Source: Clostridiales bacterium
Lineage (GTDB): Bacteria; Bacillota; Clostridia; Christensenellales; Borkfalkiaceae
Direction: 5' to 3'
Length of the DNA: 64,000 nucleotides
Assembly: GCA_015055805.1 (NCBI GenBank)
Contig: SVHN01000004.1
Span: forward strand, 62,001-126,000
The notes below the pieces were generated by a model. It made no database searches. It saw only the letters and a program-made list of their open reading frames with translations, and was not told where the DNA came from. Of the stretch, positions 1 to 64,000 are shown piece after piece; within the stretch, counting starts at the first letter, position 1, and the number at the start of each line of letters is the position of its first letter. The position numbers were made by a program, and so were the translations under genes.

Positions 1-2232
1 TACGCTTTCAATACTGTCACCGCCGTTAGCTTTTGCAACGTCAACAATATCCGCCCAAGAAACTTCTTTATCTACGGTAACTGCAAGATCCCTTTCAACC
101 GTTGGGAACTTAGAAATTTGTTTAAACTGTATCTTTCCGTCGAAATGTTTTTTGAATTTATCATACTTAATTTCTGCGACGTAAACACGTTTATCAATAT
201 CGAGTTTATCTGCAATCATAGGCAATAATTCACCAAAGAAACCAACGCATTCACCGTTTATCATAATATCTGCACTTCTTGTCGGGTGCATACACTTTTT
301 ATTAGATGTAATATATTTAACGTCAGCCGTTGGTGCAAAATTTGCTATTAAATCTTCAACAACACCTTTAACTGTAAAGAAATCTTCTTCTGCGCCAAAT
401 AAGCCAAGTGATACAACGTCACTTTCAACGGGAAGTTCTTTTAACGGCAAGGTTTTAGGATTGTAAATTTTTGCAAACTCAAAAAGTCTACCTTCGTTAT
501 TTTTGCGCTTAATGTTTGACGCAATAATTCTGCACATGGACGGCAACAACGAAGTTCTCATAACGGATAAGTCTTCGCCTAATGGGTTCATTATCTTGAT
601 GTATTTATATTCATCACTATCCTTATCGAAGCCAAACAAGTCATATTCTTTTTCAGAAACGAAAGAATAGGTTATAATTTCATTAAAGCCGTAACCTGTA
701 AGCAAAGTCTTAAAATCAGCAATTTTTTGTTGATCTTCATTAAGTCCGCCAGCAGTAATTCTTGCCGTTTTAAGCATTGTAGGCTCTATATGTTCATAAC
801 CGTATTCTCTAATAACTTCTTCCGCAATATCAGGATAATCTTCAATATCGTCCCTGTAAAGCGGTGCTGTAACGGTTATGTCGTCACCACAAATTTCCAC
901 GCCAAAGCCTAGCCTTTTAAGTACGTTCTCTATAACGGCATTTGGAACTACTATACCAAGTACGCCGTTTATTTTTGAAATCGTAGTTTTTATTACTTTA
1001 TTTTCGACTTTTTCATATAAAAGATCGTAGTTATCTTCTGCAATTTCACCTATATTTAACTGATAAATAAGGTGTAACGCTCTTTTTAAGCCAACTTCTG
1101 CTGAATTAGCATCAATACCTTTTTCATAACGAGATGATGCGTCGGTTCTTTGTCCTAAAAGCCTTGCGGTTTTTCTAACATTATCTCTTGCAAATTTAGC
1201 GCACTCAAAAATAACGTCTTTAGTGGTTTCTTTAATTTCACTATTAAGTCCACCCATTACCCCAGCAAGTGCAACGGGCTTAACACTATCGCAAATAACA
1301 AGATTGTTTTCGCTTAGCGCAAATTCCTTTTCGTCAAGTGTAACGATTTTTTCACCGTTATTAGCGCGACGAACGATTATTTGGTTACCTTCTAAATCGT
1401 TTAGGTCAAACGCATGCATAGGCTGTCCGATTTCCAACAAGACGTAGTTTGTTATATCAACGATATTGCTTATTGATCTTAAACCTGCCCTAAATAAACG
1501 TTTTTTCATCCACATCGGCGACTCGCCGATTTTTAGGTCTTTAATATAATGCGCCATATATCGTGGGCATAGATCAGTTGCTAAATCACTTACTTTTATA
1601 GTGTTTACGGTAGAAACACCTTTGGTTGCAACGTAGTCGTAAGCAGGTTCTTTTACTGGTTTATCAAGAACGGCTGCAACTTCTCTTGCAATACCCAAAA
1701 TCGACTGACAATCAGGACGATTTGCGGTAATGTTTATGTCAAATATAATGTCTTCTATTCCTAAAACTTCTTTGACTTCACTACCGAGTGGATAGTCTTC
1801 CTTTAATATTAAAATACCGTTTACGCTTGCGCCTGGATAGAAGTCGTCGTTTATGCCGAGCTCTTCACCAGAGCAAAACATTCCGTATGATGGAAGCCCC
1901 CTTAACTGTCCGTTATAAATATGCTCACCGTTAAATAAGGTTGAGCCGTCTAGCGCAACAGGAACGAGCGCGCCTTCAAAAATATTTGTAGCAGCCGTTA
2001 TAATTTGCAATTGACCGTACTTACCAGCGTCAACTTGCGCTACAGTAAGTTTATCAGCATTAGGATGCTTTTCAGTCTTTAATATTTTAGCAACGACGAT
2101 TTTATCAATGTTTTTGCCAAAATAAATTGTTTCTTCAACTTCCAACCCGCAAGAAAATAATTTTTTCTCTAACTCTTCGGGTGTAACACATATATCTACG
2201 TATTCTTTTAACCAAGAAAGTGGTGCTTTCAT
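1..2232 (-). CDS. pheT: Phenylalanine--tRNA ligase beta subunit (partial, runs off window start)
   Basis: Minus-strand reading from ATG at 2232 gives MKAPLSWLKEYVDICVTPEELEKKLFSCGLEVEE..., typical PheT N-terminus; directly downstream of pheS; RBS ggagataagt. Confidence 0.95.
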   Translation of the reverse strand, partial: MKAPLSWLKEYVDICVTPEELEKKLFSCGLEVEETIYFGKNIDKIVVAKILKTEKHPNADKLTVAQVDAGKYGQLQIITAATNIFEGALVPVALDGSTLFNGEHIYNGQLRGLPSYGMFCSGEELGINDDFYPGASVNGILILKEDYPLGSEVKEVLGIEDIIFDINITANRPDCQSILGIAREVAAVLDKPVKEPAYDYVATKGVSTVNTIKVSDLATDLCPRYMAHYIKDLKIGESPMWMKKRLFRAGLRSISNIVDITNYVLLEIGQPMHAFDLNDLEGNQIIVRRANNGEKIVTLDEKEFALSENNLVICDSVKPVALAGVMGGLNSEIKETTKDVIFECAKFARDNVRKTARLLGQRTDASSRYEKGIDANSAEVGLKRALHLIYQLNIGEIAEDNYDLLYEKVENKVIKTTISKINGVLGIVVPNAVIENVLKRLGFGVEICGDDITVTAPLYRDDIEDYPDIAEEVIREYGYEHIEPTMLKTARITAGGLNEDQQKIADFKTLLTGYGFNEIITYSFVSEKEYDLFGFDKDSDEYKYIKIMNPLGEDLSVMRTSLLPSMCRIIASNIKRKNNEGRLFEFAKIYNPKTLPLKELPVESDVVSLGLFGAEEDFFTVKGVVEDLIANFAPTADVKYITSNKKCMHPTRSADIMINGECVGFFGELLPMIADKLDIDKRVYVAEIKYDKFKKHFDGKIQFKQISKFPTVERDLAVTVDKEVSWADIVDVAKANGGDSIESV

Positions 2233-2234
2233 AC

Positions 2235-3260
2235 TTATCTCCTATCAAATTGTTTTAAGAATTTAACGTTATTTTCAAACAACGTTCTAATATCGGTAAT
2301 TCCGTACTTGATCATCGTAACTCTTTCAATTCCTAGTCCAAATGCAAGACCAGAATATTCGTTAGAATCTATTCCGCAGTTTTCAAGCACCTTTTTATTC
2401 ACTATTCCTGCGCCCAAAATTTCAATCCAGCCCGTTCCTTTACATAAGCTACAACCTTTGCCGTGGCATTTTGAACAAGTAACGTCTACCTCAACGCTAG
2501 GCTCTGTAAATGGGAAATACGACGGACGAAGACGCGTTTTTGTTTGCTTGTCGAACACAAGTTTAACAAACTCATCTAAAAGTCCTTGTAAGTCGCATAA
2601 AGAAATACCTTTGTCCACAACTAGTCCTTCGCATTGATGGAACATCGGTGAGTGCGATGCGTCGTCGTCTGAACGGTATACTCTACCAGGGCTTAAAATT
2701 TTAATAGGCGGTTTTTTCTTTTCCATTACTCTAATTTGCCCCGTAGACGTCTGCGATCTTAAAACTATATCTTCATCAATATAAAACGTATCCTGCATAT
2801 CTCTTGCCGGATGATCTTTGGGGATATTAAGAGCTTGGAAACAATAGTAGTCGGTTTCAATTTCTGGACCTTCAAAGATTTCAAAACCCATTCCAGAAAA
2901 GGCGTTTATAACCTGATTTTTAACGATATTAATTGGGTGAAGATTACCCGTTTTAATCTTTTTACCAGGAAGAGTTACGTCGATTGCCTCGCTCTTAAAC
3001 TTTTCCATTAATTCTTTTTCTTTAAGGTCTTTTTCGACCTTATCAAAAATTTCAGAAACTTCTACTTTTAGGTCATTGACCATTTTACCAAATTCCGAAC
3101 GTTTTTCTGGCGAAACGTCTTTCATTCCCCTAAGAAGTGACGTGATTTCCCCACTTTTACCAAGGTATTTTACTTTTAGTTCGTTAAGTTCTTTTGTTGT
3201 ACAAACATTTTCAACGTCGATTTTTGCGTTGCCGATAATACTTTTAAATTTTTCCTGCAT
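2235..3260 (-). CDS. pheS: Phenylalanine--tRNA ligase alpha subunit; start is MQEKFKSII at 3260, not the ORF-track start at 3335
   Basis: Class II aaRS motifs (GMGFEIFEGPEIETDYYCF, FGLGIERVTMIKYG); RBS ggaggataac before ATG at 3260; the N-terminal extension in the ORF track is T-box terminator sequence. Confidence 0.96.
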   Translation of the reverse strand: MQEKFKSIIGNAKIDVENVCTTKELNELKVKYLGKSGEITSLLRGMKDVSPEKRSEFGKMVNDLKVEVSEIFDKVEKDLKEKELMEKFKSEAIDVTLPGKKIKTGNLHPINIVKNQVINAFSGMGFEIFEGPEIETDYYCFQALNIPKDHPARDMQDTFYIDEDIVLRSQTSTGQIRVMEKKKPPIKILSPGRVYRSDDDASHSPMFHQCEGLVVDKGISLCDLQGLLDEFVKLVFDKQTKTRLRPSYFPFTEPSVEVDVTCSKCHGKGCSLCKGTGWIEILGAGIVNKKVLENCGIDSNEYSGLAFGLGIERVTMIKYGITDIRTLFENNVKFLKQFDRR

Positions 3261-3274
3261 GTTATCCTCCATAA

Positions 3275-3500
3275 AAAATAAAAGACACCCTAAGCCATAG
3301 GGCGTCCTAAACGCGTTACCACCTAATTCGTCCAAAAATTTCGAACCTCGTAAATTCTTTAACGGGAATTAACCGATGCGCCCTACTATAATTTCAAGCG
3401 CACAACTCCAAAGTGAAACGGACAATTTATTCGACAAAAAACCTTTCAGCCACGGGTTTTTCTCTCTAAGCCGAACGACCAAACAATCCTATCTTTATCA
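3275..3500 (-). promoter_or_regulatory. T-box riboswitch leader of pheST
   Basis: Minus strand contains T-box core AGGTGGTAACGCG, then terminator ggacgccctatggcttagggtgtctttt; stem I with agagag...; candidate Phe specifier TTC at 3417-3415 (cgtTTCact). Confidence 0.88.
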
Positions 3501-3563
3501 TCGTTTTTAATAATTATAATGATTTTTTTTAGGATTGTCAAGAAAATACAACTTTATTTAATA

Positions 3564-4232
3564 TTATCTAGCGAAAAGGTTACCGTTTAAATAAGTTTCA
3601 GGAACTTTTCCAACTAATACACTTTCAGATATTAAAATTTTAGTTTGAAACGTTTCTTTCTTATTGCACAGAGGCAGATTAATATTTGCGTTAACAACTA
3701 CTTCAACGTAAATTGAATGTAAAGTTTGATTAACCCCTACGGACTTAAAATCAGATATAAATCCACAGGAAACGTCACTAACGTATATTGTTTTAAGGTT
3801 AATTTCTTTTCCATATCCAGATAGTATACTTATCCCCGTAAAAGCAAGTAACGGAATAGGTACACCTTTATCCATTTTATCTTTGAGTTTGATTGACGTG
3901 CTATTCGTTATTTCTCTACTTATAATGTTAATTTTATGTACGTTTGCAGTCATTAAAGCAATGTCGCCGTTAGAATCTTTTTCTATATTTACCAAATCCG
4001 AATATTTAGTTGATTCACTTAGCGAATCCAATACTGCCAAATTAACCGATTCGGTACAATATGAATGTGCATAATCAGCACAAATTCTTAAAATATTATC
4101 AACAACTACGAATTTATAGTATGCAATACTTAAAACAATTAAAATAATTACAAATAACCACGCAAAAAAACGCCTACCAACTTTAGGTCTGCGTTTTTTA
4201 TACCAAATATTTTCGCTAGAACATTCTATCAT
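3564..4232 (-). CDS. yunB: Sporulation protein YunB-like
   Basis: 222 aa, N-terminal TM, YunB-like body (GVPIPLLAFTGISILSGYGKEI, LHSIYVEVVVNANINLPLC). Confidence 0.75.
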   Translation of the reverse strand: MIECSSENIWYKKRRPKVGRRFFAWLFVIILIVLSIAYYKFVVVDNILRICADYAHSYCTESVNLAVLDSLSESTKYSDLVNIEKDSNGDIALMTANVHKINIISREITNSTSIKLKDKMDKGVPIPLLAFTGISILSGYGKEINLKTIYVSDVSCGFISDFKSVGVNQTLHSIYVEVVVNANINLPLCNKKETFQTKILISESVLVGKVPETYLNGNLFAR

Positions 4233-4251
4233 AGTATAAGTTTATTAAAAA

Positions 4252-4632
4252 CTAATTTCTTTTAGACTTAGATTTGAAAATTAAAGCAAATATATAACCA
4301 AAAACAATTGCCGCAGTAATTCCCATTGCAGCAGCAGACGTACCACCAACAATTGCATTAAAAAGGCTTATTTTAGCACCCTTTATAGCGCCATCAGCAA
4401 GTAGGTATCCAAACCCACAAATAGGCACGGTTGCGCCCGCCCCTGCAAAATCAACTAAATATTGATAAAGTCCAACCGCTCTTAATATAACGCCGGCAAG
4501 CAAAAAATAAACCAATATTTTTCCAGCTGTAACCTTGGTATAATTGATTAAAAGTTGAGCAAGAGCACAGATTAATCCGCCAACTGCAAAAACTTTTATA
4601 TACATAAATATAATATCTAAAACCATATTCAA
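4252..4632 (-). CDS. spoVAE: Stage V sporulation protein AE (SpoVAEb)
   Basis: Family-typical small membrane protein; adjacent to spoVAD/spoVAC. Confidence 0.88.
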   Translation of the reverse strand: MNMVLDIIFMYIKVFAVGGLICALAQLLINYTKVTAGKILVYFLLAGVILRAVGLYQYLVDFAGAGATVPICGFGYLLADGAIKGAKISLFNAIVGGTSAAAMGITAAIVFGYIFALIFKSKSKRN

Positions 4633-5618
4633 CTCTCCACAACTACCGCATGTGCTATTCCTGGTATACTCTCACCCTGTTGTGCTGAAACAGACGACAA
4701 CAATGCCCCCGTTGCCATTAGTATAATACGTTTATATTCCTTATTCTTTAATTTACTATATAAGTATGAATTAAATACTACTGAACTACAACCAGCACCG
4801 CTTCCGCCCTGATATTCGTCTTCACATATACTATATATAAGCTCACCACAATCGACGTGTTGTTTTTCAATATCATAGCCTTTTTCCCAAACCAAATCTT
4901 TTAGTATTCTAGATCCAAGCGTTCCTAAATCACCTGTAACAATCAAATCGTATTCGTCAGGATTACTATTAATTTCCTTAAAATGGTTGAGCAGTGTATC
5001 AGCCGCACCAGCAGCCATAGCCGCGCCCATATTATTTGTGTCTGTAACACCGTAATCTATAACCCTACCAACGGTTGCGCAAACGATTTTAGGCCCATCA
5101 CCACTTTTAGAAATAACTGATGAGCCAGCACCAGTAACCGTCCATTGAGATTGCGGCGGCCTAGTGCAGCCAAGTTCTAAAGGATATCTATATTGCCTTT
5201 CTGCCGAAGAAAAATGGCTACTTGTTGCGCAAACAACGTTGTTCATATAACCACCGTCTACCATAGCTGCGCCTATCGTCAAAGCTTCTGTAAACGTAGC
5301 GCAAGCATTATATACGCCTAAATACCCGATATTAAAATTTCTAGCCGCAAAAGTTGATGCTATAATTTGGTTTAAAAGATCACCACATATTAACGCGTCA
5401 ACGTCTTTCTCTTCTTTGCCTGCGTTTATTATACTGTTTTTAATCGCGGTAAATAACATTCTACTTTCAGCCTTTTCAAAAGTTTTTTCGCCATACATGT
5501 CGTCGTCTAGTTTAGTTTCAATATATTCGTTTATGCTACCCGACGATTCTTTTGGCCCAGCAACGCTTGAAACACCAATAATCGTTGGTTTATTCTTAAA
5601 AAACATCGTTCTTTTCAT
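4629..5618 (-). CDS. spoVAD: Stage V sporulation protein AD
   Basis: Thiolase-like SpoVAD sequence (IGYLGVYNACATFTEALTIGAAMVDGG). Confidence 0.93.
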   Translation of the reverse strand: MKRTMFFKNKPTIIGVSSVAGPKESSGSINEYIETKLDDDMYGEKTFEKAESRMLFTAIKNSIINAGKEEKDVDALICGDLLNQIIASTFAARNFNIGYLGVYNACATFTEALTIGAAMVDGGYMNNVVCATSSHFSSAERQYRYPLELGCTRPPQSQWTVTGAGSSVISKSGDGPKIVCATVGRVIDYGVTDTNNMGAAMAAGAADTLLNHFKEINSNPDEYDLIVTGDLGTLGSRILKDLVWEKGYDIEKQHVDCGELIYSICEDEYQGGSGAGCSSVVFNSYLYSKLKNKEYKRIILMATGALLSSVSAQQGESIPGIAHAVVVES

Positions 5619-6079
5619 TAAAAAATCCTAAATCCTATAAAATATATAAGTCCAACTAAAACGCTGCTTGCAATGCCGAACACGATAATTGGTCCTGCAA
5701 CGACGAACATTTTTGCAGCAGTACCGTAAATATACCCTTCGGTCTTAAATTCCATTGCTGGGGAAACGACCGAGTTCGCAAAACCAGTAATCGGTACGAT
5801 TGAGCCACCACCAGCGTATTTACCTATCCTATCGTAAACGCCCAGTCCTGTTAAAAGCGCGCCTAAAAATATCATTATCATTGATACGTATGAAGATAAT
5901 TCGTCACCAGTAAGCCCAACGCCGTATTCAAGTAAATATCTAAACGACTGACCTATTGAACATATAACACCGCCAACCCAAAACGCATGAAATAGCGATC
6001 TTTTTTGTTTGGTTTTTGGAGAGATTGATTTAACGTATTCAAGGTAATTATTATTTAAACAATCATTAGACGTTTTCAT
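5618..6079 (-). CDS. spoVAC: Stage V sporulation protein AC (start MKTSND at 6079)
   Basis: SpoVAC-like membrane protein; RBS aaggagc upstream of ATG at 6079. Confidence 0.88.
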   Translation of the reverse strand: MKTSNDCLNNNYLEYVKSISPKTKQKRSLFHAFWVGGVICSIGQSFRYLLEYGVGLTGDELSSYVSMIMIFLGALLTGLGVYDRIGKYAGGGSIVPITGFANSVVSPAMEFKTEGYIYGTAAKMFVVAGPIIVFGIASSVLVGLIYFIGFRIF

Positions 6080-6222
6080 TTTTTTGCTCCTTTTTATCAA
6101 AACCACGCGAAAACACTTCTCTTTCGTCAGAATTTTGAAGTAATTCTCTATCTTTTCCTCTTCTCATATTAGTAATATGGGTAATAAGCATCAAAATATT
6201 CAATCAAAAAAATAAAATACGG

Positions 6223-6939
6223 TCAAAATTTCAACCGTATTTTATCAATAATTTTGTTTTCAAGTCTTGATACTTGAACCTGTGAAACCCCCAAACTTTC
6301 TGCAATCTCGCTTTGGGTTTTATCTCTAAAATATCTTAGTATTATTATCTTTTTTTCTCTTTCGTTAAGCGACTCTATTATATTAGATAAATGTATTTTA
6401 TCAAGAGTACTTTCTTCATTATCTGAATATGGTATTTTATCAATAAGTTCCTGACCGTCGTCTTCGTCGTCAAACTTATCAAAAATTGATAATGGCATTT
6501 TCGTGCTATCTATAGCAACAACGACTTCTTCTTGAGTAATATTAAATTCTTCCGCAATAAACTCTATTGTTGGTGCTGCGTTGTGTTCAGTTTGGTAGGC
6601 ATCTATAAATCGGTTTATTTTGTTTGCTAAAACTTTTAACGATCTTGAAACCTTTATAGCACCGTTATCACGCATATACCTTTTAATTTCACCTATTATC
6701 ATCGGTACTGAATATGTTGAAAATTTAACACCAAATGACTCGTCAAAGTTATTTATTGCCTTAATAAAGCCTATACTTGCGATCTGATACAAGTCGTCGT
6801 ATTCTATACCCTTATTCTTAAATCGTCTAATAATGCTTTTTATAAGCGGAGAATTCGTCGTGAAAATTAATTCTTTGGCGTTATCGTCTCCGTTTTGCGC
6901 TTTTCTTATGTAATCAAGCAATTCTTCTTGATTCAGCAT
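6223..6939 (-). CDS. sigF: RNA polymerase sporulation sigma factor SigF
   Basis: Sigma-70 region 2 and region 4; directly follows spoIIAA-spoIIAB. Confidence 0.93.
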   Translation of the reverse strand: MLNQEELLDYIRKAQNGDDNAKELIFTTNSPLIKSIIRRFKNKGIEYDDLYQIASIGFIKAINNFDESFGVKFSTYSVPMIIGEIKRYMRDNGAIKVSRSLKVLANKINRFIDAYQTEHNAAPTIEFIAEEFNITQEEVVVAIDSTKMPLSIFDKFDDEDDGQELIDKIPYSDNEESTLDKIHLSNIIESLNEREKKIIILRYFRDKTQSEIAESLGVSQVQVSRLENKIIDKIRLKF

Positions 6940-6944
6940 AACGT

Positions 6945-7376
6945 CTACTCGTCGGCTCTAAATTTTTTTAACATATAAACTTTAGTGCCTTCACCCTTTT
7001 TTGATTCAACCCTAACTTCGTCCATAAAACTTTTCATAATAGTAAAACCCATTCCCGATCTTTCATCATCAGGTTTTGTGGTAAAAAAGGGTTCTAACGC
7101 ATCGTCAATATTTTCGATTCCGACTCCATCGTCAAATACGTTTATATGTAAAACGTCTCCGTCAATCTCTGACTCTAGCACTATTGTTCCGACACTAGAC
7201 GGATACCCATGGACTATTGCATTAGTAACGGCTTCACTTACCGCCGTTTTAATATCGGCTATTTCAGAAATGCTGGGATTAAGCCCAAGTGCAAAACAAG
7301 CAATTACGCTTCTAGCAAACGCTTCGTTTTTTGAATGCGATAAAAATTCAAGTTTCATTTTATTATTGTTTTCCAT
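6945..7376 (-). CDS. spoIIAB: Anti-sigma F factor (serine kinase)
   Basis: HATPase motifs (AVSEAVTNAIVHGYP, DDGVGIENI). Confidence 0.93.
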   Translation of the reverse strand: MENNNKMKLEFLSHSKNEAFARSVIACFALGLNPSISEIADIKTAVSEAVTNAIVHGYPSSVGTIVLESEIDGDVLHINVFDDGVGIENIDDALEPFFTTKPDDERSGMGFTIMKSFMDEVRVESKKGEGTKVYMLKKFRADE

Positions 7377-7388
7377 AATATTCTCCAG

Positions 7389-7697
7389 TTAAGATTTAGG
7401 CATAATTTTATATAGTCCTGCAAGTTCTAAAACTTTTTCTGTAGCAACTGTTGCGCCAGTTATGTAAGACGGTATATTGAATTGTTTTAACTTTTTGTAT
7501 CGACCTATCAAAAGTCCTATCCCTGTACTGTCCATAAATGAAACACCCGACAAATCGAAAATTACCTTATTAGATGTAAGATTATCAAATAGTAGTTTAT
7601 CAAGAATATTTCTAGCACCTTGCGCAGAATACTCGTCAAGTTCACCATAAACGTAAACGGTTAAAGACGAATTGTTATTTTTATATTTAATTTCCAT
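7389..7697 (-). CDS. spoIIAA: Anti-anti-sigma factor SpoIIAA (STAS domain)
   Basis: STAS motif VIFDLSGVSFMDSTGIGLLIGRY; first gene of spoIIA operon. Confidence 0.93.
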   Translation of the reverse strand: MEIKYKNNNSSLTVYVYGELDEYSAQGARNILDKLLFDNLTSNKVIFDLSGVSFMDSTGIGLLIGRYKKLKQFNIPSYITGATVATEKVLELAGLYKIMPKS

Positions 7698-7849
7698 ACG
7701 TCACCTCTTGCTAACAATAAAATGCTATCATTTAGACAAAATAAAATTTTGTTAATTAAGATAATTTAGAGTATTTTTTTGTCAAAAAACACTAAAAAAT
7801 AAAAATTAAAAAAACATTAAAAAAATTTTGAAAAACCACTTAATTTTTG

Positions 7850-7878
7850 TTGACTTTTTTTTAGATTTATTATAGTAT
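7850..7878 (+). promoter_or_regulatory. Sigma-A-type promoter of tRNA operon
   Basis: TTGACT-N17-TAGTAT about 20 nt upstream of the first tRNA. Confidence 0.7.
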
Positions 7879-7898
7879 ATTAAGGCGTCGTGAGTGAG

Positions 7899-7974
7899 CG
7901 GGGTGTAGCGCAGTTGGTAGCGCACGTGGTTTGGGACCATGGGGTCGGGAGTTCGAGTCTCTTCACCCCGACCA
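7899..7974 (+). tRNA. tRNA-Pro (TGG)
   Basis: Cloverleaf CGGGGTG...CACCCCGACCA, anticodon TGG, encoded CCA. Confidence 0.96.
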
Positions 7975-8015
7975 TCATTGCAAAACACCAATAGTGGATT
8001 GTTCTGACGTATTGA

Positions 8016-8092
8016 GGGCCTTTAGCTCAGTTGGTTAGAGCGGTCGGCTCATAACCGATTGGTCCGCGGTTCGAGTCCGTGAAGGCCCACCA
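8016..8092 (+). tRNA. tRNA-Met (CAT)
   Basis: GGGCCTT...AAGGCCCACCA, anticodon CAT; elongator-type sequence, though CAT tRNAs need a caller to separate Met from Ile2. Confidence 0.93.
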
Positions 8093-8110
8093 TAAAAATT
8101 TAATCAATTT

Positions 8111-8187
8111 GGCCCGGTAGTACAGATGGTTAGTACGCCAGCCTGTCACGCTGGAGGTCGAGGGTTCGAGCCCCTTCCGGGTCGCCA
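8111..8187 (+). tRNA. tRNA-Asp (GTC)
   Basis: GGCCCGG...CCGGGTCGCCA, anticodon GTC. Confidence 0.96.
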
Positions 8188-8237
8188 AAAGAAAATGCTT
8201 GTAAATTTACAAGCATTTTCAAAAAAAGAACTTGTAT

Positions 8238-8313
8238 GCCTCGGTAGCTCAGTAGGTAGAGCAAGGGACTGAAAATCCCTGTGTCGGTGGTTCGATTCCG
8301 CCCCGAGGCACCA
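8238..8313 (+). tRNA. tRNA-Phe (GAA)
   Basis: GCCTCGG...CCGAGGCACCA, anticodon GAA. Confidence 0.96.
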
Positions 8314-8332
8314 AGTTAATTTTTAACACTTT

Positions 8333-8408
8333 GCTGGTGTAGCTCAACTGGCAGAGCAGCTGATTTGTAATCAGCAGGTTGCGGGTTCGATTCCAGTCAC
8401 CAGCTCCA
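8333..8408 (+). tRNA. tRNA-Thr (TGT)
   Basis: GCTGGTG...CACCAGCTCCA, anticodon TGT. Confidence 0.96.
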
Positions 8409-8424
8409 AAACTTAATATATTAT

Positions 8425-8509
8425 GGGAAGGTTCCAGAGCGGCCAAATGGAACAGACTGTAAATCTGTCGTCAGTGACTTCGGTGGTTCGAATCCACCTC
8501 TTCCCACCA
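8425..8509 (+). tRNA. tRNA-Tyr (GTA), long variable arm
   Basis: GGGAAGG...TCTTCCCACCA, anticodon GTA, class II variable arm. Confidence 0.96.
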
Positions 8510-8541
8510 AATCGTTAGCAATTCGCTAGCGATTTTTTGTT
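8509..8541 (+). terminator. Intrinsic terminator of tRNA operon
   Basis: AATCGTTAGC-aattc-GCTAGCGATT then T-rich tract. Confidence 0.85.
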
Positions 8542-8837
8542 TTTATTTTTTCGCATCATTAGTAATATATTTGATTTTTTTGAAAGTTATACATATTGAT
8601 ACGTTAATTTCATTTCTTAAATTTTATATTTATGCAGATATGTTTTTTCTAAATAAAATATTTGTTTTCTTTTTTATTACCTATTACCTATTTTTGTTAA
8701 TTTTTCACACTACTATATTTTTATGAAAAATTGGTTTTGAATAAAAATCTTGCATATTTTTATAAAATATTCATAAAAATCCTTTTTTGCTCGCATTTTG
8801 CTCGCAAACTGCTAGCAAACAGTAATAATTTCCTTAT

Positions 8838-9293
8838 TTATTTGGCTAGTTGTTTTGCAATAATTTCTGCCGTTTTTAAGTGTTTTACGTTTTCGAAGTG
8901 AGCATAAATTTTTTGTGTAACTAGCACATTTGAATGCCCAAGCCATTCCGAAATATCCGCTAGTTCTACCCCCTCTCTTCTTTGCAGTGCAGCACAACTA
9001 TGTCTTAAATCGTGAAACCTTATATGTGGCATCCCTATCTTTTTTAACACAAAATTAAATTTACCTGTAATATAGTCTGGTCTAATTAAATTGCCATTTG
9101 GTAGTACACAAATATAATCTTCAAAATCAAAATTATATGAATTACCAAAAAATTTCTTGTTCTCTTCAATTTCATTTTTAAGTAAATTTAATTTATCTTC
9201 AACACGCTTGAATAAAGGTAATGTTCTTATACTACTTCTAGTTTTGGCTCTATCTCTTTTCACTATTTGATATTTTCCATCTACCGTACTCAT
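8838..9293 (-). pseudogene. Truncated tyrosine recombinase/integrase (C-terminal catalytic half only)
   Basis: Catalytic HDLRHSCA and LGHSNVLVTQKIYAHFE retained; N-terminal arm/core-binding domains absent; 5' end abuts an oxidoreductase fragment. Confidence 0.88.
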
Positions 9294-9408
9294 AACAAAC
9301 GTTAGAATTGTTTAATATATTGCCGAGTAGCCCTATCGAGCCGTCAGTCATTCCGAACGCTGCTCCACGTTGACCTAAACCGATTATTCCGATTTTTAAC
9401 TTATTCAT
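9250..9408 (-). pseudogene. N-terminal remnant of a Gfo/Idh/MocA-type oxidoreductase fused to the integrase remnant
   Basis: Reads MNKLKIGIIGLGQRGAAFGMTDGSIGLLGNILNNSNV then out-of-frame integrase sequence and a stop. Confidence 0.75.
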
Positions 9409-9426
9409 TTTAAATCTCCTACAAAC

Positions 9427-11346
9427 TTAATGCTTTAGTACATTATAGTAATATATAGGTATTGCGCTCCAACCGTGGCATAAACTACCCGCTCCATCAA
9501 AAGCATTTGGACCTTCTAAAGTTTCCCAAGTAGCTGTTGCGCCGTTTTTAAGCATGAAACCATAATTTCCCCGAATTTCTTCAAGAATGATGTTTTCGTA
9601 CTTATCTTTGTCAGTTAAAAGCATTGCGTCGTAAAAGAATACTTTTGTTGACAGCGAACTTTCAGCAGTCTTACCGTCAATTATTTTTTTGATAATATCA
9701 TTTGCAGTTTCTTTATCTACAACACCTGAAAGCACAGCCAAACTATTTCCAAGTTGTGTGAAAATCTTATTATTATTTGAGATTGAAAACAAACCTTCCT
9801 TTTCATCAAAAAAATTAGCAAGAATTTGTTTTTTTATCTCATTTTCTTTTAAGTCAAAAGAAACGTCTATAGAAATAATTTCACAAATATTTTTGTACGC
9901 TTTAGTGGCAAGCAAATATAAACAGTTAGCAAAAATATCACTTTCTTCTTTGCAGTAAGCAGCGCCATCTGACCAGTCGTAAAAATTCCAATACATATCA
10001 TTATTCAAAATATTCCTAACAAGTCCATCTTTTATCCTAGATGCAAACCCATTCATTATTGCGGTAATCTTATCTATAATAGACTGATCTAAAACCGTAT
10101 CTTTTGAATAAATCAAATATTCGCAAACCGATATAACGTAATATAACGAAAATGACGGAATAACGAGTTCAGTATCGCTAGGCGCAGTAATTGTTAAAAG
10201 GCTATCTTTTCGTCTATCCTGAGAAAAAAGTAAAAGATTTGATTTAGCGTATTCAAAATAATCATATCCCTCAAAAGCATAATATCCTGAAAGCATTTGA
10301 TTTCTTGAGTCAAACGCATATAATCCTTGTTCTCTAAAAGGACAATCTACATAGTGCTCTAAAGCACAAAGATTTAAAGTATCAACACATAAATCATAAA
10401 TTTTAGAATCTAACTTACTAAGCGAGATTTTTCTTTTTTGAGTAAACGGATAATAAACGGGGATAAGCGACAAGATGGTAAGATCTATTTTTTCTTCAGC
10501 AAAAACTTGCAAATATCTGCAACCAATACGTAAAAAAGGATCAAAAAACTCATTTTCGCCTTCACGAGTAATAATTTCAAAGCTGTAATCATTTCCGCCA
10601 ATAAAGCGAGGAACGTTACCACTAACAATCTTTTCGCCAAAAACAACAGTTATCCGTTGTCGTTTTGGTGAATACAACTTTAACGTAGCAAGTCCGACGG
10701 TTTCCTTGCCCAAATCCACCAATATTGATCTACCATCATGCAGAACTGAAACTGATGCCGGTTTAACAACGGAACCATAGCAAAGTTTTTTATTTGGTCT
10801 AGGATAAAATTCACAGTTTTTAGATACGCATATTGCTTGAGAAAAGTTTTTAATCTCACCAATTTTGGCTTGATCTTCAGCGCTAATATCGTATAAAAAA
10901 CTCATACCAAGTTGACAGCTTACATTCTTTGCTCTTCCACATGCATAAGTTTTGCTTTGTCTAGCTAAAATTTTCTCATCGCTTATCAGTAATTTTTTAT
11001 CACCTTGCGTAAATTCAAAAATAATCCCGGCGTTTGATGGAAAATACTTTTGCGAACCTACTCCAAAATACCAAACGCTGAAAAATACGTGATTTATACC
11101 AATTTCTAAATACTCGGAAACGTCAATCTCATCATATACTTTATAATGAGGAAAATCACCATACTGATTGCTTGAAACAAATTTTCCGTTAATATATAGA
11201 GCATAATCACTATCGCATGAAACACGACAAATTATACTTTCTTTATTTGTAATATTTAGCGTACCCAAAAACTCCGCACGATCGTCTATACGGCATTCTT
11301 CTTCGCTCCATATCCATTTTGAACAATTTAAGACATTAGTATTCAT
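9427..11346 (-). CDS. Alpha-L-rhamnosidase-like glycoside hydrolase (GH78-type)
   Basis: (alpha/alpha)6-barrel-like sequence (YVDCPFREQGLYAFDSRNQMLSGYYAF; NGATATWETLEG), N-terminal beta domain; start MNTNVL at 11346. Confidence 0.82.
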   Translation of the reverse strand: MNTNVLNCSKWIWSEEECRIDDRAEFLGTLNITNKESIICRVSCDSDYALYINGKFVSSNQYGDFPHYKVYDEIDVSEYLEIGINHVFFSVWYFGVGSQKYFPSNAGIIFEFTQGDKKLLISDEKILARQSKTYACGRAKNVSCQLGMSFLYDISAEDQAKIGEIKNFSQAICVSKNCEFYPRPNKKLCYGSVVKPASVSVLHDGRSILVDLGKETVGLATLKLYSPKRQRITVVFGEKIVSGNVPRFIGGNDYSFEIITREGENEFFDPFLRIGCRYLQVFAEEKIDLTILSLIPVYYPFTQKRKISLSKLDSKIYDLCVDTLNLCALEHYVDCPFREQGLYAFDSRNQMLSGYYAFEGYDYFEYAKSNLLLFSQDRRKDSLLTITAPSDTELVIPSFSLYYVISVCEYLIYSKDTVLDQSIIDKITAIMNGFASRIKDGLVRNILNNDMYWNFYDWSDGAAYCKEESDIFANCLYLLATKAYKNICEIISIDVSFDLKENEIKKQILANFFDEKEGLFSISNNNKIFTQLGNSLAVLSGVVDKETANDIIKKIIDGKTAESSLSTKVFFYDAMLLTDKDKYENIILEEIRGNYGFMLKNGATATWETLEGPNAFDGAGSLCHGWSAIPIYYYNVLKH

Positions 11347-11567
11347 AAAATTTATCACCACACTATTTATTATATAAATTTACAAAAACCATCTTTATCA
11401 ATTTTAATATCAATTCAGGCATTTTTTTATATCAATAAAAGCGACTGCAAGATTAACGTGAGTGCGTTTTAACTTCCTGTAAAAAACATTAACGGTATCT
11501 CATAATTCGACACAAAGAGTAATTGAACGGCTAACTATTTTTTCCTTTTTGTACTCCGAAGTCAAAA

Positions 11568-12830
11568 TCAAAGATCATTTGGAACAATCGCACCAATAGA
11601 ATGAAGCATATCACAAAGGCCTTTGTATGTAATATCTGCAGCATCTGCGCATTCACGCTTCATCACCGATGCGGCAGCTCCTGCTACCTGCCCCATCGCC
11701 ATACATGTAGCCTCAACCCTTAAAGCGCTGTTAGCATACGTGTCAGAAGAAACGCATCTACCAACACAAAGAATACGGCGTGACTTTTTTGGAATCAATG
11801 CACGGTACGGGACCTTAGATACAACGTTTTCTTCATGGAAGCGTTGCTTAATCCCTCTTTCCACATGCAAATCTATCGGATAAAAAGCATAACAAACAGA
11901 ATCTGGATACACATATCCATTTATATATTCTTCAGCAGTAATAATATGCTTTCCTACAACACGTTTGGTCTCTCTTACACCAGTTTCCGATGCAAAAGTA
12001 TCAACGGTCAAATTTTCAAGCCCCTCTATTTTTCTCAAAAAGGATATAATTTTCATAATATCGTAAAGTGCATTTTTTTCAAGTTGAATTCTCCCATCTG
12101 ATGTATCCGCATCCACGCACTTAATATGCATATCGATTTTGTTTTCATTCAAATATCTTATTAGATCGTCCGAGGTAATATTCAAAGGCATCTTTGTATG
12201 ATCAAAACTTGCTTGAATACGCTCAAATATTTTTTCTTCTACAACATAACCAGAAATATGATTTTGCAGCGTAGCAGGTTGCTGCGTTGAGCTTTTCATC
12301 ATATCAAATCCAGCTAATTGGCAAAGAGTTGCATCTCCAGTTGCATCAATAGCAACAGATGCTTTTATGGCAACCATTCCGTCCTTAGTTGTAACGATTA
12401 AACTAACGCCACTTTGTTCCTCCGAGGTATAAGAAATCATAGCGTTGCAGATAATATGAACACCAGCCTCTTCACACATTTGAAATAGGACGTTGGTATA
12501 AACGAACTGATTGAGTCTTATCTGCTCATGCCAATGAAATCTTGGACGAAAGGAAATACTCGGTAAAACGGCACCGCCAAGTGACACTGTTCTTTCGATC
12601 GATTCCCAACACGGACCACTGATGATTTGCTTCCCCCAAGCAAAGAACAATCCCGGATAATTGACTCCTGCAGCAGTCATTGTTCCCCCAAGCCTGCTGT
12701 TCTTTTCAATCAATATGGTTTTGCTGCCGCTTCTTGCTGCTGAAATCGCAGCAAATACTCCCGCAGTTCCACCACCTACAACAACAACGTCAGCAGTCAA
12801 TTCTTTTGATATGACACAATTGAAATTCAT
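11568..12830 (-). CDS. FAD-dependent oxidoreductase
   Basis: Rossmann DVVVVGGGTAGVFAAISAARSGSKTILIEK; FAD_oxidored-like motifs. Confidence 0.88.
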   Translation of the reverse strand: MNFNCVISKELTADVVVVGGGTAGVFAAISAARSGSKTILIEKNSRLGGTMTAAGVNYPGLFFAWGKQIISGPCWESIERTVSLGGAVLPSISFRPRFHWHEQIRLNQFVYTNVLFQMCEEAGVHIICNAMISYTSEEQSGVSLIVTTKDGMVAIKASVAIDATGDATLCQLAGFDMMKSSTQQPATLQNHISGYVVEEKIFERIQASFDHTKMPLNITSDDLIRYLNENKIDMHIKCVDADTSDGRIQLEKNALYDIMKIISFLRKIEGLENLTVDTFASETGVRETKRVVGKHIITAEEYINGYVYPDSVCYAFYPIDLHVERGIKQRFHEENVVSKVPYRALIPKKSRRILCVGRCVSSDTYANSALRVEATCMAMGQVAGAAASVMKRECADAADITYKGLCDMLHSIGAIVPNDL

Positions 12831-13001
12831 AATGTCTCCTTAATTTTCTTATTTTTATATTATTAGCACGATCATCTCAAGTAGCAAAAGTCCATTTTTA
12901 ATCATTAAAGTATTACCTTTCCAACAAAGAAAAAACTGCTAATTGCCTTGTGTTGTAATCCTTTTACTTTAATTGATTTTGTAGAAAGTATTATTCTTAT
13001 T

Positions 13002-14252
13002 CTATAAGGTAGGTATTTCCTTAAGATATTTCCGTAATATTTCTTGTTTAAACCCGTTGTTTTCTATTATTTCCTTAAAAAAATACGCACTAGGCTTTGG
13101 CGTTCTTTCAAAGGTCTTAAAATCGCAATCCACCAAGCCAAAACGAGGCAAGAACGATTTCCACTCGTAGTTATCGATTAGCGACCAGTATAAGTACCCT
13201 TTTACGTCAACGCCCATTCTAATACTTTCTTCTAACGCTTTTAAGTATAGCGTCAGCCACACGATACGGAAACGGTCGTCGTTACAACTACATCCGTTTT
13301 CAGTTATTATAACCGTTTTATCTCTTAATCTAGATAAATTCGCCATAACACATTCGGGATTAAACTCGTTCAAATAGAACTCTTTGTCAATAAAACTCAT
13401 AAAACTAGTGTCGTATTTTTTGCCCGCACCACGCATATTTCGGCAATCCACGAGATGCCGTACGTAAGTATTTATCGACCAGTAATCAACGCAATCTTTA
13501 ACTTCTTTATTATATATCACGTCTCTAAATGGATAAACTATTTCGCCCGTTCTTATTGCGTGGAAAAAGTATTCGTTAACACACATATCCATATGTTTAG
13601 CAAGATATTTATCCCACTCGTCGTGCGCACGGTAAGGTTGATAAAACACTAAGGCGTGCGCTGAACTTACGGGCGCATTAGAGTATTTTTTTATTATATG
13701 ATAACCCCTTGCGTGATACACGATTGAATAGGTCTGAAAATTAGCGTCTCCACCCATATTCGATTCGTTTAATACGTTCCAGTAATCGACGTACGGCGCA
13801 ATCTTCGGCACTATATATTCAACGTACCTTTCAAAATATTTTAAGTTTTCCAGTTTGTTAAAATTACCGATATTTTCAAACCAAGTAGGATAAGAGATAT
13901 GCACGAGCGTTGCGAATACTTTTATGCCTTTTTCTTTCATTTTTGCGAACATTTTCACATAATGCTCTGTCGCTTCTTTATTAAACTCGCCTTCTTTCGG
14001 CTCAATTCTACTCCACTCAACACTAGTCCTAAACGCTTGTTGCCCTAACGACGTAACTAAATCGATATCTTTTTCATATAATTCATAACTATTGCACGCA
14101 AGCCCTGATTTTTCAGGCCAGTCCCCGTCGATTTCCATTTGGTAACGTTGACTGTTAACGTTGTTGCCTTCTACTTGATGTCCTGCATATCCAGAACCCC
14201 AAAAAAAATCTTTTGGAAATGAAAAATCTTTAAGTGAAAAAATATCAAACAT
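13002..14252 (-). CDS. Glycoside hydrolase family 1 (beta-glucosidase-like)
   Basis: FFWGSGYAGHQVEG, SVEWSRIEPKEGEFN, acid/base region WNVLNES, nucleophile ITENG. Confidence 0.9.
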   Translation of the reverse strand: MFDIFSLKDFSFPKDFFWGSGYAGHQVEGNNVNSQRYQMEIDGDWPEKSGLACNSYELYEKDIDLVTSLGQQAFRTSVEWSRIEPKEGEFNKEATEHYVKMFAKMKEKGIKVFATLVHISYPTWFENIGNFNKLENLKYFERYVEYIVPKIAPYVDYWNVLNESNMGGDANFQTYSIVYHARGYHIIKKYSNAPVSSAHALVFYQPYRAHDEWDKYLAKHMDMCVNEYFFHAIRTGEIVYPFRDVIYNKEVKDCVDYWSINTYVRHLVDCRNMRGAGKKYDTSFMSFIDKEFYLNEFNPECVMANLSRLRDKTVIITENGCSCNDDRFRIVWLTLYLKALEESIRMGVDVKGYLYWSLIDNYEWKSFLPRFGLVDCDFKTFERTPKPSAYFFKEIIENNGFKQEILRKYLKEIPTL

Positions 14253-14276
14253 ATCTTTTTCTCCGTTTTTACTTTT

Positions 14277-14924
14277 TTAATCTAAATTTAGTATAAATGT
14301 ATATAGCATTTTTGCTATTCTTTCGTGACCCAAATCGCTTGGATGCAAACCATCTGGTAAATATATTTTTTTGCTTGCATCAATAAAGGGCGTTATATTA
14401 CTTTTACCCCATAAATCAAGCACTGGTATAGAATAAGTTTCACAGAGTTCTATTTCCGCCTTAACGTAATCTTTTAGCGGTTTACAAGGCAAACCTATTT
14501 CGTTAACGGTTAAATTTTCACTAGACCTATGTAGCGGTGTTAAAAAAATTATTCTTGCCTTTGGGTATTTAGCGTACAATTTAGAAACTAAAAGATTTAA
14601 CGCACCGCAAAAACTTTTATCGTCGTTATCCGAAAAACTCCCAAACGGTGCGTCACCGTGTCCAAAATCGTTAGTTCCGCCAAACACGATAACGTAATCG
14701 GCGGTTTCGTTCATTTTATCTACTCTTTCAGGAAAACTATCTCCAAAATTACTAACCACAGGATCTAACTGCCTTGCCACACTCGTTCCACTTATACCGT
14801 AATTGAAAACTTTTGCTCCGCTAATTTTCGAAAAAACTTCCACAAAACATTTTTCTTTACAACTCGCACCAATGCCTTCGGTTATACTGTCGCCTAAAAA
14901 TAATACTTCTTTGTTCTTTAGCAC
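14277..14924 (-). CDS. SGNH/GDSL hydrolase
   Basis: FLGDSITEGIGAS, VIVFGGTNDF, DGLHPSDLGHERIA blocks. Confidence 0.9.
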   Translation of the reverse strand: MLKNKEVLFLGDSITEGIGASCKEKCFVEVFSKISGAKVFNYGISGTSVARQLDPVVSNFGDSFPERVDKMNETADYVIVFGGTNDFGHGDAPFGSFSDNDDKSFCGALNLLVSKLYAKYPKARIIFLTPLHRSSENLTVNEIGLPCKPLKDYVKAEIELCETYSIPVLDLWGKSNITPFIDASKKIYLPDGLHPSDLGHERIAKMLYTFILNLD

Positions 14925-14957
14925 GCTAATTTCTCCTTGAATATAATACTAAAATAT

Positions 14958-14993
14958 ATTTTTAGCGAATATAAAAATATATTCGCTAAAAAT
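14958..14993. terminator. 16-bp perfect inverted repeat, terminator-like
   Basis: ATTTTTAGCGAATATA-aaaa-TATATTCGCTAAAAAT. Confidence 0.7.
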
Positions 14994-15013
14994 GTTTCTA
15001 ATTAAATATAACT

Positions 15014-15604
15014 TTATGCTCTACTTCCATGATAAATATCAAATGAATCAATATAGAAAGTATCGCCAGCTTCAGCCCCTTCTATTTGAACTGCCAAAGA
15101 CAATCTTATTATGGGGAATGTTTCGGCTAATGTAGGTAATTTAGATTTATCTAGTTCAACTTCATAATATCGCCACGAAGTGTCACTTGCTTGTATAACA
15201 GATGCGTCTTCTAAACTATTTAATGTATTGACACCACGAACAACGGCTCCATTTCCCCAAAGCCTAAGGTTAACATTAAGCGTTAACTTCTTGCCAGTAG
15301 TATTTTTCACCCAGAAACCTACGTATGTTTTTTCAGTATCACTAATGTCTCGCCACACACTACGGTTAGGATTATATATAGAATGAACAACTCCTCGTGG
15401 TATAATTAAGCAATCGCCCTCTTTGTGATTATAGTGAACACCATTTATTTCATGGCTTATTTCTCCACTGATTATATAGACAACTTCACAATATGGATGA
15501 TTATGTTTGCTAACATTTTCCGCATAGGTTTGATGCATACTTATGCCTATAGTTTCTAAAATTAAACCAAGTTCTTTTTTAATATCTTTTTTCATTTTCA
15601 ACAC
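15014..15604 (-). CDS. Chimeric ORF: AraC-type cupin domain joined to a CBM-like beta-sandwich; HTH missing
   Basis: Residues about 1-85 cupin (HNHPYCEVVYIISGEISHEINGVHYNHKEGDCLIIPRGVVHSIYNPN); remainder resembles extracellular domain (WRYYEVELDKSKLP...GDTFYIDSFDIY). Confidence 0.65.
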   Translation of the reverse strand: MLKMKKDIKKELGLILETIGISMHQTYAENVSKHNHPYCEVVYIISGEISHEINGVHYNHKEGDCLIIPRGVVHSIYNPNRSVWRDISDTEKTYVGFWVKNTTGKKLTLNVNLRLWGNGAVVRGVNTLNSLEDASVIQASDTSWRYYEVELDKSKLPTLAETFPIIRLSLAVQIEGAEAGDTFYIDSFDIYHGSRA

Positions 15605-15792
15605 TACATTAATAATTTTTGAATTGTAAGTATAACTTATTCAATTATTTTTTATCTTTTGTAAATTTGACATGTATAGTGTATATTTGGCAGTCGCCTC
15701 ACCAACCAAAACGCACTTTAATATCCCTACTAGCACCCATAGTTCGTCATATTTAAAATATAAGTACTATCACTACATCTTATCACGTTCTA

Positions 15793-15848
15793 ATTATATA
15801 CTCTTGTAATTAAATACTCAATACCCCTAGTTGACTATAAAATGCTCT
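15793..15848 (-). promoter_or_regulatory. Promoter plus conserved upstream operator (copy A)
   Basis: TTGAGT-N17-TATAAT; upstream block AGAGCATTTTATAGTCAACTAGGGGTA matches copy B at 18885-18940 with identical spacing. Confidence 0.6.
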
Positions 15849-15951
15849 AAAAGGTTTTTTTTGCAAAAAACTGTCTTTCTTTTTTATAGAAAAAGAACAA
15901 ATTAGCATTACGCAAATTTGTTCTTTCAATTAAATTTTATTATCTATTTTG

Positions 15952-16663
15952 TTAGTAAAAAGTTTTAAGCCAGTTAAGCATTTCTACGGAAAACAAATTC
16001 CAACTTTGAAATCCTTTTGTAAACACAGTTTCTCCAGTTTCTGGATGGTAAAATTCATGCATCTCTCCAGTTTTCATTAAATCATCACCGAAAAGTTTAA
16101 CTGTTTTATACGCTAAATCCTTCGCTTCATTTATATATCCATATTTTTTCATTCCTTCGTAAACAACCCAGTTACACAATCCCCAAACAGGACCCAACCA
16201 ACAAGATGGGTTAATATTGAATAAATCTCAAAAATGAGTTAACATAAGGTTTCAACCAAGTAAAATCTCCAATCTTTTTACTTATATAAAGAGCTCTCTG
16301 TGCCAAAATAGGCTTATGAAGATTAGATTTTTCGCCATCTTTAAATTCAGGACGACAAACCTTGGGCGTTATAAAAATAGGTATTCTTCCATCAGCAAAC
16401 TGATGATGAATAAAGTTAAATAAACAACCTTTTTCATATTCTATGATATCTGAATCATCACAAATGTGTTCAAGTGCTTGTTCTATAAACCAACTATCCC
16501 AATCCCATAGACTATTAGAATAACCACTTCCTGGCACTATAAATTTATATTTCAAAATACCATCTGGCTCCCTAAATAAATCTACGTAATGCTTTTTTGC
16601 GTATGAGTTTATAAGTTTTTCATAATTATTAAAGCTTTGTTTATCCATAATAATTTGCCACAA
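15952..16663 (-). pseudogene. Disrupted GH63/MGH1-like glucosidase
   Basis: N-terminal part (GSGYSNSLWDWDSWFIEQALEH) and C-terminal part (NPSCWLGPVWGLCNWVVYEGMKKYGY) in different frames with the central region missing. Confidence 0.75.
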
Positions 16664-16733
16664 CGATTTTAAAGATATCGCTTTTGCTCTCCCTTTTTTA
16701 CATTCATCTAAAATAACAATGTTTCTATTTTTA

Positions 16734-17765
16734 TTAGCCTTTCATTAAAAGTTCCATAACGTACATTTCAAGACCTTCAAAGTCCCTATTCTTAACGCAT
16801 TCATCTCTAAATGCATAATCGAACTTTTCTGCTTTTTCTTCAAGCATCTTGAATATCTTCAAACTGTTTTCCAAATGCTTAAAACTGTCTTCATCAACAG
16901 TTGTTCTCATCGCCTTTACGTCTAATCCAACATATTCACCCTTGCTTCCATATCCATTTTCCAAAAGCACTTTAACTTGGTTAAAAGCAGCACGTAAATT
17001 TTCAACGCCGAAACTTTTATCTTGGTCGTATTTAATGCTGTTTTGATCATTTAAATGTACGGTAAATAGTTTGTCAAACGCTAATGCAAATCCTATTTCG
17101 TGAGCAGGATCAAGACCGGCAAGAATTGCATGAGCACTTTCTAAATTTCCGCCTACACGCTTAGGATCGATAGTTGCTGCTGAAATAGCCATAACATGTC
17201 CCATTGTTCCACATATAGAACGGTCTATTGGTTCGTTAGGTTTAGGTTCAATACATACTCTTATAGTCTTGTCATATTCAAGCATCTTATTTATTGCTTC
17301 TACAAGCATTTTTGTTGCCCAAACTGGACTTTTACTTTCTGCGCAGAGCGTTCCTTCTCGTGCCAACCACAAAACAAGCAAATCAGTACCTAGTTCTTTT
17401 GCAATATCAATAGCCCTACACGCTCTCCACAATGCATATTCTCTATCTGATTCTTTAGTTGACATAAACCCACCGTCTATTGTGCGCTTATCCATCCATA
17501 ATCTAGGTGCGACAAACTCTGCTTTGAGATCGTATTTATCAAGTAACGCCTTAACTTTTCTAGCTTCTTTTTTTATTTCTGCATCACTTAAATCATTTAA
17601 ATTTGGAACGACTTCATCATCATGGAATTGTACTGCATCGAAACCAATTTCTTTAAATCTTTTAAACTTTTCCTCCATTGCGATAGGCTTTCTCGTTGCT
17701 GGTCCATACGCATCTGCACCTTCGTGCACGTTCCATGGTCCTACTGAAAATTTAAATTTGCTCAT
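16734..17765 (-). CDS. Xylose isomerase-like TIM-barrel sugar isomerase
   Basis: 343 aa; xylose isomerase-like FKFSVGPWNVHEGADAYGPATR, CIEPKPNEPIDRS, VGLDVKAMRT. Confidence 0.8.
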   Translation of the reverse strand: MSKFKFSVGPWNVHEGADAYGPATRKPIAMEEKFKRFKEIGFDAVQFHDDEVVPNLNDLSDAEIKKEARKVKALLDKYDLKAEFVAPRLWMDKRTIDGGFMSTKESDREYALWRACRAIDIAKELGTDLLVLWLAREGTLCAESKSPVWATKMLVEAINKMLEYDKTIRVCIEPKPNEPIDRSICGTMGHVMAISAATIDPKRVGGNLESAHAILAGLDPAHEIGFALAFDKLFTVHLNDQNSIKYDQDKSFGVENLRAAFNQVKVLLENGYGSKGEYVGLDVKAMRTTVDEDSFKHLENSLKIFKMLEEKAEKFDYAFRDECVKNRDFEGLEMYVMELLMKG

Positions 17766-17788
17766 TTTTATTTCTCCTTAATTTTTTA

Positions 17789-18832
17789 TTATAATTTTAT
17801 CAATTTTCTTTCTTCTGTACTTTTATACGCTGCGGCAATTACTTTTTGTACGTGCAATGCATCTGAAGCCGGAACAACTAGAGGTTTGTCATTTAAGATT
17901 GAGTCAGCAAAACTTTCAACCTCTCTAGTATACATGTTTCCAAACTCACCTTTTAGTTCCTCTCCTTTGATTTCAGAATGGTTTTGTGTTGCGCTGTATC
18001 CTACGTTTTCTTCGACGTACGCTGCGTTTAATCTTCCACCGTCTACTTGACCTATTATGGTATCCCCCATAAGCCTTCCCTTTGTCCCAAAAAATTCAAG
18101 TCGCCACTTTGCTATTTCGTCTGGTATATTAAAGTTTGTTTGCACCACACATTGTGCGCCGTTTTCTAGTTTGAGTATCACGGTTGAACTATCTTCTACG
18201 TCATAACCGAATACAACCGTATCATTGAAGGCTCCCACTTCTACTACTCGGCTTCCAGTTATATATTCTATAAGATCAATACAATGAACTCCCATATCCA
18301 TAAGAGAGCCACCGCCAGACTTTGATTTTACCAGTCTCCAATTACCTGCGTCTTGCGGTAACCACAACGTAAATTGTGAATATCCACTTACTATTTGTCC
18401 TATTTTACCTTCTTCTACGGCTTTTTTCATGTTCATAACGTGCGCACCAAACCGCATCATAAATCCAGCCGCTACCTTTACGCCTTTGTTTTCACAATAC
18501 TGTAATAGTTTTTCTCCCTCTTCTATATCCATAGAAATTGGTTTTTCTATTAGAATATGTTTACCATTATCTGCCGCAAGCATTGCTTGTTTGCAGTGAA
18601 AAACTACTGGCGATGCTATGTATACTGCATCTACTTCAGGATTCTTAACCAAGTCTTCAGCGTTTGTATACGCGTACTTTGCATTATATTTTTTTCTTAG
18701 TTTTTCCGAAAGTTCCGCATCTATTTCCATCACGGCAACAACTTCAACGTTATTTGCAAGCATCATTCCTGGTAGTGTTCTTCTGTCCGCTATTCCACCT
18801 GCACCAATTACACCAAAACGTAGCTTTTTCAT
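17789..18832 (-). CDS. Gfo/Idh/MocA family oxidoreductase
   Basis: N-terminal GVIGAGGIADRRTLPG; HILIEKPISMDIEE; GGGSLMDMGVHCIDL. Confidence 0.93.
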   Translation of the reverse strand: MKKLRFGVIGAGGIADRRTLPGMMLANNVEVVAVMEIDAELSEKLRKKYNAKYAYTNAEDLVKNPEVDAVYIASPVVFHCKQAMLAADNGKHILIEKPISMDIEEGEKLLQYCENKGVKVAAGFMMRFGAHVMNMKKAVEEGKIGQIVSGYSQFTLWLPQDAGNWRLVKSKSGGGSLMDMGVHCIDLIEYITGSRVVEVGAFNDTVVFGYDVEDSSTVILKLENGAQCVVQTNFNIPDEIAKWRLEFFGTKGRLMGDTIIGQVDGGRLNAAYVEENVGYSATQNHSEIKGEELKGEFGNMYTREVESFADSILNDKPLVVPASDALHVQKVIAAAYKSTEERKLIKL

Positions 18833-18884
18833 TATTTACTCCTTTTCATTACTTTAGAATAAAAATTTATCACTATACCTTTAT

Positions 18885-18940
18885 ATTTTAAGCGTATATG
18901 TGTATTTATTCAATATCTCTAATTGTCTTTAAAATGCTCC
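18885..18940 (-). promoter_or_regulatory. Promoter plus conserved upstream operator (copy B)
   Basis: TTGAAT-N17-TAAAAT; GGAGCATTTTAAAGACAATTAGAGATA upstream. Confidence 0.6.
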
Positions 18941-19086
18941 AAACAGTTTTTTTATCACAAAAAGCATTGATAAAGTATTTTTTTACTTATCTATTAAAAA
19001 CAATAATTTCATCTCAAGACACAAAAAAGTATAAACAGGCAATTATCAATAAATTACATTTTGGACAGATAAAATTTGTCATTTTT

Positions 19087-19278
19087 CTAACTTTTTACAC
19101 TTGGAAATAAAAATCTTATTATATAACAAACCTTTTTCTTTGCAACTATCCCCTCTAAATTTTCTTTTTTTGCTAGTTCAAAGAACGCTTTTCCTTTTTC
19201 TTCTATCTTATACTCTTCCGGCTTAAACTCTCCGCTCATACTTTCGGTATATACACCAGACCAAAACTTATACTTCAT
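19087..19278 (-). pseudogene. Possible remnant of an ATP-dependent DNA ligase (LigD-type)
   Basis: Segment IEEKGKAFFELAKKENLEGIVAKKK resembles LigD 'EG.IVAK' ligase region; flanks do not continue the family. Confidence 0.45.
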
Positions 19279-19371
19279 TTATAACTGTAAGCCATTATTT
19301 TCTCCTTTTATTTTAGTATAAGCATTTAAAATAAAAATAAAGGTCTGCTTTAGGCAAACCTTTACAGTCTA

Positions 19372-19566
19372 TTATTCTTCTATTTTAAACTTTGTTGTTA
19401 GCACTTGAACACTGTCTTTCTCTTCTAAATATTTAATAAAATTACGTATTGCAGAAACATCTGATTTCTTTCTTTTGACTGTGTAAAAATTTAAAAAATT
19501 AATATAACTTGTTTTCATATTTAAATTTAAGTCAAAACCATTACCAATTATAAAAGTAGCTTTCAT
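19372..19566 (-). pseudogene. N-terminal remnant of AbiH-family abortive infection protein
   Basis: MKATFIIGNGFDLNLNMKTSYINFLNFY matches AbiH N-terminal signature; only 64 aa. Confidence 0.6.
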
Positions 19567-19743
19567 TTGTAAAAAACTCTTTTTTATTTATATTACCAAA
19601 AATTTACAGACTAGTCAATATTAAAAAATAATTGTTATACCTAGAATCTAAATAAATCACATTATATTAAATTGTTAAATTTGCTCGCAAAAATTCTAGA
19701 AAAATTCCGACAAAAGGAACTTGACTACTCAACGCACATTCAA

Positions 19744-19781
19744 AAACGGGCGTTTTTACACAAAAAACACCCGTTTTTTAG
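19744..19781. terminator. Terminator-like hairpin
   Basis: AAAACGGGCGTTTTTacacaaAAAACACCCGTTTTTT. Confidence 0.65.
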
Positions 19782-19818
19782 CATTTTTCACATATCTACA
19801 CGAATTTTTAAGCCCCTA

Positions 19819-19861
19819 AAAATCCCTGTGTCGGTGGTTCGATTCCGCCCCGAGGCACCAA
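19819..19861 (+). repeat. 43-nt direct repeat of tRNA-Phe 3' half (copy of 8272-8314); candidate att site
   Basis: AAAATCCCTGTGTCGGTGGTTCGATTCCGCCCCGAGGCACCAA identical in both places. Confidence 0.85.
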
Positions 19862-19905
19862 ATCGTTAGTTGCAACTAAAAAGGTTGCGACTGACGATTT
19901 TTTGT
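19861..19905 (+). terminator. Intrinsic terminator following tRNA-Phe fragment
   Basis: AATCGTTAGTTGCAAC-taaaaag-GTTGCGACTGACGATTTTTTG. Confidence 0.75.
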
Positions 19906-20002
19906 TGCTTGTATAGTAAACCACCTGCTATGCGGGTGGTGGGAAAAGCCTACGGCTATGGACATAAAAAGGCTCTTTGTCAAATGTTGAGGTGTTTTTC
20001 TT

Positions 20003-21040
20003 TTATACACCAACATTTATTTTAGACCCCATTAAATCAAACTTCCCTTCCTCATATATATCGCATATTAATTTTTGAATTTTCAACGCTTCTTCACCGC
20101 TTATAAACGGCTCCCTATTATTTTCGACCGCATCATAAAAATCAGCTATTTGGCGAATATGTTGGAACCCCCAGTAATCTTTACCGCCTTCATAATCAAT
20201 GTTGCCAACGTCGGTTTTAGCCGTTAAAACCCTACCATCGTTAAAAGTTATTATAGCATCGTCATAACTCATAATAACCTTACCATTTTCGCAGAGAAGT
20301 CTTATTTCAATAGGTTCGTCTATGCCATAGTTATTCATTGCCCAAAACGCTAGCGTTGCGCCGTTTTTATAGCGAATAAAACCTTCGCCCGTATCGTCAA
20401 CTTCCATAATCGAGTGCCCACGATTTGCTAGGTGGGCTTGTACCGATATAGGTTGGTCGTTAATAAACCAGTTCGCAAGGTCGATAGAGTGTATTGCTTG
20501 GTCAATAATTACACCACCGCCCTCTTTATCCCAAGTACCTTTCCAGTCGGAAAGCGAATAGTATTCGTCGGGTTTACACCACGTCAACACAACTCTTGCA
20601 GATATTACCTTGCCTAAATTTCCGTTTTCAAGATTTTCCTTTACGAGTTTTGAAGTATCGTTGTACCTACATTGAAAAATAATGCCGTATTTTAGACCTT
20701 TTTCCTTTGCTAGTTTTACGTTCTCTATAGCATCTTCATATTTTATCGCCATAGGCTTTTCACAAAGCACGTTTACACCGTGTTCTAACGCGTATTTAGA
20801 AATTATAGGGTGCAAATAATGTGGAACGCATACGTGAACCACGTCAAGTTTTTCCTTTTCGATAAGTTCTTTATAATCGTAGTATGCCTTGCAAGCATAT
20901 TTATTCGCCGCTTTATCCGCTCTATCCTTTTTTACATCGCATACAGCAACAATTTGAGCGTTATTTAGGTGATGCGCGCTAGTTGCGTGCATGGTAAAAA
21001 TATTACCGCAACCGATTATCGCTACTTTAAGCATTTTCAA
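20003..21040 (-). CDS. Gfo/Idh/MocA family oxidoreductase
   Basis: VAIIGCGNIFTMHATSAHHL; NVLCEKPMAIKYED; GGGVIIDQAIHSIDLANW. Confidence 0.93.
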   Translation of the reverse strand: MKMLKVAIIGCGNIFTMHATSAHHLNNAQIVAVCDVKKDRADKAANKYACKAYYDYKELIEKEKLDVVHVCVPHYLHPIISKYALEHGVNVLCEKPMAIKYEDAIENVKLAKEKGLKYGIIFQCRYNDTSKLVKENLENGNLGKVISARVVLTWCKPDEYYSLSDWKGTWDKEGGGVIIDQAIHSIDLANWFINDQPISVQAHLANRGHSIMEVDDTGEGFIRYKNGATLAFWAMNNYGIDEPIEIRLLCENGKVIMSYDDAIITFNDGRVLTAKTDVGNIDYEGGKDYWGFQHIRQIADFYDAVENNREPFISGEEALKIQKLICDIYEEGKFDLMGSKINVGV

Positions 21041-21998
21041 TCTCCTTTAGTACAAACTCGAGCGACTTTGCCGCATCTTTTAAGGTCGCCTTTTCTATCT
21101 TTTCACCAGATTTTATTCTGTCGGTAAAATATACTAGTTCGTTGTAGTATCCGCCCAAATCAGAAATATTTCCGCCCTTATAACCGCCTGTTAGTTCTTT
21201 CTTTTCTATTTTAATTTCGCTTGTACCGTCAGCAGTATAGCAGATAAATTTTCCGCCGGCATTTTCTACCGTTGCCTTTTCAAATACAACTCTAAAAGTC
21301 GCTTCAAATGGATAACTTTCGGGCAAGCCCCACGTTCCCTCAACGCCTACCACGAAGTCTTTGTATTGCATTATTGTATTTATATAAGAATTTTTCTCAC
21401 CTATAACGTTTTTAATACTTGTAAACTTTTCAGGTTCACCAAACACAGACAAAACGTAGTCGGTATCGTGGACGTGTAGATCCTGTGCCGCACCGCCCGA
21501 ACGCCTTGCGTCAAGTAACCAGTCTTGCCAACCCCAGGTAGGAGTTGGGCTTATTCTTCTAAAGTTAGCGTTTACAACTTTTCCGTATTTGCCACTTTCT
21601 ATTATCTTTTTAAGTTCAACGTATTCGTCCCAAAACCTTATTACTTGACCAACTTGAACCTGACAACCGGTTTCTTTTGACTTTTCAATCATAAGCTTTG
21701 CTTGTTCGATGTTTAACGCAACGGGTTTTTCAACAAAAAGATATTTAACTTTTTCCATTGCTTTAATAGCGTATTCAGCGTGAAGATAAGTGGGAAGACA
21801 AATATCAATAACGTCAACGTCGGCGTTGTTGATTAAATCTAAGCCGTCGGAAAAAATTTCTGCGCCGTTTGCTAGTTCTTCTGCCTTTTCTCTTCTCACG
21901 TCAGCGACCGCACCAAGTATTACGCCGTCAATATTTTTATAACAGTTTGCGTGCATAGCACCCATAAAACCACAACCGATTAAACCTACTTTTATCAT
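21027..21998 (-). CDS. Gfo/Idh/MocA family oxidoreductase
   Basis: VGLIGCGFMGAMHANCY; YLFVEKPVALNIEQA; SGGAAQDLHVHDTDYV. Confidence 0.93.
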   Translation of the reverse strand: MIKVGLIGCGFMGAMHANCYKNIDGVILGAVADVRREKAEELANGAEIFSDGLDLINNADVDVIDICLPTYLHAEYAIKAMEKVKYLFVEKPVALNIEQAKLMIEKSKETGCQVQVGQVIRFWDEYVELKKIIESGKYGKVVNANFRRISPTPTWGWQDWLLDARRSGGAAQDLHVHDTDYVLSVFGEPEKFTSIKNVIGEKNSYINTIMQYKDFVVGVEGTWGLPESYPFEATFRVVFEKATVENAGGKFICYTADGTSEIKIEKKELTGGYKGGNISDLGGYYNELVYFTDRIKSGEKIEKATLKDAAKSLEFVLKEIENA

Positions 21999-21999
21999 A

Positions 22000-22839
22000 C
22001 TATTTTCTCCTTAAAATTTTATCCATTGAATTTGAAGTGTTGTAAATAATAGTTTCAGAATAATGCTTATAATTTGGTATCATTTCAGCAGATACCCAAC
22101 CATCGTAACCTATTTCATTAAGAGCATTCATGACTTCGGGATAGTTGACGTCTCCTGCTAGTAAATCTACAAACCCGTGCAGTCCCCCCGCCTGCAATCT
22201 GTAATCTTTGAAGTGCACTTTCTTTATTCTCTTGCCTAAAATTCTAACCCAGTCTTCGGGATAAGAGCAGTATAATGTATTACCTATATCAAGATAACTT
22301 CCCACGTAATCGCTGTCAATTTTATCAATAAAGTCACGCATTTCCATAGGCGACAATAAAAACTTGTTCCAAACGTTTTCTAAGCCAATGTTAACTTTTG
22401 CTTGTTCAGCGTAGCACTTTAACTCGTTAACTCCTTCTAACGCTCTGTCATATACCACGTCATATGCAACCTTTTTTTCGGGCATAGAAAATTCCACGTT
22501 CACCGCACCAGGAATAACTAGCACTGTATCCGCCCCTAACCCTTTTGCCGTATCGATCTGTTTTTTTATCATATCTTTTGCTTTCTGGCGGATATTTACG
22601 TCATCGTCGCTCAATCTGTAATTCCAACATAGTCCGCACGACAAGCTGTAAAGGGATAACCCTAAGTCGTCCGCAATGCTTTTTATTTCTTTTATCTCTT
22701 TATCGCTAGCGTTTATCGACAACTCACCGTCGCCGTTAAGCGCAAGTTCTACCCCCTCAAAACCTGCGTCTTTTGCAAGAATGAGGTTGTCTTTAATGGT
22801 GGAACTAGGAAACGACCATATATTAATGCCTTTTTTCAT
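22000..22839 (-). CDS. Sugar phosphate isomerase/epimerase (xylose isomerase-like TIM barrel)
   Basis: GINIWSFPSS...GLENVWNKFLLSPMEMRDFID...VGSYLDIGNTLYCSYPEDW; start MKKGINIW at 22839. Confidence 0.9.
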   Translation of the reverse strand: MKKGINIWSFPSSTIKDNLILAKDAGFEGVELALNGDGELSINASDKEIKEIKSIADDLGLSLYSLSCGLCWNYRLSDDDVNIRQKAKDMIKKQIDTAKGLGADTVLVIPGAVNVEFSMPEKKVAYDVVYDRALEGVNELKCYAEQAKVNIGLENVWNKFLLSPMEMRDFIDKIDSDYVGSYLDIGNTLYCSYPEDWVRILGKRIKKVHFKDYRLQAGGLHGFVDLLAGDVNYPEVMNALNEIGYDGWVSAEMIPNYKHYSETIIYNTSNSMDKILRRK

Positions 22840-22891
22840 AAAATTCTCCTTGATTTTGTTCTTTAATTTTGATATAATCATTATAGGCTAA

Positions 22892-22910
22892 ACTGTTCGG
22901 CTTGAACAGT
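22892..22910. promoter_or_regulatory. Inverted-repeat operator candidate ACTGTTC-N5-GAACAGT
   Basis: Perfect 7-bp inverted repeat overlapping the -35 position of a minus-strand TATAAT in the divergent intergenic region. Confidence 0.55.
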
Positions 22911-22969
22911 CATTTTTTTATCCTACAAGTTCAAAATCGTCCACAATGAATTTATAAGGAAAACTTAAT

Positions 22970-23851
22970 ATGAAAGCAACTTACATAAAAACACAGTTAA
23001 AAACTATAATCAACGTGTCTAAAATAGTTACCATACATTACTACGAGTTTGACAAAACTTTTGATTTCAAGGGTGAAAAGCACGACTTTTGGGAAATGGT
23101 ATACGTCGATAAAGGACAAGTGGAAGTTCAAAGCGAAAAAGAAACTATTATATTAAAGCAAGGGGAAATAATTTTTCATAAGCCGAACGAGTTCCACGCA
23201 ATAAAAGCGCACGAGTCATCTCCTAACTTTTTCGTTATATCGTTCGTGTGTTCTTCCCCGTCAATGAAATATTTTGAAAAACACCATACCGTTCTAAACA
23301 AAACGCTAAAGCCGTTTATCTCGTCGCTAATAAGCGAATCCGAAAGCACCTACGTTATCCCGAAAAACGATACACAGCTTAAAAAACTCGACAAGAAAGA
23401 ACAAGCGGTTATAGGCGGAGAACAACTGATAAAAACCTATTTAGAACAACTTTTAATTTTGCTAATAAGGAACGTGTTAAAAATAGGCAGTTCGGAAATT
23501 TTTCCTAGCAAAGTAAGTATGGAAAACCACCTTGTCGTATCTATAAAAAATTATGTTGAAGATAATGTTTATAAGCCGTTTAGAATTTTAGACCTTTGTA
23601 ATTCTCTTGGGTACAGCAAGAGCTATTTAAGTAAGATTTTTCAAAGTCAAACGGGCAACACTATTGCAAGCTTTGCGACTGAAATAAAGATTAAAAAAGC
23701 CAAGCAGTTAATAAGGGACGGCGAATATAATTTTTCGCAGATATCAGACCTATTGTCCTTTGATAATCCACAGTATTTTTCAAGGGTATTTAAGCACGTG
23801 ACCAACATGACGCCAACAGAATTTAAGTTGTCGCTAAATTTTAACATATAA
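22970..23851 (+). CDS. AraC family transcriptional regulator (cupin + HTH)
   Basis: Cupin N-terminus; C-terminal double HTH (FSQISDLLSFDNPQYFSRVFKHVTNMTPTEFK). Confidence 0.93.
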   Translation: MKATYIKTQLKTIINVSKIVTIHYYEFDKTFDFKGEKHDFWEMVYVDKGQVEVQSEKETIILKQGEIIFHKPNEFHAIKAHESSPNFFVISFVCSSPSMKYFEKHHTVLNKTLKPFISSLISESESTYVIPKNDTQLKKLDKKEQAVIGGEQLIKTYLEQLLILLIRNVLKIGSSEIFPSKVSMENHLVVSIKNYVEDNVYKPFRILDLCNSLGYSKSYLSKIFQSQTGNTIASFATEIKIKKAKQLIRDGEYNFSQISDLLSFDNPQYFSRVFKHVTNMTPTEFKLSLNFNI

Positions 23852-23877
23852 AGGATAGTTTAAAATGTAATACAACA

Positions 23878-23912
23878 AAAAAGTCGTGAGAACAATCAAT
23901 GTTTTCACGACT
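23878..23912. terminator. Convergent terminator
   Basis: AAAGTCGTGAGAACA-atcaa-TGTTTTCACGACTTT. Confidence 0.75.
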
Positions 23913-23932
23913 TTAATTTAATTCAAATTTAG

Positions 23933-25327
23933 TTATATAACTATAACGCCAAACTGGTCAAGTATTCCCGAAACAAGTATTATAAATATGCAAATCGGAG
24001 CAACGTATTTAATTATAACGTTGAAATATGTGTTTAAATTCTTATTTTTATCTATACCTATTTCTTTTGGCATTATATTTTTATCAATAAACCACCCGGC
24101 AATCACGCAAGTTATTATCGATACTATCGGCAACAACACGTAATTTGACAAAATATCAAAGCTGTCAAGTATATCTTTACCGAGTATTCTTACGTCACCA
24201 AGCACACCATATCCGAGCGAAGAAAGTGATCCCAAAACTAAAACGATCGAGAACACAATAACGCACGCAGTAACTCTCTTCATTCTGCCGTCTTCACAAA
24301 GAACTGCTACTATCGCCTCAACTAGCGACACAGACGAGGTTACAGCCGCAAACAATACTAAAATAAAAAATATTACACCTATAACCCTACCGCCTGGTAG
24401 TTCGTTGAATATGTTAGTAAGCTGAATAAACATAAGGCTTGGACCTGGCTTTGCGAGAGCATTTGAAGGATCAACAGAAAACGCAAAAACCGCAGGAATA
24501 ACAATTAATGATGCGACGATTGCAAAAAGACTATCAAATATAGCTATTTGCATTGAAGAACTTTTAATACTAACGTCTTTCTTCATATATGAGCCGTACG
24601 TAATCATAATACACATGCCGATTGACATTGAGTAGAAAAGCTGTCCTAACGCGCCGAGAACCGTCTCAAACCCGAAATTACCAAAATCAGGTATAAGAGT
24701 ATACCCTACGCCTTCCCACGCGCCCTTTTGGCACAAAACGTACACCATCAAAAACAAAGAAATGATCGCTAAAGCAGGCATTAATATTTTGCTCATTTTT
24801 TCAATGCCCTTCTGCACGCCAAAAGCAACTATAACAACGGTTATAACTGCAAAAATAAAGAAAAACAAAAGTGGCTGCCAAGTATCTGAAACGAAACCAC
24901 CAAAAAACGCCGACGTGTCAACACCACTACCAACAAGCCCTTCAGCACCGATTAGGAACGACCAGCCGTATTTTACAACCCAGCCACCTATTACACAATA
25001 ATACGGAACAATTAATATTGGAACTACTACACACAGATAACCAAACCATTTAAATTTGGGATTGAGTTTAGTAAACGCGCCGATAACGCTTTTCCCTGTG
25101 TTACGACCTATTGCAATTTCAAGCATTAAAAGCGTTAGTCCAAAAAACACGGCAAGCAATATGTAAGTAAGTATAAATATACCCCCACCATAACGTGCGG
25201 TCAAATATGGAAAACGCCAAAGATTGCCAAGCCCAACAGCAGAACCTGCCGCAGACAAAACAAAACCGAGTTTGCCTGAAAACCCTAGGTGTTTTTTTTC
25301 GGTAAATTGATTTATTTGTTCTTCCAT
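23933..25327 (-). CDS. Sodium-dependent neurotransmitter symporter family (NSS) transporter
   Basis: LGFVLSAAGSAVGLGNLWRFPYL signature; about 11 TM segments. Confidence 0.94.
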   Translation of the reverse strand: MEEQINQFTEKKHLGFSGKLGFVLSAAGSAVGLGNLWRFPYLTARYGGGIFILTYILLAVFFGLTLLMLEIAIGRNTGKSVIGAFTKLNPKFKWFGYLCVVVPILIVPYYCVIGGWVVKYGWSFLIGAEGLVGSGVDTSAFFGGFVSDTWQPLLFFFIFAVITVVIVAFGVQKGIEKMSKILMPALAIISLFLMVYVLCQKGAWEGVGYTLIPDFGNFGFETVLGALGQLFYSMSIGMCIMITYGSYMKKDVSIKSSSMQIAIFDSLFAIVASLIVIPAVFAFSVDPSNALAKPGPSLMFIQLTNIFNELPGGRVIGVIFFILVLFAAVTSSVSLVEAIVAVLCEDGRMKRVTACVIVFSIVLVLGSLSSLGYGVLGDVRILGKDILDSFDILSNYVLLPIVSIITCVIAGWFIDKNIMPKEIGIDKNKNLNTYFNVIIKYVAPICIFIILVSGILDQFGVIVI

Positions 25328-25341
25328 TGTTATATTAATCC

Positions 25342-26166
25342 TTATTTTAATTTAATTATTTCTTCTAGTACTGAATCAAGATAATCACCAGAGAATTCTT
25401 CAATATTTCCACCGTCAGACAATGCGGCAAACTTAGAATCAATTGGCAATTTTGCTACGGTTTTTATACCAAACTCGCTTGCAGTTTCTTCAATCTTACT
25501 CTCACCGAAAATACTAATTTCTTTACCACAGTCTGGGCATTTATAATAAGACATATTTTCAACGATACCAAGTACGGGAATATTCATAAGATTTGCCATT
25601 TTCACAGCCTTACCAACTATCATAGAAACCAGTTCTTGCGGCGAAGTAACAATTATTATACCATCAACAGGTAAAGACTGGAATACTGTTAAAGGAACGT
25701 CACCTGTTCCCGGAGGCATGTCAACAAACATAAAATCCACTTCGTTCCAAACGACGTCGGTCCAGAACTGTTTTACTGCCCCTGCAATAACAGGACCTCT
25801 CCACACCACGGGATCGTTTTCATTTTCTAGCAAAAGGTTAATTGACATTACTTCAATACCTGTTTTGGTAATTGCAGGAAGTAAAAACTTATCGTCCATA
25901 GCCTGTGCTTTTTCGGTAAGTCCAAACATTTTTGGTACTGACGGGCCAGTAATATCTGCATCTAGTATTGCAGTTTTAAATCCTTTTCTCTTTGTAAGAA
26001 CTGACAATATTCCTGAAACCAAAGATTTACCGACACCACCCTTGCCGCTAACGATACCGATCACCTTTTTTACGTTGCTAAGTTCGTTCTGTTTTTCCTT
26101 AAAGTCCTTCTTTTCTTTGCAATCTTTTGAAGAACATGTCGAACAATCGTGTGTACATTCACTCAT
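25342..26166 (-). CDS. Mrp/NBP35 family P-loop ATPase (Fe-S cluster carrier)
   Basis: GIVSGKGGVGKSLVSG, DMPPGTGDVPLT, CPDCGKEI. Confidence 0.94.
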   Translation of the reverse strand: MSECTHDCSTCSSKDCKEKKDFKEKQNELSNVKKVIGIVSGKGGVGKSLVSGILSVLTKRKGFKTAILDADITGPSVPKMFGLTEKAQAMDDKFLLPAITKTGIEVMSINLLLENENDPVVWRGPVIAGAVKQFWTDVVWNEVDFMFVDMPPGTGDVPLTVFQSLPVDGIIIVTSPQELVSMIVGKAVKMANLMNIPVLGIVENMSYYKCPDCGKEISIFGESKIEETASEFGIKTVAKLPIDSKFAALSDGGNIEEFSGDYLDSVLEEIIKLK

Positions 26167-26206
26167 AATTATCTCCTTCGCTATTTTAAGTCTTTGCTTT
26201 TTTATA

Positions 26207-26752
26207 TTAAAAATTCAATGATTTACAATCTACGTTTTCAAAAGTAACGTCATTATCGCAGCAACAAGCAGTTATAACAAATTCATCACCGTCTTTGTTT
26301 ACAATGCTATACTTAAACGCACCTGCTTTGCCGCATTTAAACTTGCTCTCTTCTTTTGTCCAACAATAGGTAAGATTTTGTATCTCATTTAACTCTTTGA
26401 CATTTTTACAATCAAATCTACGTTTTATTCTCAAAATCTTTTCGTTGCATTTTTCAACGTCAACGCCTATTGATTTATCAGACAATGCAACGGCAATTAA
26501 ATTACCGCTGTGTGAAATGGAAAAATAAATTCTGTCGTTTTTTTCAACCCATTGCCCGCTGTCATGCAATTGAAACTCATAGTTAGAATCTTTTGTTACA
26601 TATTCAAGAAGTTTCCAAACAAAATAACTCTGTTTTTTTCTATCCAAGTTGTTAATGGAATTAACATAATCAACTCTTTCTTTACAAGATAGATTTGAAA
26701 AATTACAGCAAGATAGCATATCGTCAATAACCGAATAATAAACTTTACTCAT
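26207..26752 (-). CDS. 4'-phosphopantetheinyl transferase superfamily protein
   Basis: FSISHSGNLIAVALSDKSIGVDVEKC...WTKEESKFKC. Confidence 0.9.
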   Translation of the reverse strand: MSKVYYSVIDDMLSCCNFSNLSCKERVDYVNSINNLDRKKQSYFVWKLLEYVTKDSNYEFQLHDSGQWVEKNDRIYFSISHSGNLIAVALSDKSIGVDVEKCNEKILRIKRRFDCKNVKELNEIQNLTYCWTKEESKFKCGKAGAFKYSIVNKDGDEFVITACCCDNDVTFENVDCKSLNF

Positions 26753-26901
26753 TTATTCATTATATCAAACATTTTAAGAAAGGGCAAATTTAGTTAAGGT
26801 ATTTACTAAAAAATTTTATATAAATTTATTTTTTTTGAAAAAGCCTTGCAAATATATAACTTTCGTGATAGAATAAATATTATTTATTTAAGGAGAATAT
26901 C

Positions 26902-27444
26902 ATGAATATTTGGCACGACATAGAAAGTAATAGAATTAAACCCGAAGAATTTATTGCCGTAGTTGAAATAAGCAAAGGCTCCAAGCAAAAATACGAAATG
27001 GACAAAAAGACGGGACTATTGCGTCTTGACAGAATCCTATACACTTCTACACACTACCCTGCAAATTACGGATTTATTCCGCACACGTTAGCAGCCGATA
27101 ATGACCCACTCGACGTACTAATTCTCTGTTCAGAAAGTCTTATTCCTATGAGTTTAGTTAAGTGTTACCCTATCGGCGTTATAATAATGAACGATAACGG
27201 CGCGGTAGACGAAAAAATTATAGCAATCCCCGACACCGATCCAAACTACAATACCTATAAAAGTATCCACGACTTGCCAGTGCATATTTTTGAAGAAATG
27301 AGACACTTTTTCTCCGTATATAAACAGTTAGAGAATAAAAACACTACGGTTGACGTTGCATCAGATAAAGACGTTGCAGTTAAAATAATTGAGCAATCTA
27401 TGGAAAATTATAAAGTTCATCTTTACGAACTTACCGCAAAATAA
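26902..27444 (+). CDS. ppa: Inorganic pyrophosphatase
   Basis: Family I PPase motifs (YPANYGFIPHTLAADNDPLDVLIL). Confidence 0.95.
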   Translation: MNIWHDIESNRIKPEEFIAVVEISKGSKQKYEMDKKTGLLRLDRILYTSTHYPANYGFIPHTLAADNDPLDVLILCSESLIPMSLVKCYPIGVIIMNDNGAVDEKIIAIPDTDPNYNTYKSIHDLPVHIFEEMRHFFSVYKQLENKNTTVDVASDKDVAVKIIEQSMENYKVHLYELTAK

Positions 27445-27460
27445 TACTTAGACAACATAA

Positions 27461-27489
27461 AAGCAGCAAAGAAATTTGCTGCTTTTTCT
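27461..27489. terminator. Convergent terminator
   Basis: AGCAGCAAA-gaaa-TTTGCTGCTTTTTC. Confidence 0.8.
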
Positions 27490-27501
27490 CATTATAAATG
27501 A

Positions 27502-28695
27502 TTATATCAATCCACAATCTTTTGCAAGAGCCTTAAACGCAGGCAACGAATTTTTAATTCTATTATTATCGACGCAATATGCTATTCTTACGTAACCATT
27601 TACACCAAAATCATCACAAGGCACGACTAAGATTTCATATTGCTTTGCCTTCTCGTAAAACTCAGTAGCGTTTTTAAAAGGTGATTTAACAAATAAATAG
27701 AACGCGCCGTCAGGCTTTACGCACTCAAAACCGTACTCCGTCAAAGCATTGTAAATCAAATCGCGATTTTCTTTATACGCGCTTATATTAACCTTTGCGT
27801 TTATGCATGACATAACGACCTTTTGGAACATACTTGGAGCGCAAACGTAACCAAGAGAGCGTCCAGCCCCACAAACAGCCAAATATACGTCTTTTGAATC
27901 AATCATCAACGGATTAACTGCAATATACCCTATCCTTTCACCCGGCAATGATAATGATTTAGAATACGAATAACAAATTAAGGTATTATTATAATAATTC
28001 ATTAAATACGGAACATTTATATCATTATAAACAAGTTCACGGTACGGCTCGTCCGCAATAAGATAAATAACCTTATTATACTCTTTCTGTTTTCTTTCAA
28101 GAATTTCGCAAACCTTACTAATGGTATCTTCTGTGTACACAACACCACTTGGATTATTTGGTGAATTAATTATAACAGCCTTTGTCTTTGGCGTTATTTT
28201 ACTTTCAAAATCTTCAACGTTGATTTGGAAGGTTTTTTCTTCAGGATCAGAAACAACAAGTGTTCCGCCAGCGTTTTGTACAAATACTCTATATTCAGTA
28301 AAGAATGGAGCAAAAACAATGCACTCGTCCCCCTCGTTGAACACGGCTTTTAGGCAAATTGAAAGTGATGCCGCTGCGCCGCACGTCATATAGATGTCGT
28401 TCGCAGAAAGATTTAACCCAAATTTATCGTTAATGCTGTCGGATATGGTTTTTCTAACCGTAAAATCGCCTTGCGCAGACGTGTAGCCGTGAAGCGCTGT
28501 TGAATTCTCATTATCTAGCAAATCTTTAATAGCTCGACTTACTTCCTTAGGCGGTTCAACGCTAGGATTTCCAAGACTAAAATCAAAAACTTTATCTGCT
28601 CCGATTTCAGCGGCGCGGACTTTACTATATTCAAAGATTTCTCTTATTATTGAACGTTTACTCCCAAGCTCATAGGCTTTTTTGTTTATATTCAT
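27502..28695 (-). CDS. PLP-dependent aminotransferase (class I/II)
   Basis: INSPNNPSGVVYTED, SYSKSLSLPGERIGY. Confidence 0.93.
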   Translation of the reverse strand: MNINKKAYELGSKRSIIREIFEYSKVRAAEIGADKVFDFSLGNPSVEPPKEVSRAIKDLLDNENSTALHGYTSAQGDFTVRKTISDSINDKFGLNLSANDIYMTCGAAASLSICLKAVFNEGDECIVFAPFFTEYRVFVQNAGGTLVVSDPEEKTFQINVEDFESKITPKTKAVIINSPNNPSGVVYTEDTISKVCEILERKQKEYNKVIYLIADEPYRELVYNDINVPYLMNYYNNTLICYSYSKSLSLPGERIGYIAVNPLMIDSKDVYLAVCGAGRSLGYVCAPSMFQKVVMSCINAKVNISAYKENRDLIYNALTEYGFECVKPDGAFYLFVKSPFKNATEFYEKAKQYEILVVPCDDFGVNGYVRIAYCVDNNRIKNSLPAFKALAKDCGLI

Positions 28696-28703
28696 AACTC
28701 TCC

Positions 28704-29507
28704 TTACAAATCAAGCAACTTGATTGCATTTTTATAGAATATTTTTTCTTCAGTTTCTTTGTCAAGTCCGTACGACTTTAATATTTCTACGTCCGACTTA
28801 ATCTCTCGCCACGGGCAATCGGTTGCAAAAAGAATTCTATCGTCGCCGTGCTTATAAAGTATATCCTTAAATGTTTTTTCACTAATTTCGTGTAGTGTAA
28901 AAGCCGTATCAAAATACACCTTTTCTCCAGCTAAAACATTTAATACCGTATTCCATTGCTTATGACCGCCGTAATGCGCAAGCACGAATTTATCGTGCTT
29001 TACTTCTTGTATAACTTCTAAAACCATTTCTGGCGGGCACTTTACAGTTTCACCCAAATAACCGTCGTCTACACCTGCGTGTGTTACAACTATTAAATCA
29101 TATTTTTTTGCGCATTTAAGGATATTAACGTAACCGTCAATATTGATAAACGAATTTTGATAATCGGGATGAATTTTAACGCCTTTGATACCATTATCTT
29201 TTAAAAATTTTAGTTTTCCGTCAATGTCTTCGCAATCAGGGTGAATACCGCCGAAAGATATTATTTTTTTATTTTCTGGATTAGCATTGATTCCGCAAAC
29301 AAATTTTGTAACACTATCAAACTGTGTCGGCTTTGTTAAAACTGGAAGTGCGACTGCCATATCTATCCCTGCTCGGTCAATTGCTTTTAATAAACCCGCA
29401 ACCGTTCCGTCCGTACACGGATTCCCATTTGAACGCTCTTTTAGTGCATTTATTGTTGGTTGAGCAATTTTATCAGGAAAAACGTGCGTATGAAAATCTA
29501 TTATCAT
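28704..29507 (-). CDS. Amidohydrolase family protein
   Basis: MIIDFHTHVFPDKIA; GVKIHPDYQ; ILFATDCPWRE. Confidence 0.9.
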   Translation of the reverse strand: MIIDFHTHVFPDKIAQPTINALKERSNGNPCTDGTVAGLLKAIDRAGIDMAVALPVLTKPTQFDSVTKFVCGINANPENKKIISFGGIHPDCEDIDGKLKFLKDNGIKGVKIHPDYQNSFINIDGYVNILKCAKKYDLIVVTHAGVDDGYLGETVKCPPEMVLEVIQEVKHDKFVLAHYGGHKQWNTVLNVLAGEKVYFDTAFTLHEISEKTFKDILYKHGDDRILFATDCPWREIKSDVEILKSYGLDKETEEKIFYKNAIKLLDL

Positions 29508-29508
29508 A

Positions 29509-29937
29509 TTATAATGATGCTATTTCTTCAAAAGACAGAGTTTTTACGCCGTGCGCCGAAAGAACGCTATCTGCAAGTGCTAAATCTGATGCTTTAAGAA
29601 CAACAGATGCTTCCTGTCCGTCGATTGAAAGCCCGTACATATATTCTACGTTTATATTGTTATCTGCTAAGAGTGTCAACAAATCTTGCAAACTTCCTGC
29701 TTGATGAGTGATTTTAATAACGATAACGTCAGTAAGCATTGTAGAAAATCCGTCTTCAGAAAGTTTTTGCTTTCCAAGTTCGGGATTATTAACGATAAGA
29801 CGCAATAGTCCATATTCGGTCGTGTCGGCTAAACTCAAAGATAAAATATTTACCTTGTTAGTCTTTAATACGTTAAGAACTTCGCCAAGTCTTCCCTGTC
29901 TATTTTCAATAAAAACTGATAACTGTTTTGCAACCAT
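29509..29937 (-). CDS. ACT domain-containing protein (tandem ACT)
   Basis: QLSVFIENRQGRLGEVLNVLKTNKVNILSLSLADT and a second ACT-like half. Confidence 0.9.
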   Translation of the reverse strand: MVAKQLSVFIENRQGRLGEVLNVLKTNKVNILSLSLADTTEYGLLRLIVNNPELGKQKLSEDGFSTMLTDVIVIKITHQAGSLQDLLTLLADNNINVEYMYGLSIDGQEASVVLKASDLALADSVLSAHGVKTLSFEEIASL

Positions 29938-29958
29938 AATAATTCCTCCTAAAATATA

Positions 29959-31257
29959 TTAATATAATTTACGTTTATCAATAACGTGAACGGCTTTACC
30001 CTCACTTCTAACCAAGGTCTGTGGTTCAACGATTTTAACCTTAGGATTAAGCCCAAGTGCCTGTGATAATACGTGAGTAATCTTTTGGGTAAGCTTTTCA
30101 AGACCTCTAATTTCGTCAGTGAAATACTGCGGATTCAGTTCAACTTGAATCTCAAGCGTATCAAGATTATTTACTCTATCGACGATCATCATATAATGTG
30201 GTGAAACTTCGTCAACTTCTATAAGAGCCGCTTCAACTTGGCTTGGGAATACGTTAACGCCACGAATAATAAGCATATCGTCGACACGTCCCTTAAACCT
30301 GCTTATTCTTGCACTAGTTCTACCGCAATCACAAGTAGCGTAATCAATACTAGTTAAGTCCTTAGTTCTGTATCTTAAAAGCGGTAAACCTTCTTTTGTA
30401 AGCGTAGTAAATACCAATTCACCCGTTTCACCAACCGTTTGCGGTTGCATAGTAGCAGAATTAATAATTTCCGGATAAAAATGATCTTCGCAAACGTGTA
30501 ACCCTTTATGAAATTCACAGTCGCAAGCAACGCCGGGTCCCATAACTTCGCTAAGCCCATAAATATCAAATGCTTTAATATTTAAGCGTTCTTCAATTTC
30601 TTTGTGCATTTTTTCAGTCCATGGTTCTGCACCGCAAATAGCTGCTTTAAGTTTGATATCCTTTACCATATTTTCAGTTTCTAATACTTCAGCAATATGT
30701 AAAAGATAAGACGGAGTACAAGCAATAGCCGTTGCACCAAAATCTACCATCATCGTAGTCAATTTTTTGGAGTTACCAGTACTCATAGGAACAACCATTG
30801 CGCCTATTTTTTCTGCGCCGCTGTGGGCCCCAAGCCCACCGGTAAACAAACCGTATCCATAAGCAATTTGAACGATATCGTTTCTGCCAACACCAGCCAT
30901 AGAAAAGCATCTAGCAACACACTCAGACCAAACGTCAAGATCGTGACGAGTGTAGCCAACAACGGTTGCTTTACCAGTAGTTCCACTAGATGCGTGTATT
31001 CTAACTATCTGTGATTGCGGTACAGCAAAAAGTCCAAAAGGATAGTTATCCCTTAAATCGTCCTTAGTGGTAAAGGGAAGTTTGGTGATATCTTCTATAC
31101 TTTTTATGTCGCCGGGCAACATGCCAAGAACTTGCATTTTTTTACGATAAAAATCAACGTTATGATATACGTAATCTACAAGTTTTACAAGTCTTGCGCT
31201 CTGTAAAGACGAAAGTTCGTCTCTACTCATACATTCTTTAGTTTCATTCCAAATCAT
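29959..31257 (-). CDS. paaK: Phenylacetate--CoA ligase (paralog 2)
   Basis: IHASSGTTGKATVVGYT; DIYGLSEVMGPGVA; MLIIRGVNVFPSQVE. Confidence 0.93.
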   Translation of the reverse strand: MIWNETKECMSRDELSSLQSARLVKLVDYVYHNVDFYRKKMQVLGMLPGDIKSIEDITKLPFTTKDDLRDNYPFGLFAVPQSQIVRIHASSGTTGKATVVGYTRHDLDVWSECVARCFSMAGVGRNDIVQIAYGYGLFTGGLGAHSGAEKIGAMVVPMSTGNSKKLTTMMVDFGATAIACTPSYLLHIAEVLETENMVKDIKLKAAICGAEPWTEKMHKEIEERLNIKAFDIYGLSEVMGPGVACDCEFHKGLHVCEDHFYPEIINSATMQPQTVGETGELVFTTLTKEGLPLLRYRTKDLTSIDYATCDCGRTSARISRFKGRVDDMLIIRGVNVFPSQVEAALIEVDEVSPHYMMIVDRVNNLDTLEIQVELNPQYFTDEIRGLEKLTQKITHVLSQALGLNPKVKIVEPQTLVRSEGKAVHVIDKRKLY

Positions 31258-31274
31258 TTTTCACACCCCTAATT

Positions 31275-31844
31275 TTAAGAATTATATCCAGCGTCAAACG
31301 CGCTCTTGTTTATATCAATAGTTTTTTGTGGAACAGTCTTTTCAATAACGCTTACCCATTCCTCGTATTTAAATCCTATATGTTTAGCCGCAACCCCAAG
31401 GACAACTGAATTTAGCACCTTGCTGTTCCCAAGTTTTTTCGCAATTGCTGCACCGTCAATCGTATATACGTTGTGATCTTTTTTTAGGTTTTCAATAATA
31501 TTTTCGGGATAAGTGCTCGCCCCTATAACAACGGTCATAGGATCTATTCTGCAATCATTAACTATAAGCTTACCATCTTTTTTTAAGAAATGAGCATATC
31601 TAAGAGCCTCTAACCTTTCAAATGCGATCAGAACGTCAACGTTGCCTTCTTCAACGACAGGCTCGTTTACCTGTTTATCAAACCTTACGAACGTAACCAC
31701 GCTCCCGCCACGCTGAGCCATACCGTGAACTTCCGAAAGTTTAACATCAAACCCAGCATTAAGAGCGGTTTTACCTATAATTCTGCTAGTAAGAAGTGTT
31801 CCTTGTCCACCAACACCAACAACCATAACGTTTAATTTTTCCAT
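31275..31844 (-). CDS. iorB: Indolepyruvate oxidoreductase subunit beta
   Basis: VVGVGGQGTLLTSRIIGKTA; SEVHGMAQRGGSVVTFVRF. Confidence 0.93.
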   Translation of the reverse strand: MEKLNVMVVGVGGQGTLLTSRIIGKTALNAGFDVKLSEVHGMAQRGGSVVTFVRFDKQVNEPVVEEGNVDVLIAFERLEALRYAHFLKKDGKLIVNDCRIDPMTVVIGASTYPENIIENLKKDHNVYTIDGAAIAKKLGNSKVLNSVVLGVAAKHIGFKYEEWVSVIEKTVPQKTIDINKSAFDAGYNS

Positions 31845-31848
31845 ATTA

Positions 31849-33588
31849 TTATCTCTCCACTCTATCTATTGCGTCGAATTTGCAATAACTTCTGCAAAGA
31901 CCGCAACCGTTACACATCGTATCGTCAATCTTAATCGTCCCGTCAGCATTTTTTGTTATTGCAGGACAACCGATTTTTAAGCACATACCGCATTTTTTGC
32001 ATTTTTCTGGATTTGCCACACATTTATAAGGGAATTTTTGACCTTTAAGCAATGCGCACGGTGCTTTTGCAATGATTACTGTTAAAGTATCACCGTTTAC
32101 AGACTCTTTCAACGTCTTTTCCAATTCTTTAACGTCAAACGCATCGATTTCAATTACCCTAGGAACACCTATTGCTTTGCAAAGCTCGGATAAATTTATC
32201 GCGTAAGTGTCTTCATTTTTTAGAGTTTTACCAGTAGCAGCGTGTTGTTGATGACCTGTCATACCAGTAGTACGGTTATCAAGAATAAGTACGGTTGCAG
32301 TAGATTTATTGTAAACCATATTTACAAGTGAATTAACACCGGTATGTAAGAAAGTTGAATCACCTATAACAGCAACCCAATTTTTAATAAACTCTTTTCC
32401 TTTTGCTTTTTCTATGCCGTGGAGTGAAGAAATACTTGCACCCATACAAAGCGTACTATCTATAACACCAAGTGGAGCAACTGCGCCAAGCGTATAACAA
32501 CCGATATCACCTGCCGCGTGAATTTTAAGTTTGTTTAATACTGAAAACACACTTCTATGCGGGCACCCTGGACACAAAATCGGCGGACGATTAGGAACGG
32601 TTTCTTTATCAAAAACCTGATCGTTGTTGCCAAACATAACCTTTTTTAGCATGTTTGCGCTATATTCGCCTTGTTTAGTGAAAAGTTCTTTACCTTTAAC
32701 GTCAATCCCCCAAGACTTAACCTGCTCTTCAATGACAGGTTCAAGTTCTTCAAATATGTATAGAGTTTTAACCTTTTTTGAAAATTCTTCTATGAGTTTT
32801 CTAGGTAACGGATTAACTAAGCCAAGTTTAAGAACGCTTGCGTTAGGACAAGCTTCCTTAACGTACTGATACGGAATACCGCTAGTTATAAAGCCGATTT
32901 CGGTATCATTTATTTCCATTTTATTTATTGATAGTTCAGATGCGTCTGCAGCAAGGCGGTTTTCTCTATCTTCAACAACAAGGTGTCTACCGATTGCAGA
33001 TGCAGGCATCATAACGTATTTTTTAACGTCACGCGCATATTCTTTATCTTCCACTTCTACTCTGTCGCAGAGTTCAACAACGCCCTGAGAGTGTGACAGT
33101 TTTGTGGTGGTTCTTAATATTACAGGCGTATCGTATTTTTCGCTTATTTCATAAGCGAGTTTTGTAAAGTCTTTTGCCTCTTGGCTATCTGACGGTTCTA
33201 ACACCGGAATATGCGCTGATCTTGCAATCATTCTGGTATCCTGCTCATTTTGAGAACTTGCAAGTCCCGGATCGTCTGCAACAACGAATACCGCACCACC
33301 GTTCACACCTGTATAAGAAAAAGTATACAACGGATCACTTGCAACGTTTAGACCAACGTGTTTCATGCAAGCAAGACTTCTCACTCCAGCAAAAGATGCG
33401 CCGAAAGCAACTTCTGCGGCTACTTTTTCGTTCGGTGCCCATTCGGTATATACAACGTCATATTTAGCAAGGCTTTCACTTATTTCCGTACTAGGCGTTC
33501 CAGGGTACGCACTTGAGACCTTAACACCTGCCTCATACGCACCACGAGCAATAGCCTCGTTACCAAGCATTATAATTTTTTCACTCAT
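31849..33588 (-). CDS. iorA: Indolepyruvate ferredoxin oxidoreductase subunit alpha
   Basis: MLGNEAIARGAYEAGVKVSSAYPGTPSTEI; RPPILCPGCPHRSVF; C-terminal 2x[4Fe-4S] domain. Confidence 0.95.
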   Translation of the reverse strand: MSEKIIMLGNEAIARGAYEAGVKVSSAYPGTPSTEISESLAKYDVVYTEWAPNEKVAAEVAFGASFAGVRSLACMKHVGLNVASDPLYTFSYTGVNGGAVFVVADDPGLASSQNEQDTRMIARSAHIPVLEPSDSQEAKDFTKLAYEISEKYDTPVILRTTTKLSHSQGVVELCDRVEVEDKEYARDVKKYVMMPASAIGRHLVVEDRENRLAADASELSINKMEINDTEIGFITSGIPYQYVKEACPNASVLKLGLVNPLPRKLIEEFSKKVKTLYIFEELEPVIEEQVKSWGIDVKGKELFTKQGEYSANMLKKVMFGNNDQVFDKETVPNRPPILCPGCPHRSVFSVLNKLKIHAAGDIGCYTLGAVAPLGVIDSTLCMGASISSLHGIEKAKGKEFIKNWVAVIGDSTFLHTGVNSLVNMVYNKSTATVLILDNRTTGMTGHQQHAATGKTLKNEDTYAINLSELCKAIGVPRVIEIDAFDVKELEKTLKESVNGDTLTVIIAKAPCALLKGQKFPYKCVANPEKCKKCGMCLKIGCPAITKNADGTIKIDDTMCNGCGLCRSYCKFDAIDRVER

Positions 33589-33589
33589 A

Positions 33590-34888
33590 TCATTTACTCC
33601 TTAAATCCTTTATCCTTTTTGCTTTACCTTCAAATCTTTGAAGTGTGTTCGGTGATTCGAGCGTTACTTTTGCATCAAGACCAAGAATAATTTTAAGTTT
33701 ATTTTTGATGTTTACGGTAAGATCTTGTAATACTTTAAACGAGTCGGTTGATTGAGCGAGTTCAACTCTGATTTCAAGTTTATCGTTGTAACCTTCTCTC
33801 GTCACAATTATTTCATAATGCGGTCCAAGTTCGTTAAAGCTTAATACAACTTCTTCTATTTGACTTGGGAAAACGTTTACACCGCGGATTTTTAACATAT
33901 CGTCACTTCTACCCGACGGGTTTTCCATTCTACAGAAAGTTCTACCGCACTTACAAGGTTCATAGAAAAGTCTTGTTATATCTTTAGTTCTATATCTTAT
34001 AAGCGGAAGAGCGTCTTTCTTTATACATGTAATAACAAGTTCGCCTTTTTCACCAGCCGGCAGCACTTCTCCTGTCTGCGGATTAATTATTTCAGGAATA
34101 AAGAAGTCTTCGTTTATATGTAAGCCGCAATGTTCAAGGCATTCACCCGATACACCCGGTCCCATAAGTTCACTCATGCCGTAGTTTGTAGTTATGAGCA
34201 TATCTTCGCCCCAAACCTTATGCATTTCTTCACGCATAGCATCGGTTAAAAGTTCACTACCGACAAGCCCTATCTTAACTTTAAGATCTTTTCTAGGGTC
34301 AACCCCCATAGAATTAGCGACTTCAGCAAGCCTTAACGCGTAAGACGGCGTCGCAACTAAAAGGCTAGTTTCAAAGTCTTGCATATACATAATCTGTTTT
34401 TCAGAATTACCCGTTGATGACGGTACGATAGCAGCACCTATATTTTCTAAGCCGTAGTGTAACCCAAGTGCGCCCGTAAACATTCCGTACCCAAAGCAAA
34501 TTTGAGCAACGTCGTTACTTGTTGCGCCCCCCATACAAGCAATTCTAGAAACACACTCTGTCCAGCTGTCTAAGTCGTTTTTCGTATATCCTACAACAGT
34601 AGGCTTGCCCGTCGTGCCGCTAGACGCGTGTATTCGCGCTAATTCTGAACGCGGAACGGCAAAAAGTCCAAAGGGATACGTATCTCTCATATCCTGTTTT
34701 GTAATAAAAGGTAATTTTTTTAAATCGTGAAGAGATTTTATATCTTCAGGCTTAATATTAGCTTCGTCCATTTTTGCTCTATACGGCTTAACTTTTTCAT
34801 AAACTCTAGATACCGTTTCTTTAAGTCTTTCAAGCTGAATTTTTTCAAGTTCACTTCTCGGTAGAGTTTCTTCCTTTGACCAAATCAT
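33590..34888 (-). CDS. paaK: Phenylacetate--CoA ligase (paralog 1)
   Basis: IHASSGTTGKPTVVGYT; NYGMSELMGPGVSGE; MLKIRGVNVFPSQIE. Confidence 0.93.
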   Translation of the reverse strand: MIWSKEETLPRSELEKIQLERLKETVSRVYEKVKPYRAKMDEANIKPEDIKSLHDLKKLPFITKQDMRDTYPFGLFAVPRSELARIHASSGTTGKPTVVGYTKNDLDSWTECVSRIACMGGATSNDVAQICFGYGMFTGALGLHYGLENIGAAIVPSSTGNSEKQIMYMQDFETSLLVATPSYALRLAEVANSMGVDPRKDLKVKIGLVGSELLTDAMREEMHKVWGEDMLITTNYGMSELMGPGVSGECLEHCGLHINEDFFIPEIINPQTGEVLPAGEKGELVITCIKKDALPLIRYRTKDITRLFYEPCKCGRTFCRMENPSGRSDDMLKIRGVNVFPSQIEEVVLSFNELGPHYEIIVTREGYNDKLEIRVELAQSTDSFKVLQDLTVNIKNKLKIILGLDAKVTLESPNTLQRFEGKAKRIKDLRSK

Positions 34889-34902
34889 TATTATCTCCTA
34901 AT

Positions 34903-36429
34903 TTAAACTTCGTTTTCAATCGGTTTATTGAACGCATCTTCAATTATTACTTTGTTTGGTTGCTTTGTAAGAAGGCTAACAACGACGGTTGATATCATTG
35001 AGAACGCCATACAAATTACACCTATGGTCGGCGATAGTCCTATACCCGCCTGTATTGCGCCACCAAAAGAACAACTCCAACCACATTTATCGTAACCAAG
35101 TACAATAGTCAAAACAACGGTAATAACGAGCGTTCCTATAATGGACGTCCAAACCGCAGGTTTAGTAACCTTTTTCCAAATAACACCAAGAACGTAAGGT
35201 CCTATAAAGCAGCCGGCAAGAGTACCCCAACTAAGTCCCATCATGTACGCTATCGCAGCAATATTAAATTTAGCGTTTAGAACTGCTAAAACTACAGAAA
35301 TCGCAACGAACACCAAACACAAAATCTTCATTAAAACGTTAACTTTTTTATCCGATGCATCGGGGTTTATTTTGCCCTTATATATATCGACAGAAACAAC
35401 CGACGCGCTTGCAAGAGAAACTGATGACAGCGTTGACATGCTTGCAGATAGAATAAGAACGGCAATAATTCCCATAACACCAGCAGGAATTACCAAATTT
35501 AACATATAAGGAATAGTGTTATCCGTTCCAATCTCAGGAACTTCACCAGCAAATAACGGACTTAATCCGCCGACGAAATATGCGCCAAATCCGATTATTA
35601 AAGCAAATAGCGTACTAACGACCGTTCCTTGCATAATTGCTTTCCTGTCACGAATCGCATAGTATTTATGTATAGTTTGCGGCAGAGCCCAAACACCAAA
35701 CGACGTTAAAAGAATTAACGCTATCAAAGAAACCGTATCACCATAGAAACCTGTTTTTTCGCTATTAAAAGTAAACCAGTTTAATTCAGACAAATCCCAG
35801 TTTACGGTTCTATAATCCATAAAGAATATAAACATTAGGATAACACCGATAAGCATTATAATTCCTTGGATAAAATCTGAAAGAGCCGTTGCAAAGTAAC
35901 CACCAAAGAAAAGATAAAGCGCAGTTATTGCGGCAAGAGCAATCATAATAATCCAACCGGGGATATTAAATACGATTTCAAAAAGGTTGCTTAAACCGTT
36001 ATAAACCGACGCGGAATACGGAATAAGAAATATAAATATTATTATTGCAGAACATAGTCTTAAATTTTTACTACCGTATCTCTTTTCAAAAAATTCAGGC
36101 ATAGTCTTTGCTTGAAGACGAGTGGTCATATTCTTTGTGCGCTTTGCAAGAACCATCCAAGCAAAAAGAGAACCAATTATTGCGTTACCTATACCGATCC
36201 AAACGGCAGCAAGCTGATAAGCAGCACCGAACTTACCTGCATAGCCAATAAAAATTACCGCAGAAAAATAGGTCGTGCCGTAAGCAAACGCACTCATCCA
36301 ACCATTTAGCCCTTTCTTTCCTGCAAGCAGAAAGTCGTTTACTGATTTAGATCTGTTTTTGGTATAGATTGTAATCGCAACCATACCGAGCACGTACAAC
36401 ACAAGTGGTAAATAGTTCCAAAACATCAT
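34903..36429 (-). CDS. Sodium:solute symporter (SSS) family protein
   Basis: 12-13 TM, DFLLAGKKGLNGWMSAFAYGTTYFSAV; first gene of the aryl-acid operon. Confidence 0.93.
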   Translation of the reverse strand: MMFWNYLPLVLYVLGMVAITIYTKNRSKSVNDFLLAGKKGLNGWMSAFAYGTTYFSAVIFIGYAGKFGAAYQLAAVWIGIGNAIIGSLFAWMVLAKRTKNMTTRLQAKTMPEFFEKRYGSKNLRLCSAIIIFIFLIPYSASVYNGLSNLFEIVFNIPGWIIMIALAAITALYLFFGGYFATALSDFIQGIIMLIGVILMFIFFMDYRTVNWDLSELNWFTFNSEKTGFYGDTVSLIALILLTSFGVWALPQTIHKYYAIRDRKAIMQGTVVSTLFALIIGFGAYFVGGLSPLFAGEVPEIGTDNTIPYMLNLVIPAGVMGIIAVLILSASMSTLSSVSLASASVVSVDIYKGKINPDASDKKVNVLMKILCLVFVAISVVLAVLNAKFNIAAIAYMMGLSWGTLAGCFIGPYVLGVIWKKVTKPAVWTSIIGTLVITVVLTIVLGYDKCGWSCSFGGAIQAGIGLSPTIGVICMAFSMISTVVVSLLTKQPNKVIIEDAFNKPIENEV

Positions 36430-36437
36430 ATTACCTC

Positions 36438-36469
36438 AAAAAAAGAAACCGCCGTATTCAATCGGCGGT
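36438..36469 (-). terminator. Attenuator terminator upstream of the SSS gene
   Basis: ACCGCCG-attgaata-CGGCGGTttcttttttt followed immediately by gagg RBS and ATG. Confidence 0.88.
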
Positions 36470-36513
36470 ACTTAATATTTTTATCTTAAAAAAGTCCGCG
36501 CAAATTTTTACCA

Positions 36514-36576
36514 TTATTCAAAATAATAGTAAAAATAATACGCATAATAAAAGTTAAATCTTGCATCAAGTTTCAT
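36514..36576 (-). CDS. Aromatic leader peptide MKLDARFNFYYAYYFYYYFE (11/20 Phe or Tyr)
   Basis: ATG AAA CTT GAT GCA AGA TTT AAC TTT TAT TAT GCG TAT TAT TTT TAC TAT TAT TTT GAA TAA; upstream gggaagaga RBS-like; between promoter and attenuator. Confidence 0.85.
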   Translation of the reverse strand: MKLDARFNFYYAYYFYYYFE

Positions 36577-36608
36577 ATCAAACTCTCTTCCCTTTATAAC
36601 TGTATATA

Positions 36609-36637
36609 ATTATATAACTAAACAGATATAATGTCAA
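36609..36637 (-). promoter_or_regulatory. Consensus sigma-A promoter of the aryl-acid operon
   Basis: TTGACA-N17-TATAAT on minus strand, about 33 nt upstream of leader-peptide ATG. Confidence 0.88.
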
Positions 36638-36713
36638 CTGCTTAAATTAAAATTTACTAGTAAAAATGCAAAAGGTGACTAAAAAGTAGCCACCTTTATA
36701 TATTTTTTATCCT

Positions 36714-38117
36714 TTATAGAGTTACACCCGTTTTGTAGAACGCAATTTCTCTAATATCCTCACTCTTGCAGAGATATTCGCCGTTCACCGTCTTAACTAA
36801 CAAATCAAACAGTGCATCTTCGTCCATGCCGTAAGCGTTAAAATCTATCCAATTATTTTTAAACGCCGCAAGGTTATCGTTTGTAGAAATCTTCATTGTA
36901 GGAACAAAAGTTGAAAACGGTGTTCCTCTTCCCGTAGTAAAGAGCACGACTTGACAACCGGACGCAGCAAGCGCAGTAGCGGCTATAAGATCATTGCCGG
37001 GTGCATTAAGAACGTTTACACCGCATTTTTTAACGGTTTCGGCATAATCAAGCACGTCAACAACCTTTGTAGTCCCTGCTTTTTCTACGCAACCAAGTGA
37101 TTTTTCTTCCAAGGTCGTTATACCACCCTTCTTATTGCCTGGGCTAGGATTTTCATACACAGGAAAGCCCTGATCGGTATAATACTTTTTAAAGTTTTCA
37201 ATCATTTTCTTATATGACTCAAAAACTTCCTTATTCTCACATTTATTCATAAGCAGTTGTTCTGCCCCGAACATTTCTGGAACCTCAGTTAAAATAGCAC
37301 TTCCGCCAAGAGAAATTAGTTTATCAGTAATTCTTCCGACTAGCGGATTGGCGGTGAGTCCAGAGTAGCCGTCGCTTCCACCACACTTTAAGCCTATGCA
37401 AAGCTTATCAAACGGAACGTCTTCTCTAACCAGATCACAATTTTGATCAATGAATTTTTTAAGTATTTTAAGACCATATTCAACGTCATCTTCAACTTCT
37501 TGACAGTTATAAAATTCAATGTTGCGATTCATAGGTTCAAGTATTGCCTTAATGCCGTCAAGTCCGTTATTTTCACAACCCAAGCCTACGAATAATACGG
37601 CACTTGCATTAGGGTTTAACGCAATAGAACACAAAAGATTTTTTATATTTTCATTGTCTTGACCAAGTTGACTGCAACCAAACTGATGTGTCAATGCATA
37701 TATACCGTCTATACTGCCCTTCATAAGTTTGCGCGCTTCTTTTTCTAGACGCATGCAAACGTTGTTTACACAACCAACGGTTGGAATAATATAAATCTCG
37801 TTTCTTATACCAACTCCGCCGTAACTACGTTTAAAACCTTTGAACGTTGCACCAGCGTGCTTTTCAACTTCATTAGCTTGATAATTGTATTCGTAAACGG
37901 GGGTTTCATCTAGATGCGATTTAACGTTATGAGTATGAACCCATTCACCTTTAGTTATATCCTTAGTCGCCCTTCCTATAATCTGCCCATATTTAATAAC
38001 TGTTTCGCCTTTCTTTATATCACACAAAGCATACTTGTGCCCAGCCGGAATATCACCGCTTGCAGTAAGGCAAACGCCTACGTTATCTTTTGAATTAATG
38101 ATTACCTTGTTTTCCAT
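36714..38117 (-). CDS. uxaA: Altronate dehydratase
   Basis: UxaA/SAF N-terminus; GYSGLTANPLVGR; GCENNGLDGI. Confidence 0.92.
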   Translation of the reverse strand: MENKVIINSKDNVGVCLTASGDIPAGHKYALCDIKKGETVIKYGQIIGRATKDITKGEWVHTHNVKSHLDETPVYEYNYQANEVEKHAGATFKGFKRSYGGVGIRNEIYIIPTVGCVNNVCMRLEKEARKLMKGSIDGIYALTHQFGCSQLGQDNENIKNLLCSIALNPNASAVLFVGLGCENNGLDGIKAILEPMNRNIEFYNCQEVEDDVEYGLKILKKFIDQNCDLVREDVPFDKLCIGLKCGGSDGYSGLTANPLVGRITDKLISLGGSAILTEVPEMFGAEQLLMNKCENKEVFESYKKMIENFKKYYTDQGFPVYENPSPGNKKGGITTLEEKSLGCVEKAGTTKVVDVLDYAETVKKCGVNVLNAPGNDLIAATALAASGCQVVLFTTGRGTPFSTFVPTMKISTNDNLAAFKNNWIDFNAYGMDEDALFDLLVKTVNGEYLCKSEDIREIAFYKTGVTL

Positions 38118-38121
38118 AGTG

Positions 38122-39495
38122 TTAAATCAAGCTTATTCCTTTATTAATTTTTTCAACGTTTTGAGCAACGGTTTCATAGAAATCCTTGTATGCGGTTAAA
38201 TCTTCTCCCCAAACTGCAACGTCGCTCATAAAGCCTTTAAGCGATTTTTTATCTGCAAAATAATCAAGATACGGCTTGTCGTCGATAAGTTCAATCTCTC
38301 TAGTGGGAAGTTGAACCATATACTTATCGCCTTTTCTTTCAATTGCCATATATGTTGCCATAAGGTAAGAGAACCCAACGGTTAGATATGCTGGAATTTT
38401 GCCGTACTTTTCATAATAATCTTTAAAGCTTGGCAAATCCCTTGCACGCCACTTAGAAATGCTGTTAAGACTTATACTAACGAGCAAGTGGTTAAGATAT
38501 GGGTTTAAGAATCTTTCGGTAATACTTTCAGCAAAAACAGTCGTTGCTGCAATATCGTTAGATACAAAGGGAACGATTTCGTAGGTTAAAGTATCTTGTA
38601 AAAATTTAGAAAGTTTTTCGTCTTTCATGCAATCGTAAACGGTTATAGCACCGTGCCACAAACCAACGGGAACTATATTAGTATGACTACCATTAAGAAC
38701 GCGGACCTTTCTCTTTTTGTAATATTTAATGTTTTCGGTAAGAACAACTTCAATGTTGTGAACGCCGTCCTTAACGTATTTTGCTATATCGCCTTTCTTT
38801 TCAACCGCCCAAAGACCGAACGGTTCACCTATTGAAACAAGTTTATCACTTTCACCAAGAAGATTTTCTATTTTTTGAACGTCTTCGGGCGTTTTTGGAT
38901 AACCTGAAACTATACGATCTACTAACGTATTGCAGTAAAAATTCTTTTCAGCGTTCCACTTCTTAAACTCTTCTGGAAGATTCCAAAGTTCAATATACTT
39001 GTCTACACATTTTTTAAGCTCGTCCGCATTGTTATCGATAAGTTCAACAGGCATAAGATATACGCCGTCTTTACCACTATTGAAACGTTCCAAAAGGAAT
39101 TTCGTGAGTTTTGCAGGATAAGTAATGTTTTCAAAGCCGTTAACGTCGTCGTTAGCATTAAAGCAAATGCCAGCCTCCGTAGTATTTGAAACTATAATTT
39201 TCAAGTCGTCCTCACGAGCTAAAGCGTAGTATTTATCCATATCGTTAAACGGATCAATAACGTCTTCAAGAACGTCAACTTTATAAACGTTTTCAACAGT
39301 TTTTCCACTCTCAACACCGCGTAAAACGATATGATATTTGTTATCTTGTTTTCTAAAATTATCAAGAGTACCGTAAGTAATAGGTTTAACGATATTAACC
39401 TTATAATCTAAACCTTCTTTGTTTAACGTGTCAAAATACAAATCGACAAACGTACGCAAAAAATTACCTTCACCAAATTGAACAATTTTTACCAT
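38122..39495 (-). CDS. uxaB: Tagaturonate reductase
   Basis: VQFGEGNFLRTFVDLYFD; RVLNGSHTNIVPVGLWHG. Confidence 0.92.
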   Translation of the reverse strand: MVKIVQFGEGNFLRTFVDLYFDTLNKEGLDYKVNIVKPITYGTLDNFRKQDNKYHIVLRGVESGKTVENVYKVDVLEDVIDPFNDMDKYYALAREDDLKIIVSNTTEAGICFNANDDVNGFENITYPAKLTKFLLERFNSGKDGVYLMPVELIDNNADELKKCVDKYIELWNLPEEFKKWNAEKNFYCNTLVDRIVSGYPKTPEDVQKIENLLGESDKLVSIGEPFGLWAVEKKGDIAKYVKDGVHNIEVVLTENIKYYKKRKVRVLNGSHTNIVPVGLWHGAITVYDCMKDEKLSKFLQDTLTYEIVPFVSNDIAATTVFAESITERFLNPYLNHLLVSISLNSISKWRARDLPSFKDYYEKYGKIPAYLTVGFSYLMATYMAIERKGDKYMVQLPTREIELIDDKPYLDYFADKKSLKGFMSDVAVWGEDLTAYKDFYETVAQNVEKINKGISLI

Positions 39496-39600
39496 AATAC
39501 ACCTTCTTTAATTTTTTAAGTAAAGTTGTAAAAACTTTTTTATAATAATATTTTATAACAAAATCGTTTGCATTTACATATAATTTAGTTTATAATATAG

Positions 39601-39622
39601 ATAAAATTACATAAATCGTAAA
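39601..39622 (-). promoter_or_regulatory. Shared hexuronate operator copy 1
   Basis: ATAAAATTACATAAATCGTAAA; 21/22 identical to 45241-45262. Confidence 0.6.
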
Positions 39623-39630
39623 GGTTTTTT

Positions 39631-40425
39631 ATGGACTTTCTAGAATTTGACGAATTATCAATCAACGAACAGCACGTTATGCCAAGACCACACAGTCACG
39701 ACTATTACGAGCTGTACTTTTTAATAGACGGCGAAAGAGAATTTTTTATTGAAAACAAAATGTTTATCGTACCCAAAAACACGCTCGTCGTTGTCCCCCC
39801 CTTCTGCATACATAAGACTGAAGGCGGTCCGTACCGCAGGATTAACATTAACGTTTCGCCAAACCTATTAAGTAAATCACAAAACGAATTTTTACTTAAC
39901 GCAACCAAAAACATTGCAGTTAAAATCAATGACGAATACAGAGATTTGATCGTTCGACTTTTATCAGAAGGCGCAAAAATACAATCTGTAAACATAAAGA
40001 GCAAGAGAGAATATCTTTTATCCCTTGCAAAAACAATTCTGCTTTTCTTATCCGTGCAAGAATCCGTTTCACTATCACTTGCAAGTTCTGCATACAGTAT
40101 GAAAGCAGTTTCGCCCGAAGTATTAAAAATTATTTACTACATAAACACGCATTATAGTCAACCGATAACCTTGAAAATACTTTGCGACGTGTTTTTTATG
40201 TCAAAAGTTTCACTCTGTAAGAAGTTTAAGGAAGTGATGAATTGTTCTATTATGGAATACGTTATGCGCATCCGATTAAACAAGGCAAAAGTGCTACTCA
40301 GAGATACCGATAAAAGCATTGAAGAAGTTGCCTTTGAATGTGGCTTTTCGTCAGCAAATTACTTCGGTTTAACCTTCAAAAAAGAAATAGGTTTATCACC
40401 GCTAAATTACAAAAAAACAAGGTAA
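39631..40425 (+). CDS. AraC family transcriptional regulator
   Basis: Cupin + HTH (IEEVAFECGFSSANYFGLTFKKEIGLSPLNYK). Confidence 0.93.
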   Translation: MDFLEFDELSINEQHVMPRPHSHDYYELYFLIDGEREFFIENKMFIVPKNTLVVVPPFCIHKTEGGPYRRININVSPNLLSKSQNEFLLNATKNIAVKINDEYRDLIVRLLSEGAKIQSVNIKSKREYLLSLAKTILLFLSVQESVSLSLASSAYSMKAVSPEVLKIIYYINTHYSQPITLKILCDVFFMSKVSLCKKFKEVMNCSIMEYVMRIRLNKAKVLLRDTDKSIEEVAFECGFSSANYFGLTFKKEIGLSPLNYKKTR

Positions 40426-40447
40426 GATCAGTTACCTTGTTTTTTTG
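40416..40447. terminator. Terminator between convergent genes
   Basis: AACAAGGTAA-gatcag-TTACCTTGTTTTTTT. Confidence 0.8.
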
Positions 40448-40469
40448 CAGTTAATATTATTTAGTTTAA

Positions 40470-41492
40470 TTATCTTTGAACTCTGCCGCTTGCGTCGCCA
40501 CCTGCTAAGGTTTCAACTTCCTTTACGGATACCATATTGTAGTCGCCTTCAACGCTGTGCTTTAAGCAGCTTGCAGCGATAGCGAATTCAATAGATTTTT
40601 GCGGATCAAAACCGTTGAGTAACGAATAAATAAGACCGCCACCAAAGCTATCGCCTCCGCCTACGCGGTCAACGATATGCATTGCATATTTTTTAGAAAA
40701 ATATGCCTGTCCATCAACGTAAAGCATACCGCTCCAGTTATTGTCGTTTGCAGATAAACTTTCGCGAAGTGTAATAGCAACGCCCTTAAAACCAAACTTA
40801 TCGGTAAGTTTTTTAGCAACTGAGATATAACCTTCTCTGTCGAGTTTACCGCCGTAAATATCGGTATTATCAGCCTCGATTCCGAAAACGTCTTTCGCGT
40901 CTTCTTCGTTAGCTATACAGTAATCAATATATTCACAAAGCCCAGCCATTACCTTACCAGCCTTTTCTTTACTCCATAATTTTTTACGGAAATTAAGGTC
41001 ACAAGAAATTTTTATTCCTCTCTTTTTAGCCTCTTTTACAGCATCCATGCAGATCTCGGCAACTTCGTCTGAAAGTGCTGGGGTTATACCTGTAAAGTGG
41101 AACCATTCAACGCCTTCAAATATTTCAGACCAGTTAAAATCTTCTTTTTTAGCGGTTGCAATAGAACTTCCTGCTCTATCATAAATAACCTTACTAGGTC
41201 TTTGGCTTGCGCCCTTTTCACAATAATAGATACCTACTCTTGCGCCGCCACGAACAACCTTAGAAGTGTCTACACCGAATTTTCTAAGAGAGTTTACAGC
41301 AGCTTGCCCTATCTCGTGATCGGGAAGTTTTGAAACGAAAGCAACGTCAACACCGTAGTTTGCAAGGCTTACTGCCACGTTTGCCTCTGCACCACCAAAC
41401 GTCGCTTCATACTTTTCGCTCTGAACGAATCTTAAATATCCTTCAGGAGCAAGTCTTAACATAAGTTCACCAAAAGTTACAACTTTTTTCAT
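40470..41492 (-). CDS. kdgK: 2-keto-3-deoxygluconate kinase (PfkB family)
   Basis: VTFGELMLRLAPEGYLRF, FGGAEANVAVSLA, DRVGGGDSFGGGLIY. Confidence 0.9.
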   Translation of the reverse strand: MKKVVTFGELMLRLAPEGYLRFVQSEKYEATFGGAEANVAVSLANYGVDVAFVSKLPDHEIGQAAVNSLRKFGVDTSKVVRGGARVGIYYCEKGASQRPSKVIYDRAGSSIATAKKEDFNWSEIFEGVEWFHFTGITPALSDEVAEICMDAVKEAKKRGIKISCDLNFRKKLWSKEKAGKVMAGLCEYIDYCIANEEDAKDVFGIEADNTDIYGGKLDREGYISVAKKLTDKFGFKGVAITLRESLSANDNNWSGMLYVDGQAYFSKKYAMHIVDRVGGGDSFGGGLIYSLLNGFDPQKSIEFAIAASCLKHSVEGDYNMVSVKEVETLAGGDASGRVQR

Positions 41493-41531
41493 TATATATA
41501 TTCCTCCAATGTTTTCAAAATTAAATAATAA

Positions 41532-42371
41532 TCAAACCTTAACGGTTTCACCAGCACGAATAAGAACTTCCTTATCCTTATACGAAAGGTATAAGTCAAT
41601 CGCGCTTGGATTATGAATTATCGTTCCTTCGGCATTGTACTCAAGCCTATCAAAAGCGGTAACGTAATCGAATATTTCACCGTTTGTAGCGTACCAAATA
41701 TCTTCTCTACCGCCCATAAATTCAGCAAATTCTTCAATAACGTTCCAGTTTTGGTTATTGTCAAATTCATAACTATGTCCCCAAAGATAGAATAGTTTGG
41801 GGGGATCGTACCAAAAATGTCTTCCTTTGGGTAAATTCACAAACTGTTCGGCAAGTTCCATAAGCCTTGGGTTATTATGGTGCGCTGTTGCGGGAAGTTT
41901 TAGCCAGTCGGTGGGAAGTTCAAATTTTTCAGTAGAAACTACCGTTCTTGAATAATTAACGCCACACTTTTTAAGTATGTCAACAACGTCGTCATCATAA
42001 GAACCGTTAGCATACGCCATACCCTTAATTATTCTACCGAAGATCTTTTCAAGTTCAACCCTATCTTTAATCACGTCGTTTACCGCAATAGCAGAATCAA
42101 CTTTAGCCAACGACAAATGCTTAAAGCCGTGAATTGCTACTTCCATGCCAGAAGAATTATATAGTTCGACAGCTTCTTCAATCGTCATTCTACCCACTTC
42201 AACTCCTGAATATTCAGAGCCAAACATTCCGCCGTTTATATTAAACGTTCCTTTAAGCCCGTTTTTTTGCATTATTGATATAAGTTTTTTATCTTGCCTA
42301 ACACCGTCGTCATAACTTAAAGTCAACGCTTTTCTTTTAAATCCGGGATATCTTAAAAACTGTCTATCCAT
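41532..42371 (-). CDS. Polysaccharide deacetylase-family protein (paralog B)
   Basis: ALTLSYDDGVRQD, GLKGTFNINGG, EVAIHGFKHLSL. Confidence 0.87.
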   Translation of the reverse strand: MDRQFLRYPGFKRKALTLSYDDGVRQDKKLISIMQKNGLKGTFNINGGMFGSEYSGVEVGRMTIEEAVELYNSSGMEVAIHGFKHLSLAKVDSAIAVNDVIKDRVELEKIFGRIIKGMAYANGSYDDDVVDILKKCGVNYSRTVVSTEKFELPTDWLKLPATAHHNNPRLMELAEQFVNLPKGRHFWYDPPKLFYLWGHSYEFDNNQNWNVIEEFAEFMGGREDIWYATNGEIFDYVTAFDRLEYNAEGTIIHNPSAIDLYLSYKDKEVLIRAGETVKV

Positions 42372-42402
42372 AACTGCTCTCTCCTATTTATATTAGAATT
42401 TA

Positions 42403-43257
42403 TTATAGTTTTACCGTTTTTCCTGCTGGAACAACGATATTTTTACCGTTAAAATACTTAATGTACACGTCAATTGCGCTAGGGTTATACACAAACGTAC
42501 CCTCCGCGCTAAACTGCAACCTTTTAAACGCCCTTACATAGTCGAAAATTTCAATATTAGTAGCATGCCAAACGTCAGTTACACTACCAACAAGTTTAGC
42601 AAAGTCTTCCATTTTCGACCAACCTTTATCGCTAGAAAATTCAAAGGTATGCCCCCAAAGATAGAAAAGTCTAGGCTCGTTAAACCAAAAATATTTACTT
42701 TCACCAATACTTAAAAACTCTTCTGTTAGCTCTAAAAATCTAGGATTCGTATTACTTATTGTAGGATTAAACTTAAACCAATCATTGGGTAAATCAAAAG
42801 TTTGGGTTTCGTTTATTGTTCTAACATAACTAAATCCACAACTTTTTGCAATTTTAGCACTCTCTTCGCTAAGCGTTCCAAATGGATAAGCCAAGCCTTT
42901 AACAATCGTTTGAAAGGTATCTTCAAGCGCAACCCGATCTTTAATCAAATCCTTTATCGCAGTTGCAGCGTCAACTTTATCAACAGATAAATGACAACCA
43001 CCGTGAGCAGCAACCTCCATACCCGAAGAAGAAAAAAGTATTAAAGCATCTTTCTTAGATAAAAGTCTATCTTTATCTACACCGTTAAGAATAGACGAAG
43101 AATTTAAATTAAACGTTCCTTTTAGTCCGTATTTTGTCATAATATCGACTAAACGGGCATCACTCTTTAATCCGTCGTCATAGCTTAGCGTAACGGCTTT
43201 AAGTCTAAAGCCTGGAAAGCGCATCAAATTATAAGAGCCATCATAGTTTAACGCCAT
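42403..43257 (-). CDS. Polysaccharide deacetylase-family protein (paralog A)
   Basis: AVTLSYDDGLKSD, GLKGTFNLNSS, EVAAHGGCHLSV. Confidence 0.87.
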   Translation of the reverse strand: MALNYDGSYNLMRFPGFRLKAVTLSYDDGLKSDARLVDIMTKYGLKGTFNLNSSSILNGVDKDRLLSKKDALILFSSSGMEVAAHGGCHLSVDKVDAATAIKDLIKDRVALEDTFQTIVKGLAYPFGTLSEESAKIAKSCGFSYVRTINETQTFDLPNDWFKFNPTISNTNPRFLELTEEFLSIGESKYFWFNEPRLFYLWGHTFEFSSDKGWSKMEDFAKLVGSVTDVWHATNIEIFDYVRAFKRLQFSAEGTFVYNPSAIDVYIKYFNGKNIVVPAGKTVKL

Positions 43258-43259
43258 AA

Positions 43260-43835
43260 TTATTTGTTTACGATAGCATTAATTTGTTTACAATTTTCAA
43301 CTATATCGCCTTTCATCATAAAACTTCCGCCAACAGCGTAAACCTTCTCAAAGGCAATAAACTCTTCAAGGTTTGACAAATCAACTCCGCCAGTTGGAAT
43401 AAACTTAACCTGCGTAAACGGAGCAGCAAGTGCCTTAAGTGCCTTTAATCCGCCGTAAACGTTTGCAGGGAAGAATTTAACTATATCAATTCCAAGTTCT
43501 AGCGCCTGCATAATCTCCGTAGGCGTAACGCAACCGGGGAAATAAGAAATGTTCTTTTTCTTTGCAAACTTTGCAACTTCAACTGATAGTCCTGGTGAAA
43601 CTAAAAATTTAGCTCCTGCCTCAACAGCCTTTTTAGCTTGCGCAAGATTTATAACCGTACCTGCGCCGATATTCATATCAGGAAATTCTTTAACGCCAAG
43701 AGCAATTGCTTCCGCAGCGCAAGCCGTTCTAAACGTGATTTCAGCACAATTAATTCCACCTTCTTTTAACGCCTTTAAAGTCGGAATAGTATCATTTACG
43801 TCCTTAATAACAACAACTGGTATAACTTTGTCCAT
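43260..43835 (-). CDS. eda: KDPG/KHG aldolase (start MDKVIPVVV at 43835)
   Basis: GINCAEITFRTACA, FPGCVTPTEIMQALELGIDIVKFFPA. Confidence 0.93.
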   Translation of the reverse strand: MDKVIPVVVIKDVNDTIPTLKALKEGGINCAEITFRTACAAEAIALGVKEFPDMNIGAGTVINLAQAKKAVEAGAKFLVSPGLSVEVAKFAKKKNISYFPGCVTPTEIMQALELGIDIVKFFPANVYGGLKALKALAAPFTQVKFIPTGGVDLSNLEEFIAFEKVYAVGGSFMMKGDIVENCKQINAIVNK

Positions 43836-43913
43836 ACAACACCTCAAATGTAATTTTATAATATATTCTAGGCGATTATGACACACATAATCACACATAA
43901 AATCAACAGTTTT

Positions 43914-45152
43914 TTACAAAACAATCGTTCCAACAGAACGAACTTTTAACGGAAGAACGAAAGATTCCTGATAATACCTTCTCATATTGTTCAAAAACGA
44001 TTCTATTTGGTCGTTTTTAACAATACACAAAATACTTCCGGCAAAGCCTCCGCCGTGAACTCTACAAGCCCCCTCGCCTAAATATTTACTAGAAACAGCT
44101 ATGGCTTTGGGTATGGCTTGATCCTTACTTCCTGCGACACAACAATTTTGCAAATTTACAAGCGAACTACGTCCCGACTCATTAACACAACCTAAAAACT
44201 TAGCATAATCAGCATTGTCAAGCGCATCTTTTAACGTGTCTACTCTTTGATTTTCATCAAAAAAATGTATAGTCCTTAAAATTGCACGATCTGACACCAA
44301 GCCGTAAATTTGCGGTAATCGATTATAAAATTCGTCTTTACCAACGTCAACTAATCTTTCTTTACCAAACAATGCAGCCACTTCTCTCATTTCCGCAGGA
44401 ATTGCCGCATACTCGTTGGTTAAATCCGCGTGACTTCCACCGGTATTAATGAGAACTAACGTGTATTCAGATAAAGTATTATCAATAGCTGTAACTGAAA
44501 TTTTTTCTTTATTTGAAAAATCTAAAAGTTTTAGTCCACCAAAAGCAATCGCCGTTTGGTCAAGCAATCCACAGGGTTTACCAAAATATTCACGTTCAGA
44601 AAACTGCGCAAACTTGGCCTTTTCTTCTTCGGTAATTTTACCGTCGTTATATAAAAAATTAAGCACTTCTGCAACCAACACTTCAAAAGATGCCGAACTT
44701 GAAATTCCTGCCCCGCCAAAAACGTTGCTGACCATGCAAGCCTTAAATCCACCAACGTTATATCCCTTTGATTTTAGCGCAACACATACACCCCTAACGA
44801 GCGCAGCTGAAGTTCCTATTTTTTCCGTCGGCTGAGCACTTAAATCCACTTTTATATCGTCATAACCTTGACTTTTAATACAAACAACTCCGTCATTAGT
44901 TGGTAAAAAAGCTGCCAAGGTGTCAAGACTTATCGCACAAGACACAACCTTACCGCCGTTATGATCGGTATGGTTTCCACAGACCTCAACTCTTCCGCTG
45001 GAAGAAACAAAGTAGGCTTGATTTTCGCTAAAAGAATCCTTAAACCAAGTAAACAAGTCTGAATATCTATTTTGTTGTTCAACAGTACTTTCGCCGTAGA
45101 GTGCTGAAAACTGCGTAAACATAGACGCAACGTTATCATAAGGTTTTTTCAT
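43914..45152 (-). CDS. galK: Galactokinase
   Basis: GRVEVCGNHTDHNGGKV, GAGISSSASFEV. Confidence 0.92.
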   Translation of the reverse strand: MKKPYDNVASMFTQFSALYGESTVEQQNRYSDLFTWFKDSFSENQAYFVSSSGRVEVCGNHTDHNGGKVVSCAISLDTLAAFLPTNDGVVCIKSQGYDDIKVDLSAQPTEKIGTSAALVRGVCVALKSKGYNVGGFKACMVSNVFGGAGISSSASFEVLVAEVLNFLYNDGKITEEEKAKFAQFSEREYFGKPCGLLDQTAIAFGGLKLLDFSNKEKISVTAIDNTLSEYTLVLINTGGSHADLTNEYAAIPAEMREVAALFGKERLVDVGKDEFYNRLPQIYGLVSDRAILRTIHFFDENQRVDTLKDALDNADYAKFLGCVNESGRSSLVNLQNCCVAGSKDQAIPKAIAVSSKYLGEGACRVHGGGFAGSILCIVKNDQIESFLNNMRRYYQESFVLPLKVRSVGTIVL

Positions 45153-45240
45153 TTATCAACACACTTTCCCATTTTGTCATTTTTTAATTAGTATAACATT
45201 TTTTTATTAGTTTGTAAATTCAAAATGGGCATTAATTTTA

Positions 45241-45262
45241 ATAAAATTACATATATCGTAAA
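45241..45262 (-). promoter_or_regulatory. Shared hexuronate operator copy 2
   Basis: ATAAAATTACATATATCGTAAA upstream of galK promoter (TTTACA-N17-TATACT). Confidence 0.6.
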
Positions 45263-45342
45263 CAAAAATTATCATTAATAATTACGAAAATTTTAACACC
45301 GTATAATCTTAATAAATATTTGATTTAACGCGCGTAAGTTTC

Positions 45343-45371
45343 TTGACTAAATTCGTTATTTATTATATAAT
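45343..45371 (+). promoter_or_regulatory. leuS promoter
   Basis: TTGACT-N17-TATAAT. Confidence 0.75.
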
Positions 45372-45422
45372 AACTCTATCTAATTATTTTCGTTATGATA
45401 CGCTTTTGGAGGCAAAATATAA

Positions 45423-47852
45423 ATGGACATCAAAAAAATCGAGAAGAAGTGGCAAGCTATTTGGGAAAAAGAAAAACTGAGCACGTTTAACCCAAAGAAT
45501 ACGGACAAAAAATACTATTGCTTAGAAATGTTCTCATACCCCTCTGCTGCTAAACTACATTTAGGACACTGGTACAACTATGGTCCTACCGACAGTTTTG
45601 TACGCTACAAGAAGATGAAAGGCTACGAAGTATTCCAACCTATGGGATTCGACGCTTTTGGACTTCCAGCAGAAAACTACGCCATTAAAACGGGGATACA
45701 CCCAAAAGACTCTACCGACAAAAATATTGCCAACATGGAACAAACACTACGTGAAATGGGCGCAATGTTTGATTGGAGCGCAGAGATTAAAACTTGCGAA
45801 GAAGATTATTACAAATGGACGCAATGGCTATTCTTAAAACTTTACGAAAAAGGTCTTGCTTACAGAAAAGAAGCACCCGTAAACTGGTGTCCCGGCTGTA
45901 AAACCGTTCTTGCTAACGAGCAAGTTATTAACGGCGAATGCGAACGCTGCAAATCAGTAGTAGTTAAAAAGGATCTTACTCAATGGTTCTTTAAAATAAC
46001 CGATTATGCTGAAGAATTACTTCAAGGCTTAAACGGACTTGACTGGCCTGAAAAAACAAAACTTATGCAAAAGAACTGGATCGGCAAGTCAACTGGTGGA
46101 GAAATTGAATTCACCGCAGAAAGTGGCGACACTTTCAAGGTGTTTACCACACGCGCCGATACCCTATTCGGTGTTTCGTACGTTGTATTAGCACCCGAAC
46201 ACCCGTTGGTTAAGAAATTAACCTCCGACAAGCAGCGCGCAGCAGTTGAGGCTTATATCCTTGAAACCTCCAAGACAAATGAAATCGACAGACTTTCAAC
46301 TACTCGTGAAAAAACCGGTGTTTACATTGGACACAATGCAATCAACCCTATTAATGGTAAAGTCGTACCTATTTACGCGGCTGATTACGTGCTTTATTCA
46401 TACGGTACAGGCGCGGTTATGGGCGTTCCATCACACGACGAAAGAGACTTTGCCTTTGCTAACAAATACGGCCTTCCTATCAATAGAGTAATTAAAGGCG
46501 TAAATTGTGACGACACTCTTCCTTTTGTCGAAGACGGTATAATCATAAATAGTCCGGGCTTCGACGGTATGAACAGCGAAGATGCTAGAAAGGCTATCAT
46601 CAATCAGCTCGTTTGTTCTGGCAAAGCAGAACACAAGACAAACTATAGACTTAGAGACTGGCTTGTTTCGCGCCAACGTTATTGGGGCGCACCTATCCCC
46701 GTTATTCATTGCGATAAATGCGGCGTAGTTCCCGTGCCCTATTCCGATCTCCCAGTAAAGCTCCCTTACGACGTTGAGTTTACACCAGACGGAGAATCTC
46801 CGCTTGCAAAGCACGAAGGTTTTATGAACGTGAAATGTCCTATCTGCGGTGGCGACGCACATAGAGATCCCGACACGCTAGATACTTTCGTATGTTCAAG
46901 TTGGTATTATTTAAGGTATCCAGACGCACACAACGCAAAAGAGCCGTTTAACCCAGAACATATTAACAAAATGTTACCCGTTGACAAATACGTCGGCGGC
47001 GCAGAACACGCTTGCATGCACTTACTATATGCTAGGTTCATCACAAAAGTATTGCGCGATTTAGGATACTTAAATTTTGACGAACCGTTCAAATCTCTTG
47101 TACACCAAGGTATAATTTTAGGACCTGACGGAATGAGAATGAGCAAATCAAGAGGCAATATAATTGCACCTGACCCCTACGTTCAAGAATTCGGCTCAGA
47201 CGTACTAAGACTTTATCTTATGTTCGGTTTCTCATATACCGAAGGCGGCCCTTGGAGTGACGACGGTATAAAGGCTATAACCAAGTTCTTAGACAGAATC
47301 GAAAGATTAGCAATCAAACTTAACGAAATGCCGAACAATAAATATAACGAGATTACTAAAATCGAAAAGGATTTATTGTACGCAACTAACTATGCTATTA
47401 AACAAGTAGACAAAGATATGGAAGCATTCTCTTTTAACACCGCAGTTGCTCGTCTTATGGAACTACTTAACGCACTCACTAAGTTCGACACTATCGAAGG
47501 TCAAAAGAACATTAGCGTATTTAAGAACTGTTTCAAAACTCTTGTCCTACTACTTGCACCGTGCGCTCCCCACTTTGCCGAAGAAATTTGGGAAAGCATG
47601 GGCAATAAAAACTCAATTTTCAACGCAAAATATCCAGAGTGCGACGAAAGCGCGCTTGTTTTAGACGAAGTTGAAGTTGCAGTTCAGATAAACAGCAAAA
47701 TGCGAGGTAAAATCTTCGTTCCAAACAACGTTTCAGAAGAAAAAGCAAAAGAAATTATTTTTGCCAACGAAAAACTTAGCAACGAATTGAATGGAAAAGA
47801 GATTAAAAAACTTATTATTGTCGCAAACAGACTCATCAACATTATCATTTAA
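45423..47852 (+). CDS. leuS: Leucine--tRNA ligase
   Basis: [48 protein letters not shown]-like MSKSRGN. Confidence 0.97.
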
Positions 47853-47867
47853 TATCAGGAAAAGATT

Positions 47868-50309
47868 ATGTCAAACGTCCAGCAACCGTTAAACTTCGAA
47901 AGATTCACCCCGTCGGTAACGACGGGGCTTTCCGATTCACAAGTAAATTTAAGGCTACAACAAAACCTAAGCAATAAAGTAAACCAAAAATACTCTAAAT
48001 CGTATATAAACATTATCACTAATAACGTTTGTACTTTTTTTAACCTATTAGGTTTAATCTGCTTTATATCCCTAATTGCAACAGGCGCGACACTCAATCA
48101 GTTTATATTCGTATTTTTCTACGTAGCAAACATATCAATAGGTATTATTCAAGAAATTAGGGCAAAAAAATGCGTTGATAAACTTTCGTTAGTAGCCAAC
48201 AAAGGCGTTAAAGTCATACGCAACGGCACAGAAATGGAAGTTGCAACTACAGACGTAGTCCTTGACGACATTATGCGTTTAGGTATAGGCAATCAAATCC
48301 CCACCGATTCTAAAATATTAGAAGGCGAAATAGAAGTAAACGAGTCACTACTTACCGGTGAATCAGTTCCTGTAAAAAAACGCGTTGGCGACACCTTATT
48401 AGCAGGTAGCTTTATTACGTCAGGCGTTTGCTTTGCCATTGCAGAAAAAGTTGGCAAAGACAACTATGTTGAAACCCTATCAGAAAAGGCTAAAGCGTAT
48501 AAAAAGCCCAACTCTGAAATAATGAATTCACTTAAACTCGTTATAAAATTCGTCGGCTGCATAATTCTTCCGATAGCCGCCGCGCTCATCATCAAATCGC
48601 TTATCCTTAACCCTGGCAAAGTTGCAAGTTCGGTATTAGGATCTGCAACGGTGGTAATCGGCATGATACCGGCAGGCATGATTCTTTTAACAAGCGTCGC
48701 TCTTGCTGTTGGTATAGTAAAACTAGCAAGACACAACACACTTGTTCAAGACCTTTACTCACTTGAAATGCTTGCACGAGTTGATACTTTGTGTTTTGAC
48801 AAGACAGGAACGATAACTGATGGCAAAATGACTGTTAGCGACGTAGTAAAAATCAATGATACAAACGTAGACATAAAAGAAATAATCGGCGCAATGCTCG
48901 GCGCGTTAAAAGACAACAACCAAACGGCAATCGCACTTTATAATTATTTTGGACAAAACAATAGTTATAAGGCAATAAAAACTCTACCCTTTAATTCTTC
49001 AAGAAAGTTGTCTGCTGTAACCTTTGATAAAATCGGCACTTATGCTTTCGGCGCGCCTGAATTCCTATTAAACGATGCTAAATACGCTAAGATTGAAGAA
49101 CAGATAAACGGATTTGCCGCAAAAGGTTTAAGAGTGTTGGCATTAGCACATTCTCTAGATAGCGTTACGGACGACTCTGCACCAAGCGACTTCTCTCCTA
49201 TCGCGCTTATACTTATAGTAGATAACGTCAGAGAAGATGCTATATCAACTATATCTTGGTTTAAAGAAAATGGCGTAAACATTAAAGTTATCTCGGGCGA
49301 TAACCCTATTACTGTTGCAGAAGTTTCAAAACGTGTCGGAATCGACGGCGCAGATAAATACGTTAGCCTCGACGGCTTAAGTGACCAAGAAGTTTATGAA
49401 GTTGCAAATAAATATACCGTTTTTGGAAGAGTTACCCCTGAACAAAAAGCAATACTAGTTAAAGCAATGAAAGACGCTGGACACGTCACCGCAATGACTG
49501 GCGACGGTGTAAACGATATACTTGCCCTTAAAGAAGCTGATTGCGCAATATCAGTTGCAGCTGGTAGTGATGCAGCGCGCAACGTATCTCACTTAGTTTT
49601 AACCGACAATAACTTCAACTCATTACCCAAGGTTGTATACGAAGGTAGGCGCGTTATCAACAACGTTCAAAGTTCTGCGTCGTTATTTTTAATGAAAACG
49701 CTGTTCACAATGCTTATGGCGGTTATCTCATTATGCCTGCCTTACATGCATACTTACCCGTTCGTCGCATCACAAATGAACCCACTTGAATTTGTTGTTA
49801 TAGGTATCCCTGCATTTTTCTTATCACTACAACCGAACGATTCAAGGGTTGAAGGACGATTTATAAGTCACGTTATTAAAAACTCCCTGCCTGCAGCGTT
49901 GCTTATGATAACAAGCGTTGTCATTGTGGAAATCATCAAAAAGACAGTTGGTTACTTTGACGATAGCGTTTATACTAATATGCAAGTTTACCTTATACTT
50001 ATTGCAGGGCTTATTAATCTATGCTTTGTTTGTCGTCCGTTCAACAAGTATAAAACTATCCTTTTCTCACTTGCCTCTGCTTGTGTTTTAGGTATCGTTA
50101 TATCTTCAATATTTAACGCCGTACCATTTATTAATAACTTCTTTATGTATAAGGCAATGATGCCGATATCCGAATACTGGCACCATATTTTGATTGTTTT
50201 AGGCATATCTATAATCGATATTCCCTTAGCTATTTTACTTCAAAAGTTGTTTAGAAAAGTTAATTTCGATAACTTCGGCAGAAAGCAAATAGAAAACATG
50301 GATAAATAA
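47868..50309 (+). CDS. Cation-translocating P-type ATPase (HAD-IC)
   Basis: Phosphorylation motif CFDKTGTITDG; TGESVPVKK; MTGDGVNDILALKEADCAI. Confidence 0.93.
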   Translation: MSNVQQPLNFERFTPSVTTGLSDSQVNLRLQQNLSNKVNQKYSKSYINIITNNVCTFFNLLGLICFISLIATGATLNQFIFVFFYVANISIGIIQEIRAKKCVDKLSLVANKGVKVIRNGTEMEVATTDVVLDDIMRLGIGNQIPTDSKILEGEIEVNESLLTGESVPVKKRVGDTLLAGSFITSGVCFAIAEKVGKDNYVETLSEKAKAYKKPNSEIMNSLKLVIKFVGCIILPIAAALIIKSLILNPGKVASSVLGSATVVIGMIPAGMILLTSVALAVGIVKLARHNTLVQDLYSLEMLARVDTLCFDKTGTITDGKMTVSDVVKINDTNVDIKEIIGAMLGALKDNNQTAIALYNYFGQNNSYKAIKTLPFNSSRKLSAVTFDKIGTYAFGAPEFLLNDAKYAKIEEQINGFAAKGLRVLALAHSLDSVTDDSAPSDFSPIALILIVDNVREDAISTISWFKENGVNIKVISGDNPITVAEVSKRVGIDGADKYVSLDGLSDQEVYEVANKYTVFGRVTPEQKAILVKAMKDAGHVTAMTGDGVNDILALKEADCAISVAAGSDAARNVSHLVLTDNNFNSLPKVVYEGRRVINNVQSSASLFLMKTLFTMLMAVISLCLPYMHTYPFVASQMNPLEFVVIGIPAFFLSLQPNDSRVEGRFISHVIKNSLPAALLMITSVVIVEIIKKTVGYFDDSVYTNMQVYLILIAGLINLCFVCRPFNKYKTILFSLASACVLGIVISSIFNAVPFINNFFMYKAMMPISEYWHHILIVLGISIIDIPLAILLQKLFRKVNFDNFGRKQIENMDK

Positions 50310-50323
50310 ATTAAATTGGCTAT

Positions 50324-50382
50324 ATTTAAATGCAAATAAAAAACCGTCAGTTTTTACTGACGGTTTTTTATTTGCATTTAAA
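50324..50382. terminator. Long bidirectional terminator hairpin
   Basis: ATTTAAATGCAAATAAAAACCGTCAGT-tttt-ACTGACGGTTTTTTATTTGCATTTAAAT. Confidence 0.88.
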
Positions 50383-50613
50383 TTATTGTTTATCTTCGAT
50401 CAATTTAATAATATCGCCAACGGTCTTAATGTTAACTGCATCTTCTTCAGGCACGGTAATTTCAAACTCTTCTTCAAGTCCCATAAGCATTTCAACGATA
50501 TCGAGTGAGTCTGCTCCTAAATCTTTAACAACTTCTTTTTCGTCTAGAATTTCATCAACAGATTTGTTAAGCTGACTAGCTATAAGCTGTTTTACTTTTT
50601 CTGCTACTGACAT
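50383..50613 (-). CDS. acpP: Acyl carrier protein
   Basis: [28 protein letters not shown]. Confidence 0.95.
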
Positions 50614-50691
50614 TTGTTGCCTCCTTTATTAATTTCACTATGTATATATTATAATACTTTTATTTACATAACGCAAGTAAATAAGAAAAAA

Positions 50692-52074
50692 TTATTTATT
50701 TTGAGGAATATCAGGAATTGTTTCAAAGCCTTTTTCAAGGTCGGCATCGGTCGGAACGTAATCGGTCATTTGCCCTGCGTTAAATGCTGAATATGCTTTA
50801 AGATCAAAGTAACCTGTTCCTGTTAAACAGAATACAATCTTCTTTTTCTCACCCGTTTTCTTGCATTTTAACGCCTCGTCAATTGCAACGCGAATACTAT
50901 GTGAAGATTCAGGCGCAGGAAGTATTCCTTCGGATTTTGCAAATGTTACCGCAGCGTCAAACACTTCCGTCTGTTTTACTGTAGTTGCCTCCATATATCC
51001 GTCGTGATAAAGCTTTGAAACGATAGGATTCATACCGTGATAGCGAAGTCCACCAGAATGATTTGGCGCAGGCATAAACCCAGAACCAAGCGTATACATC
51101 TTCATTAACGGTGTAGTTTTACCAGTGTCACCGTAATCGTAAACGTATTTACCCCTTGTCATAGACGGGCAAGATGCAGGTTCAACGCCGACTATCCTAT
51201 AATTTTTAGTACCGTTAATCTTATCTTTTACGAACGGCGCAATAAAACCACCAAAGTTTGACCCGCCACCAACACAACTAATAATTATATCTGGTTCGAT
51301 GTTATATTTATCAAGAACGGCTTTGGTTTCAAGACCTATAATAGTTTGATGTAGTATTACGTGATCCATAACACTACCTAAAACGTATTTACAGTTAGGC
51401 GTGGACTTAGACTTTTCGATAGCTTCAGAAACAGCGCACCCCAGCGACCCACCTGTTTCAGGATATTTTTCGAGAATACTTCTTCCTACTTCGGTAGTAG
51501 TTGAAGGACTTGGTATAACTTTACCGCCGTACGTTTCAATAACAGCCTTTCTAAACGGTTTTTGTTCTGCGCTACATTTAACCATAAAAACGGTCAAATC
51601 CATACCATAATACGCGCAAGCCATAGATAGAGCCGTTCCCCACTGTCCAGCACCCGTTTCAGTGGTGAGCGAAGTTAAACCTTGTTCTTTTGCGTAATAC
51701 GCTTGTGCCACGGCAGAGTTTAATTTATGCGAACCAGAAGTATTGTTACCTTCAAATTTGTAATAAATCTCAGCAGGCGTGTCCAAAACCTTTTCAAGGC
51801 AATACGCTCTTGTCAACGGTGACGGACGTATCATTTTATAAAACTCTTGAATTTCTTCAGGTATAGGAATATATTCGTCTGTAACGTTAAGTTCTTGTTC
51901 AACAAGTTCCGAACAAAAGACCTCGGATAATTCTTCTTTAGTTATAGGTTTAAGTGTCTTAGGATTAAGCGCAGGTTCGTGCTTATCTTTCATTACGGCA
52001 TTAAGATTATACCAAAACTTAGGTAATTCACTTTCTTCGAGATACATTTTTGTTGGGATACGTTTGTTTGCCAT
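50692..52074 (-). CDS. trpB: TrpB2-type (TrpB-like) tryptophan synthase beta chain
   Basis: RPSPLTRAYCLEKVLDTPAEIYYKFEGNNTSGSHKLNSAVAQAYYAKEQG; TETGAGQWG. Confidence 0.92.
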   Translation of the reverse strand: MANKRIPTKMYLEESELPKFWYNLNAVMKDKHEPALNPKTLKPITKEELSEVFCSELVEQELNVTDEYIPIPEEIQEFYKMIRPSPLTRAYCLEKVLDTPAEIYYKFEGNNTSGSHKLNSAVAQAYYAKEQGLTSLTTETGAGQWGTALSMACAYYGMDLTVFMVKCSAEQKPFRKAVIETYGGKVIPSPSTTTEVGRSILEKYPETGGSLGCAVSEAIEKSKSTPNCKYVLGSVMDHVILHQTIIGLETKAVLDKYNIEPDIIISCVGGGSNFGGFIAPFVKDKINGTKNYRIVGVEPASCPSMTRGKYVYDYGDTGKTTPLMKMYTLGSGFMPAPNHSGGLRYHGMNPIVSKLYHDGYMEATTVKQTEVFDAAVTFAKSEGILPAPESSHSIRVAIDEALKCKKTGEKKKIVFCLTGTGYFDLKAYSAFNAGQMTDYVPTDADLEKGFETIPDIPQNK

Positions 52075-52089
52075 AATATTTCAACCTCC

Positions 52090-52345
52090 AAAATAATAAT
52101 AAAAAAACACGGACTCAACCCCACATGGGACGAATTATCCGTGTTGCCACCCATTTTTACAAGAAACTCTTGCCTCATTAAAGTACTATCATACTTCGCC
52201 GCTTTAACGCTCGGCTTGCGTCAATAACTACTTTCTTCATTTCGCCATTGCCCTCGATAATCCATTCAGCAAAATCTTACCGTTTGCTCACACCAACCGC
52301 AAACTCTCTTTAAGTCCAAATAATGCTTACTACTTTATCTCAACG
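52090..52345 (-). promoter_or_regulatory. T-box riboswitch leader of trpB2 with Trp (UGG) specifier
   Basis: Minus strand: agagagtttgcggttggtgtgagcaaac stem I, gctgaaTGGatta specifier (52264-52262), T-box core GGGTGGCAACACGG, terminator cacggactcaacccc... Confidence 0.88.
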
Positions 52346-52410
52346 GTTTATTTATAATTTACTAAATAATATCACCTTTTATCAAAGTTGTCAACTAATT
52401 TATGTCTATT

Positions 52411-54216
52411 TTAGATTTTTTTAATCAATACTGCTATCGAGTTTCCCTTCAACAAAAACTCTTCTGTATATGATTTTTTAGTTATATAATCATATAGCTC
52501 ACCGTCAAAATTGATGACGTATTCTCCGTCGCCAATGTTTGTCGCAACAAGAATTTCAGACTTGTCGTCGCGCCTAGCATAAACAAACGCACCGCCTGAT
52601 GCAAATAATTCCTCATACTCACCATTAGAAAAAGCAGAAAATTCACTTCTTAATTGACCTAAAAACTTATACCACGAAAGAAGTTCGTCATCTTCATTTC
52701 CCCAAGGATAAGTACGCCTGTTTAGCGGGTCAATATATCCCTGCATACCGATTTCGTCACCGTAATACACACAAGGTACACCGCACAGCGTATACTGCAA
52801 GAGCGATGCAATTTTGACCCTAACCCTAGCATCGCGCATTTTTTCTTCCGAAATAAAGGTTTTTTCCATGACCTTTTTAGTTTTGCCGTCAAGGTTTTCC
52901 CCTGCAAGTGAAGTTATAAGCCTTTTCGTATCATGCGTTGATAAAATATTCATTAGTGAATCAAGCACGGCTTTGGGATAGTGGTCAATCTGCTCTTTTA
53001 TTACCCAAGAAAGCTGTCTTTCATCACCGTTTCTAACGTAATTAATTATTGCATTTTTAAGCGGATAATTCATAACAGAATCAAGTTCTGCACCTTGAAA
53101 ATACTCTCTACGCACTCCGTAAGCAATCTTATTTGACGCGTCTTCCCAAACCTCACCAATTATAATTCCGTCATTATTTATACCTTTAACTGCTTTTCTA
53201 ATTTTTTTAACGAATTCGCTCGGTAATTCGTCAACTACGTCAAGACGCCAACCGCCAACACCAAGTTTAGTATAGTGTTCTAAAACGCCGTCAACACCTG
53301 TAATATAGTTTATAAAATCAGGATTTGATTCATTTACCGCCGGAAGAGTTTTTATACCCCACCAAGCCTCATAGTTTTTTGGATAATTAGTAAAGTTATA
53401 CCAAGTATAATACGGCGAATCTTTGCTTTGGTAAGCACCTAAACTATCGTAGTTACCATACCTGTTAAAATACAAACTGTCATCACCGGTATGATTAAAT
53501 ACCCCGTCAAGAATAATTTTTATACCTTTATCTTTTGCGCAATTGATAAGTTCTTTCAAGTCTTCTTCTGTACCTAAAAGTGGATCTATTTGCATATAGT
53601 TTCCAGTATCATATCTATGGTTAGAATATGCCTTAAAAATAGGATTAAGATATATTGCTGTTACACCAAGATCGAATAAATAATCAAGTTTTGACGTAAT
53701 ACCTTTAAGGTCGCCACCAAAAAAATCGTTATTCATAACCTGACCAAATTCGTTTGGTTCATAAATAGGTGTATCTGCCCAACGATCATGCAAAACTTTT
53801 CCATCTTCAATCTTTTTATTCGAGCCCGAACAACAAAATCTATCAGGGAAAATTTGATAAATTATCCCACCGTTAAGCCAGTTAGGAACGCTATAATCTT
53901 TAGAAAAAACCGTATGTTGAAATAATACAGGGTTGTCAGTAATAACGCCAAGATAATCATTGCCGAGCCCGATAAATTTTCCATTACTTAAATTAAAACA
54001 ATAATAATACAGTCCAACCTCTAGTTTGACGTCAATGGCGAACACGTCGCCAAGTTTAGTCATACTAAAATAATTTTCTTCGCCTGTTTTATCACTTTTT
54101 AAAACGAAAACGACAGAGTCAAAATCACCTTTGACTCTGAACGTAACGCTTTTATCGGCACATACAGCACCGATATCAGATTTATAAAATTTATCGAGAG
54201 GATTAAAAATTATCAT
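52411..54216 (-). CDS. GH13 alpha-glycosidase (neopullulanase/alpha-amylase-like)
   Basis: GVFNHTGDDS, GGWRLDVVDE, VWEDA, LSTHDTKR. Confidence 0.93.
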   Translation of the reverse strand: MIIFNPLDKFYKSDIGAVCADKSVTFRVKGDFDSVVFVLKSDKTGEENYFSMTKLGDVFAIDVKLEVGLYYYCFNLSNGKFIGLGNDYLGVITDNPVLFQHTVFSKDYSVPNWLNGGIIYQIFPDRFCCSGSNKKIEDGKVLHDRWADTPIYEPNEFGQVMNNDFFGGDLKGITSKLDYLFDLGVTAIYLNPIFKAYSNHRYDTGNYMQIDPLLGTEEDLKELINCAKDKGIKIILDGVFNHTGDDSLYFNRYGNYDSLGAYQSKDSPYYTWYNFTNYPKNYEAWWGIKTLPAVNESNPDFINYITGVDGVLEHYTKLGVGGWRLDVVDELPSEFVKKIRKAVKGINNDGIIIGEVWEDASNKIAYGVRREYFQGAELDSVMNYPLKNAIINYVRNGDERQLSWVIKEQIDHYPKAVLDSLMNILSTHDTKRLITSLAGENLDGKTKKVMEKTFISEEKMRDARVRVKIASLLQYTLCGVPCVYYGDEIGMQGYIDPLNRRTYPWGNEDDELLSWYKFLGQLRSEFSAFSNGEYEELFASGGAFVYARRDDKSEILVATNIGDGEYVINFDGELYDYITKKSYTEEFLLKGNSIAVLIKKI

Positions 54217-54221
54217 AAATA

Positions 54222-56645
54222 TTATTTAATCCTTTTTAATCCCCAAATGCGGTCTGCGTATTCTCTTATACTTCTATCACTAGCAAATATTCCAGCCGTA
54301 GCAATATTATTCAAGCTCTTCTTTGCCCAATCAAGCTTATTCTTATAAACTTCATCAGCTTTTTCATGTATTTCACAGAACGAACCAAAATCAGCAAGAC
54401 ACATATACGGGTCCGCAACAGGACTACCCGTTAATAAATAGTTTGAAATATCATTAAAACTTTGACCATTAAATCCACGATTTAACGCCTTAATTACTTT
54501 TTCAAGTTTAATATTATTAGCGTAAAACTCTGACGCGTTATAACCGTGCGCCCAAAACTTATCAACTTCTTTTGCAGTAAGACCGAAAATGAAAATATTT
54601 TCATCACCGCAAGCCTCACGCATTTCAACGTTTGCGCCGTCAAGTGTTCCTATGGTTAGCGCACCGTTAATCATAAACTTCATATTACCTGTTCCGCTAG
54701 CCTCTTTACCTGCCTGTGAAATCTGTTCGCTTATCTCCGTTGCAGGCATAAGCTTTTCAGCCATAGATACGCAGTAATCTTCCATATAAACAACGTTGAG
54801 TTTTTGATTGATTTTAGGATTTTTTCTTATATCTTCACTAAGCGCGCAAATAAGTTTAATTACTTGTTTCGCAAAGTAATAACCAGGTGCAGCCTTGGCG
54901 CCGAATATAAAGGTTTTCGGTGTCATAGGCAGGTCGGGGTTTTCTTTCAAGTCGTTGTATAAAGATATAATATAAAGCGCGTTCATAAGCTGACGCTTAT
55001 ACTCGTGAAGACGCTTTGCCTGCACATCAAATAAAGAATTAGGATCAATTACAACGCCCTGTTTCTTTTTAGCAAACTCACAGAACTGCAATTTTTTAAT
55101 CTTTTTGATCTCGTTAAGTTTTTCTAAAACAGCCTTGTCATTTTCAAATTGTTTGAACTTAATAAGTTGCGCAGCATCATAAACGTATCCGTCACCTATA
55201 CAATCATTTAACAACCCACACAGTTCGGGGTTAGACTGACATAGCCAACGTCTATGAGCAATACCGTTAGTGACGTTGGTAAACTTTTCAGGATAAATTT
55301 CGTAGAAATCTTTGAAAATGCTATCTTTAATTATATCGCTATGAAGTGCCGAAACTCCGTTTACCGTGTGTGATGCAATAACGCTTAAATTTGCCATTTT
55401 GATTTGATTATGAGAGAATACGCTCATTCTGTCTATCTTATCCCAATCGCCAGGGAATCTGTTCCACATCTCACCACAGAATCTTTGGTTAATTTCTCTT
55501 AAAATCATATGAATACGCGGAAGACGTCTAGCAATAAGGTCTTCACTCCATTTTTCAAGTGCCTCACTCATAACCGTATGGTTTGTGTAAGCAACAGTTC
55601 TAGTTACGATACTCCAAGCATCGTCCCAAGTATAACCGCGTTCGTCCATAAGTATTCTCATAAGTTCGGGAATACAAAGCGCGGGGTGCGTATCGTTTAT
55701 GTGTATAGCAGCTTTTTCTGGTAAAGTATCGAGCGAACCGTAGCGTCTAACGTGGTCGTTAACGATATCTTGAAGAGCAGCAGAAACTAACAGATATTGC
55801 TGTTTTAATCTTAGAGATTTACCTTCAAAATGATTATCCGAAGGATACAAAACCTTTGAGATAAGTTCGGCTTCGTTATCTTCTTGCATACTGCGCATAT
55901 AATCGCCTTGCGAAAAGGTTTTCATATCGAAGTCGCGAATGTTTTGCGCCTTCCAAAGCCTTAAAACAGAAACAGCTTCGCTATCTTTACCAGATATCAT
56001 CATATCGTAAGCAACCGCTTCTACTTCTTTCGCGTCAATATGTTCAATTTTAAGACCGTTTTCCGTCCAGTATTCTTTTATATGCCCGTCAAACTTAACC
56101 TTAAAGGTTTTATCAAGTCTTTGCGTAAGCCAAACTTCACCACCGGGCAACCAAATATCCGGTAGTTCCATTTGCCAACCATCAACGATTTTTTGTTTAA
56201 ATAAACCGTATTCATACCTAATAGAATATCCCATTGCAGGATAATTCTGACTTGCAAGTGCATCCATAAAACAAGCGGCAAGTCTTCCAAGTCCGCCGTT
56301 TCCAAGTCCAGCATCAGGTTCAATTTCATAAAGGTCTTCAAGCGAACACTTAAATTCGTTTTTAAGTGCCGCATTAAACGCATCTTGTATGCTTAGGTTA
56401 TAGGCATTATTTTTAAGCGACTGACCAAGCAAAAACTCCATACAGAGATAATAAACTCTTTTGCCACCCTTTGCGCGGTATTTTTTGTTAAAGGCACTGC
56501 GTTTTTCAAGCAACATATCCCTTACACACATTACGACCGCTTTATATATCTGTTCTTTCGTTGCCTCTTTGGGCGTTACCCCGAAATACTTTGATAGTTT
56601 ACTTTTAATTAGTCCTACTGCATCTTTTTCGGTTATTGGATTCAT
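54222..56645 (-). CDS. glgP: Glycogen/starch/alpha-glucan phosphorylase
   Basis: YYLCMEFLLGQSLKNN, EPDAGLGNGGLGRLAACF, SQAGKEASGTGNMKFMINGALTIGTLDGAN. Confidence 0.97.
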   Translation of the reverse strand: MNPITEKDAVGLIKSKLSKYFGVTPKEATKEQIYKAVVMCVRDMLLEKRSAFNKKYRAKGGKRVYYLCMEFLLGQSLKNNAYNLSIQDAFNAALKNEFKCSLEDLYEIEPDAGLGNGGLGRLAACFMDALASQNYPAMGYSIRYEYGLFKQKIVDGWQMELPDIWLPGGEVWLTQRLDKTFKVKFDGHIKEYWTENGLKIEHIDAKEVEAVAYDMMISGKDSEAVSVLRLWKAQNIRDFDMKTFSQGDYMRSMQEDNEAELISKVLYPSDNHFEGKSLRLKQQYLLVSAALQDIVNDHVRRYGSLDTLPEKAAIHINDTHPALCIPELMRILMDERGYTWDDAWSIVTRTVAYTNHTVMSEALEKWSEDLIARRLPRIHMILREINQRFCGEMWNRFPGDWDKIDRMSVFSHNQIKMANLSVIASHTVNGVSALHSDIIKDSIFKDFYEIYPEKFTNVTNGIAHRRWLCQSNPELCGLLNDCIGDGYVYDAAQLIKFKQFENDKAVLEKLNEIKKIKKLQFCEFAKKKQGVVIDPNSLFDVQAKRLHEYKRQLMNALYIISLYNDLKENPDLPMTPKTFIFGAKAAPGYYFAKQVIKLICALSEDIRKNPKINQKLNVVYMEDYCVSMAEKLMPATEISEQISQAGKEASGTGNMKFMINGALTIGTLDGANVEMREACGDENIFIFGLTAKEVDKFWAHGYNASEFYANNIKLEKVIKALNRGFNGQSFNDISNYLLTGSPVADPYMCLADFGSFCEIHEKADEVYKNKLDWAKKSLNNIATAGIFASDRSIREYADRIWGLKRIK

Positions 56646-56670
56646 TGTATTCTCCTAAAATTTTTGTCCA

Positions 56671-58260
56671 TTATTTGTTATAAAGTTTTTCGTATTCGCC
56701 TGCCAAATTCTTCCAAGAGAAGTCCGTATTCATTGCGCGTGACTGAACGTCTTTCCACGCAGTTTTATCATGATAAGTTCTTATAGCCTCATTAATGACG
56801 TAGAGCATATCGTGAACGTTATATTCACGGAAGGTAAAACCGTTGCCCTTAACACCTGTATACGCCTTTATACTGTCGTTTAACCCACCTGTTTCACGAA
56901 CGACAGGAACAGTTCCGTACCTACTAGCTATCATTTGAGAAAGCCCACAAGGCTCCATTTTAGACGGCATAAGGAATATATCCGCGCCAGAATAAATTTT
57001 TCTTGATAAATCCTGATTATATGCAATAATTGAAACGCATTTACCTTTATAGCAAGCCGCTATATGATTAAAGAAGTTTTCATACCCAACTTCCCCTTTA
57101 CCCAAAATAACAACTTGAACGTCGTTACTTAATAGCGTTTCGATTGCGCCTGTAACCAAATCTAATCCTTTGTGCGAAACTAATCTTGAAATTATAGCGA
57201 TAATCGGGACGTCTGGACGAACGGGAAGATTAAGCATCTTTTGAAGTTCTTCCTTACACACTGCTTTTCCTGACAAGTCGTCCTTAGAATAATTCATAAA
57301 CAAATATTTATCGGTTTCTGGATTATAGTAATCTATATCAATGCCGTTCAATATTCCGTGCAATTTTTGAGCGTTACGATTAATAATCGGGTCAAGACCG
57401 TGAGCAAAATACGGATGTTTAATTTCTTCAGCATAAGTTGGGCTAACCGTTGACACGATATCCGACATCTCAATCGCGCCTTTCATAAGATTTACGCTAC
57501 CGTTAAATTCAACGAAATTCTTGATTGATTCTGAAAACCCGAAAAGTTCGCCAAACGTATCCATATTAAATATACCTTGATATTCAATATTGTGTATAGT
57601 AAACACCGTTTTAACCTTGCTAAAATTTTCGTTACCGTAATACATTCCTTTTAGGAATATAATAGACGCTGCCGTTTGCCAATCGTTACAATGCAAAACG
57701 TCGGGATAAATGTCAAGTCTTGAAATGGTATCAAGCGCAGCGCGTGAGAAAAACGCAAATCTTTCCCCGTCGTCATAAAAGCCGTATATATTGCCTTCAC
57801 GCTTAAAGTAATACTCGTTATCGATAAAATAAAACTTAACACCTTGATATTCATAATAGAATATTCCAGCATATTGCCAACGCCATGCAACAGATACGTT
57901 AAAATTAGTTAAAAACTTGAATTTAGACCTAAACTCGTCAGAAATACTGCCGTAAAGCGGTAAAATAACGCTTACGTCAAGATTTTTATTAGTTGCAAGT
58001 GCTTTGGGTAGTGATCCTAAAACGTCAGCAAGTCCACCCGTTGCAATAAAGGGTGCTGCTTCAGAGCCTAAAAAGACAATCTTCTTTTTTGCCGTTACCT
58101 TTATTTTGGGAAGTTTTCCAGTTTTTACTGTTTTTTCTACTACAGTCAATACTTCAGCCGTTGCTTTTTTTCTCGCAGTACTCTTTGTCGTCGTTTTTAC
58201 TTCGGTATTTTTTGATATCGCCTTCTTTGTAGTAGGAGTCGTCTTTTTTGTTGTTGCCAT
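56671..58260 (-). CDS. glgA: Glycogen synthase with Lys/Thr-rich N-terminal extension
   Basis: GT5 motifs (TGGLADVLGSLPKAL, PSKMEPCGLSQMIASRYGTVPVVRETGGL); about 55-aa low-complexity N-terminus. Confidence 0.95.
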   Translation of the reverse strand: MATTKKTTPTTKKAISKNTEVKTTTKSTARKKATAEVLTVVEKTVKTGKLPKIKVTAKKKIVFLGSEAAPFIATGGLADVLGSLPKALATNKNLDVSVILPLYGSISDEFRSKFKFLTNFNVSVAWRWQYAGIFYYEYQGVKFYFIDNEYYFKREGNIYGFYDDGERFAFFSRAALDTISRLDIYPDVLHCNDWQTAASIIFLKGMYYGNENFSKVKTVFTIHNIEYQGIFNMDTFGELFGFSESIKNFVEFNGSVNLMKGAIEMSDIVSTVSPTYAEEIKHPYFAHGLDPIINRNAQKLHGILNGIDIDYYNPETDKYLFMNYSKDDLSGKAVCKEELQKMLNLPVRPDVPIIAIISRLVSHKGLDLVTGAIETLLSNDVQVVILGKGEVGYENFFNHIAACYKGKCVSIIAYNQDLSRKIYSGADIFLMPSKMEPCGLSQMIASRYGTVPVVRETGGLNDSIKAYTGVKGNGFTFREYNVHDMLYVINEAIRTYHDKTAWKDVQSRAMNTDFSWKNLAGEYEKLYNK

Positions 58261-58270
58261 AAAATTCTCC

Positions 58271-59383
58271 TTATATCATTATTCCTTTACCTATATAGAA
58301 AGGATGATTTTCGCTGCCTGAAAGAACTCTTCTGTTTCTTACGACAACGTTTTTATCTGTTATAATACAATTCAATGTACTATTTTCACCTAAAACGGTA
58401 TTTTGCATTATAATACTGTTTTTAACGACAGCACCCCTTGCAACCTTAACGTTTCTAAAAATAATACTGTTTTCAACTTCACCCTCAATTTCACAACCGT
58501 CTGCAATCATTGAGTTTTTAATTATCGCGCTGTTTCCAAATTTTGTGGGCGCGGAGTCTCTAATCTTCGTAAACACACTTCTGTCACCAAAAACTTCGTG
58601 CCTAACGTCCTGATCCAACAGTCGCATATTACTATCAAAATATGCTTGAAGAGACGTTATTCCCGCATAGAAACCTTTATGCTCATACCCTATAATCTTC
58701 ATGCTTTTAAGGTTTGCAGCCACAATATCCGTCATAAAGTGATGTTTGTTATGAGAAATACTGTCCACGACTATATTTTGTAGTAATGATTTTTTCATAA
58801 CGAAAACGTTAGTACAAACGTTAGTGCCAGTCTCGACCACATTATCTTTATAACTTACGCCGACAATCCTTCCGTCTTGAACGTCAAAAATAGTTGCCGT
58901 CTTTGGAAAATATTCGGGTTTTTCTAGTTTTTTATAGATTATAGAAATATCCGCCTGATTGCGTATGTGTGAATCGATAACGTCGTTATAATTAACTCTT
59001 GAAATAGAATCACAATCAGTCATTACGACGTATTCCTCGTCCGCGCGGAACAAAAAACTAGTTATACCTTTAAGTGCCTCAAGTCTTGTAGTATATAAAC
59101 TACTACTTTCCCTATCTCCATATGGTGGTAAAATAATAACGCCGCCATCTTTTCTTGCTAGGTCCCAATCCTTACCACTTCCAACGTGATCCATTAAAGA
59201 CTGGTAATTGCTTTTAGTAATTATACCAACCGTATCTATACCTGAGTTGACCATGTTTGATAGCGGAAAATCTATAAGACGGTATCTTCCGCCGACAGGT
59301 ATTGAACCGAGAGTTCTTTCCCTTACAAGCTCAGGAACGTTATCGTCGTGAATATTTGAAAATATTATGCCAACGGCTCTCAT
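58271..59383 (-). CDS. glgD: GlgD (glucose-1-phosphate adenylyltransferase-like subunit); start MRAVGIIFSN at 59383
   Basis: GlgC paralog immediately downstream of glg[25 protein letters not shown]. Confidence 0.93.
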   Translation of the reverse strand: MRAVGIIFSNIHDDNVPELVRERTLGSIPVGGRYRLIDFPLSNMVNSGIDTVGIITKSNYQSLMDHVGSGKDWDLARKDGGVIILPPYGDRESSSLYTTRLEALKGITSFLFRADEEYVVMTDCDSISRVNYNDVIDSHIRNQADISIIYKKLEKPEYFPKTATIFDVQDGRIVGVSYKDNVVETGTNVCTNVFVMKKSLLQNIVVDSISHNKHHFMTDIVAANLKSMKIIGYEHKGFYAGITSLQAYFDSNMRLLDQDVRHEVFGDRSVFTKIRDSAPTKFGNSAIIKNSMIADGCEIEGEVENSIIFRNVKVARGAVVKNSIIMQNTVLGENSTLNCIITDKNVVVRNRRVLSGSENHPFYIGKGIMI

Positions 59384-59384
59384 A

Positions 59385-60596
59385 TTAATTTTCCTCCTTA
59401 GAAAGATTATTATCAATAATTGCGCCGCCTTCAACGGATACGCCGTCAGCAACGGTTATTCCTCTACCTAAAAGTGCGATACCCTTTTTGCTTTCTTTTA
59501 CATCACCGATTTTTGCGTTTTTACCAATTATGGTATTTTCGTCAATTATTGAATATTCGATCGTTGCATTTTCATTAACGACAACATCGCCCATGATTAT
59601 ACTGTTCTTAATTACAGCACCTTTCTTTACTATTACGTCGCTACCTAAAACAGAATTTTCAACGCTTCCGTATATTTCACAACCGGACATTATAATGCTG
59701 TTGTCAACCTTTGCGCCGTCACCGATATATTGAGGTGGCGCAAGCGGACTACGCGACTGAATTTTCCAGTTTGAATCCCCCACGTCAAATTTTGGACTAT
59801 CGCCAAGAAGGTCCATATTTGCCTCATATAGCGATTCAATAGTTCCAACGTCTTTCCAGTATCCTTCAAACCTATACGCCATCATTTTTTCGCCACAAGA
59901 TAGCATTTTTGGTAATATGTCTTTACCAAAGTCGTTGGACGAATCAGGATTTTGACTATCTTCTTCAAGATATTTTTGAAGTTTTTTTGTCGAGAACACG
60001 TAAATGCCCATTGATGCAAGCGTTGATTTAGGTTTTTTTGGTTTTTCTTCAAACTCATAAATACTTCCGTCTTCGTTTGTATTTAATATACCAAACCTAG
60101 ATGCTTCTTCAATCGGCACGTCAATTGCTGCGATAGTGCAATCTGCGCCGTTTAATATATGGTAGTTTACCATAAGCGAATAATTCATTTTATAAATATG
60201 ATCACCTGACAATATTAAAACGTAATCGGGATTATACTGATTGATAAACCTAAGGTTTTGATAAATAGCGTTTGCCGTGCCCTTATACCAGTCAGAAGAG
60301 TTCTTTCCTTGGTACGGTGGCAAAGTATGCACACCGCCAAAAGTTCTATCCAAATCCCAGGGTTGTCCATTTCCTATGTAGGAATTAAGGATTAACGGTT
60401 GATACTGCGTAAGAACGCCCACCGTATCAATGCCTGAATTTACGCAGTTTGATAACGGAAAGTCAATAATCCTATATTTTCCCCCAAACGATACCGCTGG
60501 TTTTGCGATATTGCTAGTTAGCGCATACAAACGGCTTCCCTGACCACCTGCAAGCAACATTGCCACACACTTTTTCTTCCTCATCATATATATCAA
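59385..60596 (-). CDS. glgC: Glucose-1-phosphate adenylyltransferase
   Basis: [37 protein letters not shown]. Confidence 0.97.
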
Positions 60597-60604
60597 GTTT
60601 CTCC

Positions 60605-62515
60605 TTAAAATAAATTATCTAATTTAACAAAATATATTCCACTAAACCGCGGCAAAGAAACGCGTATAGAATTTTCTTTGCCATGTGCATAAAATTTAGT
60701 TGTCTTTATGGTCTTACGCCTTTGCTTACCACTTCCGCCATACCTTTTATCGTCAGTACATAAAACCGCTTTATAAACGCCTTTATTTGCGCCTATACGA
60801 TAACAGTCAAAATCTACACCTGAAAAATTAAACAGCGCAAGCAACTCTCTACCAAACTTATCACGCCTAATAAACGATATAACGTTATTGTCGCGTTCTT
60901 CAACCGACACCCATTCAAAACCCGACCAAGAATCTTCAATTTCAAACAGTTGAGGGGTTGATTTATAAAAATTATTTAAACGCTTATTAAACATATGTAG
61001 TTTTTTATGTCTTTCATATTGCAACATAAAAAACTCAATACCTTCCTTATAATTCCACTCTTTAAATTGCCCGAACTCACTTCCCATAAACGAAAGTTTT
61101 TTTCCGGGGTGCGCAAAAGTGTAAAGCATAAAGGTTTTCATTGACGCAAATTTATCGTCAATATTGCCGTACATTTTATCAAGTAAGGATTTTTTACCAT
61201 GAACAACTTCGTCGTGCGATATCGGTAAAATATAGTTTTCACTAAATGCATAGCACATAGAAAAGGTAAGTTTATCGTGATTACTCGAACGGAAATACGG
61301 ATCTAACTGCATGTATTTTAACACGTCGTTCATCCAACCCATATTCCATTTATAGTTAAAACCAAGCCCACCTTCGCTTACAGGTTTTGTAATTTTTGGA
61401 AATGCCGTTGACTCTTCTGCCGCCATTATTGCGTTTGGAAATTTTGAAAATACTATAGTATTAAGTTTTTGAAAAAATGCAATTGCTTCAAGATTATAAT
61501 TGCCGCCGTTTTGGTTTGGTATCCACTCACCAGGTTCTCTATCGTAATCAAGGTATAACATTGATGCAACAGCATCAACCCTTAAACCATCTACGTGAAA
61601 TTTTTCAAGTAAAAACAAGGCGTTTGAAACAAGAAAACATTGAATTTCATTTCTCCCCCAGTCGAATAAGCGTGTTCCCCAAGTCTTATGTTCTTTTCTG
61701 TCCCAGCCTTGATTTTCATAACAAGGCGTGCCGTCAAACTCATAGAGTCCGTGTAAATCTTTTGGAAAATGTCCAGGAACCCAGTCAACTATAACAGAAA
61801 TACCAGCGCGGTGACACTTATCCACGAAATACATAAAGTCTTTTGGCGTGCCGAACCTTGAAGAAACTGAATAATACCCAGTTACCTGATATCCCCACGA
61901 CCCATCAAACGGATATTCGCTAACCGGCATAAGTTCTAAATGAGTATAACCCATTTTAGAAACGTATTTAACGAGTTCGTCGGCAAGTTCACGATAGGTA
62001 TAATAATCGCCGTTTTCGTGTCTTTTCCAAGACGCTAAATTTACTTCATAAATATTCATCGGCTTATCATAAACAGGTTTTCTATTTGCAATAAACTCTG
62101 CGTCTTTCCACTCGTAGCCGTCAATATTATAAAGTTTTGACGCCGTTCCGCTTGGTGTTTCCGCATGGAACGCGTAAGGGTCTGCCTTAAACACGGTATT
62201 ACCGTTATGATTGACAGCAAACTTATAGGCGTCATACTCTTTTAAGCCTTCGACAAAGAGTTCAAAAACACCGCCGTCTGATATTCTATTCATAATGTTA
62301 GCGTTTTCATTCCAAAAATTAAAATCACCAACCACCGAAACAGTTTGAGCATTTGGCGCCCAAGTACGGAAAATAACGCCGTTCTTACCGTTTACACAAG
62401 CGAAATGCGCGCCCATATAGTCATAGGCGCGATAATTCGTTCCTTGATGAAATAAGTACAAGGGAAGTTTATCTTCTTCAGTTTTGAGATTAACCTTTAT
62501 ATTTTTCATTAGCAA
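60605..62515 (-). CDS. glgB: 1,4-alpha-glucan branching enzyme
   Basis: GH13_9 motifs ([39 protein letters not shown]). Confidence 0.97.
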
Positions 62516-63939
62516 ACGTACTCGGGGTTCTTCTTAGGCGCGGTGTCCATTTCCTGTTTGGTGCTTTCATATCCTTTTCTACCAAAGAGTGCGTAAGTTG
62601 CGTTTTTGCCACCTTCAACACCTGGCTGATTAAACGTATTAATATTAAGCATTGCGCCCGTAAACGCAGTTTCCATTTCAAACAAATACAAAAGTTCACC
62701 TATGGTAAACGCGTTTACTTCGGGTAAAGTAATCGTGTAATTAAGTCTATGCGCCGTGGTCAATGCGTATTCAGTTGCTTTTCTTTCAGTATTAATAAGT
62801 TCGTTCATGGTATGACCACAAAGGAACGAAACGTCAGGAATATCCTTACACCCCTCACTGATGTCAACCGTCTTACGGAAAGATTCGACAGCAATTATAG
62901 TAATAACCTTATCAAACGGACCTTCTCTATACAACTGTACTTGTGAGTGTTGGTCAGTAACACCCAAAGCTTTTACAGGGGTTTGTCCAACGAATACTTC
63001 ATTACCATCATTATCGACGGCTTTACCAAGACTTTCGCCCCAAAGTTGACAATACCAGTCTGCAATATATTTTAGGCTATCAGCATAAGGCATCATTACA
63101 GAAATATTTTTGCCCTTTTTCATTGCCATAAATTCAAGAAGTGCAGTAATTAACGCAGGATTTTTTCTTAAATCTTTATTTTTGCAGATTTTATCCATAT
63201 GCTGAGCACCTGCAAGCATTGCCTTGATATCAATACCAACTACCGCAGCAGGTAAAAGACCTACTGGGCAAAGTTCAGAAAACCTTCCACCAACACCGTC
63301 CGGAATATAAAAGGTCTTTAATCCTTCAACTTTTGCAATCTTAATGAGATTACCCTTATTTTCTGAAGTTGTAGCTATCATATGGTCTTTAGCTTTTTCG
63401 CCGTATTTTTTCTTTAATATATCCATAATGATAAGATATTGCGCCATAGTTTCACTAGTCGCACCGCTCTTTGTTACAACGTTAAATATAGTTTTATCTA
63501 AATCCAAAACGTCTAAAAGCGCAGCCATTCTTTCGGGATCGACGTTATCTTCAACGTAAAGCTTTGGAAATTTGCGTTTTGATTTTGGTAGTTCGTTATG
63601 TCTTAAATGACAAAGTGCTTGAAAAACCGCAATCGGGCCTAATGCCGATCCGCCTATACCTAGCACAACGAAGTTATCAAATTTTTTCTTTATATCTTTA
63701 GCGGTTGCAATAATGTCTGCAACAATTTCCTTTTGGTTATAAGGAAGTTCTGTCCACCCCATCATGCCTTTGCCGCGATTAGCCATTACGGTTTTATACG
63801 CGTCGTTTACGACTTTTTTATTCGCAGAAAAATCATCTAAAGTAAACCCTTGGTCAGCCCCTATATAGTCTGCCATCATGTTGTTGTAGTCAACTTTTAA
63901 TTCCATACTTTTACGCCAATCGGTTTTCTTGTAGTCCAT
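62509..63939 (-). CDS. pgi: Glucose-6-phosphate isomerase
   Basis: VLGIGGSALGPIAV, VVTKSGATSETMAQYLI, GGRFSELCPVGLLPAAVVGIDI. Confidence 0.96.
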   Translation of the reverse strand: MDYKKTDWRKSMELKVDYNNMMADYIGADQGFTLDDFSANKKVVNDAYKTVMANRGKGMMGWTELPYNQKEIVADIIATAKDIKKKFDNFVVLGIGGSALGPIAVFQALCHLRHNELPKSKRKFPKLYVEDNVDPERMAALLDVLDLDKTIFNVVTKSGATSETMAQYLIIMDILKKKYGEKAKDHMIATTSENKGNLIKIAKVEGLKTFYIPDGVGGRFSELCPVGLLPAAVVGIDIKAMLAGAQHMDKICKNKDLRKNPALITALLEFMAMKKGKNISVMMPYADSLKYIADWYCQLWGESLGKAVDNDGNEVFVGQTPVKALGVTDQHSQVQLYREGPFDKVITIIAVESFRKTVDISEGCKDIPDVSFLCGHTMNELINTERKATEYALTTAHRLNYTITLPEVNAFTIGELLYLFEMETAFTGAMLNINTFNQPGVEGGKNATYALFGRKGYESTKQEMDTAPKKNPEYVC

Positions 63940-63970
63940 TTATATTTCTCCTATTATATTTATTATATAT

Positions 63971-63999
63971 ATAATAATACTAAATCATCGTTTTGTCAA
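63971..63999 (-). promoter_or_regulatory. Promoter of pgi-glg operon
   Basis: TTGACA-N17-TATTAT on minus strand upstream of pgi. Confidence 0.8.
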
Positions 64000-64000
64000 T

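Follow-up and report, generated by a model that had tools for sequence, protein, structure and literature searches.

Why does the 3′ half of a tRNA gene recur 11.5 kb away from the intact gene? The window, the whole stretch of 64,000 nucleotides analysed here, holds a plus-strand tRNA operon of conserved order, Pro-Met-Asp-Phe-Thr-Tyr (7899–8509), in which ARAGORN places an intact tRNA-Phe at 8238–8313, tRNA-Thr(UGU) at 8333–8408 and tRNA-Tyr(GUA) at 8425–8509. A direct-repeat comparison confirmed the exact 43-nt copy that a preliminary description of this DNA had noticed (8272–8314 and 19819–19861), a match far beyond chance for a 64-kb window. Allowing one mismatch, the repeat extends to 46 nt (8269–8314 versus 19816–19861, 45/46 identical) and is the top entry among direct repeats of 7800–24500; the single difference turns anticodon G34 of tRNA-Phe into A in the fragment. 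The shared stretch begins at tRNA-Phe nt 32, where a crossover in the anticodon loop would place it, and stops one base beyond CCA. Anticodon-centred att sites of this kind are a recognised class (Islander class A, PMC4383910). The intact gene and its 3′ fragment, in the same orientation on the plus strand, flank a candidate element whose left core (attL, 8269–8314) lies within tRNA-Phe and whose right core (attR, 19816–19861) is the fragment.

The preliminary description offered two explanations for the intact tRNA-Thr and tRNA-Tyr that lie inside the putative element: that the element had carried tRNAs, or that the fragment came from a different tRNA-Phe locus. We searched the genome assembly (1.73 Mb in 20 contigs, about 96% complete) and found one intact tRNA-Phe plus the fragment, the remaining matches being 78–80% identical and covering part of the gene. 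Since the assembly holds no second tRNA-Phe, we rejected a foreign locus as the source; carried tRNAs are the better supported explanation. An order-wide search with the core pattern returned, among the matches listed, mostly apparently normal tRNA-Phe genes, with double matches in a few genomes.

Between the cores lies the tyrosine integrase remnant that had been reported there, a minus-strand C-terminal stub at 8838–9293 (homology 8841–9302; PF00589, E = 2e-11). It is 70–72% identical to residues about 264–422 of a complete 424-aa integrase in a congeneric MAG from goat reticulum (G024, contig JAFSLQ010000056.1), compared with 44% for the next-best integrase in the genus and 52% in a sample of the order. 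G024 also has a tRNA-Phe fragment starting at nt 32, followed by tRNA-Thr, tRNA-Tyr, a terminator with the AATCGTTAG stem and the full integrase, which points towards the tRNAs. In the window, the right end of the element (19742–19815, plus strand), which carries a strong terminator hairpin (fold z −7.1), has its homologue in the sequence flanking the fragment in G024: the two genomes are 77% identical over 122 bp including the core, and the flank alone outscores 500/500 shuffles.

The two ends are further linked by a short motif, TTGCTCGCA, found three times in the whole 64-kb window and only at the ends of the element. Two tandem copies 11 bp apart (8787 and 8798; 8787–8806, plus strand) would be left (P′) arm sites of the integrase, and a single copy (19681–19689, plus strand), 135 bp left of the right core, would be the right (P) arm site. 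A 19-kb stretch of G024 (L034) has three copies in the same layout, order and strand, with its arm about 145 bp left of its core. Given the repeat boundary, the identity to the G024 integrase, the right-end homology and the shared arm motif, we regard 8269–8314 and 19816–19861 with high confidence as the attL/attR pair of an element to which the integrase stub belongs; the preliminary proposal of a tyrosine-recombinase att site thereby stands. A chance duplication or an assembly artefact at the 46-bp repeat has in its favour that the source is a MAG and that tRNA-Phe is a frequent contig break in the genus. We consider this explanation highly improbable, because one 153-kb contig holds both copies and because G024, an independent genome, shows the boundary, a homologous flank and the arm sites again. 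Contigs of six congeners (G024:C47, G001:C3, G031:C21, G015:C5, G025:C35 and G007:C23) break off immediately 5′ of tRNA-Phe or in the gap separating it from tRNA-Thr; these breaks may reflect strain-variable insertions or the repeated tRNA sequence.

Related integrases are found at other tRNA genes. G315 has a sister integrase with tRNA-Leu(UAA) on one side and, about 2 kb away on the other, an exact copy of Leu nt 31–86, a footprint that again runs from the anticodon loop to the 3′ end, starting at nt 31 where the Phe footprint starts at nt 32. The island that carries it is about 2 kb long (L178 13340–15412). Many other relatives of the integrase adjoin the 3′ ends of tRNA-Ser, -Leu, -Arg, -Lys or -Asn genes. 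In G283, where tRNA-Leu lies beside a sister integrase, we found no Leu, Cys, Gly or Val fragment in the 35.9 kb examined.

The position of tRNA-Thr and tRNA-Tyr is harder to explain. Most of the congeners examined share the gene order Phe-Thr-Tyr, mostly after Pro-Met-Asp, and it is also seen in several further families of the order. Thr and Tyr are therefore the ancestral downstream genes, and a plain insertion into tRNA-Phe would leave the fragment preceding them. In the window they instead come after the intact tRNA-Phe, and the fragment directly precedes a terminator (19860–19904, plus strand, fold z −8.1) where Thr-Tyr would be expected. No Thr-Tyr remnant was found at attR. In both the window genome and G024, Thr-Tyr sit between the core and the integrase, and this shared placement suggests that the two genes (8333–8509, plus strand) are borne by the element. 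The two element ends are joined through core-Thr-Tyr in G024 and lie 11.5 kb apart in the window, as expected of joined and integrated forms of one element. Judging from these two MAGs, we somewhat favour the reading that Thr-Tyr travelled with the element, a weaker step than the identification of the att pair.

The form in which G024 holds the element bears on this reading. The ends of its contig share no terminal overlap that would indicate circularity, so the joined ends may reflect a circle or a tandem array, or else a repeat that collapsed in assembly; such a collapse could by itself explain the junction. We looked for the host right junction of G024 through synteny with G001 (manA-frk), and the genes fell on two separate contigs of G024, neither of which has a tRNA close to them. 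A search of genome contigs returned only JAFSLQ010000056 from G024 itself and a remote Idiomarina match, and the viral contigs searched held no relative of the integrase and no exact match to the core.

An ordinary att pair without tRNA cargo is the rival to be weighed most carefully. An insertion would have split Phe from Thr-Tyr, which were restored later by recombination with incoming or duplicated DNA. Core-Thr-Tyr of G024 is 249/253 identical to the native copy in G001, with divergence just after tRNA-Tyr, and the spacers in both the window genome and G024 resemble those of host relatives; carriage by the element therefore implies that this stretch was captured recently or homogenised. 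In their canonical form, moreover, such elements carry the tRNA 3′ fragment alone (PMC4383910). Against these points, restoration would require parallel repair, with Thr-Tyr ending up between core and integrase in two species whose integrases are only 70% identical, and no junction of core and left arm was seen. We judge this history unlikely, although it retains more weight than the other alternatives.

A second alternative invokes two elements, the integrase belonging to one inserted after tRNA-Tyr and the Phe fragment being the right end of a separate Phe-targeting element. The integrase does lie beside Tyr in both genomes, and the G024 order of fragment followed by Thr-Tyr resembles a plain attR. 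Yet the arm motif is common to both ends and occurs nowhere else in the window, the window fragment lacks Thr-Tyr after it, and the gap between tRNA-Tyr and integrase (about 330–365 bp in the window and G024) exceeds the 56–155 bp measured in several relatives. tRNA-Tyr as the integration target was itself rejected, as no tRNA-Tyr 3′ fragment was found right of the integrase. Two independent elements are thus quite improbable. In G016, a 21-nt copy of the tRNA-Tyr 3′ end and a second terminator lie about 130–220 bp downstream of tRNA-Tyr (L134 2425–2445).

The sequences that follow tRNA-Tyr and the fragment offer a clue to where a second Thr-Tyr may have gone. After tRNA-Tyr stands a terminator hairpin, AATCGTTAG...CTAGCGATTTTTTG (8509–8538, plus strand, fold z −4.2), whose AATCGTTAG stem recurs in G024, in G063 and after the right core; the other congeners inspected have unrelated hairpins. 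G063 has the ATCGTTAG / AATCGTTAG terminator without an integrase, which counts against carriage by the element. The terminator of the fragment and the end of tRNA-Tyr have CACCAAATCGTTAG in common, which in the fragment runs from the Phe end directly into post-tRNA-Tyr sequence (82% over 39 nt). This is the pattern that a deletion between the like Phe and Tyr ends would give.

We also asked where the host sequence resumes. In G011 and G031, a symporter-like transporter gene, the first gene of the conserved right flank (23933–25327 in the window, minus strand), follows the tRNA operon after about 100–150 bp. One extra gene, purC-like as we read its sequence, separates it from tRNA-Tyr in G063, and in G003 and G029 the place is taken by different inserts, about 4.3 and 5.7 kb long; G001, G002 and G030 have wholly different genes downstream of the operon. 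Because relatives join tRNA-Tyr to the 23933 gene, we place the host boundary some 4 kb to the right of the fragment, not at 19861. By this comparison the interval from 8510 to about 23930 is wholly variable, and the fragment lies inside it, away from its edge. The empty site anticipated in the preliminary description, joining 8314 to 19861, was not seen: none of the congeners compared, all of other species, joins a Phe core to 19862, the operon being intact and its downstream region variable. Such a junction would delete tRNA-Thr and tRNA-Tyr and is not to be expected; its lack fits a deletion of the displaced Thr-Tyr. Nor did we find what had been named as evidence against an att site, a like arrangement preserved between syntenic flanks in relatives that lack an empty site; the congeners have empty or differently occupied sites.

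Right of the fragment, a sequence of about 70 bp (19901–19971, plus strand) recurs with 94–98% identity at five other places in the genome. Four of these copies lie no more than about 130 bp from the start of a contig, and the sequence probably forms the end of an insertion sequence present in several copies. The variable region continues to the right of the element with more accessory sugar genes and an AraC-type regulator (20003–23851). This raises the possibility of tandem accretion, in which the fragment would be the junction of two related elements and 19862–23930 the remnant of the second, without Thr-Tyr and integrase. The fragment is followed by the type of terminator that also stands left of the integrase, sugar genes occur in both halves and the island extends to 23930. 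However, we found no second integrase, third core or arm motif right of 19861, and 20003–23851 is more simply explained as an old host region. Tandem accretion seems to us, if anything, a shade less probable than two independent elements.

The interior of the element appears decayed. The integrase stub abuts what may be the 5′ stub of a Gfo/Idh/MocA-type gene (9312–9408, minus strand), as judged from short matches (E = 0.01–0.02) and from its similarity to other Gfo/Idh starts. That the stub runs into these apparent first codons suggests, on weak short matches, one large deletion, and the junction is likely the scar left when the N-terminal part of the integrase was lost together with any transfer genes. 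The genes that follow on the minus strand (9427–18832) are for carbohydrate use: rhamnosidase-like, FAD oxidoreductase, GH1, GDSL, cupin, a broken glycosidase, TIM-barrel isomerase and Gfo/Idh. Among them, 15014–15604 joins an AraC-type cupin N-terminus to a carbohydrate-binding-like C-terminus, possibly a deletion fusion, and a trehalase/MGH1-type glycosidase split into two ORFs (15952–16663) is probably a pseudogene. Gene annotation and profile matches revealed no conjugation genes among the genes of the window element. In G024, pieces of a VirB4 transfer ATPase lie beyond the integrase, separated by a reverse-transcriptase ORF. In this stretch (L034 15696–19177) the ORF between the VirB4 pieces is of the reverse-transcriptase/HNH type, and the arrangement looks like a group II intron inserted in the transfer ATPase gene of an ICE. 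The other side of the G024 fragment holds about 27 kb rich in carbohydrate genes, from our reading of the ORFs.

Taken together, the locus is probably a decayed integrative, and probably conjugative, element in tRNA-Phe whose attP held the Phe 3′ half, Thr, Tyr and a terminator, the displaced Thr-Tyr having been lost. Following this logic, attP would have had the order right arm, Phe 3′ half, Thr, Tyr, terminator, left arm and integrase. A crossover in the anticodon loop of tRNA-Phe would insert the element in mid-operon and rebuild the end of Pro-Met-Asp-Phe-Thr-Tyr as an unbroken operon, while the Phe 3′ half, Thr and Tyr of the host would be displaced to the far side of the element. The displaced Thr-Tyr would later be lost, probably via deletion between the like Phe and Tyr 3′ ends (CACCAA), and a large internal deletion would remove the integrase N-terminus and any transfer genes. 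In invoking Thr-Tyr carriage, both deletions and arm-site function, this scheme goes beyond the observed repeat, boundary and end homology.

The element resembles Islander class A tDNA islands and ICEs (PMC4383910) in having an intact tRNA at one end and a 3′ fragment at the other, an internal tyrosine integrase beside the intact copy, and a footprint from the anticodon loop to the 3′ end. It differs from that class in the two further tRNA genes between core and integrase, and in a target inside a tRNA operon and not at its end. ICEMh1-like elements (PMC6861422) and ICEBs1 in trnS-leu2 (PMC3715440) integrate in a tRNA-Leu gene, and in ICEMh1 it is the anticodon loop that is directly repeated, one of the two tRNA copies being functional and the other partial (PMC6861422). 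Carriage of downstream operon tRNAs, as in the window element, is not described in the portions of these two reports available to us; trnS-leu2 is reported there to be non-essential (PMC3715440), whereas the window Thr and Tyr have no second copy in the assembly. According to part of a further report, the integrase of the ICEclc-like ICEPni1 also adjoins a tRNA operon (Gly/Glu), with an 18-bp repeat of the tRNA-Gly 3′ end (PMC7466150); it differs from the window element in its short 3′-end repeat and in an operon with several copies of tRNA-Gly. tRNA array units, as excerpted, are likewise mobile DNA with tRNA genes, but form large arrays and a putative antidefence system (PMC12803027), whereas in the window it would be the tail of an operon that was copied at the att site. 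A limited search of the open-access literature returned no description of downstream operon tRNAs borne on attP.

An element that inserts in a tRNA gene restores that gene. The fate of downstream genes in the same tRNA operon seems seldom discussed, at least in the excerpts we drew on, and a multi-gene attP, if it exists, would be a simple way to restore the operon. For islands more generally, an att fragment need not coincide with the host boundary, and fragment-based island finders must allow for intact tRNAs within an element. The search of the assembly found the Thr(UGU) and Tyr(GUA) genes between the two cores to be its sole full-length copies, so precise excision between the cores would remove them; with the integrase broken, this state is probably fixed. 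We consider it an evenly balanced question whether there is a family of such elements that target mid-operon and carry the operon tail, so that essential tRNAs are never cut from their promoter. After decay of the displaced originals, as in the window genome, the host would depend on the tRNA genes of the element, and excision between the cores would be lethal. If so, loss of the displaced copies would make the end of the element the source of indispensable host tRNAs.
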